Part shown: positions 1 to 64,000 of the stretch, in pieces
Numbering within the stretch: the stretch's first letter is position 1
How the letters are laid out: each line of letters begins with the position of its first letter
Origin: Enorma massiliensis phI
GTDB lineage: Bacteria > Actinomycetota > Coriobacteriia > Coriobacteriales > Coriobacteriaceae
DNA: 64,000 bases
Reading direction: 5' to 3'
NCBI RefSeq assembly: GCF_000311845.1
Contig: NZ_HE978575.1
Location: forward strand, 84,715 to 148,714
Translations under genes and position numbers: made by a program
The notes under the pieces: generated by a model
What the model was told of the DNA's origin: nothing
Databases searched by the model: none
Seen by the model: the letters and a program-made list of their open reading frames with translations, nothing else

Positions 1-2
1 CT

Positions 3-1352
3 GTTCGCCCGGCGAGCGCAGCGGGACAGGCCGCCCCGACCGCAGCGGCAGCTCCCTCGCGCCCTTCGGCCGCCGCCGCCCCAGCCGCTTCCTCGCGCCC
101 GTCTGCGGCCGAGGTCGCTGCGTCGGCTGCGGCCCCCACGCCCGCGGTGACCGATGCGGGCGAGCTGCAGCGCAAGTGGAGCGATGTGGTGAAGCGCGTT
201 ACCGCGGCCCAGCCTTCGAGAGGCGCGCTTCTGCAGAGCTCCCGCGCGCAATCCGACGACGGGTCCGCGCTTACGGTGAGCTTCCCTCCCGGCTCGGGCT
301 TTGCGATCACGATGCTCGGCCGGCCGGACACGCAAGAGGTCGTGCTTCCGCAGGTGTGCGCTGTTTTTGGTAACCGTGCGGTGCACTACGTGATGGATGG
401 TTCTGCCGCTGCACCGAAAACTTCCGCCCCACAGCCTTCAGCTCCTGCTGCTTCTGTGCCGGAGGCACCTGCATCGGCTGCACGGCCCGAGGCCACGGCG
501 CCGAAGGGGGGCCAGGTCGCAGAGGCGCCGGAGGGGCCCCAGGTTGCGGCGGAATCGTCAGCCCTGGCGACCCACTCCTCTCCTGCTGCTTCGGCATCGC
601 CCAATGCGTCCGAGCCGGTGGCCAAAAAACCCGCAGTCACGCCGGCCGCCCAGGAACCCGCATACGGGCTGTCGCCAGATTCTGCTCCGTGGGCTCCTGC
701 CCCAGCGGAGTTTGGTCCAGCGCCTGAGCCAGCCCCCTCGGTGCCCGAGTGCAAGCTAGATCACGCTCCCTCGGAGCCCGCCCAGGCACCGGGCCCTGCT
801 TTCACAAAACCCGCCCAGGCACCGGCCTCCGAGACCCCTGCATGGGATGACGACCAGGTGCCCTACGACGATGCTGCCGCCATGGCATATGACGACGACC
901 TGCCCCCGTTCGATATGCCCGGTGCGAATCTCGATGCCGCCGCATCACCGTCTCCCGCTCCTGCGGCTAGCTCTTCTGCAACCTCTGCGGTTGCAGCTTC
1001 TACGACGGTTTCTTCCGCAGCCTCCACGGCTGGCGTGTCACAGGTCGCTGCTGCTGCGGCGCCCTCAGCGCAAGCGGCTGCGGCCTCGTCGTCTTCGCAG
1101 CCGAAGACATCTTCTTCCGATGTCGCTCAGCCTGCCGCCCAATCATCTGTTCCCTGGGCTACACCAGCCGCGTCCCCGATGCCGGCAGCCGGCGGACCTT
1201 CCGGCTCTGCGCCCTCAGCCTCTGATTTGGCCCCTGCAATGCCGGCTCCCTCCGTCTCCATGGGCGGCGAAGACGCTGACGATATTGCGTCGGTACTGGG
1301 CAGCGTATTCGGTGACGGAGTAAAGGTGACGCAGGTGGGCGGCGCGGAGTAG
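3..1352 (+). CDS. dnaX: DNA polymerase III subunit gamma/tau, C-terminal part (5' truncated by window edge)
   Basis: The reading frame is open from the left edge and ends at TAG 1350-1352, so the ATPase/clamp-loader half lies outside the window. What remains is Ala/Pro-rich linker, a short conserved block (about nt 159-400, with GELQRKWSDVVKRV and a beta-rich stretch) resembling the C-terminal domain of gamma/tau, a long disordered Ala/Pro/Ser region, and a conserved tail ending in DDIASVLGSVFGDGVKV. The tau C-terminus links the clamp loader to the polymerase and helicase. The identification rests largely on its position directly before ybaB and recR, the classic dnaX-ybaB-recR order. The ATG at 147 is internal, not a start. 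Confidence 0.85.
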   Translation, partial: VRPASAAGQAAPTAAAAPSRPSAAAAPAASSRPSAAEVAASAAAPTPAVTDAGELQRKWSDVVKRVTAAQPSRGALLQSSRAQSDDGSALTVSFPPGSGFAITMLGRPDTQEVVLPQVCAVFGNRAVHYVMDGSAAAPKTSAPQPSAPAASVPEAPASAARPEATAPKGGQVAEAPEGPQVAAESSALATHSSPAASASPNASEPVAKKPAVTPAAQEPAYGLSPDSAPWAPAPAEFGPAPEPAPSVPECKLDHAPSEPAQAPGPAFTKPAQAPASETPAWDDDQVPYDDAAAMAYDDDLPPFDMPGANLDAAASPSPAPAASSSATSAVAASTTVSSAASTAGVSQVAAAAAPSAQAAAASSSSQPKTSSSDVAQPAAQSSVPWATPAASPMPAAGGPSGSAPSASDLAPAMPAPSVSMGGEDADDIASVLGSVFGDGVKVTQVGGAE

Positions 1353-1441
1353 CGCGCTCGTTCATGGTACGATGCCAACGTCAAATTTGCGGCGCGTCCG
1401 GTTTGCCAGATGCGCGCCGCACCGCAATCAAAGGAGTTCCC

Positions 1442-1762
1442 ATGGCTCAGATGAACATGCAGCAAATGATGAAGCAGGCTCGTAAGATGCAGGAGCAGCT
1501 CGCCGCCGCACAGGAGACCATCGCGCAGTCCACGGTCGATGCGTCGGCCGGCGGCGGCATGGTCAAGGTCACCGTGAGCGGTGACATGCAGGTCACTTCG
1601 CTCAAGATCGACCCGGAGGCCATCGACCCCGAAGACGTCGAGATGCTCGAGGACATGGTTATGGCAGCTGTGAACGAGGCCCTGCGCGGCGTCGGCGAGC
1701 TTGCGAACCGCCAGATGGGCGCCGTTACCGGAGGCCTCAACATTCCCGGCATGCCGTTCTAA
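1442..1762 (+). CDS. ybaB: Nucleoid-associated protein, YbaB/EbfC family
   Basis: The 106-residue product starts at ATG 1442, nine bases after a strong AAGGAG. The N-terminal helix is Met/Gln-rich (MNMQQMMKQARKMQEQL), followed by the family's GGGMVKVTVSGDMQVTSLKIDP strand block and a C-terminal NIPGMPF tail. YbaB/EbfC proteins are small dimeric DNA-binding proteins that associate with the nucleoid. The length is normal for the family. The gene lies 89 bp after dnaX and 216 bp before recR, so the three may be co-transcribed, although the long second gap contains an inverted repeat. Confidence 0.93.
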   Translation: MAQMNMQQMMKQARKMQEQLAAAQETIAQSTVDASAGGGMVKVTVSGDMQVTSLKIDPEAIDPEDVEMLEDMVMAAVNEALRGVGELANRQMGAVTGGLNIPGMPF

Positions 1763-1775
1763 GTCCACTCGATTC

Positions 1776-1898
1776 GGAAATCAACGGTTGTTTTTGGACT
1801 CGTCGAGTAGCGCGAAACGGCACAAGCGTTCTACCTGCATATTCCTTTGCCAAGGACACCGTCCTACTGGGTTCATTGCAAAATAACCGTTGATATCC
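1776..1898. repeat. Inverted repeat between ybaB and recR (19-bp arms, 2 mismatches)
   Basis: The left arm 1776-1794 (core ATCAACGGTT, 1780-1789) is the reverse complement of the right arm 1880-1898 (core AACCGTTGAT, 1885-1894) with two mismatches. About 85 bp separates the arms, which contains no convincing gene. The left arm ends in a T-rich stretch. It could be a paired operator, a small structured RNA, or a non-autonomous element. Confidence 0.7.
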
Positions 1899-1978
1899 GT
1901 CGCGAATGTGTTTGCACACGGTGCGTGTGACCCCGTAACACCGAATGTCGCTCGTGGAAGCTGATGAGGAAGGATGCC

Positions 1979-2575
1979 ATGGCGAGCAACCAAGATTTGC
2001 AGCGCTTGCTCGATGAGCTGGGGCGTTTGCCGGGCATCGGGCCCAAGAGTGCCCAGCGCATCGCCTACCACCTGCTCGAAGCCGACGCCGAGGAGGCGCG
2101 CCGTTTGGCGCAGGCTATCCTCGATGTGAAAGAGCACGTGCACTTCTGCAGCCGTTGCTTTAACTACGCCACGGCCGACGAGTGCCCCATCTGCATGGAC
2201 GGCATGCGCGATCGCACGCGCATCTGCGTGGTTGGCGAGCCGCGTGATGTGACCGCCATCGAGCGCACGGGCAGCTACCACGGCTTGTACCACGTGCTCG
2301 GCGGCGTGATCAGCCCCATGGACAAGATCGGTCCGGAGCAGCTGCATATTCGCGAGTTGCTTATGCGCCTGGGCGAGGAAGACATCCAAGAGGTCATCAT
2401 CGCTACGAACCCCAACATCGAGGGAGAGACCACCGCGAGCTACCTCGCACGCACCATCAAGCCGCTGGGCGTGACGGTGAGCCGTTTGGCGAGCGGCCTG
2501 CCCGTGGGCGGCGACCTTGAATACGCGGATGAGCTGACCCTCGGCCGCGCCATCGAAGCCCGCCGCGCGCTCTGA
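1979..2575 (+). CDS. recR: Recombination mediator protein RecR
   Basis: The 198-residue protein is full length. The N-terminal helix-hairpin-helix reads [17 protein letters not shown], followed by the four-cysteine zinc finger ([16 protein letters not shown]), then the Toprim domain ([28 protein letters not shown]) and the [24 protein letters not shown]-terminus. RecR works with RecF/RecO to load RecA at single-strand gaps. Two in-frame ATGs exist; 1979 is preferred because GAGGAAGG at 1966-1973 sits at the right distance, whereas the ATG at 1964 overlaps that site. Confidence 0.96.
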
Positions 2576-2683
2576 GGCACTCCGCCTTGCCACTCATTCG
2601 TCGGCCGCCGCGCGCAAGGCGTGCTCCCTCCTCATTTGTGGCACCTCAGAGCGTGATTTCCTGCACGGCGATTTTCCATCGCT

Positions 2684-3010
2684 GAATATTTGGAGTTACA
2701 TTCTGTTCACCGTTGCAGATTTGAAGTTAAGGGCAGCGAGCGAAGCATATATGGAGTTATTGGCCTCTGTAGGTGACCTTAGCTCCATATATGCTGCGCT
2801 CGCTATGCATAATTCCAGATTTGCTGCACTCGGAGGGCATGCCGGTGACGGTAACTCCAATTATGCCGCGCTCGGCGAATCTCGGCCCCGTGTAACTCCA
2901 AATCTGCAACGTTGAGTTGGGGATAACTCCAGATTTGCAGCGCTGACCGGGGTGGCTTCGGAACTGGCCCGTTGGATGGGGGATAACTCCGGATTTGCCG
3001 CGATGGACGC
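2684..3010. repeat. Bipolar array of about nine degenerate TAACTCCAGATTTGC-type units
   Basis: The 2576-3251 gap holds no credible gene but carries repeated units with consensus roughly TAACTCCARATTTGCNGCGC. Three copies on the left point to the minus strand (cores near 2692, 2723, 2753), and six on the right to the plus strand (CTCC/TTCC at 2783, 2813, 2855, 2896, 2937, 2997). The innermost pair forms a 21-bp inverted repeat with one mismatch around CATATATGGAG/CTCCATATATG. Spacings are 31, 30 / 30, 42, 41, 41, 60 bp. Two more copies occur at 26368-26416. Confidence 0.8.
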
Positions 3011-3069
3011 AGCCCCCTCCAAATCACCTCACCTATTCAGATTCACGATTACGGTCGCGCCGAACGCGG

Positions 3070-3075
3070 TACAAT
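3070..3075 (+). promoter_or_regulatory. Possible -10 element for nifJ
   Basis: TACAAT stands about 180 bp before the nifJ start and just right of the repeat array. No good -35 hexamer is seen at 16-18 bp, so this is a weak call based on the -10 alone. Confidence 0.3.
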
Positions 3076-3251
3076 AACGACGCATGTGGATTTTCGCCAG
3101 CAGACGGCTTCCCCTCATCGCCGAAGCCCGACGCACGCGGCCGCGCCAATTGCGCAGACACGGCCTCATGCCAGCGATTTTCCAAGAAATGCGGAAAAGC
3201 CCCGGCGCACCAGGCACCGGGAACCTGTATACCTATGAGAGGAGAGGGTAT

Positions 3252-6200
3252 ATGGCGCGCAAGTTCAAGTCCATGGACGGCAACGAGGCCGCCGCATACG
3301 TATCGTATGCGTTCACCGAAGTTGCGGGGATTTACCCCATCACGCCGTCCAGCCCCATGGCCGACCATGTCGACCAGTGGGCAGCCCAGGGGATGAAGAA
3401 CATCTTCGGAACCCCGGTGAAGGTCATCGAGATGGAGTCCGAGGCGGGCGCCGCGGGCACCGTCCACGGCTCGCTCTGCGCCGGTGCGCTGACCACCACC
3501 TACACGGCTTCCCAGGGCCTGCTGCTCATGATCCCGAACATGTACAAGATCGCTGGCGAGCACCTGCCGGGCGTGTTCCACGTCTCCGCGCGTACGGTTG
3601 CCTCCCACGCGCTCAACATCTTCGGCGATCACTCCGACGTGATGGCTTGCCGCCAGACCGGCTTCGCCATGCTCGCCGAGACCAACGTCCAGGAGGTCAT
3701 GGACCTCGCCGCCGTGGCGCACCTTTCCGCCATCAAGGGCCGCGTGCCGTTCCTGAACTTCTTCGACGGCTTCCGCACCTCGCATGAGATCCAGAAGGTC
3801 GCCGTGTGGGACTTCGACGATCTGGCCGAGATGTGCGACATGGACGCCGTCCAGGCGTTCCGCGACCACGCCCTCAACCCGGAGCACCCGCACAACCGCG
3901 GCACCCACGAGGACGGCGACGTCTTCTTCCAGCATCGTGAGGCCTGCAACACGACCTACGACGAGCTGCCCGCGGTGGTCGAGGACTACATGAACCAGGT
4001 GAACGAGAAGCTCGGCACCAACTATCACCTCTTCGACTACTATGGCGCGCCGGATGCGGACCGCGTCGTGGTCTGCATGGGCTCCTTCTGCGATACCCTC
4101 GAGGAGGTCATCGACTACCTCAACGCCCATGGCGAGAAGGTCGGCCTGGTCAAGGTCCGTCTGTATCGTCCGTGGTCCATCGAGCACTTCATCGCTGCGC
4201 TGCCCGAGACCGTCAAGAAGATCGCCGTGCTCGACCGCACCAAGGAGGCCGGTTCCATCGGCGAGCCGCTCTACGAGGACGTCGTCTCTGCGCTCTATGA
4301 GTCCGGCAAGACCGGCATCAAGGTTGTCGGCGGCCGTTACGGCCTCGGTTCCAAGGACGAGCCGCCCGCGGCTGCGTTCTCGGTCTACGAGGAGCTCAAG
4401 GCCGACGAGCCCAAGCGCGAGTTCACCATCGGCATCGTCGACGACGTCACCAACCTCTCCCTCCCCATGGACGCCGACGCGCCCAACACCGCGGCCGAGG
4501 GCACCATCGAGTGCAAGTTCTGGGGCCTTGGCGGCGACGGTACCGTGGGCGCCAACAAGAACTCGATTAAGATCATCGGCGACCACACCGACAAGTACGT
4601 TCAGGCCTACTTCCAGTACGACTCCAAGAAGACGGGCGGCGTGACCATCAGCCACCTGCGCTTCGGCGATCAGCCCATCAAGAGCCCGTACTACATCACC
4701 AAGGCCGACTTCGTGGCGTGCCACAACCCCAGCTACATCACGAAGCACTTCAAGATTGCCCAGGGTGTGAAGCCCGGCGGTACGCTCATGATCAACTGCC
4801 AGTGGGACTTCGACGAGCTCTCGAAGCACCTCTCTGCGGCTGAGAAGCGCTATATCGCCAAGAACAACGTGCAGCTCTACACCATCAACGCCATCGACCT
4901 GGCGGTTCAGGTGGGCATGGGCAAGCGCACCAACACCATCCTCCAGTCCGCGTTCTTCACGCTCGCCGGCGTGCTCCCGCAGGAGGATGCCATCAAGTAC
5001 ATGAAGGACGCTGCCGAGAAGTCCTACGCCAAGAAGGGCCAGGACGTCGTCGAGGCTAACTGGAAGGCCATCGATGCCGGCGCCACCGCCTTCGTGAAGC
5101 ATGAGGTTCCCGCCGAGTGGGCCGATGCCGCCGACGAGGCTCCCGCCGCCGAGCTCAAGGGCCGTCCCGAGCTCGTCAAGCAGGTCAAGAACATCATGGA
5201 GCCCATCAACCGCATGGAGGGCGACGAGCTCCCCGTCTCCGCGTTCGTCGATCATGCCGACGGCCAGTTCGAGCAGGGCGCCTCTGCGTACGAGAAGCGC
5301 GGCGTTGCCGTCATGGTGCCGCATTGGGACGCCGACAAGTGCATCCAGTGCAACCAGTGCTCGTATGTGTGCCCGCACGCCACGATCCGCCCGTTCGGCC
5401 TGACCGAGGAAGAGATCGCGAACGCGCCCGAGGGCATGCGCACGCTCGACATCAAGATGCCGAAGGACACCGGCCTCAAGTTCACCATGGCCATCAGCCC
5501 GCTCGACTGCATGGGCTGCACCAACTGCGCCAAGGTCTGCCCGAAGGGCGCCCTCACCATGGTGCCGCAGGAGCAGGAACTCGAGGAGCAGAAGACCTTC
5601 GATTACTGCGTGGCCGAGGTCTCGCCGAAGCCCGTGCTCGAGGCTGCAAACGTCAAGGGCAGCCAGTTCAAGCAGCCGCTGCTTGAGTTCTCCGGCTCCT
5701 GCGCCGGCTGCGCCGAGACCGCCTATGCGCGCCTCGTCACCCAGGTTTGCGGCGACCGCATGTTCATCTCCAACGCCACCGGCTGCTCCTCCATTTGGGG
5801 CAACCCGGCTGGCCGTTCGCCGTACACGGTCAACAAGGACGGTCATGGTCCGGCGTGGAACAACAGCCTCTTCGAGGACAACGCCGAGCACGGCCTGGGC
5901 ATGGCGCTCGGTTACGAGGCCGTTCAGAACAAGCTCGTGGTGCTGACCGAGGAGCTCATCGCTGCCGAGGGTACGCCCGAGGACGTGAAGGCTGCCGGTA
6001 AGGCCTGGATCGACGCTCGCAAGGACGCCGAGGCATCCAAGACCACCGCTGCTGCCTACATCGCGGCCCTCGAGGCTTGCGGCTGCGACAAGGCCAAGGC
6101 GATCCTCGCCGACAAGTCCTTCCTCACCAAGAAGAGCTTCTGGATCTTCGGTGGCGACGGCTGGGCGTATGACATCGGCTTCGGCGGCCTCGATCACGTG

Positions 6201-6788
6201 CTCGCCAGCAACAACGACGTCAACGTCTTCGTGTTCGACACCGAGGTGTACTCCAACACCGGTGGCCAGGCCTCTAAGGCTTCGAACCTCGGCCAGGTGG
6301 CCCAGTTCGACGCGGCCGGCAAGACCACCAAGAAGAAGAGCCTTGCCGAGATCGCGATGAGCTATGGCTATGTGTACGTGGCCCAGGTTGCCATGGGCGC
6401 CAACCCCGCTCAGACGCTTAAGGCCATCCAGGAGGCCGAGGCCTACGACGGCCCGTCCCTCATCATCGGCTACAGCCCCTGCGAGATGCACTCCATCAAG
6501 AAGGGTGGCATGCAGAACTGCCAGGCCGAGATGAAGAAGGCCGTGGAGTGCGGCTACTGGAACCTCTTCCGCTTCAACCCCGCCGCCGAGGTGGGCAAGA
6601 AGTTCACCCTCGACTCCAAGGAGCCGAAGGGCGGTTATCAGGAGTTCCTGATGAACGAGGCCCGCTATGCTTCGCTCACCCGTTCGTTCCCCGAGCGCGC
6701 CGAGGTGCTCTTCAAGGAGAACGAGGAAGCCGCAATGGCCCGCTATCAGCACCTGCTGAAGCTCAAGGATGTCTACGCTGAGGTCTAA
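3252..6788 (+). CDS. nifJ: Pyruvate:ferredoxin (flavodoxin) oxidoreductase
   Basis: A 1178-residue single-chain PFOR that decarboxylates pyruvate to acetyl-CoA and passes electrons to ferredoxin in the cytoplasm of anaerobes. The N-terminus carries the pyruvate-binding motif YPITPSSPMADHVD; the middle has the gamma-type domain (FWGLGGDGTVGANK). Two 4Fe-4S motifs (CIQCNQCSYVCPH near residue 697, CMGCTNCAKVCPKG near 753) and the C-terminal thiamine-diphosphate domain (GDGWAYDIGFGGLDHVL, EVYSNTGGQ) follow, with extra cluster-binding cysteines in CAGCAET. The start at 3252 has GAGAGGAGAGGG just upstream. Codon use is extremely biased to C/G endings, as expected of a highly expressed gene. It appears to be monocistronic, with a repeat array before it and a strong terminator after it. 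Confidence 0.98.
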   Translation: MARKFKSMDGNEAAAYVSYAFTEVAGIYPITPSSPMADHVDQWAAQGMKNIFGTPVKVIEMESEAGAAGTVHGSLCAGALTTTYTASQGLLLMIPNMYKIAGEHLPGVFHVSARTVASHALNIFGDHSDVMACRQTGFAMLAETNVQEVMDLAAVAHLSAIKGRVPFLNFFDGFRTSHEIQKVAVWDFDDLAEMCDMDAVQAFRDHALNPEHPHNRGTHEDGDVFFQHREACNTTYDELPAVVEDYMNQVNEKLGTNYHLFDYYGAPDADRVVVCMGSFCDTLEEVIDYLNAHGEKVGLVKVRLYRPWSIEHFIAALPETVKKIAVLDRTKEAGSIGEPLYEDVVSALYESGKTGIKVVGGRYGLGSKDEPPAAAFSVYEELKADEPKREFTIGIVDDVTNLSLPMDADAPNTAAEGTIECKFWGLGGDGTVGANKNSIKIIGDHTDKYVQAYFQYDSKKTGGVTISHLRFGDQPIKSPYYITKADFVACHNPSYITKHFKIAQGVKPGGTLMINCQWDFDELSKHLSAAEKRYIAKNNVQLYTINAIDLAVQVGMGKRTNTILQSAFFTLAGVLPQEDAIKYMKDAAEKSYAKKGQDVVEANWKAIDAGATAFVKHEVPAEWADAADEAPAAELKGRPELVKQVKNIMEPINRMEGDELPVSAFVDHADGQFEQGASAYEKRGVAVMVPHWDADKCIQCNQCSYVCPHATIRPFGLTEEEIANAPEGMRTLDIKMPKDTGLKFTMAISPLDCMGCTNCAKVCPKGALTMVPQEQELEEQKTFDYCVAEVSPKPVLEAANVKGSQFKQPLLEFSGSCAGCAETAYARLVTQVCGDRMFISNATGCSSIWGNPAGRSPYTVNKDGHGPAWNNSLFEDNAEHGLGMALGYEAVQNKLVVLTEELIAAEGTPEDVKAAGKAWIDARKDAEASKTTAAAYIAALEACGCDKAKAILADKSFLTKKSFWIFGGDGWAYDIGFGGLDHVLASNNDVNVFVFDTEVYSNTGGQASKASNLGQVAQFDAAGKTTKKKSLAEIAMSYGYVYVAQVAMGANPAQTLKAIQEAEAYDGPSLIIGYSPCEMHSIKKGGMQNCQAEMKKAVECGYWNLFRFNPAAEVGKKFTLDSKEPKGGYQEFLMNEARYASLTRSFPERAEVLFKENEEAAMARYQHLLKLKDVYAEV

Positions 6789-6810
6789 GGCCTGAGTCCT
6801 AGCTCCTTAT

Positions 6811-6847
6811 AGGAGGCCCCGGGGGATTCCCTCGGGGCCTCCTTTCG
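6811..6847 (+). terminator. Rho-independent terminator of nifJ
   Basis: A GC-rich hairpin with arms GGAGGCCCCG and CGGGGCCTCC (extended by GGG/CCC) is followed by TTTCGTTT, 23 bp after the nifJ stop. Confidence 0.85.
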
Positions 6848-6851
6848 TTTG

Positions 6852-6886
6852 GATGAATCGCAGACACCCGGTGTCTGTGATTCATC
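6852..6886. repeat. 33-bp palindrome family, copy 1
   Basis: A near-perfect palindrome built on the half site GATGAATCGCAGACACC. The same sequence recurs at 17166-17198, 30824-30856, 30868-30900 and 49372-49404. This copy follows the nifJ terminator directly. Confidence 0.85.
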
Positions 6887-7032
6887 AAGGGCTTCGGACA
6901 TGTTTCCGGGGCCCTTTCTCTTCTTGTATGCGGCGGGTATCCAGAAGGCTCTGCGCCGGCGTAGCGTGATGCGTTGTTGGGTACAACTGACGTGACTGCG
7001 CACTGCACGCGCGCTGAGCGAAGGGGAGACAC

Positions 7033-7755
7033 ATGGCAGAGATCGAAGAAAAAATGGTCGATACCTCAACTACGGACAACCTGGAAGATGCTTATGCGGA
7101 CGCGATGCCAGGGGAGGTGCCCGCTGCCGAAGACGGCGGCCATCTGGTTCCCGGCGACGAAGGCGAGCACGACGCCGAGCTGCATGAGCAAATCTTGACG
7201 CAAGAGACCATGTGGAGCGGTAAGATCTTCGACGTTGAACGCATGGAGGTCAAACTTCCGAACGGGCGCTGCTCCGTGCGCGACGTGGTGCGTCATTGCG
7301 GGGCCGTAGCCATCGTTGCCCTCACGGAGAACGGAAAGATCGCGCTCGTGCGCCAGTATCGCACGGCGCTCGACCGCGTGACGGTGGAGATTCCCGCAGG
7401 CAAGATGGACCCCGGCGAGGAGCCGCTCGACTGCGCGAAGCGCGAGCTCAAGGAGGAGACCGGCTTTGTGGCGGGGCGCATCGCCTACCTCACCACCATC
7501 GCCACCTCGGGTGGATTTACCGATGAGCTCATCCATATCTACCTTGCCACCCAGCTTTCGTTTGAGGGAGCCCAACCCGACGAGGACGAATTCCTGAACG
7601 TCGAGCTGGTCGATGTGCAGGAGCTCGTGGATGCCGTGCTCGATGGCAAAATCGAGGATGCTAAAACGGTGGTGGGCGCGCTTGCCTGCGATGTCATGGC
7701 ACATCGGCTTGCTGCGGACGACGCCATGCAGGGAGACGAGGGCTCCGTTGCGTGA
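7033..7755 (+). CDS. Nudix hydrolase, ADP-ribose pyrophosphatase-like
   Basis: A 240-residue protein with a complete Nudix box starting at G123 (GKMDPGEEPLDCAKRELKEE, then TGF), the G-x5-E-x7-REL-x2-EE-x-G signature. The flanking EIPAGKMDPGEE and LVRQYR resemble ADP-ribose diphosphatases (NudF/YffH type), which clear ADP-ribose and related nucleoside diphosphate sugars. The first 55 residues form an acidic, poorly conserved extension beyond the usual 180-210-residue length. The start at 7033 has AAGGGGAG nine bases upstream. The gene is convergent with coaX. Substrate specificity cannot be read from sequence. Confidence 0.85.
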   Translation: MAEIEEKMVDTSTTDNLEDAYADAMPGEVPAAEDGGHLVPGDEGEHDAELHEQILTQETMWSGKIFDVERMEVKLPNGRCSVRDVVRHCGAVAIVALTENGKIALVRQYRTALDRVTVEIPAGKMDPGEEPLDCAKRELKEETGFVAGRIAYLTTIATSGGFTDELIHIYLATQLSFEGAQPDEDEFLNVELVDVQELVDAVLDGKIEDAKTVVGALACDVMAHRLAADDAMQGDEGSVA

Positions 7756-7792
7756 CGCTGGGGGAGCCGTGTCGCTTAGCCCCGATTTCTGA

Positions 7793-7817
7793 GGGCCGTG
7801 TCCAATGGGCGCGGCCC
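7793..7817. terminator. Possible terminator between convergent nudix and coaX genes
   Basis: A short hairpin (GGGCCGTG at 7793-7800, CGCGGCCC at 7810-7817) follows the nudix stop by about 40 bp. The T-tail is weak. The rest of the gap to coaX shows nothing recognisable. Confidence 0.4.
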
Positions 7818-7942
7818 TTATGCTCGCAATACCGCAGGTATCGATGGATGTTGGATTGCTCCCTGGCGTGGGAGTCTGAAAAACTGGGTATATTTGGCGG
7901 CACGCGCCTGTCTGCCCGAGCAGACTAGAAGCGCAGGCCGTT

Positions 7943-8728
7943 TTACGTCGAGTGCGGTACGCGGTCGCGCATGCGCCGAGCTATCTCGCAGATGCCTTTG
8001 AGGGTGAGCTGCCCGTCGACAACATCGAATACGTTGGTTGAATCTGCCACGATGTTCGCAAGCCCTCCGGTCGCGATGACGCGGGCTTCGGGCGCCGCCA
8101 GCTCGGCCCGGATACGGCCAACAAGCCCCTCGACCATAGCTGCCGTTCCGAGTACGGCGCCGCTCTGCACGGCCTCTTCAGTGGTGCGGCCGATGGCGTG
8201 GGGCGGCGTCTCCAGCGGGATGCTTGCGATTCGGGCGGCTCGAGCAACGAGGGCATCCATCGAGATGCGCAGTCCCGGGGCGATTGCACCGCCGATGTAG
8301 TAGCCGTCGGAATCGACCACGTCGATATTGGTCGCCGTGCCGAAGTCGACCACGATCGACGGCGCTCCGTAGAGCTTTTCGGCGGCCACGGCGTTGGCGA
8401 TACGGTCGGCGCCCACCTCCTCGGGATGTGGCGCGTGGATGCATGTAACGGCGGCGGTGTCCGCTCCCACGGCGATGCTTCTCGCCGCGATGCGTTGAGC
8501 GAAGGCGCGCCATTCGCGGGTGAGCTGCGGGACCACGCCGGCGAAGGCGATTTCGTCTACGCATTCAAGGGTAAGGCCGTATATGCGCAGGTAGCCGAGC
8601 AGGCGAACATGGATTTCGTCTGCAGTAAACGTGCGGTCGGTTGGCATGCGCCAAGAGCGCACGAGCTCGTCGGCGTCGAAGAGGCCGAGCGCCGTTTGCG
8701 TGTTTCCCATATCTATGGCGAGGAGCAT
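7943..8728 (-). CDS. coaX: Type III pantothenate kinase
   Basis: A 261-residue CoaX protein, the first enzyme of coenzyme A synthesis (ATP-dependent phosphorylation of pantothenate). It opens with the acetate-kinase-fold phosphate motif MLLAIDMGNTQTALGLF and has GADRIANAVAA, VVDFGTATNIDVV, IGGAIAPGLRISMDAL and the ATGGLA motif near the C-terminus. Length and motif order are normal. It is transcribed divergently from the LacI-type gene; a TACAAT-type -10 on the minus strand (within 8791-8800) lies about 65 bp upstream. Confidence 0.96.
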   Translation of the reverse strand: MLLAIDMGNTQTALGLFDADELVRSWRMPTDRTFTADEIHVRLLGYLRIYGLTLECVDEIAFAGVVPQLTREWRAFAQRIAARSIAVGADTAAVTCIHAPHPEEVGADRIANAVAAEKLYGAPSIVVDFGTATNIDVVDSDGYYIGGAIAPGLRISMDALVARAARIASIPLETPPHAIGRTTEEAVQSGAVLGTAAMVEGLVGRIRAELAAPEARVIATGGLANIVADSTNVFDVVDGQLTLKGICEIARRMRDRVPHST

Positions 8729-8790
8729 GGGCCTCCCTACGATCGTTTCGTCACGAGCTTGGAGCTTGGTGACGGTATGCGTGCGCCATC

Positions 8791-8844
8791 ATTGTATACC
8801 AAGGCGCCGCCCGCCATTAAAGCGTTTCAAAGAGTTGCTATACT
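8791..8844. promoter_or_regulatory. Divergent promoter elements for coaX and the LacI-family gene
   Basis: GGTATACAAT on the minus strand (8791-8800) could be the coaX -10, and TATACT (8839-8844) is a good plus-strand -10 for the regulator gene. Matching -35 hexamers are poor on both strands. Confidence 0.4.
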
Positions 8845-8898
8845 GGGATACCATGCCGAACTCGGCAATACACGATGTGGGAAAGTAACGGGAGCAAG

Positions 8899-10236
8899 AT
8901 GGCGCGAGTTAACATCAGCGACGTGGCGCGCGAGGCGGGCGTCTCGCTGGGAACGGTATCGAATGCGATCAACCACCCAGAGCGCGTGCGCCCCGAGACG
9001 CGTCGGCTGATCGAAGAGGCCATCGAGCGCCTGGGCTACCTACCCAACCAAAGCGCCCGCCTGCTGGCCGGGGGGTCCAACGCGGTGATCGGGCTCGTCT
9101 TGCCGCGCCTCAACCATGGTTGCAGCGTGCAGATAGCAAGCGGTGCCCGCAACGAAGCCGAGCGCGCGGGCCTCGACCTTGTCATCATGAATTCAAACGA
9201 AAACGCAGAGGTGGAAAGACGCTATCTGCGATTTTGTACTGGTATGCAGCTTGCTGGCGTGCTGGTGCAGCCGTCGGCGTATCGGGTGTCTCAACCTCAG
9301 CATGCGCCTTCGGTGCCGGTGGTGTACCTAGGTGCCCTGGGTGCGCCGCGCGAGGTGCTCTCGGTCTCGGCAGACTATCGCGCTCAGGGACGCTTGGTTG
9401 CAGAGCATGTCGTCGCGTGCGGGGCGCGCAGGGTTGCGGTGATCGGATCTGCTTCGCTGCCACCGCTTGCCGAGCGCCTTGCGGGCATTCAATCCGTTGG
9501 TGCCGAGCATCCTGAATGCTTGTTCGAAGTGCTTGATGAGGGAAGCCGTTGCGGATCTACTGATGGTGCCCGGTTGGGCGAGAGGCTTGCGAAGCGTGCG
9601 AGCCGCGAGCGGCCGGATGCGATCATAGGCCTGGCAGATGCCATCGCGGCGGGAGCCATCCAGGGTGTCCAGGCAGCAGGGTGCGATGTGCCGGGCAACA
9701 TCATGGTAGCAGGGTGCGATGGAAATCCCCTTGCCTGGGGAGGGGCGGTGCCGCTGACCACCTGTTCGCCTGCTGGATACGAGATTGGCCGCAAAGGGGT
9801 CCAAATGCTTGTGGGCCAAATCGCGGCTATTGAAGAGAAGAATGGCCGGAGCGGTGCGGTCGGGGCTCAGGGCAGCGTGATCGGTATCCGGAATGGCGGG
9901 GAGAGTGCCCGCGGTGCGGCGGCAGTCCATGGCGCGGGTGGCGCCCGGGGAGTGAGTGGCATCCAGGGCGTGGGTGGTATCCGCGGCACGGAGGGTGCGC
10001 GGGGCGCCCAAGGTTCGGGCGGCGCCCCCAGCGCTGATGGAGTACGGAGTGGCACAAGCCGGGTTGCGGTGAGGCCCTCCGCCATGCTGCGCGGCGAGGC
10101 CAAGCATGAGCTCGTTCGGCCCTTTTTGCTGGAGCGAGCGAGCACGGTCGGGCAGGGGGCGGCGCATAGGTCGGAGCTTTCCGGGCTCGGAGCGGTCCGC
10201 GCGTTTGCCGAGCTCGACATGGGCTCGTATCTTTAG
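8899..10236 (+). CDS. LacI-family transcriptional regulator with a collagen-like Gly-X-Y tract
   Basis: The 445-residue product begins at ATG 8899, preceded by GGGAGC; an in-frame ATG at 8875 is less likely. The LacI helix-turn-helix is intact (NISDVAREAGVSLGTVSNAI, then NHPERVRPETR), followed by the hinge helix QSARLLAGG and a periplasmic-binding-protein-like effector domain (IGLVLPRLNHG to DVPGNIMVAGCDG). After about residue 310 the family sequence gives way to low-complexity sequence containing 11 consecutive Gly-X-Y triplets (residues 345-377, nt 9931-10029). Typical LacI proteins have about 330-350 residues, so roughly 100 are extra. Effector and targets are unknown; the divergent coaX and convergent phosphatase give no clear pathway. 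Confidence 0.85.
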   Translation: MARVNISDVAREAGVSLGTVSNAINHPERVRPETRRLIEEAIERLGYLPNQSARLLAGGSNAVIGLVLPRLNHGCSVQIASGARNEAERAGLDLVIMNSNENAEVERRYLRFCTGMQLAGVLVQPSAYRVSQPQHAPSVPVVYLGALGAPREVLSVSADYRAQGRLVAEHVVACGARRVAVIGSASLPPLAERLAGIQSVGAEHPECLFEVLDEGSRCGSTDGARLGERLAKRASRERPDAIIGLADAIAAGAIQGVQAAGCDVPGNIMVAGCDGNPLAWGGAVPLTTCSPAGYEIGRKGVQMLVGQIAAIEEKNGRSGAVGAQGSVIGIRNGGESARGAAAVHGAGGARGVSGIQGVGGIRGTEGARGAQGSGGAPSADGVRSGTSRVAVRPSAMLRGEAKHELVRPFLLERASTVGQGAAHRSELSGLGAVRAFAELDMGSYL

Positions 10237-10256
10237 CGGTTTTTGCGGGTTTGGCG

Positions 10257-10922
10257 TTACGCAATCTCTTCGTTGCGCAGCCTAATCGCGCCCGCGAGCT
10301 CGTCGAGCGAGCCGAGCACATCGACGCACATCGAGCGAATCTCGGGCGTGGGCTCAATCGTATCCGGCACCAAGAAGACCGACATTCCAGCTGCGGCTCC
10401 CGCACGAACCCCGTTGGGGGAGTCCTCGACGACTGCGCACTCCTCGGGCCGCATGCCGAGGCGTTCGGCAGCGAGCAGGTAGATATCGGGGGCCGGTTTG
10501 CCGTGCTCAACCTCATCGCCACAGGTGATGCTGTCAAAATACGCCTGCATGCCGAACGGTTCGAGCTCGCGTTCCGCAACCGGACGATACGACGAAGTGG
10601 CGAGTCCCAGCGCGAAGCCATAATTCTTGAGCACGGAGAGAGCCTTCGCGGCAAAGGGCTTGGCTGCGAGCTCGTTTTCCATGAGTTCGTCTTTGATGCT
10701 CCGATGGAGCGAAAAGAGCTCGTGGGCAGTTGCTTCGGTAATTCCCAGGTGCTCGATGAGCATGCTGGTAACGGCATCGGCCGTGCGTCCTACGAAGCTT
10801 TTGATCAGCTCTTCGCTCACATCGAGCCCCAAGCGTTCGCCAGATGCCAGCCATGCGCGCGCACTGAGCAGCTCGGTGTCAACGAGGGTGCCGTCAAGAT
10901 CGAAAAGCACCGCTTTAATCAT
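10257..10922 (-). CDS. HAD-superfamily phosphatase, beta-phosphoglucomutase-like subfamily
   Basis: A 221-residue HAD hydrolase. Motif I is FDLDGTLVDTE, motif II is in LGLATSSY, the lysine is in EHGKPAPDIYL, and motif IV is AVVEDSPNGVRAG. A helical cap sits between motifs I and II (AWLASGERLGLDVSEE). The arrangement is typical of the PgmB/phosphatase subfamily acting on small phosphorylated sugars. The start at 10922 is chosen because AAGGGA lies six bases upstream; an in-frame ATG at 10937 lacks a ribosome-binding site. It converges on the LacI-family gene. Confidence 0.9.
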   Translation of the reverse strand: MIKAVLFDLDGTLVDTELLSARAWLASGERLGLDVSEELIKSFVGRTADAVTSMLIEHLGITEATAHELFSLHRSIKDELMENELAAKPFAAKALSVLKNYGFALGLATSSYRPVAERELEPFGMQAYFDSITCGDEVEHGKPAPDIYLLAAERLGMRPEECAVVEDSPNGVRAGAAAGMSVFLVPDTIEPTPEIRSMCVDVLGSLDELAGAIRLRNEEIA

Positions 10923-11153
10923 AGGGGTTCCCTTCATGAAGGTTCATGCTCCGTCGCTGCGAATGTTTGGCTAGGCCAGCGGCGGCAGCGCGAGCGTGCT
11001 GCTACGGTCGTGTGGCGGGTCAGCATCGATTACATGGGCGAGCCGATGTGACGGGCCGACGGACCATCGACGAGATGACCACATTATTGTGCCAGAGCCG
11101 GCCTGCGATGGGTACAAGAGGGACCGGAAACCGCGAAGAAGTCGGAGGATGCT

Positions 11154-12068
11154 GTGGAACGCGAAGCGCGGGAAAAGCTGCAGGCGCTCGAAGAGCTGCT
11201 TGATTCTTGGAAATCGGTTGCCGTCGGATATTCCGGGGGTGTCGACAGCACCTTTTTGGCTGCGGTTTGCGCGCGAGCGGTGCCGAGTCGAGCGGTGCTC
11301 ATGCATATCGAGACTCCGTTTTCGGCAACGCCTGAGCTGGTGTCGGTTGAGCGGGCTGCAGAATCTGGCCAGTCGGCGTTCGGGCTGCCGCTTATCGCGG
11401 TTCCCCTCGATCCCTTCTCTTTGGAAAACGTTGTTCGAAACGACGAGAACCGTTGCTATTACTGTAAGCGGGCTGGGTTTTCGGCAATCTTGGCCGAGGC
11501 GCGGGCGCGCGGCATCGAGGTGGCCGTGGACGGCAGCAACGCGGACGATGCGGGCGATTATCGGCCTGGCATGCGCGCCCTCGAGGAGCTTGGGGTGCGT
11601 TCCCCGCTTCTAGAGACTGGCTGGCACAAGGATGAGGAGCGTGCGTTGCTGCGTGAATGGGGCATCCCGGTGTGGGGTATGCCAGCCGGCGCATGCTTGG
11701 CGACGCGCATCCCGTGCGGCGAGCCGCTTACGGAGCGGAAGCTCGCCGCCGTGCGCGCTTGCGAGGACTATCTGCATGAGCATGGGCTTCATCAGGTTCG
11801 GGCACGCTTGATTGAGGGGTCCTTGCAGGTTGAAGCTTCGTCCGAGGATTTACGCGTGCTTGCATCGGCGGGAGATCCCGCAGATGCCAGTAGCGGATCG
11901 AGTGCACCGCACGAGAAGGGCGCATGGCATGGGGAAGGCGCGCCGAGCGAGGAGGGCGTGCGGCACGTTGCGCTTCCAGAGGAGATGCGCGCCCATCTTG
12001 CAGGCTGTGTTGACGGCGAAGTGAACCCTTACGTTGTGCTTTACAGCAAAGGGAGCATGAACAGGTGA
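11154..12068 (+). CDS. larE: ATP-dependent sacrificial sulfur transferase LarE-like
   Basis: A 304-residue PP-loop protein with SGGVDS at residues 27-32, the CYYCKRAGF block and the GACLATRIP motif that carries the sulfur-donor cysteine in LarE. LarE proteins sulfurate the nicotinate-derived precursor of the nickel-pincer nucleotide cofactor of lactate racemase. GTG 11154 is the start, with GGAGGA five bases upstream. A roughly 35-residue Gly/Glu/Ala-rich insert (SSGSSAPHEKGAWHGEG and following) interrupts the C-terminal domain. No larA, larB or larC lies nearby, so the pathway partner is elsewhere or the protein has another sulfur-transfer role. Confidence 0.85.
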   Translation: MEREAREKLQALEELLDSWKSVAVGYSGGVDSTFLAAVCARAVPSRAVLMHIETPFSATPELVSVERAAESGQSAFGLPLIAVPLDPFSLENVVRNDENRCYYCKRAGFSAILAEARARGIEVAVDGSNADDAGDYRPGMRALEELGVRSPLLETGWHKDEERALLREWGIPVWGMPAGACLATRIPCGEPLTERKLAAVRACEDYLHEHGLHQVRARLIEGSLQVEASSEDLRVLASAGDPADASSGSSAPHEKGAWHGEGAPSEEGVRHVALPEEMRAHLAGCVDGEVNPYVVLYSKGSMNR

Positions 12069-12173
12069 GCCGCTCTCGAATCTTGATGAATAGGACGCGA
12101 CATAAGCGCAGGCAACAAAATCCCGAAATGTATAGAAAAGCATGCTTCGGCTAATTGGCGTGATTTGGGTAGT

Positions 12174-12327
12174 CAAATTTGCGCTAAGTCGGTCTTTTTA
12201 TCTGGGAAACGATGGTCAATATTCGTGGCCGTCCAGGTAGTGCGGGGTGCGAGAGGCCGTCTACCTGCACGGTGGTAAAATCGCACCCTTGAATTCCAGT
12301 ATACATGACCGATTTAGCGCAAATTTG
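12174..12327. repeat. Non-coding 154-bp element with 21-bp terminal inverted repeats
   Basis: CAAATTTGCGCTAAGTCGG (12174-12192, arm to 12194) is matched in reverse complement by 12307-12327 with a single mismatch. A second dyad is nested inside (GGGTGCGA / TCGCACCC and CCAGGTAG / CTACCTG), so the whole element can fold into one long hairpin. It lies in the 12069-12570 gap, which has no convincing gene. Size and ends resemble a MITE; no target-site duplication could be identified. Confidence 0.65.
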
Positions 12328-12521
12328 GATACAGGACTGCGGGGCGGCCATGTTTTGGGCTTTGGGGCGCATGCGCCGGCCCGGACGGATGCCCGTGCGC
12401 GGCATCAACGGGCCCCGTGGCGGAAATTGGGCTGTGGCGGCTCTCGATAGAAGCTGGGCCTGTTGGCAAATCCAAACGCTTGCCGCAAGTATTTCGCATT
12501 GTTGTTTCGCATGAGCGAGAT

Positions 12522-12560
12522 AAAAAAGCAGTTCAAAGCATGTTAGATACTTTGAACTGC
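12522..12560 (-). terminator. Terminator after tRNA-Gln
   Basis: Read on the minus strand, GCAGTTCAAAG and CTTTGAACTGC form a perfect 11-bp stem followed by six Ts, ten bases beyond the tRNA 3' end. Confidence 0.9.
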
Positions 12561-12570
12561 GCGTATTGCG

Positions 12571-12644
12571 TGGCTGGGGCAGAGGGATTCGAACCCCCGT
12601 AACCGGCACCAAAAACCGGGGTCCTGCCGCTGGACGATGCCCCA
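12571..12644 (-). tRNA. tRNA-Gln (anticodon TTG)
   Basis: The minus strand gives a complete cloverleaf. The 5' acceptor strand TGGGGCA pairs with TGCCCCA, the anticodon loop TTTTGGT is closed by CCGG-type pairing, the T-arm is GGGGGTTCGAATCCCTC, and the 3' CCA is encoded. Confidence 0.95.
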
Positions 12645-12690
12645 AAGCATAGCCGACGCTCCAAAGGCGCGCTCGGCCCACTCAGTGTAC

Positions 12691-13593
12691 CTAATCGCTC
12701 AACGCATCGCAAACGCCGTCGAGGAGTTGCACGGCAAGCGCCTGTGCATCGCTTGAGGTGAACGATCCGTATCTCGTGATCCCCGTAAGCTCAAATCGAA
12801 TGAGCGTTGGCCGCGTGGTGGAAGCAGCGAGTGCGGTGCGAATGCGCCGCGATACATTGGGGCAGTCTGCCAGCACGATGGTCGCGCGCGGTGCGGCATC
12901 TTCGGGAAGCTCCGAGCTCGCGAGCTCGAAAATCATATCGACGTCGTCGGGCGCTTCGCTGTCGCACAGCTGCATGCCGCTGCCGTCCGTTGTCGCAGTG
13001 GCGATGTTCCACATGCGCGACGCGACATTGCGCGCGATGGGATCCACGCCCATGACGGCGATTCGGTTGCGCTCGAGCACGCTCGCTGCGCGCGCGAAAC
13101 CGGTGCGCTCCTCGGCGTCCACGACGGGCGGTTTGCCCTCCCACACGTGGCGCAGCCGGTGAATGTAGTTGAAGGTGTCCTGGAAGGCCATGCCGTCGGC
13201 AAAGAGCCCAACGTTTTCCTGGAATTGCTGGAGGGCAGCCTCGGTGTGCGGGCCGAACGAGCCGTCTGCGCGCCCGCACGAGAAGCCCAGGGTGTTGAGC
13301 GCGTGCTGGAGCTCCATAACATCGGCTCCATGGAAGTTGGGCAGGCGCAGGTAGAGGGTGCGGTCGCCGAGCGCGTACGAGGCGTCGACGAGGGCGCTCC
13401 AGCACGCGGTGTCCACGGTATCTCCCGCATCGAGTTGCATGTTCGCGCGGAACTCCTGAACCGCTTTTGCGGTGGCGGGGCCGAACTCTTGAGCCTCAAG
13501 CTCTGCGGCATCGATGGTGTAGCCCAAGCGGGTGAGGCGCGCCTGCACGTCTTCGACGGCCGGTCCCTGCATACCCGAGGTGATTGCTTCCAT
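12691..13593 (-). CDS. Peptidoglycan-binding (PG_binding_1) domain protein with undefined C-terminal domain
   Basis: A 300-residue protein with two tandem peptidoglycan-binding repeats: residues about 5-70 (QGPAVEDVQARLTRLGY ... FGPATAKAVQEF) and about 85-155 (GADVMELQHALNTLGF ... FGPHTEAALQQFQ). The remaining 140 residues have an alternating alpha/beta look (RIAVMGVDP, MIFELASSELP, ATIVLADCPNVSRRIRTALA) resembling a divergent N-acetylmuramoyl-L-alanine amidase fold, but the zinc-binding His/Glu residues are not evident. No signal peptide follows the chosen Met (13593); a longer frame to 13746 adds unconserved sequence. Cell-wall localisation is therefore uncertain. Confidence 0.75.
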   Translation of the reverse strand: MEAITSGMQGPAVEDVQARLTRLGYTIDAAELEAQEFGPATAKAVQEFRANMQLDAGDTVDTACWSALVDASYALGDRTLYLRLPNFHGADVMELQHALNTLGFSCGRADGSFGPHTEAALQQFQENVGLFADGMAFQDTFNYIHRLRHVWEGKPPVVDAEERTGFARAASVLERNRIAVMGVDPIARNVASRMWNIATATTDGSGMQLCDSEAPDDVDMIFELASSELPEDAAPRATIVLADCPNVSRRIRTALAASTTRPTLIRFELTGITRYGSFTSSDAQALAVQLLDGVCDALSD

Positions 13594-13736
13594 GCTGCTT
13601 CTTTCTATATGCTTGCCCTGCGCCGGCGCTGCGGCGTGGTTTCGTTGGTTCATCTTCTTTGTATAGTCTATCAAGTTGCGCGCATCGCTGCCCGCGAGCG
13701 TGCTTCCGCCTGAAAAACATCGGAATGGTAGATGGA

Positions 13737-13765
13737 TTGTCGACATTTACTTGGCATGATGATAG
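13737..13765 (+). promoter_or_regulatory. Candidate promoter of the two-component operon
   Basis: TTGTCG (13737-13742) and TGATAG (13760-13765) are separated by 17 bp, about 50 bp before the response-regulator start. Confidence 0.4.
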
Positions 13766-13814
13766 CGAATACCTTGGCAGGGCGGTGTCGCGCCAGGGAT
13801 GTATTGGGTCCGAC

Positions 13815-14555
13815 ATGGGGTTGATGGGAATGGGGCAAGAGCAGCGACTGCTTATCGTGGACGATGAGCTTTCAATCGTGCAGATGCTTGAGGAGTTCTT
13901 CCGCATGGAAGGGTATGAAACCGTGTGCGCGCAAAGCGCCGAAGAGGCGCTTCGTGCGGTCAATCGCAGCTTGACGGAGGAGCACGCCGGGATCGACCTC
14001 GCCTTGCTCGACGTGAACATGCCCGGCATGGACGGGTTCGAGCTCTGCCGCCGTATTCGCGAGCACCTTAGCTGCCCGATCATTTTCCTTACGGCGCGCG
14101 TGGAGGACGTCGACCAGCTCGACGGGTTCGCTGCCGGCGCCGACGATTACGTGCTTAAGCCGTTCTCGCTCGAGGTGCTGGGCGGCCGCGTGCGTGCGCA
14201 TCTGGCGCGTGAGGCGCGGCGCGACGCGTCGAGGCCGCAGAGCGCTCGCATCTTCCATGACCTCACGATCGATTATGCAGAGCGTACGGTCGAGGTCTCG
14301 GCCCGGGATGCTCGCATCTCGCTTGACCTCACGCGCACGGAGTTCGACATCATCGCGCTGCTGAGCAAGAACCCAGGGCGCGTGTATGACCGCGTGCACA
14401 TCTACGAGCAGGTATGGGGGTGGGGCGCAACGGGCGACCCATCCATCGTTCGCGAACATGTTCGTCGAGTACGCAAGAAGTTTGCGGAGGCTGGAGTGGA
14501 TGGCGAAGTCATCGAGACGGTGTGGGGCGTTGGCTATAGGTGGGCTGCGCGATGA
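13815..14555 (+). CDS. OmpR/PhoB-family response regulator
   Basis: A 246-residue regulator. The receiver domain begins LLIVDDELSIVQM, with the phosphoacceptor Asp (about residue 66, LLDVNMPGMDG), the conserved T in FLTARVEDVDQ and the Lys in YVLKPFS. The winged-helix DNA-binding domain (LTRTEFDIIALLSKNPGRVYDR to EVIETVWGVGYRW) completes a standard two-domain layout. Three in-frame ATGs (13815, 13824, 13830) compete and none has a strong ribosome-binding site. The TGA overlaps the ATG of the sensor kinase, so they are translationally coupled. Confidence 0.92.
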   Translation: MGLMGMGQEQRLLIVDDELSIVQMLEEFFRMEGYETVCAQSAEEALRAVNRSLTEEHAGIDLALLDVNMPGMDGFELCRRIREHLSCPIIFLTARVEDVDQLDGFAAGADDYVLKPFSLEVLGGRVRAHLAREARRDASRPQSARIFHDLTIDYAERTVEVSARDARISLDLTRTEFDIIALLSKNPGRVYDRVHIYEQVWGWGATGDPSIVREHVRRVRKKFAEAGVDGEVIETVWGVGYRWAAR

Positions 14556-16414
14556 GCGGAAAACACGACGATAGGCTGCGGGAACAGTGCCATGCAGAGC
14601 AGGCAACGGCTTCTGCCGCCGGTGATTCGCAGCGCGGAGGCCGTCTTCGCCGCCTGCGCGACCGGCTGCGGGCTTGGTGGCGCAACCCCTCGATCATGCG
14701 GGCGTTTTTCGTGTATGCGCTCGTGTGGCTCGTGGCGGCCAGCGTGGTGACGCTCATTGCTATCGACGCGCTCATGGAGGTGTACTACCGGGTGTCGGAG
14801 GAGCACCGGTCGGAGCATGTCGAGGTGAACGCGGGGCCGTACATCTACGACGCGCAGACCAATGAGCTGTTGCGAGCGACGCCCGTATACCTGCAGGATT
14901 TCTACGAGCAGGTCGTGTTCGTTGCGTTCACCAACTCGGCGCAGAACTATTCGTCCGCGGGTGTCGTGGCCGGAGGCTGGAATCGCGACATGCAGGTTGT
15001 GGACGCGACGATGGAGCTTCTTCGCAGCGATCCCTCGTACCGTGTGTCCGATTGGGGCGGAAACTATACCGAGGACGATTACCTTCAGACCGATGGCACT
15101 CCATACGATCCTGAGGCCACGGTGAGCGTGAGCGACCTTCCCGCGTACGACGCACGCGAGCGTGCCGAGCGCTTGCAAACGGTTGAGGAGTTCGCGAACA
15201 CGAATCTCGGCGAAGATGTCGTGCTCTCGAATGTCGCTTACTACGTGTCGCTCGACGAGGCGAGTTACCTCACCTGGATTGACTGGACGCTGCGGCTGGT
15301 GGCGGGCGTGGGGGTGCCCATCGTTGCCTTTGGAGGCCTTGCGGTGCTGCTGTTCCGCCGGTTTTATCGGCGTCACATCGGGGGCCCGCTTTCCGTGCTG
15401 GAGGCGGCGGCCGACCGCATTGCACGGCAGGACCTCGACTTTCAGATTGGTGCTGTGCGCGGGCGCGAGCTGGGGCGCCTCGGAGCGGCGATGGAGGGCA
15501 TGCGGTCTTCGCTGCTCGCCACCCAGCGCGAGCTATGGCGCACGGCCGAGGACCGCAGGCGTCTTAACGCCGCGTTCGCCCACGATCTGCGCACGCCGGT
15601 GACGGTGCTCAAGGGAACGCTCGAAATGGCGCGCATAAAGGCCGACCGTGCGGGAAGTGGGGAGGACGTGCGCAAGACGCTCGACACGCTTTCCGGCCAA
15701 GCCGATCGCCTGGAATCTTACGCGCAGCTCATGAGCCGTGTTACCAAGCTGGAAGATCGCGAGGTCATGCGGTCGGCATGCGCCCCATCCGATGTTGCCT
15801 GCGTTCTCGAGCGCCAAGCGGCGGGCTATGTCGCCACGCGCGGGAACGGCTGCAAACTGCTCTTCTCGTTGGGCGACGGCATGCGCGCCGCCGGGGCGGG
15901 TGACGGGGGTGCCGCCGCGCCGGATGCCGGGAGTGCCGCCGGCGTGGGTGTCGAGCACGCCGCTGGGCCGTGTCTCGAGCACGCCGCCGTGCCGGATGCC
16001 GAGCACGCTGCCGAGCCGTGCCCCGAGCTCCTCTCCATCGATATGCAGTTGGTTGAGGAGGTGCTGGGCAATCTGCTGGGCAATGCCTGCGACCATGCGC
16101 GATCGAAGGTGGCGGTGAGCGTTGATTTGCTGCAGCCCAAGCAGGGCTCGCTCGCTGCGGGAGCGCGCGGCGACGTGTGCCTGGAGCTTGTGGTCACGGA
16201 CGATGGCCGCGGGTTCACGGCGGAGGCGCTGCACCACGGGTGCGACCCTTTCTACAGCGAGGCCAAATCGGCCGAGCATTTCGGCCTGGGGCTCAATATC
16301 GCGCGCACGCTCGCGCGCTTGCACGGTGGTGCGGTTGAGCTGGGAAATCTTGAGGGCGGCGGTGCCTGTGTGACGGCTACGTTCGCAGTGGATACGAACG
16401 AGGAGAACCGATGA
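14552..16414 (+). CDS. Two-component sensor histidine kinase
   Basis: A 620-residue membrane kinase. It has a short cytoplasmic N-terminus, a first membrane helix (AFFVYALVWLVAASVVTLIA), an extracytoplasmic sensor of about 160 residues, a second helix (VGVPIVAFGGLAVLLF), a HAMP-like linker and a HisKA box with phosphoacceptor H344 (AFAHDLRTPVTVL). The ATPase domain follows (N-box LLGNACDHA, G-boxes DDGRGF and FGLGLNIARTLA). A repetitive Ala/Gly/His/Glu-rich insertion of about 50 residues (nt 15890-16025) interrupts the region before the N-box. The start overlaps the regulator stop (ATGA), and its own stop overlaps the next start. The stimulus is unknown. Confidence 0.93.
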   Translation: MSGKHDDRLREQCHAEQATASAAGDSQRGGRLRRLRDRLRAWWRNPSIMRAFFVYALVWLVAASVVTLIAIDALMEVYYRVSEEHRSEHVEVNAGPYIYDAQTNELLRATPVYLQDFYEQVVFVAFTNSAQNYSSAGVVAGGWNRDMQVVDATMELLRSDPSYRVSDWGGNYTEDDYLQTDGTPYDPEATVSVSDLPAYDARERAERLQTVEEFANTNLGEDVVLSNVAYYVSLDEASYLTWIDWTLRLVAGVGVPIVAFGGLAVLLFRRFYRRHIGGPLSVLEAAADRIARQDLDFQIGAVRGRELGRLGAAMEGMRSSLLATQRELWRTAEDRRRLNAAFAHDLRTPVTVLKGTLEMARIKADRAGSGEDVRKTLDTLSGQADRLESYAQLMSRVTKLEDREVMRSACAPSDVACVLERQAAGYVATRGNGCKLLFSLGDGMRAAGAGDGGAAAPDAGSAAGVGVEHAAGPCLEHAAVPDAEHAAEPCPELLSIDMQLVEEVLGNLLGNACDHARSKVAVSVDLLQPKQGSLAAGARGDVCLELVVTDDGRGFTAEALHHGCDPFYSEAKSAEHFGLGLNIARTLARLHGGAVELGNLEGGGACVTATFAVDTNEENR

Positions 16415-17163
16415 TGGAGCAGGTGGAGAATCGTGCGCCGGGCATCCCGCAGGCGCCTGGATCCGCTCGCGCGGCAGCGGGGTTTGAGGCGGGAGCCCCT
16501 GCGGCTCTTCGGCGCAAACGGGTCATCGCGATTGCGGTGCTGGTTGTTATGGGTGCGTTGCTCGGCATTGCCTGCTGGCGCTGCGTGCCCGGTGCCGTCG
16601 CGTGGCTCATGGATGCCCGAGCGGTGCGCGCCTTCGTGGACCAATGGGGCGTGCTGAGCCGCCTTGCGATGATCGGTATCAATATGATTCAGGTGGTGCT
16701 CGCGTTCCTTCCGGGTGAGCCCATCGAGCTCGCGAGCGGCTATGCCTTCGGTTTCTGGGAGGGCACGGCGCTTTGCCTGGTGGCGAGTGCGCTCGCAACA
16801 AGCCTGGTATACTGGGCCGTCCATCGCTGGGGTTGGCGCATCGTGGGGCTTTTCTTCGACCGCTCGATGCTCGACCGCTTCTCGTGGCTGCGTGACGAGC
16901 GCCGGCTCGAGCTCGTTATGTTCATCGTTTTCCTGATTCCGGGTACACCCAAGGATTTCCTCACGTACTTCGCCGGTCTTACCCGAGCGCGGTTTCTTCC
17001 GGTCCTGCTCATCACCACGGTGGGTCGCATCCCCTCGATCGTCACGTCGACGGTTGCGGCATCGTCCTTTGGCTCGGGCAATTATCTGGTTACGGGCATC
17101 TCGCTGGCAGTCGCCGTGGTGCTAGCGCTTGCGGGCGTTCTCGTGAGCCGGCGCCTGCGCTAA
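16411..17163 (+). CDS. VTT-domain (TVP38/TMEM64, DedA-like) membrane protein
   Basis: A 250-residue membrane protein with about five hydrophobic segments. It contains the VTT signature stretch: LPGEPIELASGYAFGFWEGT, then ERRLELVMFIVFLIPGTPKDFLTYFAGLTR, then a glycine-rich membrane end. Proteins of this group are implicated in lipid scrambling or undecaprenyl-phosphate flipping. The N-terminal 35 residues are Ala/Pro-rich. Its ATG overlaps the kinase stop (ATGATGA), making it the third gene of the two-component operon and a possible output of that system. Confidence 0.85.
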   Translation: MMEQVENRAPGIPQAPGSARAAAGFEAGAPAALRRKRVIAIAVLVVMGALLGIACWRCVPGAVAWLMDARAVRAFVDQWGVLSRLAMIGINMIQVVLAFLPGEPIELASGYAFGFWEGTALCLVASALATSLVYWAVHRWGWRIVGLFFDRSMLDRFSWLRDERRLELVMFIVFLIPGTPKDFLTYFAGLTRARFLPVLLITTVGRIPSIVTSTVAASSFGSGNYLVTGISLAVAVVLALAGVLVSRRLR

Positions 17164-17165
17164 GC

Positions 17166-17198
17166 ATGAAACGCAGACACCGGGTGTGCACGATTCAT
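17166..17198. repeat. 33-bp palindrome family, copy 2 (imperfect)
   Basis: Starts two bases after the VTT gene stop. The half site ATGAAACGCAGACACC is intact while the other half has diverged (GGTGTGCACGATTCAT). Confidence 0.8.
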
Positions 17199-17252
17199 CC
17201 TCCGTCGCGTGGGTCGCGTGAGGCATCGACACCCCCCCACGCGACCCACGCG

Positions 17253-18266
17253 CTAGCTGAGGCGTTCGACAAAGAAATCAGCCATGGAAAGGAGCAGCTC
17301 GCGGCAGTCGTTTTCGAGCTCGATGCCAGAGAGCTCCTCCTTGGCGCGTTCGGTCAGGCGGAGGGCATAGTCGTGGGCAAAGGCGATCGAGCCCGTCTCG
17401 TCGAAGATTTTCACAGCGCGTTCGAGTAGGGCGGCGTCTTGGGTGCCGCTGCGCAAGATTTCAACAAGCTCACGCCGGGTCTCGGATTCGGCGTGCTCCA
17501 AGGCATGAACGGCTACAAGGGTCCGCTTGCCCTCGGTGATGTCGTTGCGGAAATCCTTGTCGCCCGCATCCCCCACAAGGTTCAAAAGGTCGTCTTGGAT
17601 CTGGAAAGCCAGACCGGTGGCCAAGCCAAAGCTGCGCAAGGCTTCTACCTGTTGCTCGCTTCCTCCACCCACCATCGCTCCCACCGCGAGCGGCACGGCG
17701 CCGCTGTAATGCGCGGTCTTGAGCGTTGCCATGGTGAGGTAATCCTGAACCGTGAGGTCGAAGCGCTCGTTTTGCACCCAGCCCAGGTCGAGCGCCTGCC
17801 CTTCGACGGTTCGCTGCATCATGGCGGTCAGCTCGCCGAGTACGCGGAGCTTGAGGGGGGCGTCGAGCGCTTCGTCGCGGAGCACGGCGTCGGTGGAGAG
17901 CGTGATGTCGTAGTCGCCGCAGTTAATGGCGCGGCCCACGCCTTCCGTGAGGTACATGCAAGGCTTGCCGCGCCGCAGCTGGCCTTTGTCGGCGATGTCG
18001 TCGTGAATGAGGGCCGCGCTCTGGAAGTGCTCGATCGCTGCCGCGGCGCTTCGGGCGCGAGCGGGATCACCGCCCACGGCGCGTGCCGCGAGCATGCAGA
18101 TGAGAGGGCGGTGCCGCTTGCCGCCGTTTGCGGAAAAGGCGGCGAGCGGTGCGTACAGGTAGCGCTCAAGGTCCGCATGCTGGGTTTGTTCCGTAAAGAA
18201 CGAATCTAGATACGCGTCCAGATCATGGTGGTGCTCGGCGAGGTATGCGGCGAAGGCGTTGGCCAT
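17253..18266 (-). CDS. Polyprenyl (long-chain isoprenyl) diphosphate synthase
   Basis: A 337-residue all-trans isoprenyl diphosphate synthase. It has the GGKRHRP motif, the first Asp-rich motif HDDIAD, the conserved KT near LKTAHYSGAVPL, and the second Asp-rich motif FQIQDDLLN followed by GDAGDKDFRNDITEGKRT. It elongates allylic diphosphates with isopentenyl diphosphate, supplying quinone side chains or related lipids; chain length cannot be called. The start is ambiguous between 18266 (GAAAG eight bases upstream) and 18281. Downstream on the minus strand lies copy 2 of the palindrome family. Confidence 0.92.
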   Translation of the reverse strand: MANAFAAYLAEHHHDLDAYLDSFFTEQTQHADLERYLYAPLAAFSANGGKRHRPLICMLAARAVGGDPARARSAAAAIEHFQSAALIHDDIADKGQLRRGKPCMYLTEGVGRAINCGDYDITLSTDAVLRDEALDAPLKLRVLGELTAMMQRTVEGQALDLGWVQNERFDLTVQDYLTMATLKTAHYSGAVPLAVGAMVGGGSEQQVEALRSFGLATGLAFQIQDDLLNLVGDAGDKDFRNDITEGKRTLVAVHALEHAESETRRELVEILRSGTQDAALLERAVKIFDETGSIAFAHDYALRLTERAKEELSGIELENDCRELLLSMADFFVERLS

Positions 18267-18295
18267 AGTGCAAGCTTTCATTCGTGGTGCAAAAT

Positions 18296-18340
18296 GGGAC
18301 GGGGTTGTTTTGACTCATTGAGCCAAAACAACCCCGTCCC
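18296..18340. terminator. Perfect 17-bp hairpin between galE and the polyprenyl synthase gene
   Basis: GGGACGGGGTTGTTTTG (18296-18312) is perfectly complementary to 18324-18340 across an 11-base loop. Read with galE transcription, the hairpin begins about eight bases after the stop. The stem contains T/A runs rather than ending in a T-tail, so it may be a terminator or an mRNA-protecting palindrome. Confidence 0.7.
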
Positions 18341-18348
18341 TAAATGAC

Positions 18349-19410
18349 TTATTGGGCGGTGGCGAAGCCATCGGGGTTCTTGGACTGCCAGTTCCAGGAG
18401 TCGCGGCACATGTCGTCGATGTTGTACTGCGCCTTCCAGCCCATCTCCTGCTCAGCCTTGGTGGCATCGCACCAGTTGGCTGCAATGTCGCCGGCGCGGC
18501 GCGGGCAGATCTGGTACGGCAGCTCCTTGCCACAGGCCTTCTCGAAGGCGTGGATCACGTCCAGCACGGAGGATCCGGTACCCGTGCCCAGGTTGAAGAT
18601 GCCCACCTCGGAGCGGCCGTTCATCCATTCAAGCGCTGCGACATGGCCGCAGGCGAGGTCGACCACATGGATGTAGTCGCGCACGCCGGTGCCATCGGGC
18701 GTGGGGTAGTCGTCACCGAAGACCTGCACGAACGGGCGCTTGCCCACGGCCACCTGCGCCACGTAGGGCACGAGGTTGTTGGGGATGCCCTTGGGATCCT
18801 CGCCGATGAGACCCGAGGGGTGCGCTCCGATGGGGTTGAAGTAGCGCAGCAGCACGACGTTCCACTCCGGATCGGCGGTGTGCAGGTCCATGAGGATCTG
18901 CTCGATCATCCACTTGGTCCAGCCGTAGGGGTTGGTGGCGGGCTTCTTGGGGTCCTGCTCGGTCACGGGCGGGTTGTCCGGGTCGCCGTAGACGGTCGAC
19001 GAGCTTGAGAAGATGATGTCCTTGCAGCCGTGCTCGCGCATGACATCAACAAGGGTGAGCGTGTTGCCGATGTTGTTCTGGTAGTACTCGATGGGCTTCT
19101 GCACGCTTTCACCCACGGCCTTGTAGCCGGCAAAGTGGATGACACGGGAGGGCTGCTCGGCGTCGAAGATCTTGGTGAGGGCATCGCGATCATTCACGTC
19201 TGCCTCGTAGAAGACAAGGTTTTCGGCGGCCTGGGGCCCAACGATCTCGCGCACGCGGTCGAGGGCAACGGGGCTCGCGTTGTAGAAGTTGTCGACCACG
19301 ACCACCTTGTAGTTGCGCTGAAGCAGCTCGACCACGGTGTGGGAGCCGATGAACCCAGCTCCGCCGGTAACGAGAACGCAGGTATCCTGGGGTGCAAGTG
19401 TCTGTGCCAT
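18349..19410 (-). CDS. galE: UDP-glucose 4-epimerase
   Basis: A 353-residue extended short-chain dehydrogenase. The NAD-binding TGGAGFIGSHTVVELL is near the N-terminus, the SSSSTVYGDP segment supplies the catalytic Ser/Thr, and NPYGWTKWMIEQI gives the YxxxK pair. Substrate-binding motifs RYFNPIGAHPSGLIGEDP and DGTGVRDYIHVVDLA are typical of GalE. It interconverts UDP-glucose and UDP-galactose for the Leloir pathway and envelope sugars. GAGGAGC lies seven bases before the ATG. Confidence 0.97.
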   Translation of the reverse strand: MAQTLAPQDTCVLVTGGAGFIGSHTVVELLQRNYKVVVVDNFYNASPVALDRVREIVGPQAAENLVFYEADVNDRDALTKIFDAEQPSRVIHFAGYKAVGESVQKPIEYYQNNIGNTLTLVDVMREHGCKDIIFSSSSTVYGDPDNPPVTEQDPKKPATNPYGWTKWMIEQILMDLHTADPEWNVVLLRYFNPIGAHPSGLIGEDPKGIPNNLVPYVAQVAVGKRPFVQVFGDDYPTPDGTGVRDYIHVVDLACGHVAALEWMNGRSEVGIFNLGTGTGSSVLDVIHAFEKACGKELPYQICPRRAGDIAANWCDATKAEQEMGWKAQYNIDDMCRDSWNWQSKNPDGFATAQ

Positions 19411-19614
19411 GAAAGCTCCTCACGTTGGGTTTGCCTGAACGCGCTGCCCCTGCTTTGGTGCGCGATGTGCTTCCAAAAGTATAGCCGTTGCATGAAGGGC
19501 GAGTTGCGACGCATGGGAGGAGCGATGAATATCCCACTCGGGCCCCGGAGCGCGACGGAATGCGCTATCCTTATGCGGAGGGCGACATATAAACACACTT
19601 ACATCGGAGCACGT

Positions 19615-20919
19615 ATGTCACACCACGATCACGCATCCTCGTCTTGCGCAGACGGGGCGCAACTTCATCTATCAACCACCGCTCAGAGTGGCCATTGTCA
19701 GGCGACGGACATCCCTGCATCAGGCGATGGAGGCCGTGCGGCACGCGGCGAAGCGGCTGCTGTCTCGCGGCGCTCCGCTCTCAAGGCCATGCTCGCCATG
19801 GCGGGCGCGGCGACGCTCTTCGCCAATCCGGTGCGCGCGTTCGCTAAGCCCCAGGCCACGCAGGAGACGCTCGACGCCTTGAGCGATGCGCAGGCGAAGT
19901 ACGACGAGGTCCAGGCGCAGCTCGACGAAATCTCGACCCAGTATCAGGAGCTCAGCAAGCAGCAAGATGAGACGCTCAGCCAGATCGAGGATGTCGAGCA
20001 GCAGATCGTAGATACCGAGCAGCAAATTGAGGAGAAGCAGGCAGAACTGGAAGAGAACCAGGCGCTGCTTTCCGACCGTGTCGCGACGAACTACAAAACG
20101 GGCGGCAACGAGGCGCTCTCGGTGCTGCTCTCGGCTACGACGCTCGACGACCTTATCTCGAACGCGTACTACCTCGAGAAGGTAAACGAGCAGGACCGCG
20201 CCGTCATCGCGCAGATTGAGCAGATTCAGTCGCAGCTCGAGGAGCAGAAGGCCCAGCTCGAGGAGCAGAAGGCCCAGCTCGAGGAGCTCAAGACCCAGCA
20301 GGCCGAGCAGCTATCGCAGATGCAGGCCAAGCAGCAGGAGACGCAGGAGCTTCTGAACAACCTCGATAGCGAGGTCAAAGACCTCATCGCTCAGCGCGAT
20401 GCGGAGATTCTCGCCGCCGCGGAGGCCGAGGCCGAGGAGGAGCGCAGGCGCCAGGAGGCCGCGGCGTCGCAGAACCCCAATCCTCCGGTTCTGCCCGAGC
20501 GCGGAAGCGGTCAGGATTACAGCGCGGCGAGCGGGGCGCAGAAGCGCGTCGTCAACTCGTGCTACTACACGCCGTCTCCGGGTAGCGGCTATTGCGCGCT
20601 GTGGGTCTCTCAGGTGATGCAAAACGCGGGCTTTAGCCGCGTGCGGGGCAATGCGAACGATATGTATAACGCCTGGTGCACCAGTTCGAGTAAGGCGAAT
20701 CTGCAGGTAGGCATGCTCATTGCCGTGTCAACGCACAGCCATACCTCGGCCGGGCGCATCTACGGGCACATAGGCATCTACATCGGCGATAACAGGGTCA
20801 TGCATAACGTGGGCAACATCGAGACGCAAGACCTCGACTACTGGATCAGCTTCTACGGCACGACGGTGACGCCTCGCTGGGGTTGGGCGAACGGCATCAA
20901 CCTCGCTGAGCGCAACTAG
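19615..20919 (+). CDS. Secreted coiled-coil CHAP/NlpC-like peptidoglycan hydrolase with Tat-type signal
   Basis: A 434-residue protein starting at ATG 19615 (GGAGC upstream). A 50-residue polar leader precedes a twin-arginine-like signal (SRRSALKAMLAMAGAATLFA ... RAFA). Residues about 80-290 form a Gln/Glu-rich coiled coil with a direct repeat (two copies of LEEQKAQ). A C-terminal cysteine-peptidase-like domain has the candidate nucleophile in GYCALWVSQ and the His in GHIGIYIG. The layout resembles the cell-division-linked PcsB/CwlO/RipA hydrolases, whose coiled coil holds the enzyme inactive until engaged. Tat rather than Sec export would be unusual for this group; whether the long leader really directs Tat is an inference. 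Confidence 0.85.
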   Translation: MSHHDHASSSCADGAQLHLSTTAQSGHCQATDIPASGDGGRAARGEAAAVSRRSALKAMLAMAGAATLFANPVRAFAKPQATQETLDALSDAQAKYDEVQAQLDEISTQYQELSKQQDETLSQIEDVEQQIVDTEQQIEEKQAELEENQALLSDRVATNYKTGGNEALSVLLSATTLDDLISNAYYLEKVNEQDRAVIAQIEQIQSQLEEQKAQLEEQKAQLEELKTQQAEQLSQMQAKQQETQELLNNLDSEVKDLIAQRDAEILAAAEAEAEEERRRQEAAASQNPNPPVLPERGSGQDYSAASGAQKRVVNSCYYTPSPGSGYCALWVSQVMQNAGFSRVRGNANDMYNAWCTSSSKANLQVGMLIAVSTHSHTSAGRIYGHIGIYIGDNRVMHNVGNIETQDLDYWISFYGTTVTPRWGWANGINLAERN

Positions 20920-21010
20920 CAAGAGCTCCTCGTAGGGATTTTCGCGGGTTTTGGGGTTGGCCTTGGGGCCGACCCCTGCTGTTTTGGGCGTTTTTGAACG
21001 TGGCGGAGAA

Positions 21011-21151
21011 GTTCGAGGCTCGAGTCGGAAGGTTTTTGCGGACAAGCCGAGTAGACCCCGCTTACGCGTTACCAAAACCGCAGGTCGCGCCAATGTGAGC
21101 GAGGCGCTTACTCGGCGGGTCGCGAAAAATCTTCCGACTCGAGCCTCGAAC
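21011..21151. repeat. 141-bp hairpin element with 43-bp inverted arms
   Basis: 21011-21053 (starting GTTCGAGGCTCGAGTCGGAA) and 21109-21151 are inverted copies; the outer 21 bp are identical and the inner parts carry a few mismatches. The right arm is followed by CTTTTTA. It occupies the space between the convergent hydrolase and cysE genes, so it may terminate both, but the arms are far longer than a normal terminator stem. Confidence 0.75.
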
Positions 21152-21210
21152 TTTTTACTGCGTCCCAGCCGGGTCATTTTCATGTCGGATGGGAACCGGC
21201 CCGACCGTCT

Positions 21211-21945
21211 CTATCTCTTCTGCTGTTGCTGAACGAACTGATTGACAAGCTCGGTAAGCTCGGAGAGCTGGCGTTCCATGTCGGCTACCTGCTTTTCAAG
21301 GTCGCCGATGCGCTGATGGTTCTTGCGAATGCCCTCGCGGTTCAGGCGCGACTGCTCCTCGACCGGGTCGGGCATGCTTTCGCGGTGCTTGTCGCGGTTA
21401 TAGGTCTCCTCGACGATGCGGCAGCCGTTGCGCCGCACCACGCGCCCGGGAATGCCTACGACGGTGCAGTTCTCGGGCACGTCTTTTACCACGACGGAAT
21501 TGCCGCCCACCTTGACGTTGTCGCCGATCTGGATGTTGCCGAGCACCTTGGCGCCGGCGCCCACCGTGACGTTGTTGCCAAGCGTCGGGTGGCGCTTGCC
21601 GCATTCCTTGCCCGTTCCGCCGAGCGTGACGCCCTGGTAGAGCACGCAGTCGTCACCGACGACCGTGGTCTCGCCGATGACGACGCCCATGGCGTGGTCG
21701 ATGAAGAATCGGCGCCCCAGCTGCGCGGCGGGATGGATCTCGACGCCGGTGAAAAAGCGCGTGACCTGGCTCAGCACGCGCGCGGGGCCGCGTGCCCCGT
21801 GGTTCCACAGCCAGTGCTCGGGCGTGTGCATCCATTTGGCGTGGAGGCCGGGGTAGGAGAGGAAGATCACGAAGTCGCTTTGGGCGGCGGGGTCGTGCGT
21901 CTTGACGGTGCCGATATCTTCGCGAATGGTGTCGATAAAGCTCAT
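21211..21945 (-). CDS. cysE: Serine O-acetyltransferase
   Basis: A 244-residue left-handed beta-helix acetyltransferase that makes O-acetylserine for cysteine synthesis. It contains GVEIHPAAQLGRRFFIDHAMGVVIGETT, then GVTLGGTGKECGKRHPTLGNNVTVGAGAKVLG and the NSVVVKDVPENCTVVGIPGRVV end of the helix. After this it has a C-terminal coiled coil (RIGDLEKQVADMERQLSELTELV), longer than the short tail of E. coli CysE. The ATG at 21945 follows AAAAGGGGC; upstream Met codons extend into unconserved sequence. No cysK is adjacent. Confidence 0.93.
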   Translation of the reverse strand: MSFIDTIREDIGTVKTHDPAAQSDFVIFLSYPGLHAKWMHTPEHWLWNHGARGPARVLSQVTRFFTGVEIHPAAQLGRRFFIDHAMGVVIGETTVVGDDCVLYQGVTLGGTGKECGKRHPTLGNNVTVGAGAKVLGNIQIGDNVKVGGNSVVVKDVPENCTVVGIPGRVVRRNGCRIVEETYNRDKHRESMPDPVEEQSRLNREGIRKNHQRIGDLEKQVADMERQLSELTELVNQFVQQQQKR

Positions 21946-22201
21946 AGCTGCCCCTTTTGGCATGATGGCGGGCGTGCGGGCGAGATGGGGCGACTGTGGC
22001 AGAGCCTGTCCCATGTTCGGCCGGCGGCTCGGGGCGGGCGGCGCGAAGCCTGGGCGCCCGAGTGTTTTCGGTTAAGTATAGCGAATTACTAGGATTAAGA
22101 AACAGAGCTCGCGCCCTTCACGAGGTGACCTCATGCGAGGGGAAGTGTTTCTCCAAAAGCCGAGCGTTTCCTAGGGTGCATGCTCTCTTGCCGCGGCGTC
22201 T

Positions 22202-22301
22202 GTTAACAAATGGTCCCCGGACCCGCGCCCCTCGTTGCGTTATCCGTTAACAAATCACCCCCCCAGGCCCGCGTTCCTCGCTGCGCCATCCGTTAACAAA
22301 T
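22202..22301 (+). repeat. Direct repeats of about 45 bp (GTTAACAAAT units) upstream of ilvE
   Basis: GTTAACAAAT occurs at 22202, 22246 and 22292. The first two are followed by related GC-rich sequence ending in GCGTTATCC or GCGCCATCC, giving two full copies and a third start. They lie 115-215 bp before ilvE in a 470-bp gap with no gene. Repeated operator sites or part of a leader are both possible. Confidence 0.7.
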
Positions 22302-22415
22302 CGCTCATAAGCAAGAAACCTTTCGGTGACGCGTGTGAACGGAGTACCATAAAGGGCACGCGATTGCGCTCTGCGTTTGCGCACGGTTCAACGTTTCGAT
22401 ACGAGGGGAGCACCC

Positions 22416-23462
22416 ATGGCAGCAGAGAAGAAGGATATCGACTGGGGTAGCCTCGGCTTCGCCTATCAGCCCACGGACTACAGCTACGTCTGCAACTACA
22501 AGGACGGCGCTTGGGAGGAGGGCGGCCTCACCACCGATCACAGCCTCACGCTCTCCGAGTGCGCGGGCATCTTCCATTACTGCCAGGAGGTCTTCGAGGG
22601 TCTCAAGGCCTATACCACCAAAGACGGCGACATCGTCTGCTTCCGCCCGGACCTCAACGCCTCCCGCATGGCCGACTCCGCCCGCCGCATCGTGATGCCG
22701 CCCTTCCCGGAGGACAAGTTCATCGAGGCCGTTAAGATGGTCGTCAAGGCCAACGAGGCGTGGGTGCCGCCGTTCGGCTCGGGCGCTACGCTCTACGTTC
22801 GTCCGTTCATGGTGGCAACGGGCGAGGTCATCGGCGTGGCGCCGGCGGACGAGTACCAGTTCCGCATCCTCGTGACGCCCGTGGGCCCGTACTATTCCGG
22901 CGGCGTGAAGCCCGTTGCGCTCAAGGTGCCCGAGTACGACCGCGCCGCACCGCACGGCACCGGCGCCATCAAGGCCGGCCTCAACTACGCCATGAGCTTG
23001 TATCCCAGCGTTCAGGCACATGCCGAGGGCTTTGCCGACAACATGTTCCTCGACCCCATGACTCGCACCTATGTTGAGGAGTCCGGCGGTGCCAACTTCC
23101 TCTTCGTTGATCAGGACGGCACGCTCGTGGTGCCACAGAGCCACACCAACTCCATTCTGCCGTCCATCACGCGCCGCAGCCTGGTGCAGGTGGCGCGCGA
23201 CATGCTCGGCATGACCGTGGTGGAGCGACCGGTCGAGTTCGCCGAGGTCCAGGCGGGTGCGTTCGTCGAGTGCGGCATGTGCGGCACGGCGGCGGTCATC
23301 AGCCCGGTGGGCAAGGTCGTGAACGGCGACGAGGAGATCGTCTTCGGCGAGGGCGGCATGGAGCACGTGGGCCCGGTCATGCAGAAGCTGCGCGAGACGC
23401 TCACTGGCATCCAGGCCGGCGAGATCGAAGGCCCTGAGGGCTGGATCGTTAAGGTCGCATAG
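22416..23462 (+). CDS. ilvE: Branched-chain amino acid aminotransferase
   Basis: A 348-residue class IV PLP aminotransferase (BCAT) that transaminates the keto acids of Leu, Ile and Val. The PLP lysine lies in GTGAIKAGLNYA; EVFEGLKAY, the RP-rich substrate block (LYVRPFMVATG), EESGGANFLF and CGTAAVISPVGKV are family motifs. Length and layout match the longer BCAT type (about 340-360 residues). ATG 22416 has GAGGGGAG eight bases upstream. TACCAT in GGAGTACCATAAAG is a possible -10; direct repeats lie further upstream. A strong terminator follows. Confidence 0.96.
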   Translation: MAAEKKDIDWGSLGFAYQPTDYSYVCNYKDGAWEEGGLTTDHSLTLSECAGIFHYCQEVFEGLKAYTTKDGDIVCFRPDLNASRMADSARRIVMPPFPEDKFIEAVKMVVKANEAWVPPFGSGATLYVRPFMVATGEVIGVAPADEYQFRILVTPVGPYYSGGVKPVALKVPEYDRAAPHGTGAIKAGLNYAMSLYPSVQAHAEGFADNMFLDPMTRTYVEESGGANFLFVDQDGTLVVPQSHTNSILPSITRRSLVQVARDMLGMTVVERPVEFAEVQAGAFVECGMCGTAAVISPVGKVVNGDEEIVFGEGGMEHVGPVMQKLRETLTGIQAGEIEGPEGWIVKVA

Positions 23463-23478
23463 GTCGTTCATTCCCGGC

Positions 23479-23556
23479 GGAGGCCCCGCTTCCCCTTGTT
23501 CCGATGTCCTCGCGCTGCGCGCTGCGGATTACGGAACAAGAGAAAGCGGGGCCTCC
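23479..23556. terminator. Long hairpin terminator after ilvE
   Basis: GGAGGCCCCGCTT plus CCCTTGTTCCG (23479-23503) pairs with 23532-23556 over about 25 bp with few mismatches. The ilvE stop is 16 bp upstream. The following tail is not T-rich, so it may work as a stabiliser as well as a terminator. Confidence 0.65.
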
Positions 23557-23761
23557 TGCGTTTACGGCCTTTCTGGGGCTGAGTAGGGGCTGCGGCGGGC
23601 TTGGGCGAGCATCACTTCGCTCGCTCGCGTGCATTCGCGTGGTGCGTGCGCCGCTGCGCTCGCTCGCGTGCATGGGGCGCGTGTGGCGCACCGCTTCGCC
23701 CGCACTTCGGGCTTATATGCTTCGAGCACATATCAGTGCACCCCCCCTGCTGCGCAAAACA

Positions 23762-23817
23762 TGTACACGAGCGTCACGAATCGCCGTTTTTCGGCCAGAT
23801 TTTGACGCTCGTGTACA
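23762..23817. repeat. Isolated hairpin with perfect 15-bp arms
   Basis: TGTACACGAGCGTCA (23762-23776) is perfectly inverted at 23803-23817. The 26-bp loop carries GCCGTTTTTCGGCC, an internal dyad like those in the loops of the hairpins that bracket the nuclease-like gene at 40.4 kb. The surrounding 23557-24050 stretch has no credible gene. Confidence 0.65.
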
Positions 23818-23842
23818 CGTTTTGGGTGAGGCGCTGTGCGGG

Positions 23843-24054
23843 TTTGAATCTCTCGCTCGTTACAGAAAAAGCCCGGGCTGGGTGACCGGCACGGGCTTCG
23901 AGCGTCTATGGCGGAGAGAGAGGGGCCCGAGGCACCGCTTCGCGCCGCCGTCCGCTGCGGCCGCTCGCGCGGCCTTGCGTGCTTCGCTGGAAAACGCTCC
24001 GCCTTTCCTCAGCTCCGCACCTTCACAGGGTTCGAATCCCTCACCCGCTGCAGA
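23843..24054. other. Decayed tRNA-like and terminator fragments next to tRNA-Ser
   Basis: Two related modules occur about 185 bp apart. Each holds a T-arm-like GGTTTGAATC or GGTTCGAATC sequence (near 23844 and 24030), an A-run with a GCCCG/GGCTT hairpin, and the 16-bp tRNA-Ser 3'-end sequence TGGCGGAGAGAGAGGG (23909-23924 in the first; the real tRNA end at 24098-24113 in the second). No full cloverleaf can be folded for either fragment. This is typical of a tRNA end duplicated by past integration events. Confidence 0.55.
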
Positions 24055-24084
24055 AAAAAGCCCGCGTCCAAAAAGAACGCAGGC
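24054..24084 (-). terminator. Terminator of tRNA-Ser
   Basis: On the minus strand a GCCTGCGT/ACGCGGGC stem (one mismatch) is followed by six Ts, 14 bases past the tRNA 3' end. Confidence 0.8.
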
Positions 24085-24097
24085 TTGGTATTCACCA

Positions 24098-24187
24098 TGG
24101 CGGAGAGAGAGGGATTCGAACCCTCGAGACGCTCACGCGCCCAACGGTTTTCAAGACCGCCGCATTCAACCGCTCTGCCATCTCTCC
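24098..24187 (-). tRNA. tRNA-Ser (anticodon TGA)
   Basis: A 90-nt class II tRNA on the minus strand with encoded CCA. GGAGAGA pairs with TCTCTCC in the acceptor, TCTTGAAAA forms the anticodon loop with TGA, and a long variable arm (GGGCGCGTGAGCGTC) precedes the T-arm GAGGGTTCGAATCCCTC. It is divergent from the tadA-kinase fusion gene. Confidence 0.95.
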
Positions 24188-24241
24188 GTGGTAGGTAATG
24201 ATAGCATCGAATACCGACCGGCGTGAGAAAGAGGGGCGGCC

Positions 24242-26317
24242 GTGGGCGACGAGCGGAATATCGACATGTCTCTGGGCGGGCCGGACGAGCGCTTCATGCG
24301 CGAGGCACTGGTCGAGGCGCATGCGGCAGCGGCGGAAGGCGAGGTACCCATCGGGGCTGTTGTGGTCTACGAAGGCGAGATTATCGCCCGGGCGCACAAC
24401 CGTCGTGAGCTGGACGAAGACCCCTCTGCGCATGCGGAGTTCTCGGCGATGGTCGCGGCAGCCCGCGCGCTCGGACGCTGGCGGCTCACGGGCTGCACGG
24501 TGTATGTGACCCTCGAGCCCTGCGTTATGTGTGCGGGTCTTATGGTGAACGCGCGTGTGACCCGCTGCGTTTACGGCGCGGCCGACCCCAAGGCAGGCGC
24601 GCTTGGGTCGCTTTACCAGCTGAATGCCGACCGACGGCTCAACCATGCGTTTGCGGTGACGGCGGGGGTGCTTTCCAACGAGTGCGCAGGTGTGCTCAAG
24701 GCTTTTTTTGCCGAGCTTCGGGGTGAGGGGCGTGCGAACGACGCGCACGACTCGAAACGAGACGAGGCATTGCGTTCTCGAAACGGCTCTATGCTGACCC
24801 AGCGCTGCGGGCGAGATGCGGTGGCTGCGACGGCGTTGTGTGCCGAAGGCGCTCATGCTGCGGCTGCGGGCAGCGAGGGCTGCCTTGCCGCGGACGGTGT
24901 GCGTGCTACAGCTGCGGGCGGCGTGACCGGCCTTGCCGCGGACGGCGCGCGTGCCGCTGCCCAGCCGGGCTCCGCTTCCCGTGCCACGGACGGTGCGCGC
25001 GCTGCCACTTTGTTGGGTCCCTCTCCCCGTGTGCTCCTGGCAATCGACTCCTTTAAAGGTTCCGCCACGAGCGCTCAGGCAGAAGCATGGGTGACTGAGG
25101 GCATTCTCCATGCGTGCCCGAATGCGCGGGTGACGGCTATGCCTATCGGAGACGGAGGAGAAGGGACGGGGGAGGCGCTCGCGGCATCGGGTGGAACGAC
25201 GAGGCGCGCGGCGCAGGCGCACGACGCGTTCGAGCACGTTATTTCCGCTGAATACTTGCTGTCCGATGCTGCAGGGAACGTGTCTTCAGCAGCGATTGCC
25301 GGCTCCGCTGCAGATTCGGAATCCGTGCGTTCAGCAGAAGCGAGCGACGTATTCTCCGCAGTACACGAGGAGAGCGGGCACGGCACCGAGTGCTCCGTCG
25401 GCACTTCCCATGAAGCGTTCATCGAGATGGCGGTCGTCGCGGGCCTCGGTAGCTCTGACCGAACTTCCCAAGCTGCGCTCGCGGCCACGACCTACGGCGT
25501 GGGTGAGCTGGTGCTCGACGCGATTGCGTCCGGCGCGCAAACCATCTATCTCGGCCTCGGAGGGAGCGCGACCAACGACGGTGGTGCGGGATTTCTGCAG
25601 GCGCTCGGCGCGCGGCTGCTCGATGCGGACGGTCGGGACATCCCAACGGGTCTCGCGGGACTTGAGCAGGTCGCTTCTATCGATCTGGCGCCGGCGGTGC
25701 TGGCGCTCGGACCCGCGCGCCTTATCGCGCTTTCGGATGTGACGAATCCGCTGGTGGGATCGCGAGGCGCCCTGCGCGTTTTTGGCCCGCAGAAGGGGCT
25801 GGCCCAAGACCCCGACGCGCTCGATACTTACGACCGCTGGATGGTCCGCTACGGGGCGCTGCTCGATGCGGCGTGTCGCGCGGTGGCTACCCCGCGCTTC
25901 CGCTCGCTGGCCGGTGTACCCGGAGCGGGTGCAGCGGGCGGTTTGGGTGCGGCGGTGCTCGCGCTTGGGGGCGCGCTCACGCCTGGGATTGATGCGGTGC
26001 TTGATCGCGCCGGGTTCGATGAGGCGCTGCGCGACTGCGATGTAGTGGTAACCGGCGAGGGAATGATGGACGGCCAGACGGCGGGCGGCAAGGCACCGCT
26101 CGGCGTGGCGCGCCGCGCCCGGGCCGCCGGCGTGCCCGTGGTTGCTGTGGTGGGTGGCCGAGCCGATGATCTTGACGCCGTGTACGAGCAAGGAGTTGAC
26201 CTCGTTCTGCCCATCGTGCGTAGGCCGATGGATCTCTCCCATGCTCTCGACCCCAGCCAGACGCGCGCCAACCTCCGCACCGCCGGCGAGGCTGCCATCC
26301 GCGCGTATCTGCTATAA
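24242..26317 (+). CDS. Fusion protein: tRNA adenosine deaminase (TadA) and glycerate kinase
   Basis: A single 691-residue frame from GTG 24242 (GAGGGG upstream). Residues about 12-160 are TadA, with zinc-site H64-A-E66 and PCVMC (residues 93-97); TadA converts A34 to inosine in tRNA-Arg. Residues about 165-260 are an Ala/Gly-rich linker of imperfect repeats (AADGVRATAAGG, AADGARAAA). Residues about 262-691 are a GlxK-type glycerate kinase (RVLLAIDSFKGSATSAQAEAWV, IGDGGEGTGEAL, GLGGSATNDGGAGFLQALGARL, VTGEGMMDGQTAGGKAPLGVAR). A second Ser/Ala-rich insert lies near residues 335-390 in the kinase part. The two functions have no metabolic link, so this looks like fusion of neighbouring genes. Both catalytic cores look intact. 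Confidence 0.9.
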   Translation: MGDERNIDMSLGGPDERFMREALVEAHAAAAEGEVPIGAVVVYEGEIIARAHNRRELDEDPSAHAEFSAMVAAARALGRWRLTGCTVYVTLEPCVMCAGLMVNARVTRCVYGAADPKAGALGSLYQLNADRRLNHAFAVTAGVLSNECAGVLKAFFAELRGEGRANDAHDSKRDEALRSRNGSMLTQRCGRDAVAATALCAEGAHAAAAGSEGCLAADGVRATAAGGVTGLAADGARAAAQPGSASRATDGARAATLLGPSPRVLLAIDSFKGSATSAQAEAWVTEGILHACPNARVTAMPIGDGGEGTGEALAASGGTTRRAAQAHDAFEHVISAEYLLSDAAGNVSSAAIAGSAADSESVRSAEASDVFSAVHEESGHGTECSVGTSHEAFIEMAVVAGLGSSDRTSQAALAATTYGVGELVLDAIASGAQTIYLGLGGSATNDGGAGFLQALGARLLDADGRDIPTGLAGLEQVASIDLAPAVLALGPARLIALSDVTNPLVGSRGALRVFGPQKGLAQDPDALDTYDRWMVRYGALLDAACRAVATPRFRSLAGVPGAGAAGGLGAAVLALGGALTPGIDAVLDRAGFDEALRDCDVVVTGEGMMDGQTAGGKAPLGVARRARAAGVPVVAVVGGRADDLDAVYEQGVDLVLPIVRRPMDLSHALDPSQTRANLRTAGEAAIRAYLL

Positions 26318-26367
26318 GGTCGGCAGCTCCTTGTTTTCCGAGCGCTGGGCGAGGGGGTGCTGCTGGA

Positions 26368-26416
26368 AACTCCATACATGCCGCTATGAGCGCCGTTAAT
26401 TCCAAGTATGCAGAGG
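26368..26416 (+). repeat. Two stray copies of the TAACTCCA-ATTTGC repeat
   Basis: AACTCCATACATGCCGC and TAATTCCAAGTATGCAG match the units of the 2.7-3.0 kb array, here 50 bp after the fusion gene. The rest of 26318-26497 shows only a possible -10 (TACCAT, 26486) for the SRP RNA. Confidence 0.6.
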
Positions 26417-26497
26417 CGGGCGTGTCGCGGTTTTTTTCTGTTGGGGTTAATCGATGTTTTCCTAGACGGCGGCGGTGGAAGCGGGTACCATAGACCA

Positions 26498-26616
26498 AGC
26501 GCCTAGCGCGCTCGATGGGTTCGGGTGACGATATGTTCCGAACCTGGTCAGGTCCGGGAGGAAGCAGCCATAAGGAGCCTCTGCCGGGCACCCGGATCCA
26601 TCGAGCGCACGGGCGC
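26498..26616 (+). ncRNA. ffs: Signal recognition particle RNA, small bacterial type
   Basis: The conserved apical domain is present: GGTCAGGTCCGGGAGGAAGC, then AGCCATAAGG and GCCGGGCACCCGG. It is closed by the long stem GCGCGCTCGATGG / CCATCGAGCGC and an outer AGCGCC/GGGCGCT pairing that runs straight into TTTTT, so the terminator is part of the RNA end. The RNA binds Ffh for co-translational membrane targeting. Confidence 0.95.
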
Positions 26617-26640
26617 TTTTTGTATAAGGAACGTGTATAA

Positions 26641-26790
26641 GGAGCGCATTGCCAGGCAGGGAGCACGCCCGCCGAGAGAGGGGTGCTTACTAGGTGGGGG
26701 TGCGTCCGCCGAGCGAGGAGCGCGCTGCCGGGTAAGGATTGCGCCCGCCGGGCGAGGAGCGCGCTGCTAGATAGAGAGCGCACTTGCTAG
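26641..26790 (+). repeat. Imperfect tandem repeat (about 38-bp unit, 3.5 copies)
   Basis: Units built on GAGCGCGCTGCCGGGTAAGG followed by TGCGCCCGCCGAGCGAGG succeed one another after the SRP RNA. No gene is seen between 26622 and 26931. Confidence 0.65.
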
Positions 26791-26931
26791 ACCCTCCGCG
26801 CTCTGCCCCGCTCCGGCATGCGTCTCTTAATTCCTTGTTGCACCCACTAGTTCATGCCGTTTCGTTTTGCGAGCTCAACCCGCTTGTCCTATCATGGCTT
26901 GAGCAATCCATTGCCTGACCGAAGGCGGTCT

Positions 26932-28866
26932 ATGTTCAAGCTCCTCAAACGCTTCGGTGGCTCGTACCGCGCGAACCTTGTTCTCGGTCCGCTCTGCAAG
27001 CTCATCGAAGTCGTGTTCGACCTGTTCACGCCCATCATTGTGGCCTATATGATCGACGCGGGCGTGGGCACGCGCAGCGTGCAGCCCGTACTCACAGGCG
27101 GCGGAATCCTTCTCGCGATGGCCGCCGTGGCCATCCTCTTCGCCCTCGCCTGCCAGAAGATGGCCTCGCGCGCGTCGCAGGGCATGGGCACGAGCATCCG
27201 CCACAGCCTGTACGAGCACATCAACGCGCTTTCGCATGCTGACCTCGACCGCTTTGGTACGCCTTCGCTCACCACGCGCATCACCAACGACGTCAACCAG
27301 GTTCAGCTTGCCATCGCGCTCGGCATACGGCAGCTCATGCGCTGGCCGTTTCTGGCCGTGGGCTCGCTTGTCGCTGCGCTCGCTATCGACGTGCGGCTCG
27401 GGCTCATCTTCGTCGTGTCGATGGCCGTGGTGGGCGGTCTCTTCTGGTTTGTCATGAAGGCATGCATTCCGTATTACCGCAGTATGCAGGCAAAGCTCGA
27501 CCGCATCGCGCTCATCGTGCGCGAGGGGTTGTCGGGCGTTCGCGTGGTGCGCGCCTTTGTTAGAGAGGGGCACGAACGGCGGCGCCTCGCCGATGCAGCC
27601 CAAGATCAAGCTGCTACCGCCATTGCGGCCGGCCGGCTCTCCTCGGTGCTCAACCCTGTGACTTTTTTGGTGATGTACCTCGCTGTTTGCGCCATCCTTT
27701 GGGCGGGTGGCATCCAGGTGAACATCGGCGGGCTCACGCAGGGTCAGGTCGTGGCCTTTGTGAGTTACATGACCCAGGCGCTGCTTTCTATCGTATACGT
27801 GGCGAATCTCGTGGTGGTGTTTACCAAGGCGAGCGCCTCGGCCGCGCGCGTGAACGAGGTGCTCGCGTGCCAGCCGAGCGTGACCGACGAGGGCGCCGAG
27901 CCCGTAGAGCTGTGGGGCTCGGCGGGCCTGCCGGACGCGGCGGAGCAGGCGGATGGCGGGGGGCTGCCGGACGCGGCGAAGCAGGCGGGCGCGTCGAAAC
28001 GGGTTCCCACGCTTGCCCTGCGTAACGTCTCTTTTGCTTACCCCGGTGCGGCTGCGGACGCCGTGCACGATGCGACGCTCACACTCATGCCGGGACAGAC
28101 GCTCGGCGTGATTGGCGGAACGGGGTCGGGCAAGTCGACGCTCGTCTCGCTCATTCCGCGGCTCTACGACGCGACGGAAGGGGCGGTCGAGGTGCTTGGC
28201 CGCGATGTGCGCGCGTGGCAGCTCAAGCAGCTTAGGCAGGTCGTGGGCATGGTGCCCCAGCAGGCTATGCTTGTTTCGGGAACCATCCGCTCCAACCTCA
28301 TCTGGCGCGATGCTAAGGCCACGGACGATGATCTTTGGCGTGCTCTCGAGCTTGCGCAAGCGGCGGAGTTCGTTCGCGCGCTGGCCGACGGTCTCGATGC
28401 TCCGGTTGAGGCAGGCGGCAAGAATTTCTCCGGCGGCCAGCGCCAGCGCCTTACTATCGCACGAGCGCTCGTTGGGGCGCCTAAGCTGCTGATTCTGGAC
28501 GACTCGGCCTCCGCGCTCGACTATAAGACCGACGCCGCCCTGCGCGTGGCGCTTGCGTCGTACGGGCGCGACGCTGCTGCGTCTGGGGAGCTGCCCCCGG
28601 CCGTTGTGGTGGTCTCGCAACGCGTTGCCAGCGTGCGCGCCGCGGACCTCATCTGTGTCATGCGCCGCGGCAACGTGGTGGGGCTCGGCACGCATGACGA
28701 GCTTGTTCGTACCTGCGCCATCTACCAAGAGATCTGCGCCTCCCAAGGCGTCGAGGATGAGACAGTTTCACCCGGGATGAGACAGTTTCCCCCGGCACAA
28801 CTGTCTCATGAGACAGTTTCACCCGGCACAACTGTCTCACGTCATGAGGAGGTGCGCCATGGCTAA
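26932..28866 (+). CDS. ABC exporter half-transporter (first subunit of a heterodimer)
   Basis: A 644-residue fused membrane/ATPase protein. Six membrane helices occupy about residues 15-310, followed by the ATPase domain with Walker A GGTGSGKST, Q-loop MVPQQAML, signature FSGGQRQRL, Walker B LLILDDSASALD and an H-loop position occupied by Q (VVVSQRVASV). Asp instead of Glu after Walker B together with the missing H-loop His indicates a degenerate site, as usual in one half of heterodimeric exporters. A Gly/Ala repeat insert (GLPDAAEQA / GLPDAAKQA) sits just before the ATPase. The last about 35 residues are encoded by a palindromic repeat. Its stop overlaps the next start by eight bases. Substrate unknown. 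Confidence 0.92.
   Translation: MFKLLKRFGGSYRANLVLGPLCKLIEVVFDLFTPIIVAYMIDAGVGTRSVQPVLTGGGILLAMAAVAILFALACQKMASRASQGMGTSIRHSLYEHINALSHADLDRFGTPSLTTRITNDVNQVQLAIALGIRQLMRWPFLAVGSLVAALAIDVRLGLIFVVSMAVVGGLFWFVMKACIPYYRSMQAKLDRIALIVREGLSGVRVVRAFVREGHERRRLADAAQDQAATAIAAGRLSSVLNPVTFLVMYLAVCAILWAGGIQVNIGGLTQGQVVAFVSYMTQALLSIVYVANLVVVFTKASASAARVNEVLACQPSVTDEGAEPVELWGSAGLPDAAEQADGGGLPDAAKQAGASKRVPTLALRNVSFAYPGAAADAVHDATLTLMPGQTLGVIGGTGSGKSTLVSLIPRLYDATEGAVEVLGRDVRAWQLKQLRQVVGMVPQQAMLVSGTIRSNLIWRDAKATDDDLWRALELAQAAEFVRALADGLDAPVEAGGKNFSGGQRQRLTIARALVGAPKLLILDDSASALDYKTDAALRVALASYGRDAAASGELPPAVVVVSQRVASVRAADLICVMRRGNVVGLGTHDELVRTCAIYQEICASQGVEDETVSPGMRQFPPAQLSHETVSPGTTVSRHEEVRHG
28759..28838. repeat. 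gagacagtt palindromic repeats inside the 3' end of the ABC gene
   Basis: Two full units GAGACAGTTTC-CCCGG-CACAACTGTCTC and one half unit lie in tandem within the coding sequence and are translated as ETVSPG/TTVS-type peptide. A full unit in opposite orientation is at 38615-38643. A half-like GGGAAACTGTC occurs just after the next gene (about 30769). Confidence 0.8.
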
Positions 28867-30733
28867 TCCGTACGGTGCGGTGGGCTCGGTGGCGACGGTT
28901 GCCTCGAGTATCTCGAGCGGTGCCGGTGGCGCCTCGGGCGGCCCCGACGCGCCGGGCGGCCGGGACGATTCGCTCAAGAGCGCGCTCTCTACAGGCCAGG
29001 TGCTCGGCCGGCTCATCGGGTGCATTCGCCCGCACCTGGGCTCGTTCTTGCTGTCGTTTGCCGCCTCGGCCATCTCGGTCGTGCTCCAGCTCTATGTGCC
29101 CATTCTTGTGGGGCGCGGAATCGACTGCATCATCGCGGCAGGCCGGGTGGACTTTAGTGCGCTCGCACCCCTCCTCTTGCAGCTCATCGCGGTCATTGTG
29201 GGCGCGGCCGCCTTCCAGTGGGTGCAGGGGTACTGCGTGAATCGCCTCGCCTACGAGACCGTGCGCGATTTGCGCACCCAGGCGAACGACAAGCTCAGCC
29301 GCATGCCCATCTCGTTCATCGACGGCCATGCGCACGGCGACCTCATGAGTCGCGTGGTCAACGACGCCGATCAAGTTGGCGACGGCTTGCTCCAGGGGCT
29401 CACTCAGTTCTTCACCGGGGCGGTAACGATCGCGGGGACGCTTGCGTTCATGCTTTCCATCTCGGTTCCCATGGCGGTGGTTGTGGTGCTCGTGACGCCG
29501 CTCTCGGTGCTCGTGGCCTCTGCAATCGCGCGGTTCTCCAACTCGAGCTTCGTCGATCAGCAGCGCATCCAGGGGCAGCTCGGTGGGTATGTCGAGGAGT
29601 TTGTGGGGTGCCAGAAGCTCGTCGACGTGTTCGCCTACGGCGACGAGGTGCTCGAGGGGTTCGACGCCCTCAACCAAGAGCTCTATGTTGCCGGTGAGCG
29701 CGCGCAGTTCCTGAGCTCGCTGTCCAATCCGGGAACGCGCGCCGTGAACAACGTGATCTACGCCATCGTTGCGGTCATGGGGTGTATCTGCGTCATCACT
29801 GGATGGCCGGCGGCGCTCACGGTGGGCGGGGTGCAGACTTTCCTCTCGTATGCCAATCAGTACACGAAGCCGTTCAACGAGATCACCGGCGTAATCACGC
29901 AGATTCAGGCCGCCTTCGCCTCGGCGCGACGCCTCTTCGCGCTCATGGACGCGCCTGAAGAAGAGCCCGATGCGCCGGATGCCGTCGAGCTGGATGAGCC
30001 CCGGGGGTCGGTGGAGCTTTCGCACGTGGACTTCTCCTATGTTCCCACCCGCCCGCTTCTGCGGGACATCTGCGTGCACGCTGAGCCTGGCCAGCGGTTC
30101 GCCCTGGTGGGGCCCACCGGTTGCGGCAAGACGACCCTCATCAACCTGCTGCTGCGCTTCTACGATGTGGATGCTGGTGAAATTCGCGTGGATGGCGCAG
30201 ATACCGCGCGCATCGCGCGCGATAGCCTCCGGCGCGCCTTCGGCATGGTGCTGCAGGAGTCGTGGCTCTTCGAGGGCACGGCGCACGACAACATCGCGTA
30301 CGGCAAGCCCGATGCGACGCGCGAGGAGGTCGTTGCGGCGGCGGAGCGAGCGCGAGCCGATTCGTTCATCCGCGCTCTGCCTCAGGGCTACGACACGGTG
30401 ATCCCCGAAGATGGCGGCACCTTTAGCCAAGGCCAGCGCCAGCTGCTGTGCATCGCGCGCGTGATGCTCACCGATCCGGCCATCCTCCTGCTCGACGAAG
30501 CCACCTCGAGCATCGACACCCGCACCGAGCTTCAGGTGCAGCGCGCGTTCGACGAGCTCATGAAGGGGCGGACGAGCTTTATCGTCGCGCACCGGTTGAG
30601 CACCATTCGCAATGCCGATTGCATTCTGGTAATGCGCGATGGGGAGATTATCGAGCGCGGGACGCACGACGAGCTGCTTGCCGCGGGCGGTGCCTATGCC
30701 GAGCTCTATACCTCGCAGTTCACCCACGCTTAA
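28859..30733 (+). CDS. ABC exporter half-transporter (second, catalytic subunit)
   Basis: A 624-residue partner with a Ser/Gly-rich N-terminus, six membrane helices and a canonical ATPase: Walker A VGPTGCGKTT, Q-loop MVLQESWLF, signature FSQGQRQLL, Walker B ILLLDEATSSID, and switch His in IVAHRLSTI. The signature reads FSQGQ rather than LSGGQ, a common variant. The start at 28859 has GAGGAGG seven bases upstream and overlaps the preceding stop, so the two halves are translationally coupled. Such pairs export drugs, peptides or lipids. Confidence 0.93.
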   Translation: MANPYGAVGSVATVASSISSGAGGASGGPDAPGGRDDSLKSALSTGQVLGRLIGCIRPHLGSFLLSFAASAISVVLQLYVPILVGRGIDCIIAAGRVDFSALAPLLLQLIAVIVGAAAFQWVQGYCVNRLAYETVRDLRTQANDKLSRMPISFIDGHAHGDLMSRVVNDADQVGDGLLQGLTQFFTGAVTIAGTLAFMLSISVPMAVVVVLVTPLSVLVASAIARFSNSSFVDQQRIQGQLGGYVEEFVGCQKLVDVFAYGDEVLEGFDALNQELYVAGERAQFLSSLSNPGTRAVNNVIYAIVAVMGCICVITGWPAALTVGGVQTFLSYANQYTKPFNEITGVITQIQAAFASARRLFALMDAPEEEPDAPDAVELDEPRGSVELSHVDFSYVPTRPLLRDICVHAEPGQRFALVGPTGCGKTTLINLLLRFYDVDAGEIRVDGADTARIARDSLRRAFGMVLQESWLFEGTAHDNIAYGKPDATREEVVAAAERARADSFIRALPQGYDTVIPEDGGTFSQGQRQLLCIARVMLTDPAILLLDEATSSIDTRTELQVQRAFDELMKGRTSFIVAHRLSTIRNADCILVMRDGEIIERGTHDELLAAGGAYAELYTSQFTHA

Positions 30734-30799
30734 GCGAGGTGGCTCGCTGCGCGACAGCGGTGCCAAGGGAAACTGTCACGTTGGCGGGGCGTGAGGCGC

Positions 30800-30900
30800 C
30801 AACACCCGGTGTCCGCGCGTCAAATGAATCGTAGACACCCGGTGTTCGCGATTCATTTTCGCGCGTGATGAATCGTAGACACCGGGTGTCTGCGTTTCAT
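30800..30900. repeat. 33-bp palindrome family, two copies plus a remnant
   Basis: Full copies at 30824-30856 and 30868-30900 (half site ATGAATCGTAGACACC) and a partial AACACCCGGTGTCCG near 30800 lie in tandem 65-170 bp after the ABC stop. Confidence 0.85.
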
Positions 30901-30911
30901 CCAAAAACTTC

Positions 30912-30960
30912 TTGCATTGTATATAGGTGTGTATATACTGTACTTAACGGGTATACACAC
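30912..30960 (+). promoter_or_regulatory. Promoter and operator of the GntR/ABC operon
   Basis: TTGCAT (30912-30917) and TATACT (30934-30939) are 16 bp apart. An inverted repeat GTGTGTATA (30927-30935) / TATACACAC (30952-30960) overlaps the -10 and start region, where a YtrA-type GntR repressor would be expected to bind. Confidence 0.65.
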
Positions 30961-31091
30961 TATACCCAAACAGGCTTACCGAGACGTCAGGCAAGCCTGT
31001 TGCCTGGCGGGGGACGCCCCGTTGGGCGCTGCGGATGCGCGGCGTCGAGGTTTCACGCTCGCCATCCAGGTAACGGAAAGGATTCGGATTC

Positions 31092-31469
31092 GTGGAACTC
31101 ATCATCTCCAACGCGAGCAGCAAGCCCATCTACGAGCAGATCACGGGTCAAATCAAGGCCATGATCCTCTCTGGAGAGCTTGCCGAGGGCGAACAGCTCC
31201 CGAGCATTCGCGCGCTGGCCAACAGCCTGCGGGTGAGCGCCATCACCACGAAGCGCGCCTACGCCGACCTTGAGGCCGATGGCTTCATTGAGACGGTCCA
31301 AGGAAAAGGAAGCTTCGTCGCCGGAGGCAACGCGGAGCTCATCCGCGAGGAGCAGCTGCGTCAGGTGGAGGAGCTCATGGGGCAGGCGGTCGATGCCGGC
31401 CGCGCCATGGGCCTCTCGAAGACCGAGCTTACCGAGATGTTCACCTTGCAGCTCGAAGACGGGGACTGA
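31092..31469 (+). CDS. GntR-family regulator, YtrA subfamily
   Basis: A 125-residue protein consisting of the GntR winged helix (KPIYEQITGQIKAMILSGEL to LPSIRALANSLRVSAITTKRAY, ADLEADGFIETVQGKGSFVAG) and a short two-helix C-terminus. This is the YtrA layout, lacking a large effector domain. YtrA regulators usually repress their own operon encoding ABC transporters, which fits the downstream ATPase and permease and the palindromic operator on its promoter. The inducing signal is often envelope stress; here that is inference. Confidence 0.92.
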   Translation: MELIISNASSKPIYEQITGQIKAMILSGELAEGEQLPSIRALANSLRVSAITTKRAYADLEADGFIETVQGKGSFVAGGNAELIREEQLRQVEELMGQAVDAGRAMGLSKTELTEMFTLQLEDGD

Positions 31470-31498
31470 TGGCGGGGCCGAAATGCCAAATACGGTGA

Positions 31499-31525
31499 GT
31501 CAAAACGGGACAGTCCCAATTTGAC
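31499..31525. repeat. 27-bp imperfect palindrome between the GntR and ABC genes
   Basis: GTCAAAACGGGAC-A-GTCCCAATTTGAC is nearly self-complementary, centred on an A at 31512. It may be an internal operator, a processing hairpin, or a repeat. Confidence 0.55.
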
Positions 31526-31569
31526 CGATTTAACACCTCGGTCCCAGGGTCAACCGAAAGGACAGTACG

Positions 31570-32502
31570 ATGACGATTGTCGAAAGCCGGGGGCAGGTCC
31601 CGGGTGCCGCGCAGGACGTCCCGCTCATCGAGGCGCGCGGAATCATCAAGCACTATGACGGTTTTTCGCTCGATAACGTAAGCCTCTCTGTGGGCGAGGG
31701 CGAGGTCGTTGGCTTCGTTGGCAAGAACGGCGCCGGCAAGTCGACTACCATCAAGGCACTGCTGGGCCTCGTCAAGCTCGATGGAGGCGAGGGATCCATC
31801 CTCGGCGTCCCGTCGAGCGAGCTCTCCCGCCCCGTGCACGCCGGGACGAAGGAGCGCATCGGTGTGGTTTTCGACACGATTTCCATGCCCGGGCACCTTC
31901 GCGTCGCCGATGTGGGGCGCGTATTCTCCCATGCGTACGCCTCATGGAATCCTCGCATGTTCGAGCAGCTCACGCACGATTTCGATCTTGCTGCTACCAA
32001 GCAGGTGAAGGAGCTCTCACGCGGCATGGGCATGAAGCTCAGCCTCGCCTGTGCGCTCAGCCACGATGCGCGCGTACTCATCCTAGACGAGGCGACCGCG
32101 GGCCTCGACCCCATGGCTCGTGACGAGCTCCTCGACCGATTGCTCGATTTCGTCGCCATGCCTGGGCGCGCCATCCTCATGTCGAGCCACATTACCTCCG
32201 ACCTCGAGCGCATCGCGGACCGGGTGCTGGGCATCGACGGCGGGCGGATCATCTTCGACTTGGCTAAAGACGAAATCACCGACGAGATGGGTATCGCCCG
32301 CTGCCGCGTGGCGGAGTTCGAGCGCATCTGCGCAAGCGGCATCATCCCCGAGGGCCAGCTGCGTTATCGCAAGAACGACTATGGCATCGACCTGCTCGTT
32401 CCCGATCGCTTTGTCTTCGCCGAGAACTTCCCCAACGTTCCGTGCGACCGGATGTCCATCGACGACTATCTCTCCCTTACCCTGAAAGGTGGTGTGCGGT
32501 AA
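31570..32502 (+). CDS. ABC transporter ATP-binding protein
   Basis: A 310-residue ATPase with Walker A GKNGAGKST, Q-loop region replaced by VVFDTISMPGHL, signature LSRGMGMKL, Walker B VLILDEATAGLD and H-loop SSHITSDL. The unusual signature and the C-terminal about 80-residue extension match the YtrB-like ATPases found with YtrA regulators. GAAAGGAC lies eight bases before the ATG. It abuts the permease gene with no gap. Confidence 0.93.
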   Translation: MTIVESRGQVPGAAQDVPLIEARGIIKHYDGFSLDNVSLSVGEGEVVGFVGKNGAGKSTTIKALLGLVKLDGGEGSILGVPSSELSRPVHAGTKERIGVVFDTISMPGHLRVADVGRVFSHAYASWNPRMFEQLTHDFDLAATKQVKELSRGMGMKLSLACALSHDARVLILDEATAGLDPMARDELLDRLLDFVAMPGRAILMSSHITSDLERIADRVLGIDGGRIIFDLAKDEITDEMGIARCRVAEFERICASGIIPEGQLRYRKNDYGIDLLVPDRFVFAENFPNVPCDRMSIDDYLSLTLKGGVR

Positions 32503-33228
32503 ATGAAGCGCGCGTACCTTATGGAAATGACGATTTTCCGCGATTACATCAAGCAGCTCATGGGCGTTGGCTTTTTCGTCTCGATATTCGTTTCGGCGGG
32601 CATGGGTTCGATCGTGGCCGCGCCGGCGATTCTCACCACGATGTTCTTCATGATGGGCTGCATGTCGGCGAGCGCTTACGACGAGCAGAGCAACTGGGGC
32701 GCCTTCCGGCTGACCATGCCGGTGAGCCGCCGCGATGTGGTGCTCGGCCGCTACGGCGTCATCGTGACGCTCGGGTTCCTGGGCATGGCGGCGGGCTGGG
32801 CTGCCTGCCTGCTCATCCTGGCTTTGGGGAGTGCCGTTGAGCTTCCGTTCGGCCTTTCGGATGCCATCGCGTTTGACGAGGGCATGTTCCTGGGAGCGGT
32901 TTTCTCTACCGCGTTTTGCATGGCGCTCGGCTCGCTCATCGCATCGATCGAGACGCCCATCTACTTCAAGTTCGGACAGAACAAGACCACGCAATGGCTG
33001 CCCATGATCACCGTGCTGCTCTTCGTGGGGCCCATGCTCATCATCAACGGCACCGGCATCTTGGACAACGGATCGATGAGCTTCGGCAACCTCGCCTCGC
33101 TTCTGGGGTTCATCGAGACGCCCGTTGGCGTGGCGACGTGCTTTGCGATCTTCCTCGCGTTCACGGTCGTGGTGCTTGGTATCTCTGCCGCCGTCTCGCT
33201 CAAGCTCTACGAAGGGCGCGAGCTGTAG
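32503..33228 (+). CDS. ABC-2 type permease
   Basis: A 241-residue protein with six predicted membrane helices, including VGFFVSIFVSAGMGSIVAAPAI, YGVIVTLGFLGMAAGWAACLLILAL and VATCFAIFLAFTVVVLGISAAVSL. The DEQSNWGAFRLTMPVSRRDVVLGRY loop is characteristic of ABC-2 permeases paired with YtrB-like ATPases. It begins immediately after the ATPase stop. Its 3' end overlaps the 3' end of the convergent LuxR-type gene by 22 bp. Confidence 0.9.
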   Translation: MKRAYLMEMTIFRDYIKQLMGVGFFVSIFVSAGMGSIVAAPAILTTMFFMMGCMSASAYDEQSNWGAFRLTMPVSRRDVVLGRYGVIVTLGFLGMAAGWAACLLILALGSAVELPFGLSDAIAFDEGMFLGAVFSTAFCMALGSLIASIETPIYFKFGQNKTTQWLPMITVLLFVGPMLIINGTGILDNGSMSFGNLASLLGFIETPVGVATCFAIFLAFTVVVLGISAAVSLKLYEGREL

Positions 33229-35513
33229 GCGCGAGCATCCTCGCTCTCAGAATTCTCCTTTTCCGCTTGCACAAGAAGGACCGCAGCTGCCTGCATCAGT
33301 TCTTTTCGCGAATGGATCCCAAGCTTTTTGTAGGCGTGCTGTAGATGGGTTCGGACGGTATGCACGCTGATCCCCAAGATCTCTGCAATATGGTTCGTAG
33401 TGTATCCGTGCAACGCCTGCATGACCACTTCCCGCTCTCGGCACGTTAACTCGTTTTCAAGAGTCGAACGCCACGTTTGCTGCGAGGGACAGTCGGCGTT
33501 ATGCCCGGCGTCTCGGCCGGCGGCTCGCCCCAGCGCGTTCGAGCATTCTTCAGGATGGTTCGGCTTGCAGGTAATTGCATCGAGGAAAACTGAGGCGGAG
33601 ACGCCCAGCATGACGAATTGGACGGGAATGCCGATGTGCCTCAGCAGAGCGTAGGAAAAGAGCGTTACGGCAACGAAGACGATTCTTTTTCTATGCACGT
33701 TTGTGATGAATATCCTGAATGCAAAGGAGAGGGCAACGATTAGGCATCCGTCGAGAGCGAGGTGCGCGCTATTGAGGAGCGCGAATGCAGCCGATCGGGA
33801 GGGATCATACTGCTGAGCGGCAAGCAAGTCCGCCGTATGGCGAGAGAGCCCGAGCATAAGGACTACGAGGAACATAAACACGGGTATTGCCAGTGTTAAG
33901 GAGCGCCGCCCTTTTCGCGGTTCTGGAAATAGGGGCACGCCGCATGCATACGTCAGAGCAAGCGAAATGGCGATCTTCCAAGCAAGGGGCCACGTTGAAG
34001 CGAGTACAGCGGAAAATGCCGAGCATAGAATGTCTGCAGCTACATACAAAAGGACCAGCAGCGTTAATCCTGCAGCAACGCCAGAAGACCGTTGGAGCTT
34101 TGCGGCGGTAAGAAGCATCATAGGTTGTTTGGCTTTTCCCGTTGTCGCTTTTGCCGTGTGATCGCATGTGAATTTGGCATCTGCATAGAGCTCGAGGAAC
34201 ATGTCTTTTGAGGAGACTCCAAGCTTGCGATATAGGCGAGCCGCGTATGTCGACACGGCAGATTTAGAGATTCTAAGGCGCTGCGCTATGTCTGAGAACG
34301 CTTTGCCGCAAATCAGCTGTTGCGCTACGTTCAACTCCTGTTGGGATAGGCCGTGAGACTTTAGAAGCATGCTGACCGCCGAAGCATTCGCTTCACTGTC
34401 TGGTGAAGCGCTCGGTTTGCTTATCAAAAAGGAGCTGTGCTTAATGAGTCGAGAGCGTGAAGCGATGATGGCGCATGCTCCGGCGCAAGCTACGAGTCCA
34501 AGCTGGAGCAAGCCGAAGTATGGGTCATTGATTGGGGCCGCCGCAGCGTTGTGGAACAGTCTTATGGCGAGCGCGGTAAGTAGAAGCGGCATGAACTGAG
34601 CTTTGTCAGAGATGAGATTGCGGCCGTTTTTGCTATCGCTGGAATTGTTGCGAGCTTGAGAGCCATCGCAAGCATGGCGCGATGGCGAGACCAAAAAGAA
34701 AATGGAAAGAAAGCCGATGATGAGCCCGAGTTCGGGAATGCTGTATCCCAATGCGGCTTGAACGAGGGCAAGCAGGAGGAAAAAGAGCGGGGTTGCCGTT
34801 TCCCCTGCCTTTGCGCGCAGGGCACGGGAGATGCTTGAGGTGATGAGTGCAAGCAGCAGACACGTAGAAAACGCGACGTCGCTGTACTCCTTGGTGTGGG
34901 AAAGTGAAATAGAGGGTACGAAGCTTGAAGTGTTCGAACAGAGAGCACATGCAAGGCCGAGCGACAGGAACTCAAAGAGACGCGCTGAGTCAATGGGCCC
35001 AGGTATGCATGTTCGCGCGTCGCGATGAGGCTGCGCTGAATGCTGGCTGAGAAGAAGGACGATTGCGCCGCCCATAAGCAGGGCTTGTGGAGCGATTGCA
35101 TAGAGCGTGAAAGCTGCAAGCCCGGGGATGATTCGCACCCGTTGAGGTTCCCATCGGCGGCATAGGGCAAGAACCGCGAGCAGCAGGGAAAGGGGCGGTG
35201 CTAGATGCATGATTGATGCCGAACAGACGAGCATGAGGGTGTATGGGTGCTTCAAAGGGCAAGGAAGGGCAAGTTTGCTTCGCATGCTGTTCAACATGCT
35301 CTGCGCCCTGTGTGCGCGCAGGACAAAGAGCAAAAGAACGGCTGCAATCGCTCCAATGAGAGCATAGGGTCCATGCAGTGACCCTATGCTCTCGCTAAAT
35401 GGGGGCAGTATGCACCGAACAATATGAAACGACCAGGTCGTAACTGCATATGGTGCAAGGCGGTGAAGTACGCGCTTTGACGTCCTTCGGTATGTGCCGG
35501 CGACGTATTCCAT
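33207..35513 (-). CDS. Membrane LuxR-family regulator with two membrane blocks and two HTH domains
   Basis: A 768-residue protein. Membrane helices fill residues about 45-355, followed by a LuxR helix-turn-helix at about 387-443 (LSQQELNVAQQLICGKAFSD, then IAQRLRISKSAVSTYAARLY). A second, shorter membrane block spans about 475-645, and a second LuxR HTH at about 688-745 carries the canonical LTCREREVVMQALHGYTTNHIAEILGISVHTVRTH. Single-block versions (membrane sensor plus C-terminal HTH) are common in Coriobacteriia; two in one chain is unusual. The second HTH matches the consensus better. GGATTG-type spacing places it 18 bp after the small membrane-protein gene, in one operon. Confidence 0.88.
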   Translation of the reverse strand: MEYVAGTYRRTSKRVLHRLAPYAVTTWSFHIVRCILPPFSESIGSLHGPYALIGAIAAVLLLFVLRAHRAQSMLNSMRSKLALPCPLKHPYTLMLVCSASIMHLAPPLSLLLAVLALCRRWEPQRVRIIPGLAAFTLYAIAPQALLMGGAIVLLLSQHSAQPHRDARTCIPGPIDSARLFEFLSLGLACALCSNTSSFVPSISLSHTKEYSDVAFSTCLLLALITSSISRALRAKAGETATPLFFLLLALVQAALGYSIPELGLIIGFLSIFFLVSPSRHACDGSQARNNSSDSKNGRNLISDKAQFMPLLLTALAIRLFHNAAAAPINDPYFGLLQLGLVACAGACAIIASRSRLIKHSSFLISKPSASPDSEANASAVSMLLKSHGLSQQELNVAQQLICGKAFSDIAQRLRISKSAVSTYAARLYRKLGVSSKDMFLELYADAKFTCDHTAKATTGKAKQPMMLLTAAKLQRSSGVAAGLTLLVLLYVAADILCSAFSAVLASTWPLAWKIAISLALTYACGVPLFPEPRKGRRSLTLAIPVFMFLVVLMLGLSRHTADLLAAQQYDPSRSAAFALLNSAHLALDGCLIVALSFAFRIFITNVHRKRIVFVAVTLFSYALLRHIGIPVQFVMLGVSASVFLDAITCKPNHPEECSNALGRAAGRDAGHNADCPSQQTWRSTLENELTCREREVVMQALHGYTTNHIAEILGISVHTVRTHLQHAYKKLGIHSRKELMQAAAVLLVQAEKENSESEDARAYSSRPS

Positions 35514-35531
35514 GTTGTCCCGGCTTAGATG

Positions 35532-35687
35532 TCAATCGCGCTCCGTTTGGTCTTGGGAGGTGCGCAAAGCGTCTCTCACCGCCTTGCGGATGACGAGGTA
35601 GAGAAGTGCGAGCATGATGAGGCGGGGCATAAACCAATACAGTAATCCTAGAAGTATCCCAGTAAGCTGTGTGATTGTTGGCAACAT
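35532..35687 (-). CDS. Small membrane protein, 51 residues
   Basis: The frame starts at ATG 35687 after a clear GGGGAG and ends at TGA 35532. It encodes a hydrophobic N-terminal 35 residues (LTGILLGLLYWFMPRLIML, then ALLYLVI) and a charged C-tail ending SQDQTERD. It lies 55 bp after the Tat-signal gene and 18 bp before the LuxR-type gene, all on the minus strand. No family is recognised. Evidence for reality is the ribosome-binding site, operon spacing and membrane-like composition. Confidence 0.65.
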   Translation of the reverse strand: MLPTITQLTGILLGLLYWFMPRLIMLALLYLVIRKAVRDALRTSQDQTERD

Positions 35688-35742
35688 GGCGTTCTCCCCA
35701 TCATACAATGCCGACTGCTTTCATCGTCGAGCGTTCAGTTTG

Positions 35743-36300
35743 CTATGAGACGGGACCTCCGTTCATCCAGCCGCTTCCATTACTGTAAAACTCTGCGTAG
35801 AAGTGACAGGCAGTCGCAATTTGCGTAAGAGGCTTGATCTGACAAGAGTAGCTAACGCACAGCGTCTGCCCCTGATCGAGCTTGGTGTAGCTATAGGTAA
35901 GGTTCGATACTGATCCGGGATTCGCTTGAATCCAGGCATTTTGAACAGTCGTAATGTTATTTCCTGATGTGTTATATGTGGCGACGGCGTCGACCTGTGT
36001 TGGAGCGAGCTTGATGACGCATGACATTGTTGCGACGCCAGTCTTGAGCGCTCGGGTGAGCGCCTGAGGACCTGGTATCAGGTTTTCATGCACCTCGGCT
36101 CCTTCTTGTTTCGCCTTCCTGACTGCTTCTTCCCAAAGCGCTTTTGCTTGCTCGCCCTTGCTGGTGTCGTTCGACACATTAGCAGAAGCCATTGTCTGAG
36201 CATTTGCGATGCTGGGGAAGGCCGCAATAAATGTTGCGGAAGCAAGGGAGGCCAAGAATCCGCGACGGCTTATGTTGGCCCGTTGATTCGACTGGTCCAT
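35743..36300 (-). CDS. Tat-exported protein of unknown function
   Basis: A 185-residue protein beginning at Met 36300, with GAGGAGATAACC before it. It has a twin-arginine signal (NISRRGFLASLASATFIAAF) with probable cleavage after ANA. The mature part begins with a charged helix (KGEQAKALWEEAVRKAKQEG) followed by a beta-rich region with three cysteines in its second half (CVSYSCQIKPL, ACHFYAEF). The ending NGSGWMNGGPVS is glycine-rich. I do not recognise a family. As first gene of the operon with the small membrane protein and the LuxR-type receptor, it may present or sense the ligand for that receptor; this is inference. Confidence 0.75.
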   Translation of the reverse strand: MDQSNQRANISRRGFLASLASATFIAAFPSIANAQTMASANVSNDTSKGEQAKALWEEAVRKAKQEGAEVHENLIPGPQALTRALKTGVATMSCVIKLAPTQVDAVATYNTSGNNITTVQNAWIQANPGSVSNLTYSYTKLDQGQTLCVSYSCQIKPLTQIATACHFYAEFYSNGSGWMNGGPVS

Positions 36301-36398
36301 GGTTATCTCCTCGCGTTGAGGTTCTGATGCATGAAAGGGATCCTTCACATGACAAGCATGCCCCGCGAGATGCCATATGTCTGTAGTGCAAATAGATG

Positions 36399-36421
36399 AT
36401 ATTGCGTGAATGGGGCAATAT
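36399..36421. promoter_or_regulatory. Candidate operator upstream of the Tat/LuxR operon
   Basis: ATATTGC (36399-36405) and GCAATAT (36415-36421) form an inverted repeat about 100 bp before the first gene of the operon; nearby minus-strand TTGCCC could be a -35. Otherwise the 36301-36665 gap shows no convincing gene. Confidence 0.35.
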
Positions 36422-36665
36422 GGGCGGTGAACGGCTGCGCATTGCTTGTTTCATGCGTCGAGACACGCTGGCAGTTCGTGAATCGTCAAATGGATACAGA
36501 GTCTATGAGGGGTCAACGGAGTGTCGCCGTCCCGTTCTGGCTCTACGAGGGGTGCGAGCTGTAAGGTTCCGCCGTTCTGACGTGGGTCGCTGGCGCCTGC
36601 CACCTTTGTCCCGCGTGCGTGACAGTCGTGCCAGGGGAAGCCATCACATCCGTCTTCTTGAATAG

Positions 36666-36722
36666 TTGAAGTCCTCAGTTTGGTCTTTCTCGGCTGAAAA
36701 TGTACCAAATTGAGGACTTTAA
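36666..36722. repeat. Left bracketing hairpin of nuclease-like gene 1
   Basis: TTGAAGTCCTCAGTTTGGT (36666-36684) pairs with 36704-36722 (17 of 19 positions) around a 19-base loop. It ends 21 bp before the ATG of the gene it precedes. A related hairpin lies beyond the gene's stop. Confidence 0.8.
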
Positions 36723-36743
36723 TGCGATCCACGGAGGTTTCAC

Positions 36744-37865
36744 ATGTCGCGTGCGGTTGATCAAGAGCTGGCCCGTCTGTTTTCCGCCGCCGAAGATTCC
36801 GGAACCTGCCTGTACGTTACCGAGCGTTGCCTTCGCAAATCGCTTGAGCGGAGGATGCGCGACGGGAGCGCCGTGTGCCCGCATCGGTCTTTGTACGCCC
36901 GCGCGCCGTATTGGCACGCGTTGCGTCCCGACGACCAAGCGCTGCATATCATACGAGGCCTCCAGCAGGCTCATCCCTCATGGGTGTTCTGCGCTCAGTC
37001 CGCAGGGCTGGTATGGGGCCTACCCATTTCGTATCGCAACCTCACGCCGATCCATGTCATTACCGGATCGCATCGGCAGCCCGCAGGCCAGTCAATCACG
37101 GCCCACGCGTTGCGCGACGAATCCATCCAGATGGTCCGCGGTGTGCGGGTGACGACGCTTCCGCGCACGGTGTTCGATTGCCTGCGCGCTGCTACCTTTG
37201 TCGACGGGCTTGCCATAGCCGACCGGTCGCTACGCATGTATGCCCCGGAACAGCGTCGCGAGTTTCGTGGCGAGCTCAAGCGCCTGTCGTACAGGCGCAA
37301 GGGAGGGCGGCGTGCCGTCGGAATCATGGGATATGCGGATGCGCGCAGCGAGAGCTGGGCGGAATCTGCGGCTCGTGCACTCATCATCATGCAGGGCTTT
37401 GCGTTGCCGAAGTTACAGGCGCCGTTTGACCAGCCGTTCAGTCCCGGACATGTCTATTACGTCGACATGCTCTTTACGCGCTCAGATGGCAGCAAAGTGA
37501 TTGGTGAGGTGGATGGCAACGAGAAGTATTGGAACCCGTCGATGCTCGCGGGACGTTCCACCGCGCGCGTGCTCGCGGACGAGCAGCACCGCGAATCCGA
37601 GCTCACGATGTATGGCATGCCGCTGATGAGGATATCGGTCGATGACATCGTGCATCCCCAGCAGTTCTATAGGAAGCTCAAGGCGTATGGTATTCCGCAA
37701 AGCGATGCAGCTGCTGAGAAGGTGCGGAGACTGGCGAAATCCGCTCCGGGGAGCGCGCTGTTCTTTGCATCGATGCCCCTGCCGAGACCGAAAGAGCTGA
37801 AGCTCATGTTGCAGAAGGCCGGGCTGGAAGAAGGTCAAGTGGGGGAGGGCGAGGTGTCTGATTGA
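36744..37865 (+). CDS. PD-(D/E)XK nuclease-like protein (DUF559/AbiEi-like), hairpin-bracketed copy 1
   Basis: A 373-residue protein. Residues about 1-165 resemble the N-terminal part of AbiEi-type antitoxins and similar proteins (LYVTERCLRKSLERRMRDG, then a beta-rich HVITGSHRQP and LPRTVFDCLRAA). Residues about 200-310 look like a DUF559/Vsr-type restriction fold: E207 in SESWAESAARALI, D241 in YYVDMLF, and E255-V-D257 in VIGEVDGNEKYW, then LTMYGMPLMRISVDDI. The start at 36744 follows ACGGAGG. It is bracketed by hairpins at 36666-36722 and 37899-37962. The protein at 40.4 kb has the same domain order. Function unknown; a nuclease or an antitoxin-like regulator are both possible. Confidence 0.8.
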   Translation: MSRAVDQELARLFSAAEDSGTCLYVTERCLRKSLERRMRDGSAVCPHRSLYARAPYWHALRPDDQALHIIRGLQQAHPSWVFCAQSAGLVWGLPISYRNLTPIHVITGSHRQPAGQSITAHALRDESIQMVRGVRVTTLPRTVFDCLRAATFVDGLAIADRSLRMYAPEQRREFRGELKRLSYRRKGGRRAVGIMGYADARSESWAESAARALIIMQGFALPKLQAPFDQPFSPGHVYYVDMLFTRSDGSKVIGEVDGNEKYWNPSMLAGRSTARVLADEQHRESELTMYGMPLMRISVDDIVHPQQFYRKLKAYGIPQSDAAAEKVRRLAKSAPGSALFFASMPLPRPKELKLMLQKAGLEEGQVGEGEVSD

Positions 37866-37898
37866 GCCCCATTGCAAGTGGATTCACTGGCTTCTTTA

Positions 37899-37962
37899 CG
37901 TTGAAGCCCTCATTTTTGTATGCTTATGCCTCAAAAATGGACCAGAATGAGGACTTCAACGC
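37899..37962. repeat. Right bracketing hairpin of nuclease-like gene 1
   Basis: ACGTTGAAGCCCTCATTTTTG (starting 37899) pairs imperfectly with ACCAGAATGAGGACTTCAACG (37941-37961). The stem ends (TTGAAGYCCTCA) are the same as in the hairpin left of the gene. It starts 34 bp after the stop. Confidence 0.8.
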
Positions 37963-38075
37963 TAAAGGGGGCGTGGAAGATGCGGGCGAATGGCCTACAT
38001 GGCAACCCGCTCATCGTATGTCGCGCCATAATGGGTACAAAGGATGAGGTTATAGGAACGAAGACGGGAGCAAGC

Positions 38076-38600
38076 ATGAGGTGTCTTATTGTGGTGAGTA
38101 GCGCGGGCGGAAATACCCGCATGGTGGCGGAGCATCTGGAGCGCGAGCTGCGCAGCGCTGGATGCGAGGTGCCCGGTGTCGCGGATGTCGCCGCGGTGAG
38201 TGAAGACGAGACCCGTGCTGCCGACGTGGTGCTTGCAGGCTTTTGGACCGATAAGGGCGATTGCGCCCCCGAGATGGCGACGTTTTTGGAGCGTTTGTCC
38301 GGCAAGCGCGTGTTCCTGTTCGGCACGGCGGGGTTCGGGGGCAGCCCCGAATATTTCGAGCGCATCCTGGGTAACGTGCAAAAGCACCTCCCTGCCGATG
38401 CGGAAATCCTTGGTACGGCGATGTGCCAGGGGAAGATGGGCGCTGGCGTGCGCAAGCGCTACGAGGCGATGCTTGCCGAGAATCCCGGCGACGCCCGCAT
38501 CCAGGCGATGATCGACAACTTCGACGCGGCGCTCGCACATCCGACCGAGGAGGATGTCGCGCGAATCACGGCTGCTGCTCAGCGCGCACTCGGCGTGTGA
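38076..38600 (+). CDS. Flavodoxin-family protein
   Basis: A 174-residue protein with a flavodoxin-like start (MRCLIVVSSAGGNTRMVAEHLERELRSAG), in which SSAGGNT takes the phosphate-binding loop position. VVLAGFWTDKGDCAPEMATFLERL and VFLFGTAGFGGSPEYFERIL form the next flavin-contact loops. It probably binds FMN and transfers electrons or reduces small molecules. The start at 38076 has GGGAG six bases upstream. The adjacent downstream gene encodes a ferredoxin-like DUF362 protein, though a repeat and 239 bp separate them. Confidence 0.85.
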   Translation: MRCLIVVSSAGGNTRMVAEHLERELRSAGCEVPGVADVAAVSEDETRAADVVLAGFWTDKGDCAPEMATFLERLSGKRVFLFGTAGFGGSPEYFERILGNVQKHLPADAEILGTAMCQGKMGAGVRKRYEAMLAENPGDARIQAMIDNFDAALAHPTEEDVARITAAAQRALGV

Positions 38601-38614
38601 CGCATGTGTTAGGT

Positions 38615-38643
38615 GAGACACTTGTGCCGGGTGAAACTGTCTC
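38615..38643. repeat. gagacagtt palindrome family, solitary copy
   Basis: GAGACACTTGTGCCGGG followed by TGAAACTGTCTC is the reverse-oriented counterpart of the units at 28759-28838, located 15 bp after the flavodoxin-like gene. Confidence 0.75.
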
Positions 38644-38838
38644 ATTCGCGACACCGGTGCCGGGGGATGCTGCCATGCTTGCGGCGCCCCGAGGCGTAAT
38701 CTGCCGACGCCCCGTCTTTCGCATGGTTCTAGTCCTAGACTTCGTTGATTGCATGGGCTGGTTTTACGGCGCGCGCCTCGCCCCAACGGTCTCACTTCGG
38801 CGATAATAAACGCACGGAGCTTTCAGCGGAGGGGACAT

Positions 38839-40047
38839 ATGGAAGGAATGCATATGGCAGAAACCACGCCGGCCAAGGTTTATTTCACCAACTTGCGCTC
38901 GTATGGGCGCGAGAGCCAGCTCGACAAATTGAAGCGGCTCATCCGCCGTGCGGGCATCGACCAGATTGACTTCGAGAACAAGTTCGTCGCCATCAAGCTG
39001 CATTTTGGCGAGCTTGGCAACCTGAGCTTCCTGCGCCCCAACTATGCGCGCGCCGTGGCCGACGTGGTGAAGGAACTCGGCGGCAAGCCGTTTCTTACGG
39101 ACTGCAACACGCTCTACGTGGGCAGTCGCAAAAACGCGCTCGAGCACATCGACTGCGCGTACCAAAACGGCTTCACGCCCTATGCGACGGGCTGCCAGGT
39201 GATTATCGCCGACGGCCTCAAGGGTACCGACGAAGTGCCCGTTCCGGTGAAGAACGGTGAGTATGTGCAAGAGGCGAAGATCGGCCGCGCGCTCATGGAT
39301 GCGGACATCGTTATCAGCCTTACGCATTTTAAGGGTCATGAGCAGGCCGGCTTTGGTGGATGCATGAAGAACCTCGGCATGGGCGGCGGCAGTCGTGCCG
39401 GCAAGATGGAGCAGCACGCCGCAGGAAAGCCGAGCGTTACCACCGAGCTGTGTGTTGGATGCCGCGCGTGCGAGCGCATCTGCGCACACGGCGCGATCAG
39501 CTTCGAGGGCACGCGCGAGCGCGAGCTGGCGAACGGCACCACGCGCACGGTGCCCGTTGCATCGATCGACCATGACCGCTGCGTGGGCTGCGGGCGCTGC
39601 ATCGGCGCGTGCAACCAAGATGCCATCGCCCCCGGGTACGACGCTGCCGTCGATGTACTCAACTGCAAGATCGCCGAGTACACGCAGGCCGTGGTGCAGG
39701 ATCGTCCGAACTTCCACATCTCCATCGCCATGGACATCAGCCCCAACTGCGATTGCCATCCAGAGAACGATACCCCCATCGTGCCTGATCTGGGCATGTT
39801 CGCGAGTTTTGACCCCGTGGCGATCGACCAGGCTGCAATCGATATGGCGCTTGCGGCGCCCGCGCTCCCCAATACCGAGCTCACGGACATGCGCGCCAAG
39901 CTCGAGGCGGGCGACGGCGTGCCCGAACGCTGCGAGCACGATCACTTCAACATGACGCACCCCGACACCAATTGGCGGAGCATGATCGAGCACGCCGAGA
40001 AGATCGGCTTGGGTACGAGCCGCTATGAGCTCATAGAGGTGAAGTAG
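38839..40047 (+). CDS. DUF362 protein with two ferredoxin-type 4Fe-4S motifs
   Basis: A 402-residue protein. The DUF362 body (VYFTNLRSYGRESQLDKLKRL, VAIKLHFGELGNLSFLRPNYARAV, SLTHFKGHEQAGFGGCMKNLGMGGGSRAGK) surrounds two 4Fe-4S motifs, CVGCRACERICAHGAI and CVGCGRCIGACNQDAI, near residues 210-260. DUF362 proteins are cytoplasmic iron-sulfur proteins, mostly without assigned reactions. ATG 38839 is preferred (GCGGAGGGGA upstream), although ATG 38854 also has GGAAGG before it. It ends 158 bp before a hairpin. Confidence 0.9.
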   Translation: MEGMHMAETTPAKVYFTNLRSYGRESQLDKLKRLIRRAGIDQIDFENKFVAIKLHFGELGNLSFLRPNYARAVADVVKELGGKPFLTDCNTLYVGSRKNALEHIDCAYQNGFTPYATGCQVIIADGLKGTDEVPVPVKNGEYVQEAKIGRALMDADIVISLTHFKGHEQAGFGGCMKNLGMGGGSRAGKMEQHAAGKPSVTTELCVGCRACERICAHGAISFEGTRERELANGTTRTVPVASIDHDRCVGCGRCIGACNQDAIAPGYDAAVDVLNCKIAEYTQAVVQDRPNFHISIAMDISPNCDCHPENDTPIVPDLGMFASFDPVAIDQAAIDMALAAPALPNTELTDMRAKLEAGDGVPERCEHDHFNMTHPDTNWRSMIEHAEKIGLGTSRYELIEVK

Positions 40048-40204
40048 GCGAAGAGGAGAAGTAGGCGAGGGTCAGACCGTTCGGACATCTCGGCCTATCT
40101 GGGGCCGTGCTCCACGTGTGCACCGGGCGGGGCTGCGCGTCGAAGTGGGGCCGCCCGTCCATCCGGTTCGCCTTCGCGCCTACCTTGTCATCCGCCTGTT
40201 CCTC

Positions 40205-40273
40205 AAAGCGTCGCATAACTCAATGATGGGGCCGAAATTCGGGCTTCGTCGTCGAGTTATGCGACGCTTTTTT
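40205..40273. repeat. Left bracketing hairpin of nuclease-like gene 2
   Basis: AAAGCGTCGCATAACTC (40205-40221) is perfectly inverted at 40254-40270 and followed by extra Ts (six in total), so it can also terminate the DUF362 gene. The loop holds GGGCCGAAATTCGGGCTTC. A near-copy in opposite orientation lies at 41509-41574. The remaining sequence of 40048-40391 has no gene. Confidence 0.85.
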
Positions 40274-40391
40274 GACTATGCTGTACAGAACTGCACAGCA
40301 ACGTTTGGAGTGCGTCCGCAGCCTTTGGTATGCCCGCGGTTGGGCGTGTCGTCAATGCGAGGCGCGGCGTGCATGGGGCAAGGAGGCGACC

Positions 40392-41420
40392 ATGGACATC
40401 CCGGTAGTTCTCTCCCATCGAACGGCGGCGCTTATCCGGAGAACGGAGCATTTTGAACGTCTGCGTGCAGCAGCGCGGGCAAACGGCGAGCGCTATGGCG
40501 TGGCCCCGTATGTCGAGGAGAGCGATCTGCCCGATATCGGCCTCTCGGCATCCGGCCTCAAGGCATCGGCCATCGTGCAGCGCATCCGGAGCGCGTTATC
40601 GACTTGGGGAATCCCCGACCGGGACCTCGTTCGGCTCGACGTGATGGTCCCCTTTGCGGAAGATCGTGTGCGGACGCGCGGCATGGCCTGCCATGCACTC
40701 GGCCGTGCGATTGGAGAGAACGACGTGTTCCCGGTGGCGAGAGGCCTCGTGGCGGTGTCGGATGCACTGTGCTTCGCGCAAGCGGGGGCTTGGATGGGCA
40801 GCATGGAGCTCATCGAGTGGGCGTATGAACTTTGCGGAGCCTATTTCCTTCCCCTCGATGGAGACTACGCGGAGCGACCTGTGTGCTTGACGCGGGACGA
40901 GCTACGCTGTCAGCTCGAGCGCTATCGGGGCGTGCGAGGCACCGCGCATGCGCTGCGAGCTCTCAACTCGGTGCGCGACGGCGCGCGCTCGCCCATGGAG
41001 ACGGCGCAGGCAATGATGGTTTCCTGCCCAAAATCGATGGGCGGTCTCGGGTATCGCCATATTGTGCTGAATCATCGCGTTGGTGTGCCGCCGGATTATT
41101 CCCGGTACACGTCAGCCCCATATTACGAAATCGACCTGTTCGCACCGGTGCGTGGTGTGGGCGTGGAATACGACGGGGATGAACATAGCGAAAAGGCTCG
41201 TCGTGGACACGATGCCGAGCGCATGAACGTGCTTTCCCTTATGGGATACGACATCAAGGTACTCACGAGTGTGCAGTTTTCTCGGCAGCTGGATATGCAT
41301 CGGGCGATGAACGGGATCGCAGCATCGATTGGCATCAAAGTGCCTTCTTCTGCGAAGTTTCAGCAGGCGCAGGAGCAACTCCGCCGCTTTGTCACGCGCA
41401 GATGGTGCAACGGGAGTTGA
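40392..41420 (+). CDS. PD-(D/E)XK nuclease-like protein (DUF559/AbiEi-like), hairpin-bracketed copy 2
   Basis: A 342-residue protein starting at ATG 40392 (AAGGAGG nine bases upstream). Residues about 75-190 share the pattern of the 36.7 kb protein (LVRLDVMVPF, HALGR, FPVARGLVAVSDALCFAQ). Residues about 195-310 carry the nuclease-like core: E203 in SPMETAQAM, D248 in YYEIDLF, E259-Y-D261 in GVGVEYDGDEHSE, followed by MGYDIKVLTSVQF. The order E, D, ExD matches DUF559/Vsr-like PD-(D/E)XK folds. The stop codon lies within the first unit of a 17-bp tandem repeat. The gene is bracketed by inverted hairpins at 40205-40273 and 41509-41574. No partner toxin or methylase is adjacent. Confidence 0.8.
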   Translation: MDIPVVLSHRTAALIRRTEHFERLRAAARANGERYGVAPYVEESDLPDIGLSASGLKASAIVQRIRSALSTWGIPDRDLVRLDVMVPFAEDRVRTRGMACHALGRAIGENDVFPVARGLVAVSDALCFAQAGAWMGSMELIEWAYELCGAYFLPLDGDYAERPVCLTRDELRCQLERYRGVRGTAHALRALNSVRDGARSPMETAQAMMVSCPKSMGGLGYRHIVLNHRVGVPPDYSRYTSAPYYEIDLFAPVRGVGVEYDGDEHSEKARRGHDAERMNVLSLMGYDIKVLTSVQFSRQLDMHRAMNGIAASIGIKVPSSAKFQQAQEQLRRFVTRRWCNGS

Positions 41421-41492
41421 CAGTGCGGCGGAGTTGAAAATGCAGCGGAGTTGACGGTGCAGCGGAGTTGACAGTGCAGCGGAGTTGACGGT
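41407..41492 (+). repeat. Five tandem 17-bp units at the end of nuclease-like gene 2
   Basis: Units GCAGCGGAGTTGACRGT run from 41407 to 41492 (first unit 18 bp with variation; units 3-5 differ at one base). The TGA in the first unit is the gene's stop codon. Confidence 0.85.
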
Positions 41493-41508
41493 GCGCAAGG
41501 ATACGTCG

Positions 41509-41574
41509 AAAGCGTCGCATAACTCTGGGGTGAAGCCCGATTTTCGGCCTTACCGTCGAGTTATGCGACGCTTT
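41509..41574. repeat. Right bracketing hairpin of nuclease-like gene 2
   Basis: Perfect arms AAAGCGTCGCATAACTC (41509-41525) and its inverse (41558-41574). The loop GAAGCCCGATTTTCGGCC is the reverse complement of the left hairpin's loop core with one mismatch, so the two elements face each other. Confidence 0.85.
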
Positions 41575-41698
41575 GTCGGTAATGCTTGCAGGGCGCGGTC
41601 TGCCGGAGGAGGGTGTCGAGAGTCTTCCCGAGGGATATGTGCCTCCCGCATTCTGCTATAGTTATGCAGACCCTATCTATGGAGGATGTACCGCCCGT

Positions 41699-42556
41699 AT
41701 GGCAGATTCGAGTGACAGTCCCCGGCCGCAGTCGACAACGGCTGCGGCGGAAATCGTTGATGTAGCTGATCCGAGCTCTTCGGCATCGGTGAGTGGCGGC
41801 GCGGCGTGTGGCTCTGCAGTGCCTCCAACGGCGCTCCCGGATCCTTGCGCCACGTGTCGCAAGCGTCGTCGGTCGTGCCCCAAGTATGCTCAGGACAACA
41901 AGGACGGCTCCTCGGCCGGGCAGCCTCTCTACACGCTCGGCGAAGAGATCGCCAATTCCATCACGCACGGCATTGGCGTGCTGCTTGCCATCGCCGGGCT
42001 CGTGTTGCTCATCGTGAAGGCGGCCCTCGGCGGAGCCGATTCAACGCACATCATCTCGGCAATCGTCTTCGGCGTGACGCTCATCCTAGAGTACCTGGCT
42101 TCCACGCTCTACCACGCCATCCAGGTGCCCGCGGCCAAGCGCATTTTCCGTATTATCGACCACAGCAGCATCTACCTGCTCATCGCTGGTAGCTATACGC
42201 CGTCTTGCCTTATCACGCTCGCGCCGTATGGCGGCATCGTGCTGTTCGTCGTGGTGTGGGCGCTCGCGTTCGCTGGCGTGTCGTTCGAGATCATCGGCCG
42301 CCAGCGTCAACCTCGTTGGGTGACCATTCTCATCTATCTCATCATGGGCTGGCTCGTGGTGTTCCGTTTGCCGCAGCTCTTGCAGGCGCTCGACCCGGTG
42401 GCGCTCGCGCTGCTGGTGGTGGGCGGCCTGTGCTACACCATTGGTACGGCCTTCTACCTTATGAAGAAGATTCCCTACATGCACAGCGTGTGGCACCTGT
42501 GGGTGCTCGCGGGAAGCATTTTCATCTTTATGGCGGTGATCCTCTTCGTGATCTGA
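41699..42556 (+). CDS. Hemolysin III / TrhA (YqfA-like) family seven-helix membrane protein
   Basis: A 285-residue protein. About 80 N-terminal residues are Ser/Ala-rich with a cysteine-basic patch (CATCRKRRRSCPKY). The family core follows: EEIANSITHGIGVLLAIAGLVLL, SALYH-type LASTLYHAI, IFRIIDHSSIYLLIAGSYTPSCL, and the C-terminal HSVWHLWVLAGSIFIFMAVILFV with the conserved His residues. Bacterial members are linked to membrane homeostasis; true hemolysin activity is doubtful. Start 41699 has GGAGGA 12 bases upstream, slightly far; TATAGT at 41657 may be a -10. Confidence 0.9.
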   Translation: MADSSDSPRPQSTTAAAEIVDVADPSSSASVSGGAACGSAVPPTALPDPCATCRKRRRSCPKYAQDNKDGSSAGQPLYTLGEEIANSITHGIGVLLAIAGLVLLIVKAALGGADSTHIISAIVFGVTLILEYLASTLYHAIQVPAAKRIFRIIDHSSIYLLIAGSYTPSCLITLAPYGGIVLFVVVWALAFAGVSFEIIGRQRQPRWVTILIYLIMGWLVVFRLPQLLQALDPVALALLVVGGLCYTIGTAFYLMKKIPYMHSVWHLWVLAGSIFIFMAVILFVI

Positions 42557-42697
42557 CCTTTCCGGCGGCACCTCGCCCCGCCGCCTGCCGCGTCGCGCAG
42601 CGCGCACCAGCCGCGTTCAATGTGAGCGCATGGCATATGGCTCCGCGCCGGCATCACCGCATTCCGTACCCAACCGAGGAGGTTCGAACTCGTCCCT

Positions 42698-44056
42698 ATG
42701 GGCATATTTATTTCCATCGTTGCTACCCTCTTGCTCACGCTGCTCAACGGTTACTTTTCGATGTCCGAGATGGCGCTTACCACCGCGAAGCGCGCCACGC
42801 TCGAGCATGACGCCGAGGAGGGCGACAAGCGCGCCGCGCGCGCACTCGACCTCGCAACCGACTCCACGGACTTTTTGGCCACCATCCAGGTCGCCATCAC
42901 GCTCGTTGGCTTCTTCTCCGCAACCGTCTCGTCCAACACGCTTTCCGAACCGCTTACCGCGTGGGTGGAATCGTTCGGTATCGCGCCCCTTACCGCAGTG
43001 GCGCCGGTGGCCTCGCCGATCGTCATCACGCTTATCGTGTCGTATCTTTCCATCGTGATCGGCGAGCTCGTGCCCAAGCGCATCGGTCTTTCGGACGCTG
43101 AGGGCATGGCCAAGGCGGTTGCGGGGCCCATCGGTACGTTCCGCAAGCTTGCGAAGCCCCTCGTGTGGCTCACGCAGGCAAGCGCGAACGGCATCAGCGC
43201 GCTTCTGGGCATCAAGAGCGCCGACGACCGCCAGAACGTCTCGGAGGAAGAGATCAAATACATGGTCTCGGAGCAGGACACCCTGCTCGACGAGGAAAAG
43301 CGCATGATTCACGAGATTTTCGACCTGGGCGACGCAGTCGCGCGCGAGGTCATGGTGCCTCGCGTTGACGTGCAGATGGCCGAGGACACCGACACGGTGA
43401 ACGAGGTCATGGAGCTCATGCGCCGTACGGGTTTCTCGCGCGTGCCGGTGTATCGTGAAGACGCCGACAACGTGGTGGGTATCGCGCACATCAAGGATCT
43501 TGTGGGCATCGCGCTCGGCGGCAGCGGCAGCGAGCCGGTGGGCGCGCATCTGCGCGACGTGACGTTCGTTCCGGACACCAAGGACATCCTCCCGCTCCTT
43601 TCCGAGATGCAGACCGCGCACGACCAGATCGTGGTCGTGGTGGACGAGTATGGCGGAACGGCCGGCATCATCACCATCGAGGACATCGTGGAAGAGATCG
43701 TCGGCGAGATTGAGGACGAGTTCGACCCCGACAACAAGTACCTCACGCGCCTTTCTCGTCGCGAGTGGCTCGTAGATGGTCGCTTTAGCTGCGACGATGC
43801 AGAAGAGCTCGGTTGGCCCATCGAGGAGAGCGATGAGTACGAGACCATCGCCGGCTGGATTATGGATGTCTGCGACGGAGTGCCGGATATCGGCGAGGTA
43901 TTCGAGGTCGATGGGTACCGTTTCAAGGTTCAGTCTATGCGCGGACGCCGTATCTCGCTCATTCGCGTGATCGCGCCAGAGGAGCCCGAGCCTGCGGCAG
44001 CGGAGGAGGCTGCCGAGGGCAGCGACACCTCGGAGGATGCCGAAAGCGAAGCGTGA
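42698..44056 (+). CDS. CNNM/CorC-family protein (DUF21, CBS pair, CorC_HlyC)
   Basis: A 452-residue protein. The DUF21 membrane domain covers residues 1-180 (LLNGYFSMSEMALTTAKR, VGFFSATVSSNTLSEPL, GELVPKRIGL). The two CBS domains follow (REVMVPRVDVQMAEDTDTVNEVMELM; VVVVDEYGGTAGIITIEDIVEEIVGEI), then the CorC_HlyC transporter-associated domain (WLVDGRFSCDDAEELG, GEVFEVDGYRFKVQSM) and an acidic tail. Members are implicated in divalent cation (Mg2+, Co2+) transport or tolerance. Start 42698 follows AGGAGG at 15 bases. Its stop is embedded in a palindrome. Confidence 0.92.
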   Translation: MGIFISIVATLLLTLLNGYFSMSEMALTTAKRATLEHDAEEGDKRAARALDLATDSTDFLATIQVAITLVGFFSATVSSNTLSEPLTAWVESFGIAPLTAVAPVASPIVITLIVSYLSIVIGELVPKRIGLSDAEGMAKAVAGPIGTFRKLAKPLVWLTQASANGISALLGIKSADDRQNVSEEEIKYMVSEQDTLLDEEKRMIHEIFDLGDAVAREVMVPRVDVQMAEDTDTVNEVMELMRRTGFSRVPVYREDADNVVGIAHIKDLVGIALGGSGSEPVGAHLRDVTFVPDTKDILPLLSEMQTAHDQIVVVVDEYGGTAGIITIEDIVEEIVGEIEDEFDPDNKYLTRLSRREWLVDGRFSCDDAEELGWPIEESDEYETIAGWIMDVCDGVPDIGEVFEVDGYRFKVQSMRGRRISLIRVIAPEEPEPAAAEEAAEGSDTSEDAESEA

Positions 44057-44084
44057 TAAAACGAACCGGGTTCGTTTTATCACG
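44052..44084. repeat. Perfect 16-bp-arm palindrome covering the CNNM gene stop codon
   Basis: CGTGATAAAACGAACC (44052-44067) is exactly inverted at 44069-44084. The TGA of the gene lies inside the left arm. There is no T-tail, so an operator or mRNA-end hairpin is as likely as a terminator. Confidence 0.75.
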
Positions 44085-44176
44085 GTGCGTTCTCTCACCC
44101 GATGCACCTGATGCGGTACGATGACAGGAAGAACAACCCGCCGCGCAAGACACCTGCGGCAGAGGATCGGAGAGCT

Positions 44177-44833
44177 ATGGCGAGCCTGTTCAACATCATG
44201 AAGATCACGGTCGATGACACGAAGGCCCGCGCCAGGGTGCTCGTGAACCCTGGTATGCCGCTCATGACCTCGGAAGATATCGAGGCCACGGCGCGCGTGT
44301 ACTACCTCGCCCCGGCGATCGCGCAGCACGCGTGCTTCGGCGACGCGGGCGAGAAGTTCCAAGACTGCATGGGCGACACGGAGCTCGCGCATCTGCTCGA
44401 GCACCTTACCGTCGAGATCATGAACGAGACGGGCCTTGCCGGTGATATTTCCAGCGGCCGTACGCGTTCGGTCGCAGAGGACCCGCGGCTCTTTGAGATC
44501 GAGCTTTCCTGCCCCGATGACGCGCTGACCATCGGCGCGCTGTCTTCGGCTTCGTTCATGATGGAATGGGCGTTTTTGCATCCAGATGTGACGGCGCCGG
44601 ATTTCGCTGGTACGGTTGAGGCGTTGCGCCAGCTCGTGCTGAGCCTGCGCGGCGAGAGCGAGCCGGATGATGGCGCGGCTGCAGAAGGCATCGAGGCCGA
44701 GGCAGAATCCGACGCCGAGCTCGAGGCGGGCGAAGGCCAGCAGGTTGAGGCCAGTGCCGATGCCGCAGGCGCAGAAGAGGATGCATCCTTCGCCGCAGCG
44801 CCCGGCGATGCCGCGCAGGATAGCGAAGCGTAA
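44177..44833 (+). CDS. Uncharacterised acidic protein
   Basis: A 218-residue protein starting at ATG 44177. The first 155 residues look globular: MKITVDDTKARARVLVNPGMPLMTSEDIEATARVYY, then a His/Glu-rich helix (TELAHLLEHLTVEIMNETG) and FEIELSCPDDALTIGALSSASFMMEW. The HLLEHLTVE segment recalls a motif in the N-terminal part of cyanophycin synthetases, but this is only a short resemblance. The final 60 residues are Ala/Glu/Asp-rich and probably disordered. It lies between the CNNM gene and the YtxH gene. Function unknown. Confidence 0.7.
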   Translation: MASLFNIMKITVDDTKARARVLVNPGMPLMTSEDIEATARVYYLAPAIAQHACFGDAGEKFQDCMGDTELAHLLEHLTVEIMNETGLAGDISSGRTRSVAEDPRLFEIELSCPDDALTIGALSSASFMMEWAFLHPDVTAPDFAGTVEALRQLVLSLRGESEPDDGAAAEGIEAEAESDAELEAGEGQQVEASADAAGAEEDASFAAAPGDAAQDSEA

Positions 44834-44871
44834 CGTTTACGGATGCCCTGCCGGGCCGCGCGCTCGGCGGG

Positions 44872-44877
44872 TATAAT
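44872..44877 (+). promoter_or_regulatory. -10 element before the YtxH/PRC operon
   Basis: A perfect TATAAT lies 50 bp before the YtxH start; the GC-rich upstream sequence gives no clear -35. Confidence 0.5.
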
Positions 44878-44927
44878 AGGCGAACACGAAGTCCACGTGA
44901 CGGAGTCAATAAGAAGGGAAGACACGT

Positions 44928-45311
44928 ATGGGTAAGGCCTTCAGCTTCATCGCCGGCGCCACGATTGGCGCCGCTGCCGGCACCATCATCGGCATTCTCG
45001 TCGCCCCGCGTTCCGGCGCCGAGACCCGTGCCATGGCCGCCGATATGGCCAACGACGCTTGGGATAGCGCTCGTGATATGTACGAGCAGGGCAGCGAGCA
45101 GGCTCGTGCGGCCGTGAGCGACTTCGGTCCCATGGTCGACGCGAAGACCGATGAGCTGCGCGCCAAGGTCGATCTGGCCCGCGAGCGCATGGATCAGCTT
45201 CGCGAGACCCTGAACGACGCCATCGCGGGCGCTACTTCGATGCCCACGGTCGAAGTCGAGGTTGAGGTCGCTCCCGGCGTCGACGCTGACGAGGCTTCCG
45301 CCGAGGCGTAA
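44928..45311 (+). CDS. YtxH-domain (gas-vesicle/GvpP-like) small membrane-associated protein
   Basis: A 127-residue protein with the YtxH signature: a Gly/Ala-rich membrane-like N-terminus (FIAGATIGAAAGTIIGILVAPRSGAETR) followed by an amphipathic Ala/Glu/Arg helix and a short acidic tail. Such proteins are common in Gram-positives and associated with general stress, without a clear activity. AGAAGGGAAG precedes the ATG. The TAA overlaps the ATG of the next gene (TAATG). Confidence 0.85.
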   Translation: MGKAFSFIAGATIGAAAGTIIGILVAPRSGAETRAMAADMANDAWDSARDMYEQGSEQARAAVSDFGPMVDAKTDELRAKVDLARERMDQLRETLNDAIAGATSMPTVEVEVEVAPGVDADEASAEA

Positions 45312-46084
45312 TGCGCACCAAGGATTTCCAAGGCGTAAAAATCTACCGCATCCCGCCCGAGGCCAAGCGTACGCGCAAGGATGGTACCCCGCGTGACCCT
45401 AAGCGCTTGGGAAAGGTGCACTTCCCCGTGTTCACTGCCGATGGCAGGAGCGTGGTTGGCTTTATGGTCTCCCCGCCCGACGTGGCGGGGATGATCAAAC
45501 AGCCCGACCGGTTCGTTGCGCGCGATGCCGTTCGCGTATATGAAGGCGTTATCGCGGTGGACGACGCGAAGGGTTCCTATGATGTCGCCGCTGCCAAGCG
45601 TCTAGGCATCGACCTCGACACCTGCATCATCTGGACCGGCATGGACGTGGTGACCGTTCAGGGAACCAAGCTCGGCTATTGCTCGGACGCCGCGTTCAAC
45701 CCTAAGACGGGCGCGGTCACGAGTTTCACGCTCACGGGCGGTGCGGCAGCCGCCGCGCTGCTCGGCACGATCGAGATGCCCGTGCGCTATCTCAAGGGCT
45801 ATCGCGATGGCGCGATGATCGTGGATGACGAGGCGGCAACTCTTGAGCTTTCGGGTGGCGCTGCGGCGAAGGCAGGCGAGGCGAGCGCAAAGATCGGCGT
45901 GAGGGTCAAGCAGGGGGCCAAGGTTATTGACGAGAAGGGCTCCGTTGCGGTCGAGAAGGGGTCGCGCGCGCTGGGCAAGCAGCTCGGCAAGACGCGCGGC
46001 ATGTTCTCGGCGTTCAAGGACGAGTTCAAAAAGGCATCGGGGTCTGCGAGCTCGTCGTCGGCCAAGGGAAAGCGCTCCTCGTAA
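45311..46084 (+). CDS. PRC-barrel domain protein
   Basis: A 257-residue protein with two PRC-barrel-like segments: DPKRLGKVHFPVFTADGRSVVGFMV near the N-terminus and VTVQGTKLGYCSDAAFNPKTGAVTSFTL in the middle, the latter followed by LKGYRDGAMIVDD. The C-terminal 90 residues are Lys/Ala/Ser-rich and probably helical or disordered. PRC barrels act in photosynthetic reaction centres and ribosome maturation (RimM), but this layout is typical of uncharacterised Actinobacteria proteins. It is translationally coupled to the YtxH gene. Confidence 0.8.
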   Translation: MRTKDFQGVKIYRIPPEAKRTRKDGTPRDPKRLGKVHFPVFTADGRSVVGFMVSPPDVAGMIKQPDRFVARDAVRVYEGVIAVDDAKGSYDVAAAKRLGIDLDTCIIWTGMDVVTVQGTKLGYCSDAAFNPKTGAVTSFTLTGGAAAAALLGTIEMPVRYLKGYRDGAMIVDDEAATLELSGGAAAKAGEASAKIGVRVKQGAKVIDEKGSVAVEKGSRALGKQLGKTRGMFSAFKDEFKKASGSASSSSAKGKRSS

Positions 46085-46120
46085 CACCAAATCGGTGGAC
46101 GCTCGAGAACTCGCGCGTCT

Positions 46121-47580
46121 GTGCTCATGGGGAGGAAACCATTGCTTAATCACACTACTTCCTACCCGCCCAAGCGACCGCAACCGCGGCGCAATCAGAA
46201 AACGACGGGCTATCAGCTGCCCCGTGGCAGGGCGCGCTCTGCGCGCAGGCCGGGGGCAACGTACCTCAACCATTCTCAAGGCTTCGGTAGTGCCGGCCAT
46301 AAGCGCCGCGGTGGCAATTCCGCGCGCGGTCCTCGCCGCTCCCAGAACAACAGGCGCAACAGCACACGGCGCACCTATGCCTTCATGATCGTTGGCTGTG
46401 CCCTGCTTTTTTCGTTGCAAGTGTTATCTGGTACCTCAACCGCAGCGTTACGGTAACGCTCAACGGCTCCGAAACCAGCATTCACATCAACGCTACCCTA
46501 ACCCAGCTCATCGAAAACGAGGGGCTCGACGAGTCGTGCGATGCGGGCGACCTGCTTGCCGTAGACGATAGCGTGCTCGAGCGAGGTGGCGGCGACCGTT
46601 ACGCCGTCACGCTTGACGGCGAGGACGTTGCGATGGGTGACCTCGATTCCGTGCACCTGGCCGGCGGAGAGACGGTCGAGGTCGCCGACGGCGCTGACGT
46701 CTACGAGGAACATGATGTAGAGGCAACCGAAATCGCCCCCACGATCACCGTCGAGGGGACGGGCGCCATCGGCTTCGTGCGCACGTGGGGCACCCCCGGG
46801 CGCTCTGAGGTCTGGACGGGCAAGCAGTCGGGGATCGTCCAGGACCGCGGCGTGGTGCAAGAGGTCCAGAACTGCGAAGTCGTGTACCGCTCTGTGTCGC
46901 CCGATGGCGACGGAAAATACGTCGCGCTTACTTTTGATGAGGGGCCAAGCTCACATACTCAGGAGATTCTCGACGTGCTTGAGGAGAAGGGCGTGCATGC
47001 AACCTTCTTCCTGCAAGGGGAGACGGTCGCGCAAAATCCGTCGGCAGCACGCGCCATAGCCGAGGCGGGCCACGAACTCGGTTCGAATGCCTACACCGAC
47101 ACGCGCCTCAGCGCGCTTTCGGGCGAAGACCTGAGGTCGCAGCTTACGAACGGCTTCGCCGCCATCAAGGACGCGACGGGCACAACGACGAGCCTGCTGC
47201 GCGCTCCCTACGCGGCATTTTCGACCGAAAACTGGGCCGAGAGCATGGACCTTGTGAGCGCGGTGGTGTCGTGGAACATCGACTCCGGCGACTGGCTGCT
47301 GCCCGGTGCGGACACCGTGGTGAGCAACGTTACCGGATCGGTTCGCAGCGGCAACATCGTTCTTCTTACCGACAGTGAGGCCACGGGAGCCCAGACGGCC
47401 GAGGCACTCGGTACGCTTATCGATCGTTTGCAGGCGGATGGCTTCACCATCGTGACGCTGAGCGAGCTCGTGGCGACGGACGAGGACCTCGCCGAGGAGC
47501 TCGATATCTCCAAGGTCTCGATGCCCGAAGACGCCGTGCTGCCCACGGTGCCGACCGACGATGAGGGGTCTAGCGCGTAG
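46121..47580 (+). pseudogene. Frameshifted, catalytically degenerate polysaccharide deacetylase
   Basis: Two frames must be joined to give a protein like the one at 47952-49367. Frame 1 (46121 or, better, TTG 46142 behind GGGAGGAAACC) encodes the basic N-terminus and half a membrane helix, ending at 46456. Frame 2 continues from the same helix (VIWYLNRSVTVTLNGSETSI) to 47580. The junction is a six-T run (46407-46412), consistent with loss of one T, a -1 slip or a sequence error. Catalytic motifs are also changed: TFDEGP for TFDDGP, GSNAYTDTRL where HxxxH is expected, and VLLTDSE where the LMHD histidine should be. Even if translated, it should not bind metal normally. Confidence 0.8.
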
Positions 47581-47722
47581 CGTACAGGCGCGCGGGCGGT
47601 GCGTCGTGAGGGCCTGGCGTATGGCTGCGCCGTGAGTGCGTGGGCAGCGCGCCGTGGTGACCCCGCGTGCGGGCGTTGCGCTGCCTGCGCCGCGGGCTTT
47701 CGGGCGGTGCGCTGTGGACACG

Positions 47723-47750
47723 TTGTAGATACTTAATAGAACTGTATAAG
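47723..47750 (+). promoter_or_regulatory. Promoter candidate for the intact deacetylase
   Basis: TTGTAG and TATAAG are separated by 16 bp in an AT-rich island of the 370-bp gap 47581-47951, about 200 bp before the start codon. The first 130 bp of the gap is GC-rich with GCGCCGTG/GCGCTG-type short repeats and no gene. Confidence 0.5.
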
Positions 47751-47951
47751 CGTTCTTTAATGGTTCCCTTAAGCAATGGTTAATGTTCGCGCGATGTGCC
47801 TGCCGCCGCGAGCGCTCCACGCTAGACTTGGTGTGATTGAAGCAGGTAATGCAATGCGTGGCAGGATGCGCGATCGAGAAGACGGTCCTTTCGCGCAGCG
47901 AGGTTTGATGCCGTGCGGTACGGGGGTACCGGGCGGTGGGAGTTTGGGGCC

Positions 47952-49367
47952 ATGGGCAAGCGCGATCACGTACAGGTTGGAAAAGCGACCAACCTACATT
48001 ACGGCTCGGGCAAGGGGCATCATGTGCATGCCTCGCATCCGGGTGCGGGGCATCGCAGCGGACAGGCCTCGGGCGCGAGCCATATCGTTTATGCGAACAA
48101 CGCGAGCCGCCGGTTCTCGGCAACGGAGCGCGCTGCCCGCGCCGAGGCTCTCAGGGCGCGTATGAACCGCCCTCGCCGTCCACCGAATATGAAGGCGCTG
48201 GCCGTGGTGCTTGCTTGTGTGGTTGTGATTGCTGCGGTGGGCGGATGGTATTTCTGCCTGCGCAGCGTGACCGTGACGGTCAACGGGACAGAGGTTTCGG
48301 TGCGGGTGGGAACGCCGCTCAGCGCCGTGCTCGAAGATAACGACCAGTTCGGCGCGGTGCCGGGGCGGCTGCTTTCCGTAGGCGGTAACGTGCTTTCTCA
48401 GGATGGCGGCAATCCGAGCACGGTAAGCCGGGCCGGCGAGACGCTCACACCCGATGAGGTCGAGCAAGCGCGCGTGCAGGAAGGCGACGAGTTCACCGTC
48501 TCCAACGGCACCGATGCCGAGGAGCCGTCGAAGGAGGAGACGGTCACCATGGCCCCGGGCATCCAGAAGGAATCCGGCGGCGCGGTGCAGTACGTCTCTC
48601 AATGGGGAAAGGCCGGCAAAAAGCGCGTCAAGACGGGCGAGACCTCGGACGAGACAGTCGATGTCGAGGTGCTCGAGGAGCCCCAGGACATGGTGGTGTC
48701 TTCGGTAAACCTGAGCCCCGAGGGCGGCAAGTACGTTGCGCTGACTTTCGATGACGGTCCGAGCAAGTACACGCCTCAGATTCTCGAAATCTTGGAGGAG
48801 AAGGACGCGAAGGCAACGTTTTTCAACTTGGGAGCGCAGGCACAGGGCAACCCGGCTGGCTCCAAGGCTATCGTCGACGCAGGCCAAGAGCTAGCGAGCC
48901 ATACCATGGCGCACCAGAACCTGCCCAAGGCAGACCGCGAGACGCTGCGTTCCGAAATCTCGAACGCCGCTTCTGCGCTCAAGGATGCGTCGGGCAAAGA
49001 CGTGCAGATGATCCGTGCTCCGTACGGCGCCTTCACGGATGTTGAGTGGGCTCGTTCGGGCGACCTTATCTCGTGCAACGTGCTCTGGAACATCGATACG
49101 CTCGACTGGGAGCGTCCGGGTGCGAGCGCCATCGAAGCTGCGGCATTGAAGGGCGTGCACAATGGCTCGATCATCCTCATGCACGATGGCGGCGGTAACC
49201 GCGAGCAGACGGTGGAGGCTTTGCCTGGCATTATCGACAGTCTTCGGGCGCAGGGCTATGAGCTGGTAACGGTGAGCGAGCTCATGAAGCTCGATGGCAG
49301 CATCCCCGAAGACGTGGTGAACGGTACCGTGAGGATGCCAGAGGACGCCGCTCTGCCCGAGGTATAA
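47952..49367 (+). CDS. Membrane-anchored polysaccharide deacetylase (NodB homology)
   Basis: A 471-residue protein with a basic 70-residue cytoplasmic N-terminus, one membrane anchor (ALAVVLACVVVIAAVGGWYF), an extracytoplasmic linker containing a G5/ubiquitin-like segment (VTVTVNGTEVSVRVGTPLSAVL), then the NodB domain. Motifs are intact: VALTFDDGPSKYTPQIL, ASHTMAHQNL (HxxxH), MIRAPYGAF, NIDTLDW and IILMHDGGG. These enzymes remove N-acetyl groups from peptidoglycan or other wall glycans, often giving lysozyme resistance. Start 47952 follows TTGGGG. The frameshifted copy lies directly upstream. Confidence 0.92.
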   Translation: MGKRDHVQVGKATNLHYGSGKGHHVHASHPGAGHRSGQASGASHIVYANNASRRFSATERAARAEALRARMNRPRRPPNMKALAVVLACVVVIAAVGGWYFCLRSVTVTVNGTEVSVRVGTPLSAVLEDNDQFGAVPGRLLSVGGNVLSQDGGNPSTVSRAGETLTPDEVEQARVQEGDEFTVSNGTDAEEPSKEETVTMAPGIQKESGGAVQYVSQWGKAGKKRVKTGETSDETVDVEVLEEPQDMVVSSVNLSPEGGKYVALTFDDGPSKYTPQILEILEEKDAKATFFNLGAQAQGNPAGSKAIVDAGQELASHTMAHQNLPKADRETLRSEISNAASALKDASGKDVQMIRAPYGAFTDVEWARSGDLISCNVLWNIDTLDWERPGASAIEAAALKGVHNGSIILMHDGGGNREQTVEALPGIIDSLRAQGYELVTVSELMKLDGSIPEDVVNGTVRMPEDAALPEV

Positions 49368-49371
49368 CGAC

Positions 49372-49404
49372 GTGAATCGCAGACACCGGGTGTCTACGAT
49401 TCAC
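49372..49404. repeat. 33-bp palindrome family, copy 5
   Basis: GTGAATCGCAGACACC and its inverse meet at 49388, starting five bases after the deacetylase stop. Confidence 0.85.
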
Positions 49405-49440
49405 ATTTCGGTTGTAATTACGCGTAGCAGAGGCATCTGC

Positions 49441-49680
49441 TATAGTAGGTGAGCTGCGCTCCATTGCCGGTGCGAGTCAAACGGCCGAGCGGTGCCTCGC
49501 AGCACGAAGATAGGTTACGAGAAAGGCGTCAGGTGAAATCGAAACCTCGACCTCACAGTTGCTGACCCCTGCGGGTGCTCTAAGCGCGCGCAAGGGGTGA
49601 GAACCCGGCGTGCTGCCTATGGCGGCGAGCCGCGCACGCATAGCCTCTGCGGCCGGAGCTCTCTGGCCGTCGGGATGAAG
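49441..49680 (+). promoter_or_regulatory. Structured leader of the magnesium operon, probable M-box (ykoK) riboswitch
   Basis: TATAGT (49441) is a likely -10. The 240-base leader then carries blocks resembling the M-box: CGTCAGGTGAAATCG (49527-49541), GCTGACCCC (49561-49569) and AGCGCGCGCAAGGGGTGAGA (from 49583), in the order of the consensus GTTAGGTGAGGCTCC, GCTGCCC and GACGCCAATGGGT. A late hairpin CGGCC/GGCCG (about 49649-49670) sits just before the GAAGGAG ribosome-binding site and could be the expression platform. The match is by eye and partial; downstream genes support Mg2+ control. Confidence 0.55.
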
Positions 49681-49687
49681 GAGCACC

Positions 49688-51601
49688 ATGAACTATCTCT
49701 CCGAGATGCTCAAGCTGCCCGTTCTGGATGTGAACGGCAATAAGCTTGGTGTTGTGAACGACCTCGGCATCGCTACGGGCGAGGTCTTCCCCCATGTCAC
49801 CTCGCTCGCGTTCCAGGGACCGGGCAAGACGCCGTTCATGATTAGCTGGCGTAAGTACGTGGACCATGTGGACGAATCCGGTGTGCATCTCAAGGCGTGC
49901 GATACCGACGTTCGCTTCTCCTTCCTGCAGCCCGATGAGCTGCTGCTGGCGCGCGATATCCTCAACAAGCAGATCGTCGATACGCAGGGCCTTAAGGTCG
50001 TGCGCGTAAACGACCTGAAGCTTTCGAGTTCGGGCGAGAATCAGCTGCGTCTGCTCGGAGCCGAGGTGGGCATGCGGGGCCTGCTGCGCGCAGTGCATCC
50101 CGCCCTTGAGCACGTGGCGGCGCGCATCGCCCGCGCGGTCGGCAAGCCGCTCGAGGAGCACATCATCGCGTGGTCGTACATGGACCTGCTCGAACGCAGC
50201 ACCCAGACCATCAAGCTCTCCGTGTCTCATAAGACGCTCGACGAGCTGCATCCGGCCGATATCGCCGATATCATCGAGCAGCTCGACCCCCGTTTGCGCG
50301 GCCAGGTGTTCGCGCAGCTCGATACCGCGCAGGCGGCCGAGGCGATCAGCGAGTTCGACGATGACGAGCTCGTGGCCGAGGTGCTCGAGGGCATGAGCGA
50401 CCGCGATGCATCGTCTATGCTCGCCCTCATGGACCCCGACGACGCTGCCGACCTCATCGAGGAGCTCGATTACGAGAAGGCCGAGAAGCTCCTGCGGCTC
50501 ATGGGCGTGAAGGAAGAGCGCGCCATCCGCAACCTTCTGGGTTACGAAGAGCACACCGCGGGCCGTATCATGACGAGCGAATTCGTCGCGCTGCCGGCGA
50601 CCGAGACCGCGGCGTGCGCCATCGACGCCATTCGCGAGCTCGATGACGATTTCGAAAGCATCTACTACGTGTATACGCTCGACCCGGCGGGCGCGCTCAC
50701 CGGCGTATTGTCCCTGCGCACCCTGATTGTCGCCGACCGCGACGCTCGGCTTTCGGACCTCGCGTACCGTGACGTGGTGTGGGTCGCGCCCGATGTCGAC
50801 CAGGAAGACGTTGCAGACGAGATGGCCAAATACGACCTCGTCGCCGTTCCGGTATGCGATGAGAACCGCCATGTGCTCGGTATCGTGACTGTCGATGACG
50901 CGCTCGATGTCATCGCCGAGGAGCATGAGGAGGACCTGCAGATTGCCGGCGTGGGAGCGAGCGAGAGCGGTTCGGGCGAGGCGCCGCACATGCTTACGTG
51001 GTTCGCGCGGCGACAATATTGGGTGCTCGTATGGGCGATTGCCTCGGGCGTTATCGCTGCGGTGCTCGATGCGGCAGGCGGTGCGAGCGCATACGTGATC
51101 TACCCCATGTGCGCGATGCCGGTGGTGCTGCTCGCGGCGGACCGTGTGGTGTCGTTCGTGCGCAACTACTTCCTGGAGTATGACGAGCCGGAGGATGGCG
51201 GCAAGCCGTATCTGGGCTTTTTCCTGCAGACGGCGGGGCTCGGCGTGGTCCTGGCGGCGCTCATCTACCTTTGCGGCCAGCTCGTGCTCGGTGCGGCGTA
51301 TCCGGACGAAGTCATCGCGATGGCGAGCGATCCGAGCTTCGCCCCCGGAGTGGGAAGCTCAGGTCAGGTTCCTGCCGAGGTGCTGCAGGTGCAGGCGGTC
51401 TCGATAAGCTTTGCCTGCGCGGCAGCCGTGGTGCTCTGCTGCTGCCTGGCTGCAGTCGGCTACCTCAAGCTGCTGTTTTGGCGCGATGAGCGCGACCTCA
51501 ACACCTCGGGCACCGCGCTCGGCGTCTCTGCGGTGCTTGCGTCCTGCGTGGCGTATTCGGTGGCGGTGACGCTTCTCATGCTGCTCGCGGTGTGCTGGTA
51601 G
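49688..51601 (+). CDS. MgtE-like protein (PRC barrel, MgtE_N, CBS pair, divergent membrane domain)
   Basis: A 637-residue protein. Residues about 1-75 form a PRC-barrel-like domain (LPVLDVNGNKLGVVNDLGI). The MgtE N-domain follows (LHPADIADIIEQLDPRLRGQVF to MDPDDAADLIEELDYEKAEKLLRLM), then CBS repeats (AGRIMTSEFVALPATETAACAI; VCDENRHVLGIVTVDDALDVI). About five membrane helices occupy residues 438-637. The cytosolic half is the Mg2+ sensor of MgtE; the membrane half lacks the GGNxGxQ pore signature of MgtE channels, so transport by itself is doubtful. It sits eight bases before the Nramp-like gene and may gate or regulate it. Confidence 0.88.
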   Translation: MNYLSEMLKLPVLDVNGNKLGVVNDLGIATGEVFPHVTSLAFQGPGKTPFMISWRKYVDHVDESGVHLKACDTDVRFSFLQPDELLLARDILNKQIVDTQGLKVVRVNDLKLSSSGENQLRLLGAEVGMRGLLRAVHPALEHVAARIARAVGKPLEEHIIAWSYMDLLERSTQTIKLSVSHKTLDELHPADIADIIEQLDPRLRGQVFAQLDTAQAAEAISEFDDDELVAEVLEGMSDRDASSMLALMDPDDAADLIEELDYEKAEKLLRLMGVKEERAIRNLLGYEEHTAGRIMTSEFVALPATETAACAIDAIRELDDDFESIYYVYTLDPAGALTGVLSLRTLIVADRDARLSDLAYRDVVWVAPDVDQEDVADEMAKYDLVAVPVCDENRHVLGIVTVDDALDVIAEEHEEDLQIAGVGASESGSGEAPHMLTWFARRQYWVLVWAIASGVIAAVLDAAGGASAYVIYPMCAMPVVLLAADRVVSFVRNYFLEYDEPEDGGKPYLGFFLQTAGLGVVLAALIYLCGQLVLGAAYPDEVIAMASDPSFAPGVGSSGQVPAEVLQVQAVSISFACAAAVVLCCCLAAVGYLKLLFWRDERDLNTSGTALGVSAVLASCVAYSVAVTLLMLLAVCW

Positions 51602-51608
51602 GCGCGCC

Positions 51609-52853
51609 ATGCAGGGGAGGGAACCGGGTAGTAAACTCACGCTCACCGCGGTGCTCGCGGCCATGGGGCCGGGGCTGCTCGCCGCGCTTGCGGGAAACGA
51701 CGCGGGAGGTATCGCCACCTATTCAAGTGCGGGCGCATCCTTTGGATACGGAACGCTCTGGATACTGCCGGTTATGGCGCTCTTGCTCATCGTGGTGCAA
51801 GAGACGGCGGCACGCTGCGGATGCGTGACGGGCAAGGGCTTCGCCTCGCTCATCCGCGAAAAGTTCGGCGTGCGCCTTTCTGCCCTTGCGATGGGAGCGC
51901 TTCTGATTGCCAATACCGCGGTGACGATATCTGAATTTGCGGGTATCGCGAGCGGTCTTGCGCTCTTCGGCGTTCCGACGACAATCTCGGTGCCGCTCAC
52001 GGCGCTTGTGATTTGGCTCATCACTATGAGCGGGAGCTTCGCTCGCATCGAGAAGATCCTGCTCTTGGTGAGCTGCGTGTTCCTAACGTATGTGGTGGCG
52101 GCGTTCATGGTGGGGCCGGATTGGGTGTCCGTGGCGCGCGCGACGGTGACGCCGCAGGTCATGGGGGACCCAGACTATGTGTCGCTTCTCGTGGCGACCA
52201 TTGGTACCACTATCGCGCCGTGGATGATTTTCCTTGCGCAGAACAACGTGGTCGATAAGAACGTGCGCGAAGATGGAATCGTGCTGCAGCGCGTCGATAC
52301 GGTGTCGGGCTCGGTCATCGCGTGCGCCATCGCGTGGTTCATCATCGTGACGACCGCGACGGTGCTCCATCCCGCGGGCATCGAGGTGGGCGATGCGGCC
52401 GATGCAGCGCTTGCGCTCGAGCCCATCGCCGGCCAGTGGTCGACGATTCTCTTTGGCGCCGGTCTTGTGGCCGCGAGTTTCCTGGCTGCTTGCGTTCTGC
52501 CGGGCGTGACGTCAAGCGCGATTTGCGAGGCATTTGGATGGGAGCGCGGCGCCGATCGCACGTGGGAAGAGGCTCCGACGTACCGAGGAATCATCACGGG
52601 CATCATCATGCTTTCGGCGCTGCTGGTAATTCTTCCCGGGGTCGATCTTTTCGACATCATGATGAGCGCCCAGGTTATCAATGGCGTGCTGCTGCCGGTG
52701 CTTCTCGTGTTCTTGGTGCTCATTGCACGCGACGCCCATATCATGGGCGATTGCCGGAACGGACGCATATGGAACATCCTCACCGTGGCCACCATCGCGC
52801 TCATAACGGTGCTCACGGTGGTGATGTTCGTGTTGCAGGCGTTGGGGTTTTAG
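51609..52853 (+). CDS. Nramp-related divalent metal transporter, probably Mg2+ type (NRMT)
   Basis: A 414-residue protein with about 11 membrane helices and Nramp layout. Where classical Nramps have DPGN in helix 1, this reads GNDAGGIATYSS; where helix 6 has the metal-selecting Met in MPH, this reads TTIAPWMIFLAQNN. Loss of that Met is the hallmark of Nramp-related magnesium transporters, known under M-box control in clostridia and structurally studied from Eggerthella, a relative. It directly follows the MgtE-like gene under the same leader. Mg2+ as substrate is inference from these residues and context. Confidence 0.85.
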   Translation: MQGREPGSKLTLTAVLAAMGPGLLAALAGNDAGGIATYSSAGASFGYGTLWILPVMALLLIVVQETAARCGCVTGKGFASLIREKFGVRLSALAMGALLIANTAVTISEFAGIASGLALFGVPTTISVPLTALVIWLITMSGSFARIEKILLLVSCVFLTYVVAAFMVGPDWVSVARATVTPQVMGDPDYVSLLVATIGTTIAPWMIFLAQNNVVDKNVREDGIVLQRVDTVSGSVIACAIAWFIIVTTATVLHPAGIEVGDAADAALALEPIAGQWSTILFGAGLVAASFLAACVLPGVTSSAICEAFGWERGADRTWEEAPTYRGIITGIIMLSALLVILPGVDLFDIMMSAQVINGVLLPVLLVFLVLIARDAHIMGDCRNGRIWNILTVATIALITVLTVVMFVLQALGF

Positions 52854-52898
52854 CAGCTGTATTCATCCGGTGGGCGCCGGAGCTCTAGCGGATGTTGC

Positions 52899-53190
52899 TC
52901 GGCGACTTTCGGGCGCTGAGATTCTCGGGCGATATTCGGACAGTCAACACGTTTTCGGGCGACATCTGGACGCTCGGAGGCTCCTGAGCGTCCAGATGTC
53001 GCCCGACAATGCACTGCGCGTCCGATTTACGCCCGGAAGCGCTGCCGGTGTCCGGATCCAGCCCGACAACGCGCTGCGTGTCCGAAACCCGCCCGTTAAT
53101 GCCATGGCGTCCGAATCTCGCCCGGCGGCAACCCCGAAGCCGTTCGAAACCCGCCCGTTAACGCTACATCGTCGCATCTCGCCCAAGAAT
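52899..53190. repeat. Bipolar array of about ten 30-bp-spaced units (GTCCGAAA-CGCCCG family)
   Basis: Three units left of the centre point to the minus strand and seven to the plus strand. Plus-strand TCC/TCG anchors are at 52991, 53021, 53051, 53081, 53110, 53143 and 53172, i.e. near 30-bp steps. The consensus is about GCGTCCGAAANYCGCCCGNC followed by AAYGC. The centre is a perfect 20-bp inverted repeat around GGAGGCTCCT. No gene lies between 52854 and 53370. Confidence 0.85.
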
Positions 53191-53370
53191 AAAAACGGGC
53201 CCGCATCTATCCTGAGAACGTTGCAGAGTCCTCCAATGTCTACCGCGCAGACTTACGATATCTGCTGAGATGGGTCAGTGTGTCGCCGATAACCATGGGG
53301 CGGTACAGTAGCATTGTTAGCGTTATTGCATGTAGTGCAGTATGAGGCGTGTTACGAGAAGCCGGAGGCG

Positions 53371-55077
53371 ATGGTGCAGATAGAGGCCAGTCAAGAGACG
53401 TTTGATGTCGAGGTTAACGACCAGCTGGTGGCAGCGAGCTATCGCACGGCAGATGTCGAGCGTGTGCTCCTTTCCTTGCTTGATGAAGCGGCCCGCCTCG
53501 AGCGCGAGCGGTCGGCGCGCATGGCTGCTTCGCATCCAGCGGCCTCGGCGTTCGAGGCAGGGAGCTCGTCGCGCTCTGCTGCTGGCTCTCATCAACAGCT
53601 CTTCTCTAGCAACGCGAAGGGGCCTGACCCAGCCGCTGCGCGGACCATTGTTTTCCTGGCCGCTCCTCCCGGTGCGGGGAAGTCGACGCTGGCGGCGGTG
53701 CTTGAGCGGCTCGCGCAGAGCCAGCCCGGTATGCCGCGCGTGCAGGCGGTCGGCATGGACGGGTTTCATCACACGAATACGTATCTCGATCGCCATACGC
53801 TTGATTGCCCGGACGGTAAGTCGGTGTCGCTTCGGAGCATCAAGGGAGCTCCGGAGACGTTTGATGTCGAGGGGTTTGCGCGTGCGTTGCATGAGACGCG
53901 CGTCTCGAGCGATCCGGTGCGCTGGCCGGCGTATAGCCGCGTGGTGCATGACGTGGTGGCGGATGGTCCCATCGTTAGCGCGCCGATCGTGATCGTTGAG
54001 GGTAACTATTTGTTGCTCGATGAGGGCCCGTGGCGAGACCTCGCCGAGCTGTGCGATCTCTCGATATTCGTCGAGGCGGACGAGGCGATGCTTCGCGAGC
54101 GGCTTGTTGCGCGCAAGGTGCGCGGCGGTCTCTCGCGCACAGAGGCGGAGCGGTTTTTCGAGCAAAGCGACGGAAAGAACGTGCGGCGCATCCTTGCGCA
54201 CCGCTGCCCAGCCGATATAACGATAACGCTCGATTCGTCCGGGCGCATGCGGCGGCTCGAGGCGACCCCAGCCCTTGCTTTCTTCGATATCGACGGCACG
54301 CTGACGTGGGCAAGGGAAGGCGAGGCGGATATCGACGCTGCTCCCACCGATGCTGTAGGACTCGCGCTCGAGAACTTTGTGGCGCGCGGCAACCTCGCCG
54401 TGCTCTGCACGGGCCGGCCGTTGTGCAATGTGCCGCCGGCACTCAAGACGTTGCCGTTTGCCGGCATGGTCACGTTGGCGGGCGGGCACGTGGAGCTCGA
54501 CGGTGAGGTCGTTCGCGATGTTGGGATGCCTTCCGATGTCGTTGAGCTGCTGGTTTCGTGTTGCGAACGAGCGCGCGTTCCGGCGTATTTTGAGAGCTCA
54601 AGTCGGGGTGTGGTGCTTGCCTGGCCGGGCGTGTTCTCCCTGTTCGATACATTCGGGGAGTTTTCTGAGCGTGTGGGCATCGAGGAGCTGCGGGGTGTGC
54701 TAGCCGGAATCGATGTGGGCAAAGTGGTGTTTGATAGCGAGCATATTGAGCGTCTGACCACAATGGCGCCCGCTATCACCGAGCGTTGTTCGGTGTGCAA
54801 TATCGGCGATGGTCTGTATGAGGTGACCGTGCCGGGGATTACCAAGTTCGACGGCATGCGCTCCGTGTGGTCTGCGCTGCGCGAACGCGGCGTGCGGATA
54901 GGCACGGTGTACGGCTTCGGCGACTCGGAGAACGATTGGAGCATGCTTTCCGCTGTTGATGTAGCCGTGGCCATGGGTAACGCGCTGCCTGCCGTCCGCG
55001 CGAGCGCGGACTACGTGACCGATCCCGTGGGGGACGACGGCGTTGCCACCGCGTTGGAGGCCTTTGGCCTCGTGTAG
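53371..55077 (+). CDS. Fusion of a P-loop nucleoside/sugar kinase-like domain and a HAD phosphatase
   Basis: A 568-residue protein. The N-terminal half has Walker A AAPPGAGKST, MDGFHHTNTYLDRH, and VIVEGNYLLLDEGPWRDL ... ARKVRGGL, as in the uridine kinase/pantothenate kinase-like group (FrcK/YggC type). A Ser/Ala-rich stretch (nt 53520-53640) precedes Walker A. The C-terminal half is a type IIB (Cof-like) HAD phosphatase: FFDIDGTLTWA, LCTGRPL and GFGDSENDWSML. Kinase and phosphatase in one chain suggests a sugar or nucleoside phosphate cycle. ATG 53371 and GTG 53374 both compete for GGAGG at 53364. A DeoR-type regulator follows, typical of sugar-phosphate loci. Confidence 0.85.
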   Translation: MVQIEASQETFDVEVNDQLVAASYRTADVERVLLSLLDEAARLERERSARMAASHPAASAFEAGSSSRSAAGSHQQLFSSNAKGPDPAAARTIVFLAAPPGAGKSTLAAVLERLAQSQPGMPRVQAVGMDGFHHTNTYLDRHTLDCPDGKSVSLRSIKGAPETFDVEGFARALHETRVSSDPVRWPAYSRVVHDVVADGPIVSAPIVIVEGNYLLLDEGPWRDLAELCDLSIFVEADEAMLRERLVARKVRGGLSRTEAERFFEQSDGKNVRRILAHRCPADITITLDSSGRMRRLEATPALAFFDIDGTLTWAREGEADIDAAPTDAVGLALENFVARGNLAVLCTGRPLCNVPPALKTLPFAGMVTLAGGHVELDGEVVRDVGMPSDVVELLVSCCERARVPAYFESSSRGVVLAWPGVFSLFDTFGEFSERVGIEELRGVLAGIDVGKVVFDSEHIERLTTMAPAITERCSVCNIGDGLYEVTVPGITKFDGMRSVWSALRERGVRIGTVYGFGDSENDWSMLSAVDVAVAMGNALPAVRASADYVTDPVGDDGVATALEAFGLV

Positions 55078-55098
55078 GGTCGGGAGTGCAGGGCCTCG

Positions 55099-55152
55099 CG
55101 GTGTCCGGATTTCGCCCAACAATGCATGGCGTGTCCAAAAGCCACCCGCAAA
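55099..55152 (+). repeat. Two stray units of the GTCCGAAA-CGCCCG family
   Basis: GGTGTCCGGATTTCGCCCAA and GCGTGTCCAAAAGCCACCCG lie 22-75 bp after the kinase-HAD gene. Confidence 0.65.
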
Positions 55153-55302
55153 GGGTCCGTTCATCCGGCTCGTGCTTAGGCGAAGCCGGGACCGTGCCTT
55201 GCGCGTGTCATAATGAGGCAAAGATGCTGCCAGCGGAGCACGAGACGATGGACGCTGCCGGCGGAGGGCGCGGCGGTTGCATCGCGGCATGGGAGGTTGG
55301 CC

Positions 55303-57282
55303 ATGTGGAAGACGAGCACGAAGGAAGCGCTGAGGATTTCGGCGGATGAGCGCCGCGCGATGATTGTCGACGAGGTGAACGACCGAAGCTCGCTGCAGGT
55401 TTCCGATATCTGCGACCGCTTTGGTATCTCGGCGGTTACGGCTCGGGCGGACCTGGCGCAGCTCGAGCGCGCGGGCAAGCTGCGCCGCACACATGGCGGT
55501 GCCGTCTCCATCACGCGTTCCATTTCCGTTTCCTACCCCGACCAACGAATGAACCTCAACGTAGAGGCGAAGCGCGCCATCGCTGCGGCGGCTCAACGGT
55601 TTATCGACGAAGGGGATTCGCTGTTCATCGATTCGGGGACGACGACGCTGGAGTTTGTTCGCGCGCTGCAGGGCACGTCCCATGTCACCATTGTGACGAA
55701 CGACCTCTCGATCGCGTCCTTCGCCGATGCCAACCTGCCGCATGCCGATATCATGGTGCTGGGCGGGGCACTTCGCAAAAGCCATCGGTACATCACCGGG
55801 CCCATCGCAAGCGGAATTCTCGATAGCCTTTCGCTGGACAAGGCCATCATGGGTACCGAGTCGTTCGACGCACGGCAGGGGTTCTCGACAGAGTTTATGG
55901 GGAATGCAGAGATAAAGCGCGGTATGCTGCTCCATTCAAAGACGCACATCATGTTGATGGATGCCAGCAAGGTACGGCAGCCAAGCTTTATGAGCTTCGC
56001 ATCGCTAGACGATTTCGACGCAATCGTCATGGACGAAGATCCGGACGGCACGGTTGGCGCAGCCATCGAGGCAGCCCATGCCTCCACGCGGTTGATTTTG
56101 AGCCGGTCCTCACGCCAGGTTGGCCACGGGAAGAACGAGCTCGTTGGCAGGTCGGCGGGGTCATGGGGTGCGAGTCCGGCGGGGACGCACTTCGCGCAGT
56201 GGATGCGGCCGGCATGCCGGCGCACGACATGGGGCCGCGCGCAATCGCAGATGACAGGCGTGAACAGCGTCGAACATCGAGCGCGCATGGCCTCCGGTGC
56301 GGTGACGCGGGTTTATGCTGCGCGGCGCCTGGCACAGGCACGCGAGATTAAGCTGCGCGGCGCCCGGCTACGAGGCGTCGCTGTGCGAGCCGAACACCAC
56401 GGCTCCGGCTTGCTCGCACGTCTTCTGTGCTTGGGCAATCACCGCTTGTACCGTCGTGTCGCGCGTCGCACCCTCAAAATGGAAGGGAAGGTCGTTCTTG
56501 ACCTCGTTGTTCACGAGCGCGATGTACTCTTGGGCCCCGGTGCTCGAGAGATGCGTGCCGTCGCCGTCGAAAAGATCGTTTCTTCCCTCGCTATAGGCGT
56601 ACCAGTCGATCACCCGAACGTTTTCGTAGCGCTCGGCGGCGCGCTTGAGGGCGTCGTTGGTCGATTGCACCCATTGGCGCGGGCTGCGCGTGGTGATGAA
56701 CACGCAGATGCGGTCGGGGCCGACGACCTCCATAAGGCTGTCGATGGCGTCGTCGGTCACCGGGCCGTTTGTGCCCAGAGCGAAGACGACGATCCTACCG
56801 GCAAGATTCTGCTGCGCATAGTCCGAGAAGATGCCCTTGCCTGCGGCGAATTGGCGGTTCTTCGCCGCGTCGATGTGCCCATGGGTAAAGGTGTTGTTGA
56901 AGGTGTCGACGGTGCGAAGCGAAACCGAGTCGCCGATCATAAGGATGTCGTAGGCGTTGTCGGGGAAGCCGTCTTCGTCGGCATCGGTCGCGTCTCCTGC
57001 TTGTTGAGCATCGCTGCCTGCACCCTGCTGCGCAGGCTCTTCTTCCGTGCTGTCTTCGCCGGTCTGCTGGATGAGCTCTGCGCCCTCCTTGCTCAGCGCG
57101 GACGTGTTCGGGACGAAGGCGATGCCGCCCACCGCTACGAGTACGATTGCGCCTGCTATGGCGGTGGGAACAAGATGGCTCTTCGCGATGGCGGGTATCG
57201 TAGCCTTGCCGTCGCGAATCTTGCGTACGGTTGCCCCGAGCACGCCATGGCGGAAGGGCGTCTCGATGAATCGGTAGGATAG
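55303..57282 (+). CDS. DeoR/GlpR-family regulator; reading frame runs on past the domain end
   Basis: From ATG 55303 (GGGAGG upstream) the first about 268 residues form a complete DeoR regulator: HTH in LQVSDICDRFGISAVTARADL and LRRTHGGAV, then the sugar-phosphate-sensing domain (DSGTTTLEFVRAL, IVTNDLSIA, GGALRKSHRYITGP, MDASKVRQPSFMSFASL). The family sequence ends near nt 56106, but there is no stop until 57282. The extra 390 residues read through the antisense of the acyltransferase gene and are surely not conserved. TGA codons lie in another frame exactly at the domain end, so a small indel probably removed the natural stop. The downstream part should be regarded as accidental. Confidence 0.7.
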   Translation: MWKTSTKEALRISADERRAMIVDEVNDRSSLQVSDICDRFGISAVTARADLAQLERAGKLRRTHGGAVSITRSISVSYPDQRMNLNVEAKRAIAAAAQRFIDEGDSLFIDSGTTTLEFVRALQGTSHVTIVTNDLSIASFADANLPHADIMVLGGALRKSHRYITGPIASGILDSLSLDKAIMGTESFDARQGFSTEFMGNAEIKRGMLLHSKTHIMLMDASKVRQPSFMSFASLDDFDAIVMDEDPDGTVGAAIEAAHASTRLILSRSSRQVGHGKNELVGRSAGSWGASPAGTHFAQWMRPACRRTTWGRAQSQMTGVNSVEHRARMASGAVTRVYAARRLAQAREIKLRGARLRGVAVRAEHHGSGLLARLLCLGNHRLYRRVARRTLKMEGKVVLDLVVHERDVLLGPGAREMRAVAVEKIVSSLAIGVPVDHPNVFVALGGALEGVVGRLHPLARAARGDEHADAVGADDLHKAVDGVVGHRAVCAQSEDDDPTGKILLRIVREDALACGELAVLRRVDVPMGKGVVEGVDGAKRNRVADHKDVVGVVGEAVFVGIGRVSCLLSIAACTLLRRLFFRAVFAGLLDELCALLAQRGRVRDEGDAAHRYEYDCACYGGGNKMALRDGGYRSLAVANLAYGCPEHAMAEGRLDESVG

Positions 57283-58626
57283 CTCGGCTGCTAGGAGCAC
57301 GATGGCAAGCTGGACAAGATGCATCCACCAAGGCACTGCGGCTATGTTGGAAACGGGGTTCATGAGCGCAAGCAGCGGGTAATGCCACAGGTAGATGCTA
57401 TACGAGCGCTTGCCCAGCCAGACAAGCGGCCCGGCGGAGAGGGCACGCGCAAGGATGCCCCTGGGCTGGACACTCGCCGCGATGACCGCGAGGCCCAGGA
57501 TGGAGCACAGGACGGTGCCACCCCGGTACATGAAGGGCGTGTATCCGTTGCAGGCAACGGTCATGATCACGAGGCCCGCCAAGGCGAGGATGCCGATCGC
57601 ATCAATCGCGCGCACCGCGTGGTGGGCTGGCGTATTGGCTTGGTTGCTAGCGAGGCGCTGCTGCCCGCCGATTTGCTTTCCAGTAGAGCCCGCCGTTATG
57701 CCAGCCTTTTCATCGCCGGGGCGCTCCGGCTCGCTGGCTTTCCCATCAGCGTCTGAGGCGGAATTCTCGGCACCTTGTCCCTGCGTTTTCGACGTGGCCC
57801 TTTGGGGAAGCAGCTTGCCAAGGCCGATGGTTTGCAAGAGCTTGGCCGGGCTCATGGAGCTCTCGGGGATGAACGCCAACCATGCGCCCAGCAGCATGGA
57901 GAACGCGCGGGTATCGGTGCCGTAATAGACGCGGCTCGGGTCGGCGGCGGGGTCGTAGAGCACCGCCATGGCGACGGCCGATACGGCGGCGAGCGCCACC
58001 ACAATGCGGCGCATCCACGGGCGCTTGACGCGCAGCTTCAGCATGATGAGCAGGAGCACCGGCCACACGACGTAGAACTGCTCCTCGATAGCGAGCGACC
58101 AGAAGTGCGTGAGCGGCGAGGGATCGCCGAGTGCGTCGAAATACGAGACATTCTGCGCGATCTGCCACCAGTTATTGAAGAAGAAAAGCGACGGCAAAAT
58201 ATCGGGCCGCATCTTGGTGAGCATCACGTGGTTGAAGATCGTGCACAGAACGGCAACAACGACAACAAGCGTGATCGTTGCGGGTACAAGGCGCCGCACG
58301 CGCCGCACCCAGAACCGCTTGAGGTCGATTCGGTCGGTCTGTTCGAATTCCGCAAGAAGCAGGCGGGTGATGAGGTATCCCGAAAGCACGAAGAAGATCG
58401 TGACGCCCAGGAAGCCGCCTTGCGCCCAGGTGAGGTTAAGGTGGTAGAGCACGACGGCGACGACAGCGAGCGTGCGGATGCCGTCGAGGGCGGGGATGTA
58501 GCGCGAGCGGCGTTCCGTGTCGGGCGTAAGACGGCCTGCGGGCGCTTGCTCGGCGCTCGGCGTGGGGCGGCTTGCGGCCCGCTTCTCGGCGCCGCGCACG
58601 GGGAGGCTCGTCTGCTGCTTACTCAT
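56368..58626 (-). CDS. Acyltransferase-3 / SGNH fusion, OatA-like cell-wall O-acetyltransferase
   Basis: A 752-residue protein. A polar N-terminus leads to an acyltransferase-3 membrane domain (IPALDGIRTLAVVAVVLYHL, FFVLSGYLITRLLL, HFWSLAIEEQFYVVWPVL, SYSIYLWHYPLL) with about 11 helices. A 70-residue Gly/Ser/Glu-rich insert (nt about 57630-57800) interrupts the membrane part. After a membrane-proximal linker comes an SGNH hydrolase-like domain with GDSVSLR, GTNGPV and DGTHLSSTG. This is the OatA layout: acetyl groups pass through the membrane domain to the outside SGNH domain for O-acetylation of peptidoglycan. A minus-strand TATACAAT lies near 58683-58690. Confidence 0.92.
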   Translation of the reverse strand: MSKQQTSLPVRGAEKRAASRPTPSAEQAPAGRLTPDTERRSRYIPALDGIRTLAVVAVVLYHLNLTWAQGGFLGVTIFFVLSGYLITRLLLAEFEQTDRIDLKRFWVRRVRRLVPATITLVVVVAVLCTIFNHVMLTKMRPDILPSLFFFNNWWQIAQNVSYFDALGDPSPLTHFWSLAIEEQFYVVWPVLLLIMLKLRVKRPWMRRIVVALAAVSAVAMAVLYDPAADPSRVYYGTDTRAFSMLLGAWLAFIPESSMSPAKLLQTIGLGKLLPQRATSKTQGQGAENSASDADGKASEPERPGDEKAGITAGSTGKQIGGQQRLASNQANTPAHHAVRAIDAIGILALAGLVIMTVACNGYTPFMYRGGTVLCSILGLAVIAASVQPRGILARALSAGPLVWLGKRSYSIYLWHYPLLALMNPVSNIAAVPWWMHLVQLAIVLLAAELSYRFIETPFRHGVLGATVRKIRDGKATIPAIAKSHLVPTAIAGAIVLVAVGGIAFVPNTSALSKEGAELIQQTGEDSTEEEPAQQGAGSDAQQAGDATDADEDGFPDNAYDILMIGDSVSLRTVDTFNNTFTHGHIDAAKNRQFAAGKGIFSDYAQQNLAGRIVVFALGTNGPVTDDAIDSLMEVVGPDRICVFITTRSPRQWVQSTNDALKRAAERYENVRVIDWYAYSEGRNDLFDGDGTHLSSTGAQEYIALVNNEVKNDLPFHFEGATRDTTVQAVIAQAQKTCEQAGAVVFGSHSDAS

Positions 58627-58853
58627 AAGGTAACCTCGTCATATATTCAAAGCCGATGACGGCGTGCGTTCGAAGGGGTTATTATTGTATAGCCTGTTGC
58701 ACACCCATGGGTCAATGGTCTTCGAGCTCATAGAACGAACGTTGAGGATGGCGCTCTGCTAAGCTTATGCGCATAGCACCTGCTGTTGGGTCCCGCGGGC
58801 CGTTTGCCCCGGAGCTCGGGTACGAGGCGGGCAACGTGAGAAAGGAACGCCCT

Positions 58854-59537
58854 ATGGAGGCCTACAAGCAAGAGTTCATCAAGTTCATGGTCGAGTCCAA
58901 CGTGCTCAAATTCGGCGAGTTCACGCTCAAGAGCGGACGCAAGTCGCCCTTCTTCATGAATGCGGGCGCCTATGTGACGGGCGAACAGCTCAAGTGCCTA
59001 GGTGAGTACTACGCACGTGCGATTCACGATAACTTCGGCCTGGACTTCGATGTGGTCTTCGGCCCTGCCTACAAGGGCATTCCGCTTTCGGTGGTGACGG
59101 CCATCGCGCTCAACGACCTCTATGGCAAGGAGGTCAAGTACTGCTCCGACCGCAAGGAGGTCAAGGACCACGGCGCGGACAAGGGCGGCATGCTCGGCTA
59201 CGAGCTCAAGGACGGAGACCGCGTAGTCATGGTCGAGGACGTTACCACTTCGGGCAAATCGATCGACGAGACCTACCCCAAGCTCATGGCGGCAGCCGAT
59301 GTTGAGGTCAAGGGACTCATCGTGAGCCTCAACCGCATGGAGGTCGGCAAGGGCGGGGTCGTGACCGCTCAGCAGGAGATCCAAGAGAAGTACGGCTTCC
59401 CGGTGGCGAGCATCGTGAATATGGCCGAGGTCAGCGAGGTGCTCTATAACCATGAGGTCGAGGGGCGCGTGGTGATCGACGACAAGATCAAGGCCGCGCT
59501 CGACGCGTATTACGAGCAGTATGGCGTGAAGGCGTAA
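58854..59537 (+). CDS. pyrE: Orotate phosphoribosyltransferase
   Basis: A 227-residue enzyme joining orotate to PRPP in pyrimidine synthesis. It has LKFGEFTLKSGRKSPFFMNAG at the N-terminus, FGPAYKGIPLSV, YCSDRKEVKDHGADKG and the PRPP loop VVMVEDVTTSGKSIDET. The start at 58854 follows AAAGGAACG. TTGAGG (about 58742) may be part of its promoter. It is not in a pyr operon here. Confidence 0.97.
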   Translation: MEAYKQEFIKFMVESNVLKFGEFTLKSGRKSPFFMNAGAYVTGEQLKCLGEYYARAIHDNFGLDFDVVFGPAYKGIPLSVVTAIALNDLYGKEVKYCSDRKEVKDHGADKGGMLGYELKDGDRVVMVEDVTTSGKSIDETYPKLMAAADVEVKGLIVSLNRMEVGKGGVVTAQQEIQEKYGFPVASIVNMAEVSEVLYNHEVEGRVVIDDKIKAALDAYYEQYGVKA

Positions 59538-59749
59538 CAGGAGGCTTTGGGAATAATGCGAGCGCGCTTGCGGCGGGCGTGCAACAATTTGCATTCGAAG
59601 GCACGCCGTAAGCGTCAATCTTCGGAACGCTTACCGATTGTTCGCCATTGTATTACCCGTAGCAGCGTTGTTTCGTGGTATGTTGCGACTACTGACGACC
59701 GAATCCCGCCGGAGGGCCGTACGGGATTCCGATCTGCTAGGGGGCTCAC

Positions 59750-60304
59750 ATGAAAAAGAGATTCGCTTTCATCCCGATGCTTGTTGCGTTCGTGTTCGCG
59801 CTCGCGCTCAGTGCCTGCGGCGGCGCCTCCGCCGAGGATCTTATCCGTGCGGACCTGGAGAGCTACTTCGGCGATCCGGAGAACGCTGCGGAGGAATTCG
59901 CATCGGGTCTTGAGGAATCTGCCGGCGATGAGCTCGACATGCTCGGCATCACCGAGGACGAGTTTACCGAGGCGTATCTCGAGGGGTTTGCGTACGAGAT
60001 CGGCGAGATTACCGTTGATGGCGACACCGCGACGGCAGAGGTCACGCTGACCATCAAGTCGTTCGGCGACATCATGACCACGTTCCAGAGCGACTTCACC
60101 GATTGGGCATATAGCCTCGATCCTTCGACCATCACCAGCGAGGACGACCTCTACAAGCAGGGTGGCCAGATGCTGCTCGACGCCACGCGCAACGCCGAGG
60201 CCAAGGAGAACACCTACGAGGTCACGTATACGCGCAATTCCGATGGGGATTGGGAGATGGACGCGGCGTCCGAGAGCGAGCTCACGAACGCTGTTATCTC
60301 ATAG
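59750..60304 (+). CDS. Lipoprotein of unknown function, paralogous to the following gene
   Basis: A 184-residue protein with a lipoprotein signal (KKRFAFIPMLVAFVFALALS, lipobox LSAC with Cys at residue 23). The mature part starts with AEDLIRADLESYFG and has LGITEDEFTEAYLEGFAYEIGEITVDG, then VTLTIKSFGDI and SLDPSTITSEDDLYKQGGQ. Each of these blocks is repeated in the C-terminal half of the next gene's product, so both carry the same lipoprotein-associated domain. Role unknown. GGGGGC upstream is a modest ribosome-binding site. Confidence 0.85.
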   Translation: MKKRFAFIPMLVAFVFALALSACGGASAEDLIRADLESYFGDPENAAEEFASGLEESAGDELDMLGITEDEFTEAYLEGFAYEIGEITVDGDTATAEVTLTIKSFGDIMTTFQSDFTDWAYSLDPSTITSEDDLYKQGGQMLLDATRNAEAKENTYEVTYTRNSDGDWEMDAASESELTNAVIS

Positions 60305-60384
60305 CCGCTTCGCACATATGGATATCTGTACGCCCCGTGTATGCGGGGCGTACTTGAAAAGAGAAGGTAGGGAGACGAGAGCCT

Positions 60385-62091
60385 ATGTTTTGCACGAACT
60401 GCGGCCACGAAATCGCGGAAGGGTCGGCCTTCTGCACGAATTGCGGAAAGCCGGTCGTTCAGGCGTCCCCGGCGCCAGCCCCGGCTCCTGCTGGGCCTTC
60501 GGTTTCCGAGCAGCCGGAGCCGATAGCACCTCAAGCCGAGCCGCCTATCCCGCCCGTTCCGCCTGCTGAGCCACCCGTGCCTCAAGCTGAGCCGCCCGCC
60601 CCAGAGCCCTCCGAGCCTGTGGTGGTTGCCCCGCAGGATGGCCCGGCGGTAGACGATATGCCGACGACCTGCTTGGCGGCAGATGATGGCGCTGGCGAGG
60701 CTCCCGCCGCTGCGCCCTCGCCCATGCCTGAGCCCGTGCCCGCTCCCTCTGAGCCGGCGCCTGAAGCTCCGGCGCCATTCCAGCCCGAGCCCCCGGCAGC
60801 GCCTCCCGTTGACAATTCGCCGCAGGTGGAACCGGCCTCTTCGCCGGATACGGCTGCGACCCAGCAGGTTCCAGCGTGGCAGCAGGGGGCCTCGGATGTT
60901 CAGCCACAGCCTGTTCCGTGGTCGGCGCAGCAGCCGGATGCAGCGGTGCCGGGAGTTTCCGCCGGTGAGACGCAGGTTGCACCGGGGCCGGCTCCCGCTT
61001 CGGGCGCCATGCCCGGTCCCGTGCCGGGGCCAGTGGATGCTCAGGCCGGTGCTCCTGCGGCAGAAGCTGCTCCCGCGCCCGATCTGTTCAACGAGCAGCC
61101 GAAGAAGAAGCGCTCTACGGGCAAGACGGTGGGGATCGCGGTTGCCGTGCTCGCCGTTGTCGCGGTGCTCTGCGTGGCGGGGTACTTCGTCTACACGACG
61201 TTCTTCTCGACGAGCCCGGAAGAAATCATCGCCGCGGATCTCGAGGAACATCTGAGCTTCTATGAGGATCCCGAGGCAGGCGAGGGCGATCGTCTGCTTT
61301 CCGAGGCCGATAGCGTCCTTTCCGGTCTGGGTGCTTACTGCTATCCGGATGACGAGGCATATACCTCGTGGCTCGACGAAACGTCCTTCGAGGTCGGCGA
61401 CATTACCATCGCCGAAGATGGCGAGACCGCGACGGCAACCGCGACTATCACCCACATGCCGCTCATCTCGTATGTCGAGGAGTACATGGGCGAGACCGAC
61501 GACGCCGGCGAAGAGCAGGAGTCTGAGCTCTCGGTGACCTACCAGCGCAGTGGCTCGGAGTGGTCGGTCGATAGCATCGATCTCCAGCAGGCCGTCTTCG
61601 ACGCGTACCTTCCCACCGACGAGGAGCTCATCCTCTCGGATGTGTACTGGTACTTCGGTGACGTTGACTCCATCAACGACGAGTTCATCTTGGGCCTCGA
61701 GGCGGGCGCGGGCAGCGATCTCGACCAGCTGGGCATCACTGCCGAGGAGTTCGCAGAGGCGTTCCTTGATGGCTTCAACTACGAGGTCGGTGACGTTACG
61801 GTGGACGGCGACGTTGCCACGGTGGATGTGACCATCACGTCGAAGTCGATGGATGAGATTAGCACCGAGTTCCAGAATAGGTTTACCGAGTGGGCGAGCA
61901 CGGTTGATCCGTCGACCATCACGAGCGAGGACGACCTCTATAAGCAGGGCGGCCAGATCTTCCTTGAGGTAACGCGTGAGGCAGAGGCCGCAGAACACCA
62001 GGTCGAGCTCACGTTTACGCAGGATAGCTCGGGTGTTTGGTGGATGGACACGGCGTCCGAGGACGACCTGATGGGCACCATGGGCGTGTAG
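60385..62091 (+). CDS. Zinc-ribbon, Pro-rich, membrane-anchored protein with two copies of the adjacent lipoprotein's domain
   Basis: A 568-residue protein. It opens with a double-cysteine zinc ribbon (CTNCGHEIAEGSAFCTNCGK). Then come about 220 residues of Pro/Ala-rich sequence, a membrane helix (VGIAVAVLAVVAVLCVAGYFVYTTF) and two domains of about 150 residues. The second domain closely matches the preceding lipoprotein (LGITAEEFAEAFLDGFNYEVGDV; STVDPSTITSEDDLYKQGGQ); the first is more divergent. Topology puts the zinc ribbon inside and the paired domains outside. AGGGAG lies 11 bases before the ATG. Likely co-transcribed with the lipoprotein gene (80 bp gap). Confidence 0.88.
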   Translation: MFCTNCGHEIAEGSAFCTNCGKPVVQASPAPAPAPAGPSVSEQPEPIAPQAEPPIPPVPPAEPPVPQAEPPAPEPSEPVVVAPQDGPAVDDMPTTCLAADDGAGEAPAAAPSPMPEPVPAPSEPAPEAPAPFQPEPPAAPPVDNSPQVEPASSPDTAATQQVPAWQQGASDVQPQPVPWSAQQPDAAVPGVSAGETQVAPGPAPASGAMPGPVPGPVDAQAGAPAAEAAPAPDLFNEQPKKKRSTGKTVGIAVAVLAVVAVLCVAGYFVYTTFFSTSPEEIIAADLEEHLSFYEDPEAGEGDRLLSEADSVLSGLGAYCYPDDEAYTSWLDETSFEVGDITIAEDGETATATATITHMPLISYVEEYMGETDDAGEEQESELSVTYQRSGSEWSVDSIDLQQAVFDAYLPTDEELILSDVYWYFGDVDSINDEFILGLEAGAGSDLDQLGITAEEFAEAFLDGFNYEVGDVTVDGDVATVDVTITSKSMDEISTEFQNRFTEWASTVDPSTITSEDDLYKQGGQIFLEVTREAEAAEHQVELTFTQDSSGVWWMDTASEDDLMGTMGV

Positions 62092-62216
62092 CCTGAAGGC
62101 GGCGCTGGCGAGGTGCCGATGTGCGATGAGGCGCTTGTGCACGGCAACGCGACGACGAACTGTAACGTGTCGATGCATGGAAACGCGCTGATGCTCGATA
62201 GCATGCCGACATAAAA

Positions 62217-62260
62217 CGCGATAGGGGCCGGGGTGATTCCCGGCCCCTTGCCGTATCGCG
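62217..62260 (+). terminator. Terminator hairpin downstream of the zinc-ribbon gene
   Basis: GGGGCCGGG / CCCGGCCCC (62224-62232, 62239-62247), flanked by an outer CGCGATA/TATCGCG pairing, lies 125 bp after the stop. The Ts after the inner stem are few. Confidence 0.6.
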
Positions 62261-62671
62261 GCCGAAGCATGCAGCTTCGGCTCGGTTTCAGGCTGCTCTC
62301 TCGGGTAGGGGCGCGAGTGAATCCGCAGGTGGGAGCCCAGTTGATCCCCATTTTTCGGCGTGATTGCGCGGCATCGAATCAAAGCCGAAAAGTCCGCCTT
62401 GCCTTCGCGAGGAGATGGCGGCAGGTGTTTCTCTCGGGGAGCGCCGATTATCGGGCACCGGAGGCATCCAACCCATCGGGATTTCAGCTTTTGGGCACTT
62501 GAGGGCGGAGGGCCCGAGTAGTCGCGTCGTGGTCGGGAAGCCACCGGCCGCCTGAGCCGCGCTTTCCCCCTTTCCCTCTCTTGCCTCTACCCGACCGCCG
62601 CACGAGGAAGTGTCCCAAAGTTGAAACCTCGATCGGACGGTTGGCCCTGATGCCTAATAATCAGCTTTTCC
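62261..62671. other. Intergenic stretch without recognisable features
   Basis: About 410 bp between the terminator hairpin and the HAD gene's stop codon. I see no credible gene, RNA or repeat here. Confidence 0.5.
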
Positions 62672-63340
62672 CTAGTGAATGCAGGCACCGCGAACGATGC
62701 TCACGATGTCTTCGGGCTGTTCGGCAATGAAATCGGCTCCCTCGGCTTCAAGCTCAGCGCGTCCGCGAAAGCCCCAGGTTACCCCCGCTACGGCGAGCCC
62801 CGCGTTGTGCCCAGTCTGAACATCGACGTTGCTGTCGCCCACATAGAGCACGTTGGAGGGCTTTACGCCAAGCTGAGCCAGAACATGCAGGGTGACGGGT
62901 GCCGCGGGTTTGGGAGGAAACGCTGCGGTGCAACCTTGAACGAGGGAGAACCGGTCTCCGAAGTATCGCTGCACGAGCGGTGCCGCGGCGGCATGGTCTT
63001 TATTGGTGAGCACGGCGAGCGTGACGCCTTCCTCGCGTAGGGCATCGAGCATGGTTGAGATGCCGGGGTAGGGAGCGGTGTGGTCTTCCTTGTGCTCGTC
63101 ATAGTATGAGCGGAATTCGGCGAACGCCTGGCTGAACATGCGCTCGTCTCCCGCATATTCTGCTGGCATGAAGCGTTCGACCAGCTTGAGCATGCCGTTG
63201 CCAACCTTATAGCGGTAGGAGTCGATGGAGAACGTGGGCCACCCATGCTGCTCGCATACATGGTTGCATGCACGGGCGAGGTCTTCGATGGTGTTGAGGA
63301 TCGTTCCGTCTAGGTCGAAGATGACATGGGAAAAGGCCAT
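62672..63340 (-). CDS. HAD phosphatase, phosphoglycolate phosphatase-like
   Basis: A 222-residue HAD hydrolase: motif I FDLDGTILNT, Thr of motif II in LAVLTNKDHA, Lys in AFPPKPAAPV, and motif IV LYVGDSNVDVQTG. Helical cap residues 15-80 and the GVTWGFRGRAEL ending match the Gph/PGPase type, which clears 2-phosphoglycolate or similar. Start 63340 has GGGGAG on the minus strand. The frame is open further upstream only because it reads through a repeat array. Confidence 0.92.
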   Translation of the reverse strand: MAFSHVIFDLDGTILNTIEDLARACNHVCEQHGWPTFSIDSYRYKVGNGMLKLVERFMPAEYAGDERMFSQAFAEFRSYYDEHKEDHTAPYPGISTMLDALREEGVTLAVLTNKDHAAAAPLVQRYFGDRFSLVQGCTAAFPPKPAAPVTLHVLAQLGVKPSNVLYVGDSNVDVQTGHNAGLAVAGVTWGFRGRAELEAEGADFIAEQPEDIVSIVRGACIH

Positions 63341-63417
63341 GGTGCTCCCCAGGTTGCGCGAATAAGCCGCGACCATCCTACCACGGGGTAATCGTTGCTC
63401 ACCGCGCAGTTTCATTC

Positions 63418-63776
63418 TCGGGCGAGATCCGGACATCTCGCGTGTTGCCGGGCGATATCTGGACGCTGCCGGGCTTGTCGGGCGATATCTGGACGCTGCC
63501 GGGCTTGTCGGGCGATATCTGGACGCTGCCGGGCTTGTCGGGCGACATTTCGCCATCGGAGGGCCCCTGAGCGTACGAAAGTCGCCCGACAACGGTTGCG
63601 GCGTCCGAAAGTTGCCCGGCGGCACAGGCGGAATGTCGCGAGCGTACGAATCTCGCCCGGCAACGCCGACGGCCCCCCCGCGCATGTCCGAAAGCCGCCC
63701 GAAAACGCGGATGGCATGCCAGGCAAGTGTCCAAAGCCGCCCGCCAACGTGGCGCAGGTGCCGGCGTCAGATTCTC
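63418..63776. repeat. Bipolar array of the GTCCGAAA-CGCCCG family with three exact 30-bp copies
   Basis: Left of centre, minus-oriented units include three identical 30-bp copies (63449-63478, 63479-63508, 63509-63538) and two variants, all at 30-bp steps. Right of centre, plus-oriented anchors are at 63573, 63603, 63644, 63686, 63729 and 63766 (steps 30, 41, 42, 43, 37). The centre GGAGGGCCCCTGAGCGT resembles the centre of the 52.9 kb array. It fills the space between hypE and the HAD gene. Confidence 0.88.
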
Positions 63777-63811
63777 GCCCGATGCGACCACGACGGCCCC
63801 GGCTCCAGCCG

Positions 63812-64000
63812 TTAGCAGATGCGCGGCAGTTGTTCGCCTACGAGCATGTCGAGAATCCGCGTTGATCCCCAAGGGGTACGAACGCGCACGCGCGGGCCGC
63901 TCTCTCCGGCATCGCGCACGCGGCCGATGATGGCGGCATCGGCTCCATAGCGGTTCGCCCGCATGGCTTCGAGCGCCACGGTAGCCTCGTCAGCGGGTAC
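63812..64000 (-). CDS. hypE: Hydrogenase expression/formation protein HypE, C-terminal end (truncated by window edge)
   Basis: Read on the minus strand from the right edge, the frame encodes the last 62 residues, VPADEATVALEAMRANRYGAD ... GSTRILDMLVGEQLPRIC, ending at TAA 63812-63814. The GEQLPRIC terminus with the final cysteine is the HypE hallmark: HypF carbamoylates this Cys, which is dehydrated to thiocyanate to make the CN ligand of NiFe hydrogenases. Other hyp genes should lie beyond the window. Confidence 0.9.
   Translation of the reverse strand, partial: VPADEATVALEAMRANRYGADAAIIGRVRDAGESGPRVRVRTPWGSTRILDMLVGEQLPRIC

Follow-up and report, generated by a model that had tools for sequence, protein, structure and literature searches.

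What kind of regulator places two membrane blocks and two helix-turn-helix (HTH) domains in one polypeptide, and is such a chain an accident of fusion or a sensor in its own right? LuxR/NarL-type HTHs normally pair via the dimerisation of separate chains, with a ligand or phosphate as the trigger. The question is raised by a gene of Enorma massiliensis phI, a gut-dwelling member of the Coriobacteriaceae, in the stretch of 64,000 nucleotides analysed here (hereinafter the window), which a preliminary description, made from the letters alone, had read as a fusion of two membrane LuxR regulators.

A single chain with two membrane blocks and two HTH domains

The gene is a single uninterrupted frame (774 aa stop to stop; Table 1), in which the Pfam GerE model (PF00196) recovers two stretches with a protein E of 9.7e-27 and 92.8 bits vs a gathering score of 23.5, the best stretch spanning residues 688-742. 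A home-made model places HTH1 at residues 387-441 (frame positions 393-447; E 2e-18). The layout originally described, two membrane blocks plus two HTHs on one chain, is therefore borne out, as is the shorter second block: six helices are predicted between the HTHs vs nine, perhaps ten, ahead of HTH1, where the hydropathy profile displays nine peaks and one possible weak N-terminal helix. On the six-helix reading, the charges of block 2 obey the positive-inside rule, with FPEPRKGRR and TNVHRKR as cytoplasmic loops and 0, 2, and 0 K/R in the outer loops; this would place both HTHs in the cytoplasm. Structure prediction, which had been proposed as a check, gave a divided answer: AlphaFold2 folds both HTHs with confidence (four helices each, pLDDT about 66-86), whereas the membrane part, modeled from an alignment of four sequences, cannot be relied on (mean pLDDT 44), such that the whole-protein model offers no usable membrane fold.

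Table 1. Features of the regulator and its operon (window positions)
Feature	Position	Strand	Remarks
Tandem-HTH membrane LuxR-type regulator	33207..35513	(-)	768 aa, one frame
Membrane block 1, residues 1-360	34434..35513	(-)	9 (perhaps 10) predicted helices, count uncertain
HTH1, residues 387-443	34185..34355	(-)	recognition helix SKSAVSTYAARLYRKLGV, EvgA-like
Membrane block 2, residues 479-651	33561..34079	(-)	six predicted helices
HTH2, residues 688-745	33279..33452	(-)	canonical recognition helix SVHTVRTHLQHAYKKLGIHSR
51-aa small membrane protein	35532..35687	(-)	18 nt upstream of regulator
Secreted protein	35743..36300	(-)	Tat-type signal (ISRRGFLASL); likely ATG start 36300
TACAGACAT	36377..36385	(-)	identical to core of group-B candidate operator

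Distribution and history of the tandem-HTH proteins

We gathered 47 non-identical two-HTH frames, the window's included, from across the Coriobacteriales, with carriers in Coriobacteriaceae and in other families; Collinsella sp. An7 and Candidatus Coprousia avicola are among the named carriers. The tandem layout, which at least 40 relatives share, recurs in dozens of genomes and is thus not a chance arrangement. The frame at one of these loci (L198) is cut by its contig. In three relatives (L131, L204, and L205) the first membrane block is missing, leaving an HTH-TM-HTH architecture, and none is encoded just upstream; hence, two membrane inputs, as suggested earlier, are not obligatory for the type. 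One further member of the set, L135, has just one TM helix. It resembles the short proteins at L136-L138 and L035, in which two HTHs follow directly on each other with one membrane helix; by eye, L135 and L137 share the same larB-like neighbor gene.

A tree built from 116 HTH domains, each labeled HTH1, HTH2, or single, needs 6 label changes, compared with 51 when the labels are shuffled, and the data do not reject HTH1 monophyly (p-AU 0.90), although the 56 columns resolve few branches. HTH1s thus group together, as do HTH2s, in keeping with a single ancient architecture. The protein does resemble a pair of membrane LuxR regulators placed end to end, but it is no one-off fusion: the architecture is spread across the lineage and comes with operon partners of its own. 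In a phylum-wide scan, the window's family was the only one to yield tandem proteins; as the scan scored two candidates per genome with a profile that also missed the group-B proteins found later (see below), absence outside Coriobacteriales is not established by it. A single-protein scan of genome contigs found nothing, nor did searches of plasmids and phages. The G+C content of the operon (33207-36740) is 52-55% vs 62% for the window, and many tandem-HTH genes are likewise lower in G+C than their flanks, which makes a recent transfer possible.

Linkage to secreted proteins and ABC transporters

The regulator is the last gene of a three-gene operon, preceded by genes for a secreted protein with a Tat-type signal (whose listed GTG ORF starts at 36348) and a 51-aa membrane protein. 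A homolog of the latter lies directly upstream of a tandem-HTH gene at L044 (E 2e-4) and another directly downstream of a homolog of the secreted protein at L178 (E 0.005). The secreted protein itself has homologs in 2/66 other genomes of the family, one of them at a tandem-HTH locus: the only clear one is at L178 (E 1e-24), and the tandem-HTH locus L179 carries a weak one (E 0.004). With so few loci bearing homologs, the linkage of the window operon rests on a small sample. Next to the homologs of both proteins, L178 (6174-9304) encodes a radical SAM/SPASM protein that resembles peptide maturases, a hint of a pathway for a modified peptide. The secreted protein modeled alone gave no usable structure.

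Two other gene neighborhoods are better populated. In group A, two ABC-2-type permeases and an ATPase precede the tandem-HTH gene, with ends that often overlap. When 299 genomes are searched with a profile of the second permease, 10 places emerge, and every one of them (10/10) adjoins a tandem-HTH gene; five of these places were in the profile alignment, and the five held out give 5/5. Group B has the order tandem-HTH gene, secreted protein of ~150-200 aa, anchored extracytoplasmic protein, two permeases, and ATPase, the secreted protein between regulator and transporter belonging to a family ending in GxWSPD. A three-locus profile for one of its permeases picks out about 50 places among 249 genomes, and the tandem-HTH gene adjoins 17/20 of the evaluable places inspected outside the profile-building set; the remaining 3/20 yielded no tandem-HTH gene even at loose thresholds. 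More generally, an ABC ATPase is encoded nearby at 13/23 tandem loci vs 1/20 loci of single-HTH membrane LuxR proteins (p 3e-4), the former count taking in the window, whose convergent GntR/ABC operon (31092-33228) may be unrelated to the regulator. None of the group A/B ABC genes (perm1A/perm2A/permB) is found in the window.

A group A permease shows weak similarity to MutE (E 3e-4) and DUF2705 (E 1e-4), and more broadly to the lantibiotic-immunity and PSM-export ABC permeases MutE/EpiE, MutG, and PmtD, while the group B secreted proteins weakly resemble DUF2712 (E 0.004-0.01); all these similarities are below the curated cut-offs and thus serve only as a lead. We found no description of tandem-HTH LuxR proteins or of DUF2712 in the open-access literature. 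Taken together, the neighborhoods point to a secreted-protein/ABC cassette, as yet without a named function, across several Coriobacteriales families. Small secreted proteins of another family, marked by a YFDGxNIGIE motif, also adjoin tandem-HTH genes (L045, L128/L179, L132, and L134); in 67 genomes of the bacterial family, the only matches to it are three of its building loci.

A candidate operator

At many group B loci, an inverted repeat of the form TGTAANC - 27 to 29 nt - GNTTACA(K)AC lies between the regulator and the secreted-protein gene, usually beginning over the stop codon of the former and ending ahead of the latter. A matrix trained on seven such sites has its best match at the same junction in the held-out loci L042/L043, L192, L206, and L198 (of which L198 nearly duplicates a training locus), and at L127 it matches just before the regulator; these score 18.8-22.3 vs a maximum of 16.4 in 20 control loci. 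The junctions of L203 and L202 score 15.9 and 15.7, values that the best control match over 9.5 kb also attains but that none of 1500 random stretches of 150 nt reaches. Group A loci, like L196, L200, L207, and L210, have no such repeat or a weak one. Within loci, the variable positions of the arms match at 16/22 vs 10.5 after shuffling (p 0.004), and this covariation of inverted arms argues against an asymmetric composite operator, which we had also considered. We propose the repeat as a candidate operator; if it is one, its near-identical inverted arms would probably be occupied by two chains or by the two heads of one chain. It may also be an RNA element, with good hairpin folding of the RNA in 4/6 of the repeat loci tested.

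In the window, a nine-base match to the repeat core (TACAGACAT), noticed after the fact, occurs about 77 nt ahead of where the secreted-protein gene probably starts, with no partner arm seen; we regard it as weak evidence for an operator core. An inverted repeat at 36666-36722 was set aside as the window operator, since a related pair on the far side of gene 36744-37865 assigns it to this gene or element. With the two related imperfect palindromes on either side (36666-36722 and about 37904-37956; arms AAGTCCTCARTTTGGT), the gene has the look of a small unit that is mobile or regulates itself.

Two constrained heads and the alternative readings

Pooled over nine close pairs (some sharing members, one saturated), pN/pS is 0.19 for HTH1 and 0.15 for HTH2, as opposed to 0.52 and 0.49 for TM1 and TM2. 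With both HTHs strongly constrained and the membrane blocks fast-evolving, both heads are probably in use, the pattern being as expected for DNA readers on changing sensors. The window HTH1 retains all four signature residues E, R, Y, and K (QQE...AARLYRK), and constraint together with this conserved signature rules out a degenerate HTH1. The H-S-R loop is kept more often in HTH2. Whether HTH1 keeps its DNA-contact residues, a check set out at the start, has a mixed answer: there is no basic residue at the main recognition position and the usual K/R-x-H is absent, with S-T-Y in its place, but the helix is EvgA-like at that point. EvgA, a NarL/FixJ-type response regulator, is the nearest solved relative of HTH1 (aligned over VSTYKSRLMEKL, E 3.8e-6) and shares the V-S-T-Y wording of the recognition helix; it differs in being soluble, with a receiver domain, and in belonging to a two-component system.

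These features bear on the reading in which HTH2 alone binds DNA and HTH1 makes protein contacts or has a structural part, in dimerisation or autoinhibition. The window HTH2 is indeed the more canonical, as first described (T-V-R-T-H helix vs A-V-S-T-Y in HTH1), and the symmetry of the candidate operator is what one kind of HTH reading both arms would produce. Yet, HTH1 is equally constrained, its E, R, and K are present in 100%, 96%, and 100% of the 47 proteins (Y in 94%), its helix matches that of a DNA-binding response regulator, and in group B it is HTH2, rather than HTH1, that strays further from the canonical helix. We hence deem an HTH2-only regulator unlikely, if a serious contender, and infer that both HTHs bind DNA.

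Less probable still is that the protein is simply one more 10-12-TM LuxR regulator of Coriobacteriia like DadR, HcdR, and CadR (Dong et al., 2022; PMC9734109), one that regulates a nearby metabolic gene and carries its second HTH incidentally. As described in the main text of that report, these share with the tandem proteins their lineage at the level of bacterial class, a polytopic and fast-diverging membrane domain, a GerE-type HTH, and one-component sensing; however, they possess one membrane block and one C-terminal HTH and are linked to molybdenum- and flavin-dependent enzymes. The window protein departs from this layout in its additional mid-chain HTH and second membrane block (TM-HTH1-TM-HTH2 in one frame), the tandem proteins form their own HTH clusters, and their loci feature ABC/secreted-protein operons rather than the enzymes reported for the DadR/HcdR/CadR family. 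The terms 'two HTH', 'dimer', and 'ABC transporter', and with them the tandem form, do not occur in that main text, for which reason we take the tandem class with its ABC/secreted-protein partners as a new variant relative to it. An artefact, in which an error of sequencing or assembly merged two genes, has next to no likelihood: the preliminary description had envisaged separate genes in relatives and a stop codon lost here, and its proposed search instead recovered 46 other non-identical one-frame Coriobacteriales proteins from independent assemblies, two of them in the window's own genome (frames of 928 and 957 aa), no two-gene split among the relatives examined, and nothing in support of an error.

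Proposed mechanism and implications

Being common to relatives, with both heads under selection and a secreted-protein/ABC operon as the usual neighbor, the tandem-HTH layout looks like a real and apparently undescribed class of sensor-regulator. The interpretation that we favor, with some reserve as to DNA binding and signal, is a membrane-embedded one-component regulator whose covalent HTH pair acts on the neighboring secreted-protein operon. The sensor helices would read something at or in the membrane, e.g., an exported product, the state of a transporter, or a membrane ligand, with the exported product or transporter activity as the suggested signal. The membrane blocks would then set the position or pairing of the two GerE-type HTHs tethered in the cytoplasm, which could serve as a built-in pair on the DNA at the promoter of the operon. 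In relatives, the controlled operon would comprise the secreted protein and the ABC transporter; in the window, it would comprise the secreted protein, the 51-aa membrane protein, and the regulator itself.

A partial parallel is offered by the immunity repressor of the mycobacteriophage TipsytheTRex (PMC9283540), which likewise has two DNA-binding domains in one chain and is reported to bind only when these are covalently linked; it differs in being soluble and lacking a membrane part, with two unlike domains and an asymmetric site.

More tentatively, and with more doubt than confidence, the tandem proteins might constitute a new signaling class of gut Coriobacteriia, in which covalently joined, diverged heads with their own membrane inputs control a conserved cassette for the secretion of a small protein and its handling by a dedicated ABC transporter, possibly a bacteriocin-like or cell-cell signaling system. 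A single chain bearing both heads on two membrane blocks would couple sensing to promoter choice in a different manner, and two inputs could be combined in one molecule.

What the first reader, a model, noticed from the sequence alone, without database searches (positions are those of the whole stretch)
33207..36300. Putative three-part signalling unit: Tat-exported protein, 51-residue membrane protein, membrane LuxR
The genes are tightly spaced on one strand with good ribosome-binding sites. An exported protein with conserved-looking cysteines, a tiny membrane protein and a multi-span regulator could form a ligand-binding, coupling and output chain. ATATTGC/GCAATAT upstream may be the autoregulatory site.
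Basis: inference. Interest (0 to 1): 0.55.

Follow-up and report, generated by a model that had tools for sequence, protein, structure and literature searches.

The report
Exported protein, membrane partner, tandem regulator
A gut-type bacterium carries a small extra block of three genes: an exported protein, a tiny membrane protein that accompanies it in related species, and an unusual membrane-embedded gene switch with two DNA-binding parts, which together look like an inducible surface-protein cassette.

Summary
The three genes are real: Tat-type exported protein (185 aa), 51-aa single-TM protein and a 768-aa polytopic regulator, adjacent on the minus strand. The first two form a conserved pair: in 12 of 12 strong loci across Coriobacteriia the Tat gene is followed at once by a 41-64-aa membrane protein gene, against 1 of 385 control genes. 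The third gene is not co-conserved. A different LuxR-type regulator adjoins the pair in one other genus (6 loci), a two-component system in one locus, and no LuxR was found in four. One family relative has a related small gene overlapping a tandem LuxR gene, without the Tat gene. The regulator is TM-HTH-TM-HTH, a tandem variant of the known 10-12-TM LuxR family. The block is accessory and low in GC. The cysteines are not conserved and the inverted repeat is not above chance. The mature Tat domain is confidently predicted (helix plus beta domain) without a clear known fold. Best reading: a regulator controlling an exported-protein/membrane-partner pair.

The parts
35743..36300 (-). Gene for a twin-arginine (Tat) exported protein, 185 aa
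   Evidence: RR invariant in 12 of 12 homologues; TatC gene present in own genome
35746..36165 (-). Mature domain of the exported protein: N-terminal helix plus antiparallel beta domain
   Evidence: AlphaFold2 pLDDT 91.9, pTM 0.86 with 4 sequences
35532..35687 (-). Gene for the 51-aa single-TM protein, remote DUF6019-like family
33207..35513 (-). Gene for the tandem polytopic LuxR-type regulator, 768 aa (TM-HTH-TM-HTH)
34179..34358 (-). First GerE/LuxR HTH domain of the regulator (residues 386-445)
33282..33455 (-). Second GerE/LuxR HTH domain of the regulator (residues 687-744)
36399..36421 (.).

Best explanation
The three genes are an accessory, probably co-transcribed cassette. A membrane-embedded one-component regulator with two membrane domains and two LuxR-type DNA-binding domains (P0003) senses a cue at or in the membrane and controls expression of its own operon. 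The operon delivers a folded beta-domain protein through the Tat pathway and, always with it, a small single-span membrane protein that anchors, assists or protects against the exported protein. The Tat protein plus the small protein is the conserved working unit (output). The regulator is an exchangeable control part: tandem TM-LuxR here, a single-TM LuxR-type protein in genus g65, a two-component system in G298. Shown here: gene arrangement, conservation of the pair, RR motif, tandem HTH architecture, accessory insertion. Inferred: co-transcription, sensing, autoregulation, physical partnership of exported and small protein, and their final role at the cell surface.
For: Pair conserved 12 of 12 against 1 of 385 control genes. 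RR invariant in 12 of 12 and TatC in 16 of 16 genomes tested. LuxR-type gene directly adjacent on the same strand in 7 of 12 loci, and the only LuxR-type hit of the 16-18-kb stretch in each; two-component system on the same strand in 1 of 12. Different regulator types around the pair. Other tandem TM-LuxR genes lie next to or close to ABC-transporter genes (L053 and L054 in the own genome, L062, L064, L067) and, in two G029 loci, next to exported-protein genes (L039, L067), so control of export or envelope functions fits the class. The block is absent between permease and flavodoxin genes in G001, G003, G004 and G008 and is the lowest-GC part of the window, 0.52-0.55 against 0.624.
Against: No LuxR-type gene was found near the pair in 4 of 12 loci (G017, G261, G317, G280) nor in G298, which has a two-component system, so the control link is not general. 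No expression data. The operator candidate is not significant. The small-protein family also occurs alone in many Coriobacteriia, so it need not work with a Tat protein. In G027 it sits with a tandem LuxR and no Tat protein, which fits a role with the regulator equally well. If the weak match G029 is counted as a homologue, the pair rule is 12 of 13.
Confidence: 0.5

Rival explanations
1. One reading: the Tat-exported protein binds an external ligand, the small membrane protein couples it, and the membrane LuxR is the output, as a three-part signalling unit.
For: Gene order Tat-small-LuxR with 55 and 18 bp gaps. A regulator of some type adjoins the pair in three lineages. In G027 a related small membrane gene overlaps the start of a tandem TM-LuxR gene by 11 bp, which ties small protein and regulator together.
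Against: Four loci keep the Tat+small pair with no LuxR-type gene found. The regulator types differ outside the HTH. P0003 has its own large membrane domains, and in the related 10-12-TM LuxR family DadR, HcdR and CadR were the activators needed for substrate response (PMC9734109, found passages and section 13 read); no exported binding partner was mentioned in what I read. The cysteines proposed as functional are not conserved.
Confidence: 0.2
2. Secreted antibacterial protein with small membrane immunity protein (bacteriocin-like), under an inducible regulator.
For: Patchy presence (1 of 5 genomes of the genus; 11 of 396 Coriobacteriia with strong matches), high divergence, low GC and site absence in relatives, exported protein always with a single-TM partner in the strong loci. 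In G017 a radical SAM/SPASM peptide-maturase-like gene lies upstream.
Against: No bacteriocin family passes a curated cut-off; Bacteriocin_IId only at E=0.053 as the best of 4 of 12 members. No dedicated transporter in the operon. Tat export of a folded beta domain is unusual for a bacteriocin (general knowledge).
Confidence: 0.15
3. A genomic island of loosely associated genes: the LuxR only happens to lie behind the Tat+small pair.
For: No second genome with the same three-gene order was found: P0003 has no full-length match in 147 other genomes. The neighbouring AbiEi-like gene in the same insert looks like another cassette with its own flanking palindromes.
Against: All three genes share strand, tight spacing and low GC (0.52-0.55), while the AbiEi-like gene is 0.61. 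A regulator adjoins the pair in three separate lineages, and a small gene adjoins a tandem LuxR in G027.
Confidence: 0.15

Closest known systems
10-12-TM LuxR-type regulators of Coriobacteriia (DadR, HcdR, CadR; Dong et al. 2022, PMC9734109)
   Same: Membrane-embedded one-component regulator with C-terminal GerE HTH; same bacterial class; membrane part diverges quickly while HTH domains stay alike.
   Different: P0003 has two HTH domains and two membrane domains (9 hydrophobic segments before HTH1, 6 between). It lies behind exported-protein genes instead of beside molybdenum or flavin enzymes. Tandem forms are not mentioned in the parts of the paper that I read.
DUF6019 (PF19483)
   Same: Small single-TM proteins; three relatives of P0002 match it at E=0.00034, 0.0018 and 0.011, one more at 0.23, of ten scanned.
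   Different: All matches are below the curated cut-off and P0002 itself does not match. Function unknown; no paper in the searched library names DUF6019.
Lmo2686 (Zea) of Listeria, PDB 4k15
   Same: Best Foldseek match of the mature domain (E=0.009), a small secreted protein (PMC6907008, passages); its operon is induced by cell-wall antibiotics (PMC6686043, passages).
   Different: TM-score about 0.25 and VIA Z 4.3: too weak to claim the same fold; a lead only.

Membership tests
10-12-TM LuxR family (Dong 2022) | GerE (PF00196) HTH at the C-terminus | tested here: met
   residues 688-742; two GerE stretches in all, E=9.7e-27
10-12-TM LuxR family (Dong 2022) | one N-terminal 10-12-helix domain followed by a single HTH | tested here: not met
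   two HTH domains, 9 hydrophobic segments before the first and 6 between (simple hydropathy count, not a topology program)
10-12-TM LuxR family (Dong 2022) | substrate-dependent activation of the neighbouring gene | not testable with these tools
   needs expression data
Tat substrates | twin-arginine signal followed by a hydrophobic stretch | tested here: met
   RR invariant in 12 of 12; the Pfam TAT_signal model matched only 1 of 12, at E=0.03
Tat substrates | host encodes TatC | tested here: met
   16 of 16 genomes tested
Tat substrates | export depends on TatC | not testable with these tools
   experiment needed
DUF6019 (PF19483) | score above the curated cut-off of 23.6 bits | tested here: not met
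   P0002 no match; relatives 21.0, 18.7, 16.2 and 12.0 bits
TatA/B/E (PF02416) | match to the family model above cut-off | tested here: not met
   one of ten relatives at E=4.6; P0002 none
Known bacteriocin families in Pfam/NCBIfam | match above cut-off | tested here: not met

The most novel reading that the evidence does not exclude
A portable surface-sensing cassette of Coriobacteriia in which a Tat-exported beta-domain protein and a dedicated single-span membrane protein act together with exchangeable membrane-bound LuxR-type regulators; in the window the regulator is a tandem molecule whose two membrane sensors and two DNA-binding domains sit in one chain, so that one polypeptide could bind both half-sites of an operator, or integrate two signals, without leaving the membrane.
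Probability: 0.22. Interest if true: 0.65.

Novelty: new variant of a known kind. Interest (0 to 1): 0.42.

Why it matters
The membrane LuxR family is a major sensing system of gut Coriobacteriia (PMC9734109), and how the membrane part reaches the DNA-binding part is open. Tandem TM-HTH-TM-HTH members would give a covalent two-headed version on which that question can be tested. The Tat+small pair is a consistent two-gene unit with no Pfam or NCBIfam model over cut-off, so it makes a concrete target for finding what these bacteria export under control of such regulators.

Tried and rejected
Cysteines as conserved functional residues: rejected by the alignment of 12 homologues. Inverted repeat as operator: exact pattern unique in the genome, but a repeat of this kind is expected by chance, and no half-site occurs in the 15-kb stretches around the other two tandem LuxR genes of this genome.

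Small protein as a TatA-like component: the N-terminal G-x-G-x-P-E-L of some members recalls TatA (recalled, not tested by alignment), but Pfam TatA_B_E gave only E=4.6 in 1 of 10. Rejected.

Fold assignment: the full-length model was poor (pLDDT 38) and was not searched. The mature-domain model is good, but no match reaches E<=0.001 in PDB or BFVD and the best VIA Z is 5.3. No fold name is claimed. Sequence search of solved structures gave nothing convincing.

Search outside the class: 0 of 325 other genomes of a phylum sample matched at E<=1e-4; that sample held some Coriobacteriia, and none of the known positives other than the own genome is among the rows listed. Viral contigs: none. Weak matches G014 and G066 cover only the signal region and were dropped before counting; G029 (E=0.0015, covering most of the length) was also dropped and has no small TM gene behind it.

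The PASTA-like stretch of the g65 regulator scores below cut-off (E=0.0064 in L033; not listed up to 0.01 for L036 and L037) and is called PASTA-like only. Papers: DUF6019/DUF5626 none; LuxR with 'two HTH domains' and transmembrane helices none; LuxR with Coriobacteriia, transmembrane and Collinsella none; twin-arginine with Coriobacteriia and small membrane protein none.
Full report
WHAT IS THERE. On the minus strand of the window lie three genes in the order Tat protein (35743-36300, 185 aa), small protein (35532-35687, 51 aa), regulator (33207-35513, 768 aa), with gaps of 55 and 18 bp. Shine-Dalgarno-like stretches precede the first two starts; the one before the regulator is weaker. The regulator has two GerE/LuxR HTH domains, at residues 386-445 and 687-744, with 9 hydrophobic segments before the first and 6 between the two (hydropathy count only).

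THE PAIR. A two-row profile of the Tat protein matched 14 of 396 Coriobacteriia genomes at E<=0.01, with 15 matches. Twelve matches in 11 genomes (own included) are strong (E<=2e-15); three weak ones (G029, G014, G066) were set aside. In 12 of 12 the next gene on the same strand begins 3-34 bp after the stop, by the most upstream start that fits, and encodes a 41-64-aa protein with one strong hydrophobic stretch (in the window the 51-aa start used here lies 55 bp away). The same test on 385 control genes of 150 aa or more, from the stretches of over 10 kb fetched by then plus the window, gave 1 (L040-L042, duplicates of other loci, left out). G029 counted as a homologue would make it 12 of 13. 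The twin arginines are invariant in 12 of 12, the cysteines are not. All 16 genomes tested encode TatC. In genus g65, dN is below dS in 6 of 6 comparisons for the small gene (0.10-0.19 against 0.17-0.34, 40-42 codons) and clearly so for the Tat gene. The small proteins are related among themselves only loosely: those of g65 and G298 lack most of the Y-x-V-x-R-K-A-V signature of the others. Relatives of the signature type are near DUF6019 but under its cut-off, and occur alone in many genomes. Two further loci (G013, G017) have such a small gene behind a different, 477-aa Tat-type lipoprotein.

THE REGULATOR. P0003 has no full-length match at E<=1e-15 in 147 other genomes. LuxR-type HTH genes adjoin the pair on the same strand in 7 of 12 loci: the window and six loci of genus g65, where the regulator is a different 240-252-aa protein with one HTH, one membrane span and a PASTA-like end, upstream of the Tat gene. 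In G298 a two-component system lies upstream on the same strand, with a lipoprotein and a second Tat-type protein between. In G017, G261, G317 and G280 no LuxR-type HTH was found in the 16-kb stretch; other regulator types were not searched there systematically. In G027 a related small gene overlaps a tandem TM-LuxR gene by 11 bp and no Tat gene is present. The own genome has three tandem proteins, which account for six of its ten GerE matches; the other two tandem genes directly follow ABC-transporter ATPase genes. With those from other genomes of the family, 11 tandem proteins were examined; apart from two closer pairs (L053/L064 at 51% and L065/L066 at 92% identity) they align mainly in and around the HTH domains. 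These 11 were picked partly from a truncated list by frame length, so no frequency is claimed; two of the long frames picked (L060, L061) turned out to have one HTH by my small HMM and no membrane segments in the longest frame.

ACCESSORY CHARACTER. The permease of the GntR-ABC-permease operon next door is widespread in the family: 34 of 60 genomes matched it at E<=1e-20. In G001, G003, G004 (same genus) and G008 (same family) the permease is followed closely by the flavodoxin gene that in the window lies at 37980-38600; in G009 no flavodoxin match was found in the stretch, and in G002 the contig ends. So the three genes and the AbiEi-like gene 36744-37865 are extra in the own genome. The three genes are the lowest-GC part of the window (LuxR 0.548, small 0.519, Tat 0.523, window 0.624); the AbiEi-like gene is not (0.612). 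The five relatives' Tat+small units measured (L028-L031, L033) are likewise 9-15 points below their loci.

STRUCTURE. The mature exported protein is predicted with high confidence from four sequences (pLDDT 91.9, pTM 0.86; mean pLDDT of the five models ranged from 45.8 to 91.9), as a helix followed by eight strands. No solved or viral structure matches clearly: best Foldseek E=0.009 (4k15, Lmo2686), best VIA Z 5.3 (3kny), then latexin 4.9. What the domain binds or does is open.

LITERATURE. Dong et al. 2022 (PMC9734109; abstract, found passages and section 13 read) describe 10-12-TM LuxRs of Coriobacteriia, with one C-terminal HTH, as substrate-dependent activators of neighbouring enzyme genes. 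The tandem type and its exported-protein context are not mentioned in what I read. PMC6686043 and PMC6907008 were read only in passages on lmo2686.

NAMES. 

VERDICT. Observation partly confirmed; interpretation partly supported. The strongest result is the conserved pair of exported protein and small membrane protein; the second is the tandem membrane LuxR, a variant of a known family. A shared signalling function is plausible but not shown; control of an exported pair by a membrane regulator is the simpler reading.

Noticed in passing
window 36744-37865 (+), flanks 36666-36722 and 37901-37959: A 373-aa gene, weakly AbiEi-like (PADLOC E=1.5e-4), is flanked on both sides by similar 57-59-bp imperfect palindromes (TTGAAG.CCTCA ... 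TGAGGACTT.AA) and is absent at this site in relatives: it looks like a separate cassette.
   Followed up: partly
L053 (own genome C2:573000-588000), L054 (C1:914000-929000): Two more tandem TM-HTH-TM-HTH LuxR proteins in this genome, each directly behind ABC-transporter genes, like a one-component counterpart of transporter-sensor modules.
   Followed up: partly
L028 9116-10396 (G017): A radical SAM/SPASM protein, peptide-maturase-like, lies directly upstream of the Tat+small pair.
   Followed up: no
L039 and L067 (G029): Tandem TM-LuxR genes beside small exported-protein genes without Pfam family over cut-off; L067 also has ABC-transporter genes.
   Followed up: no
L010, L011, L074 (G013, G017): A 477-aa Tat-type lipoprotein gene is followed by a DUF6019-like small membrane protein gene: a second exported-protein family with such a partner.
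   Followed up: no
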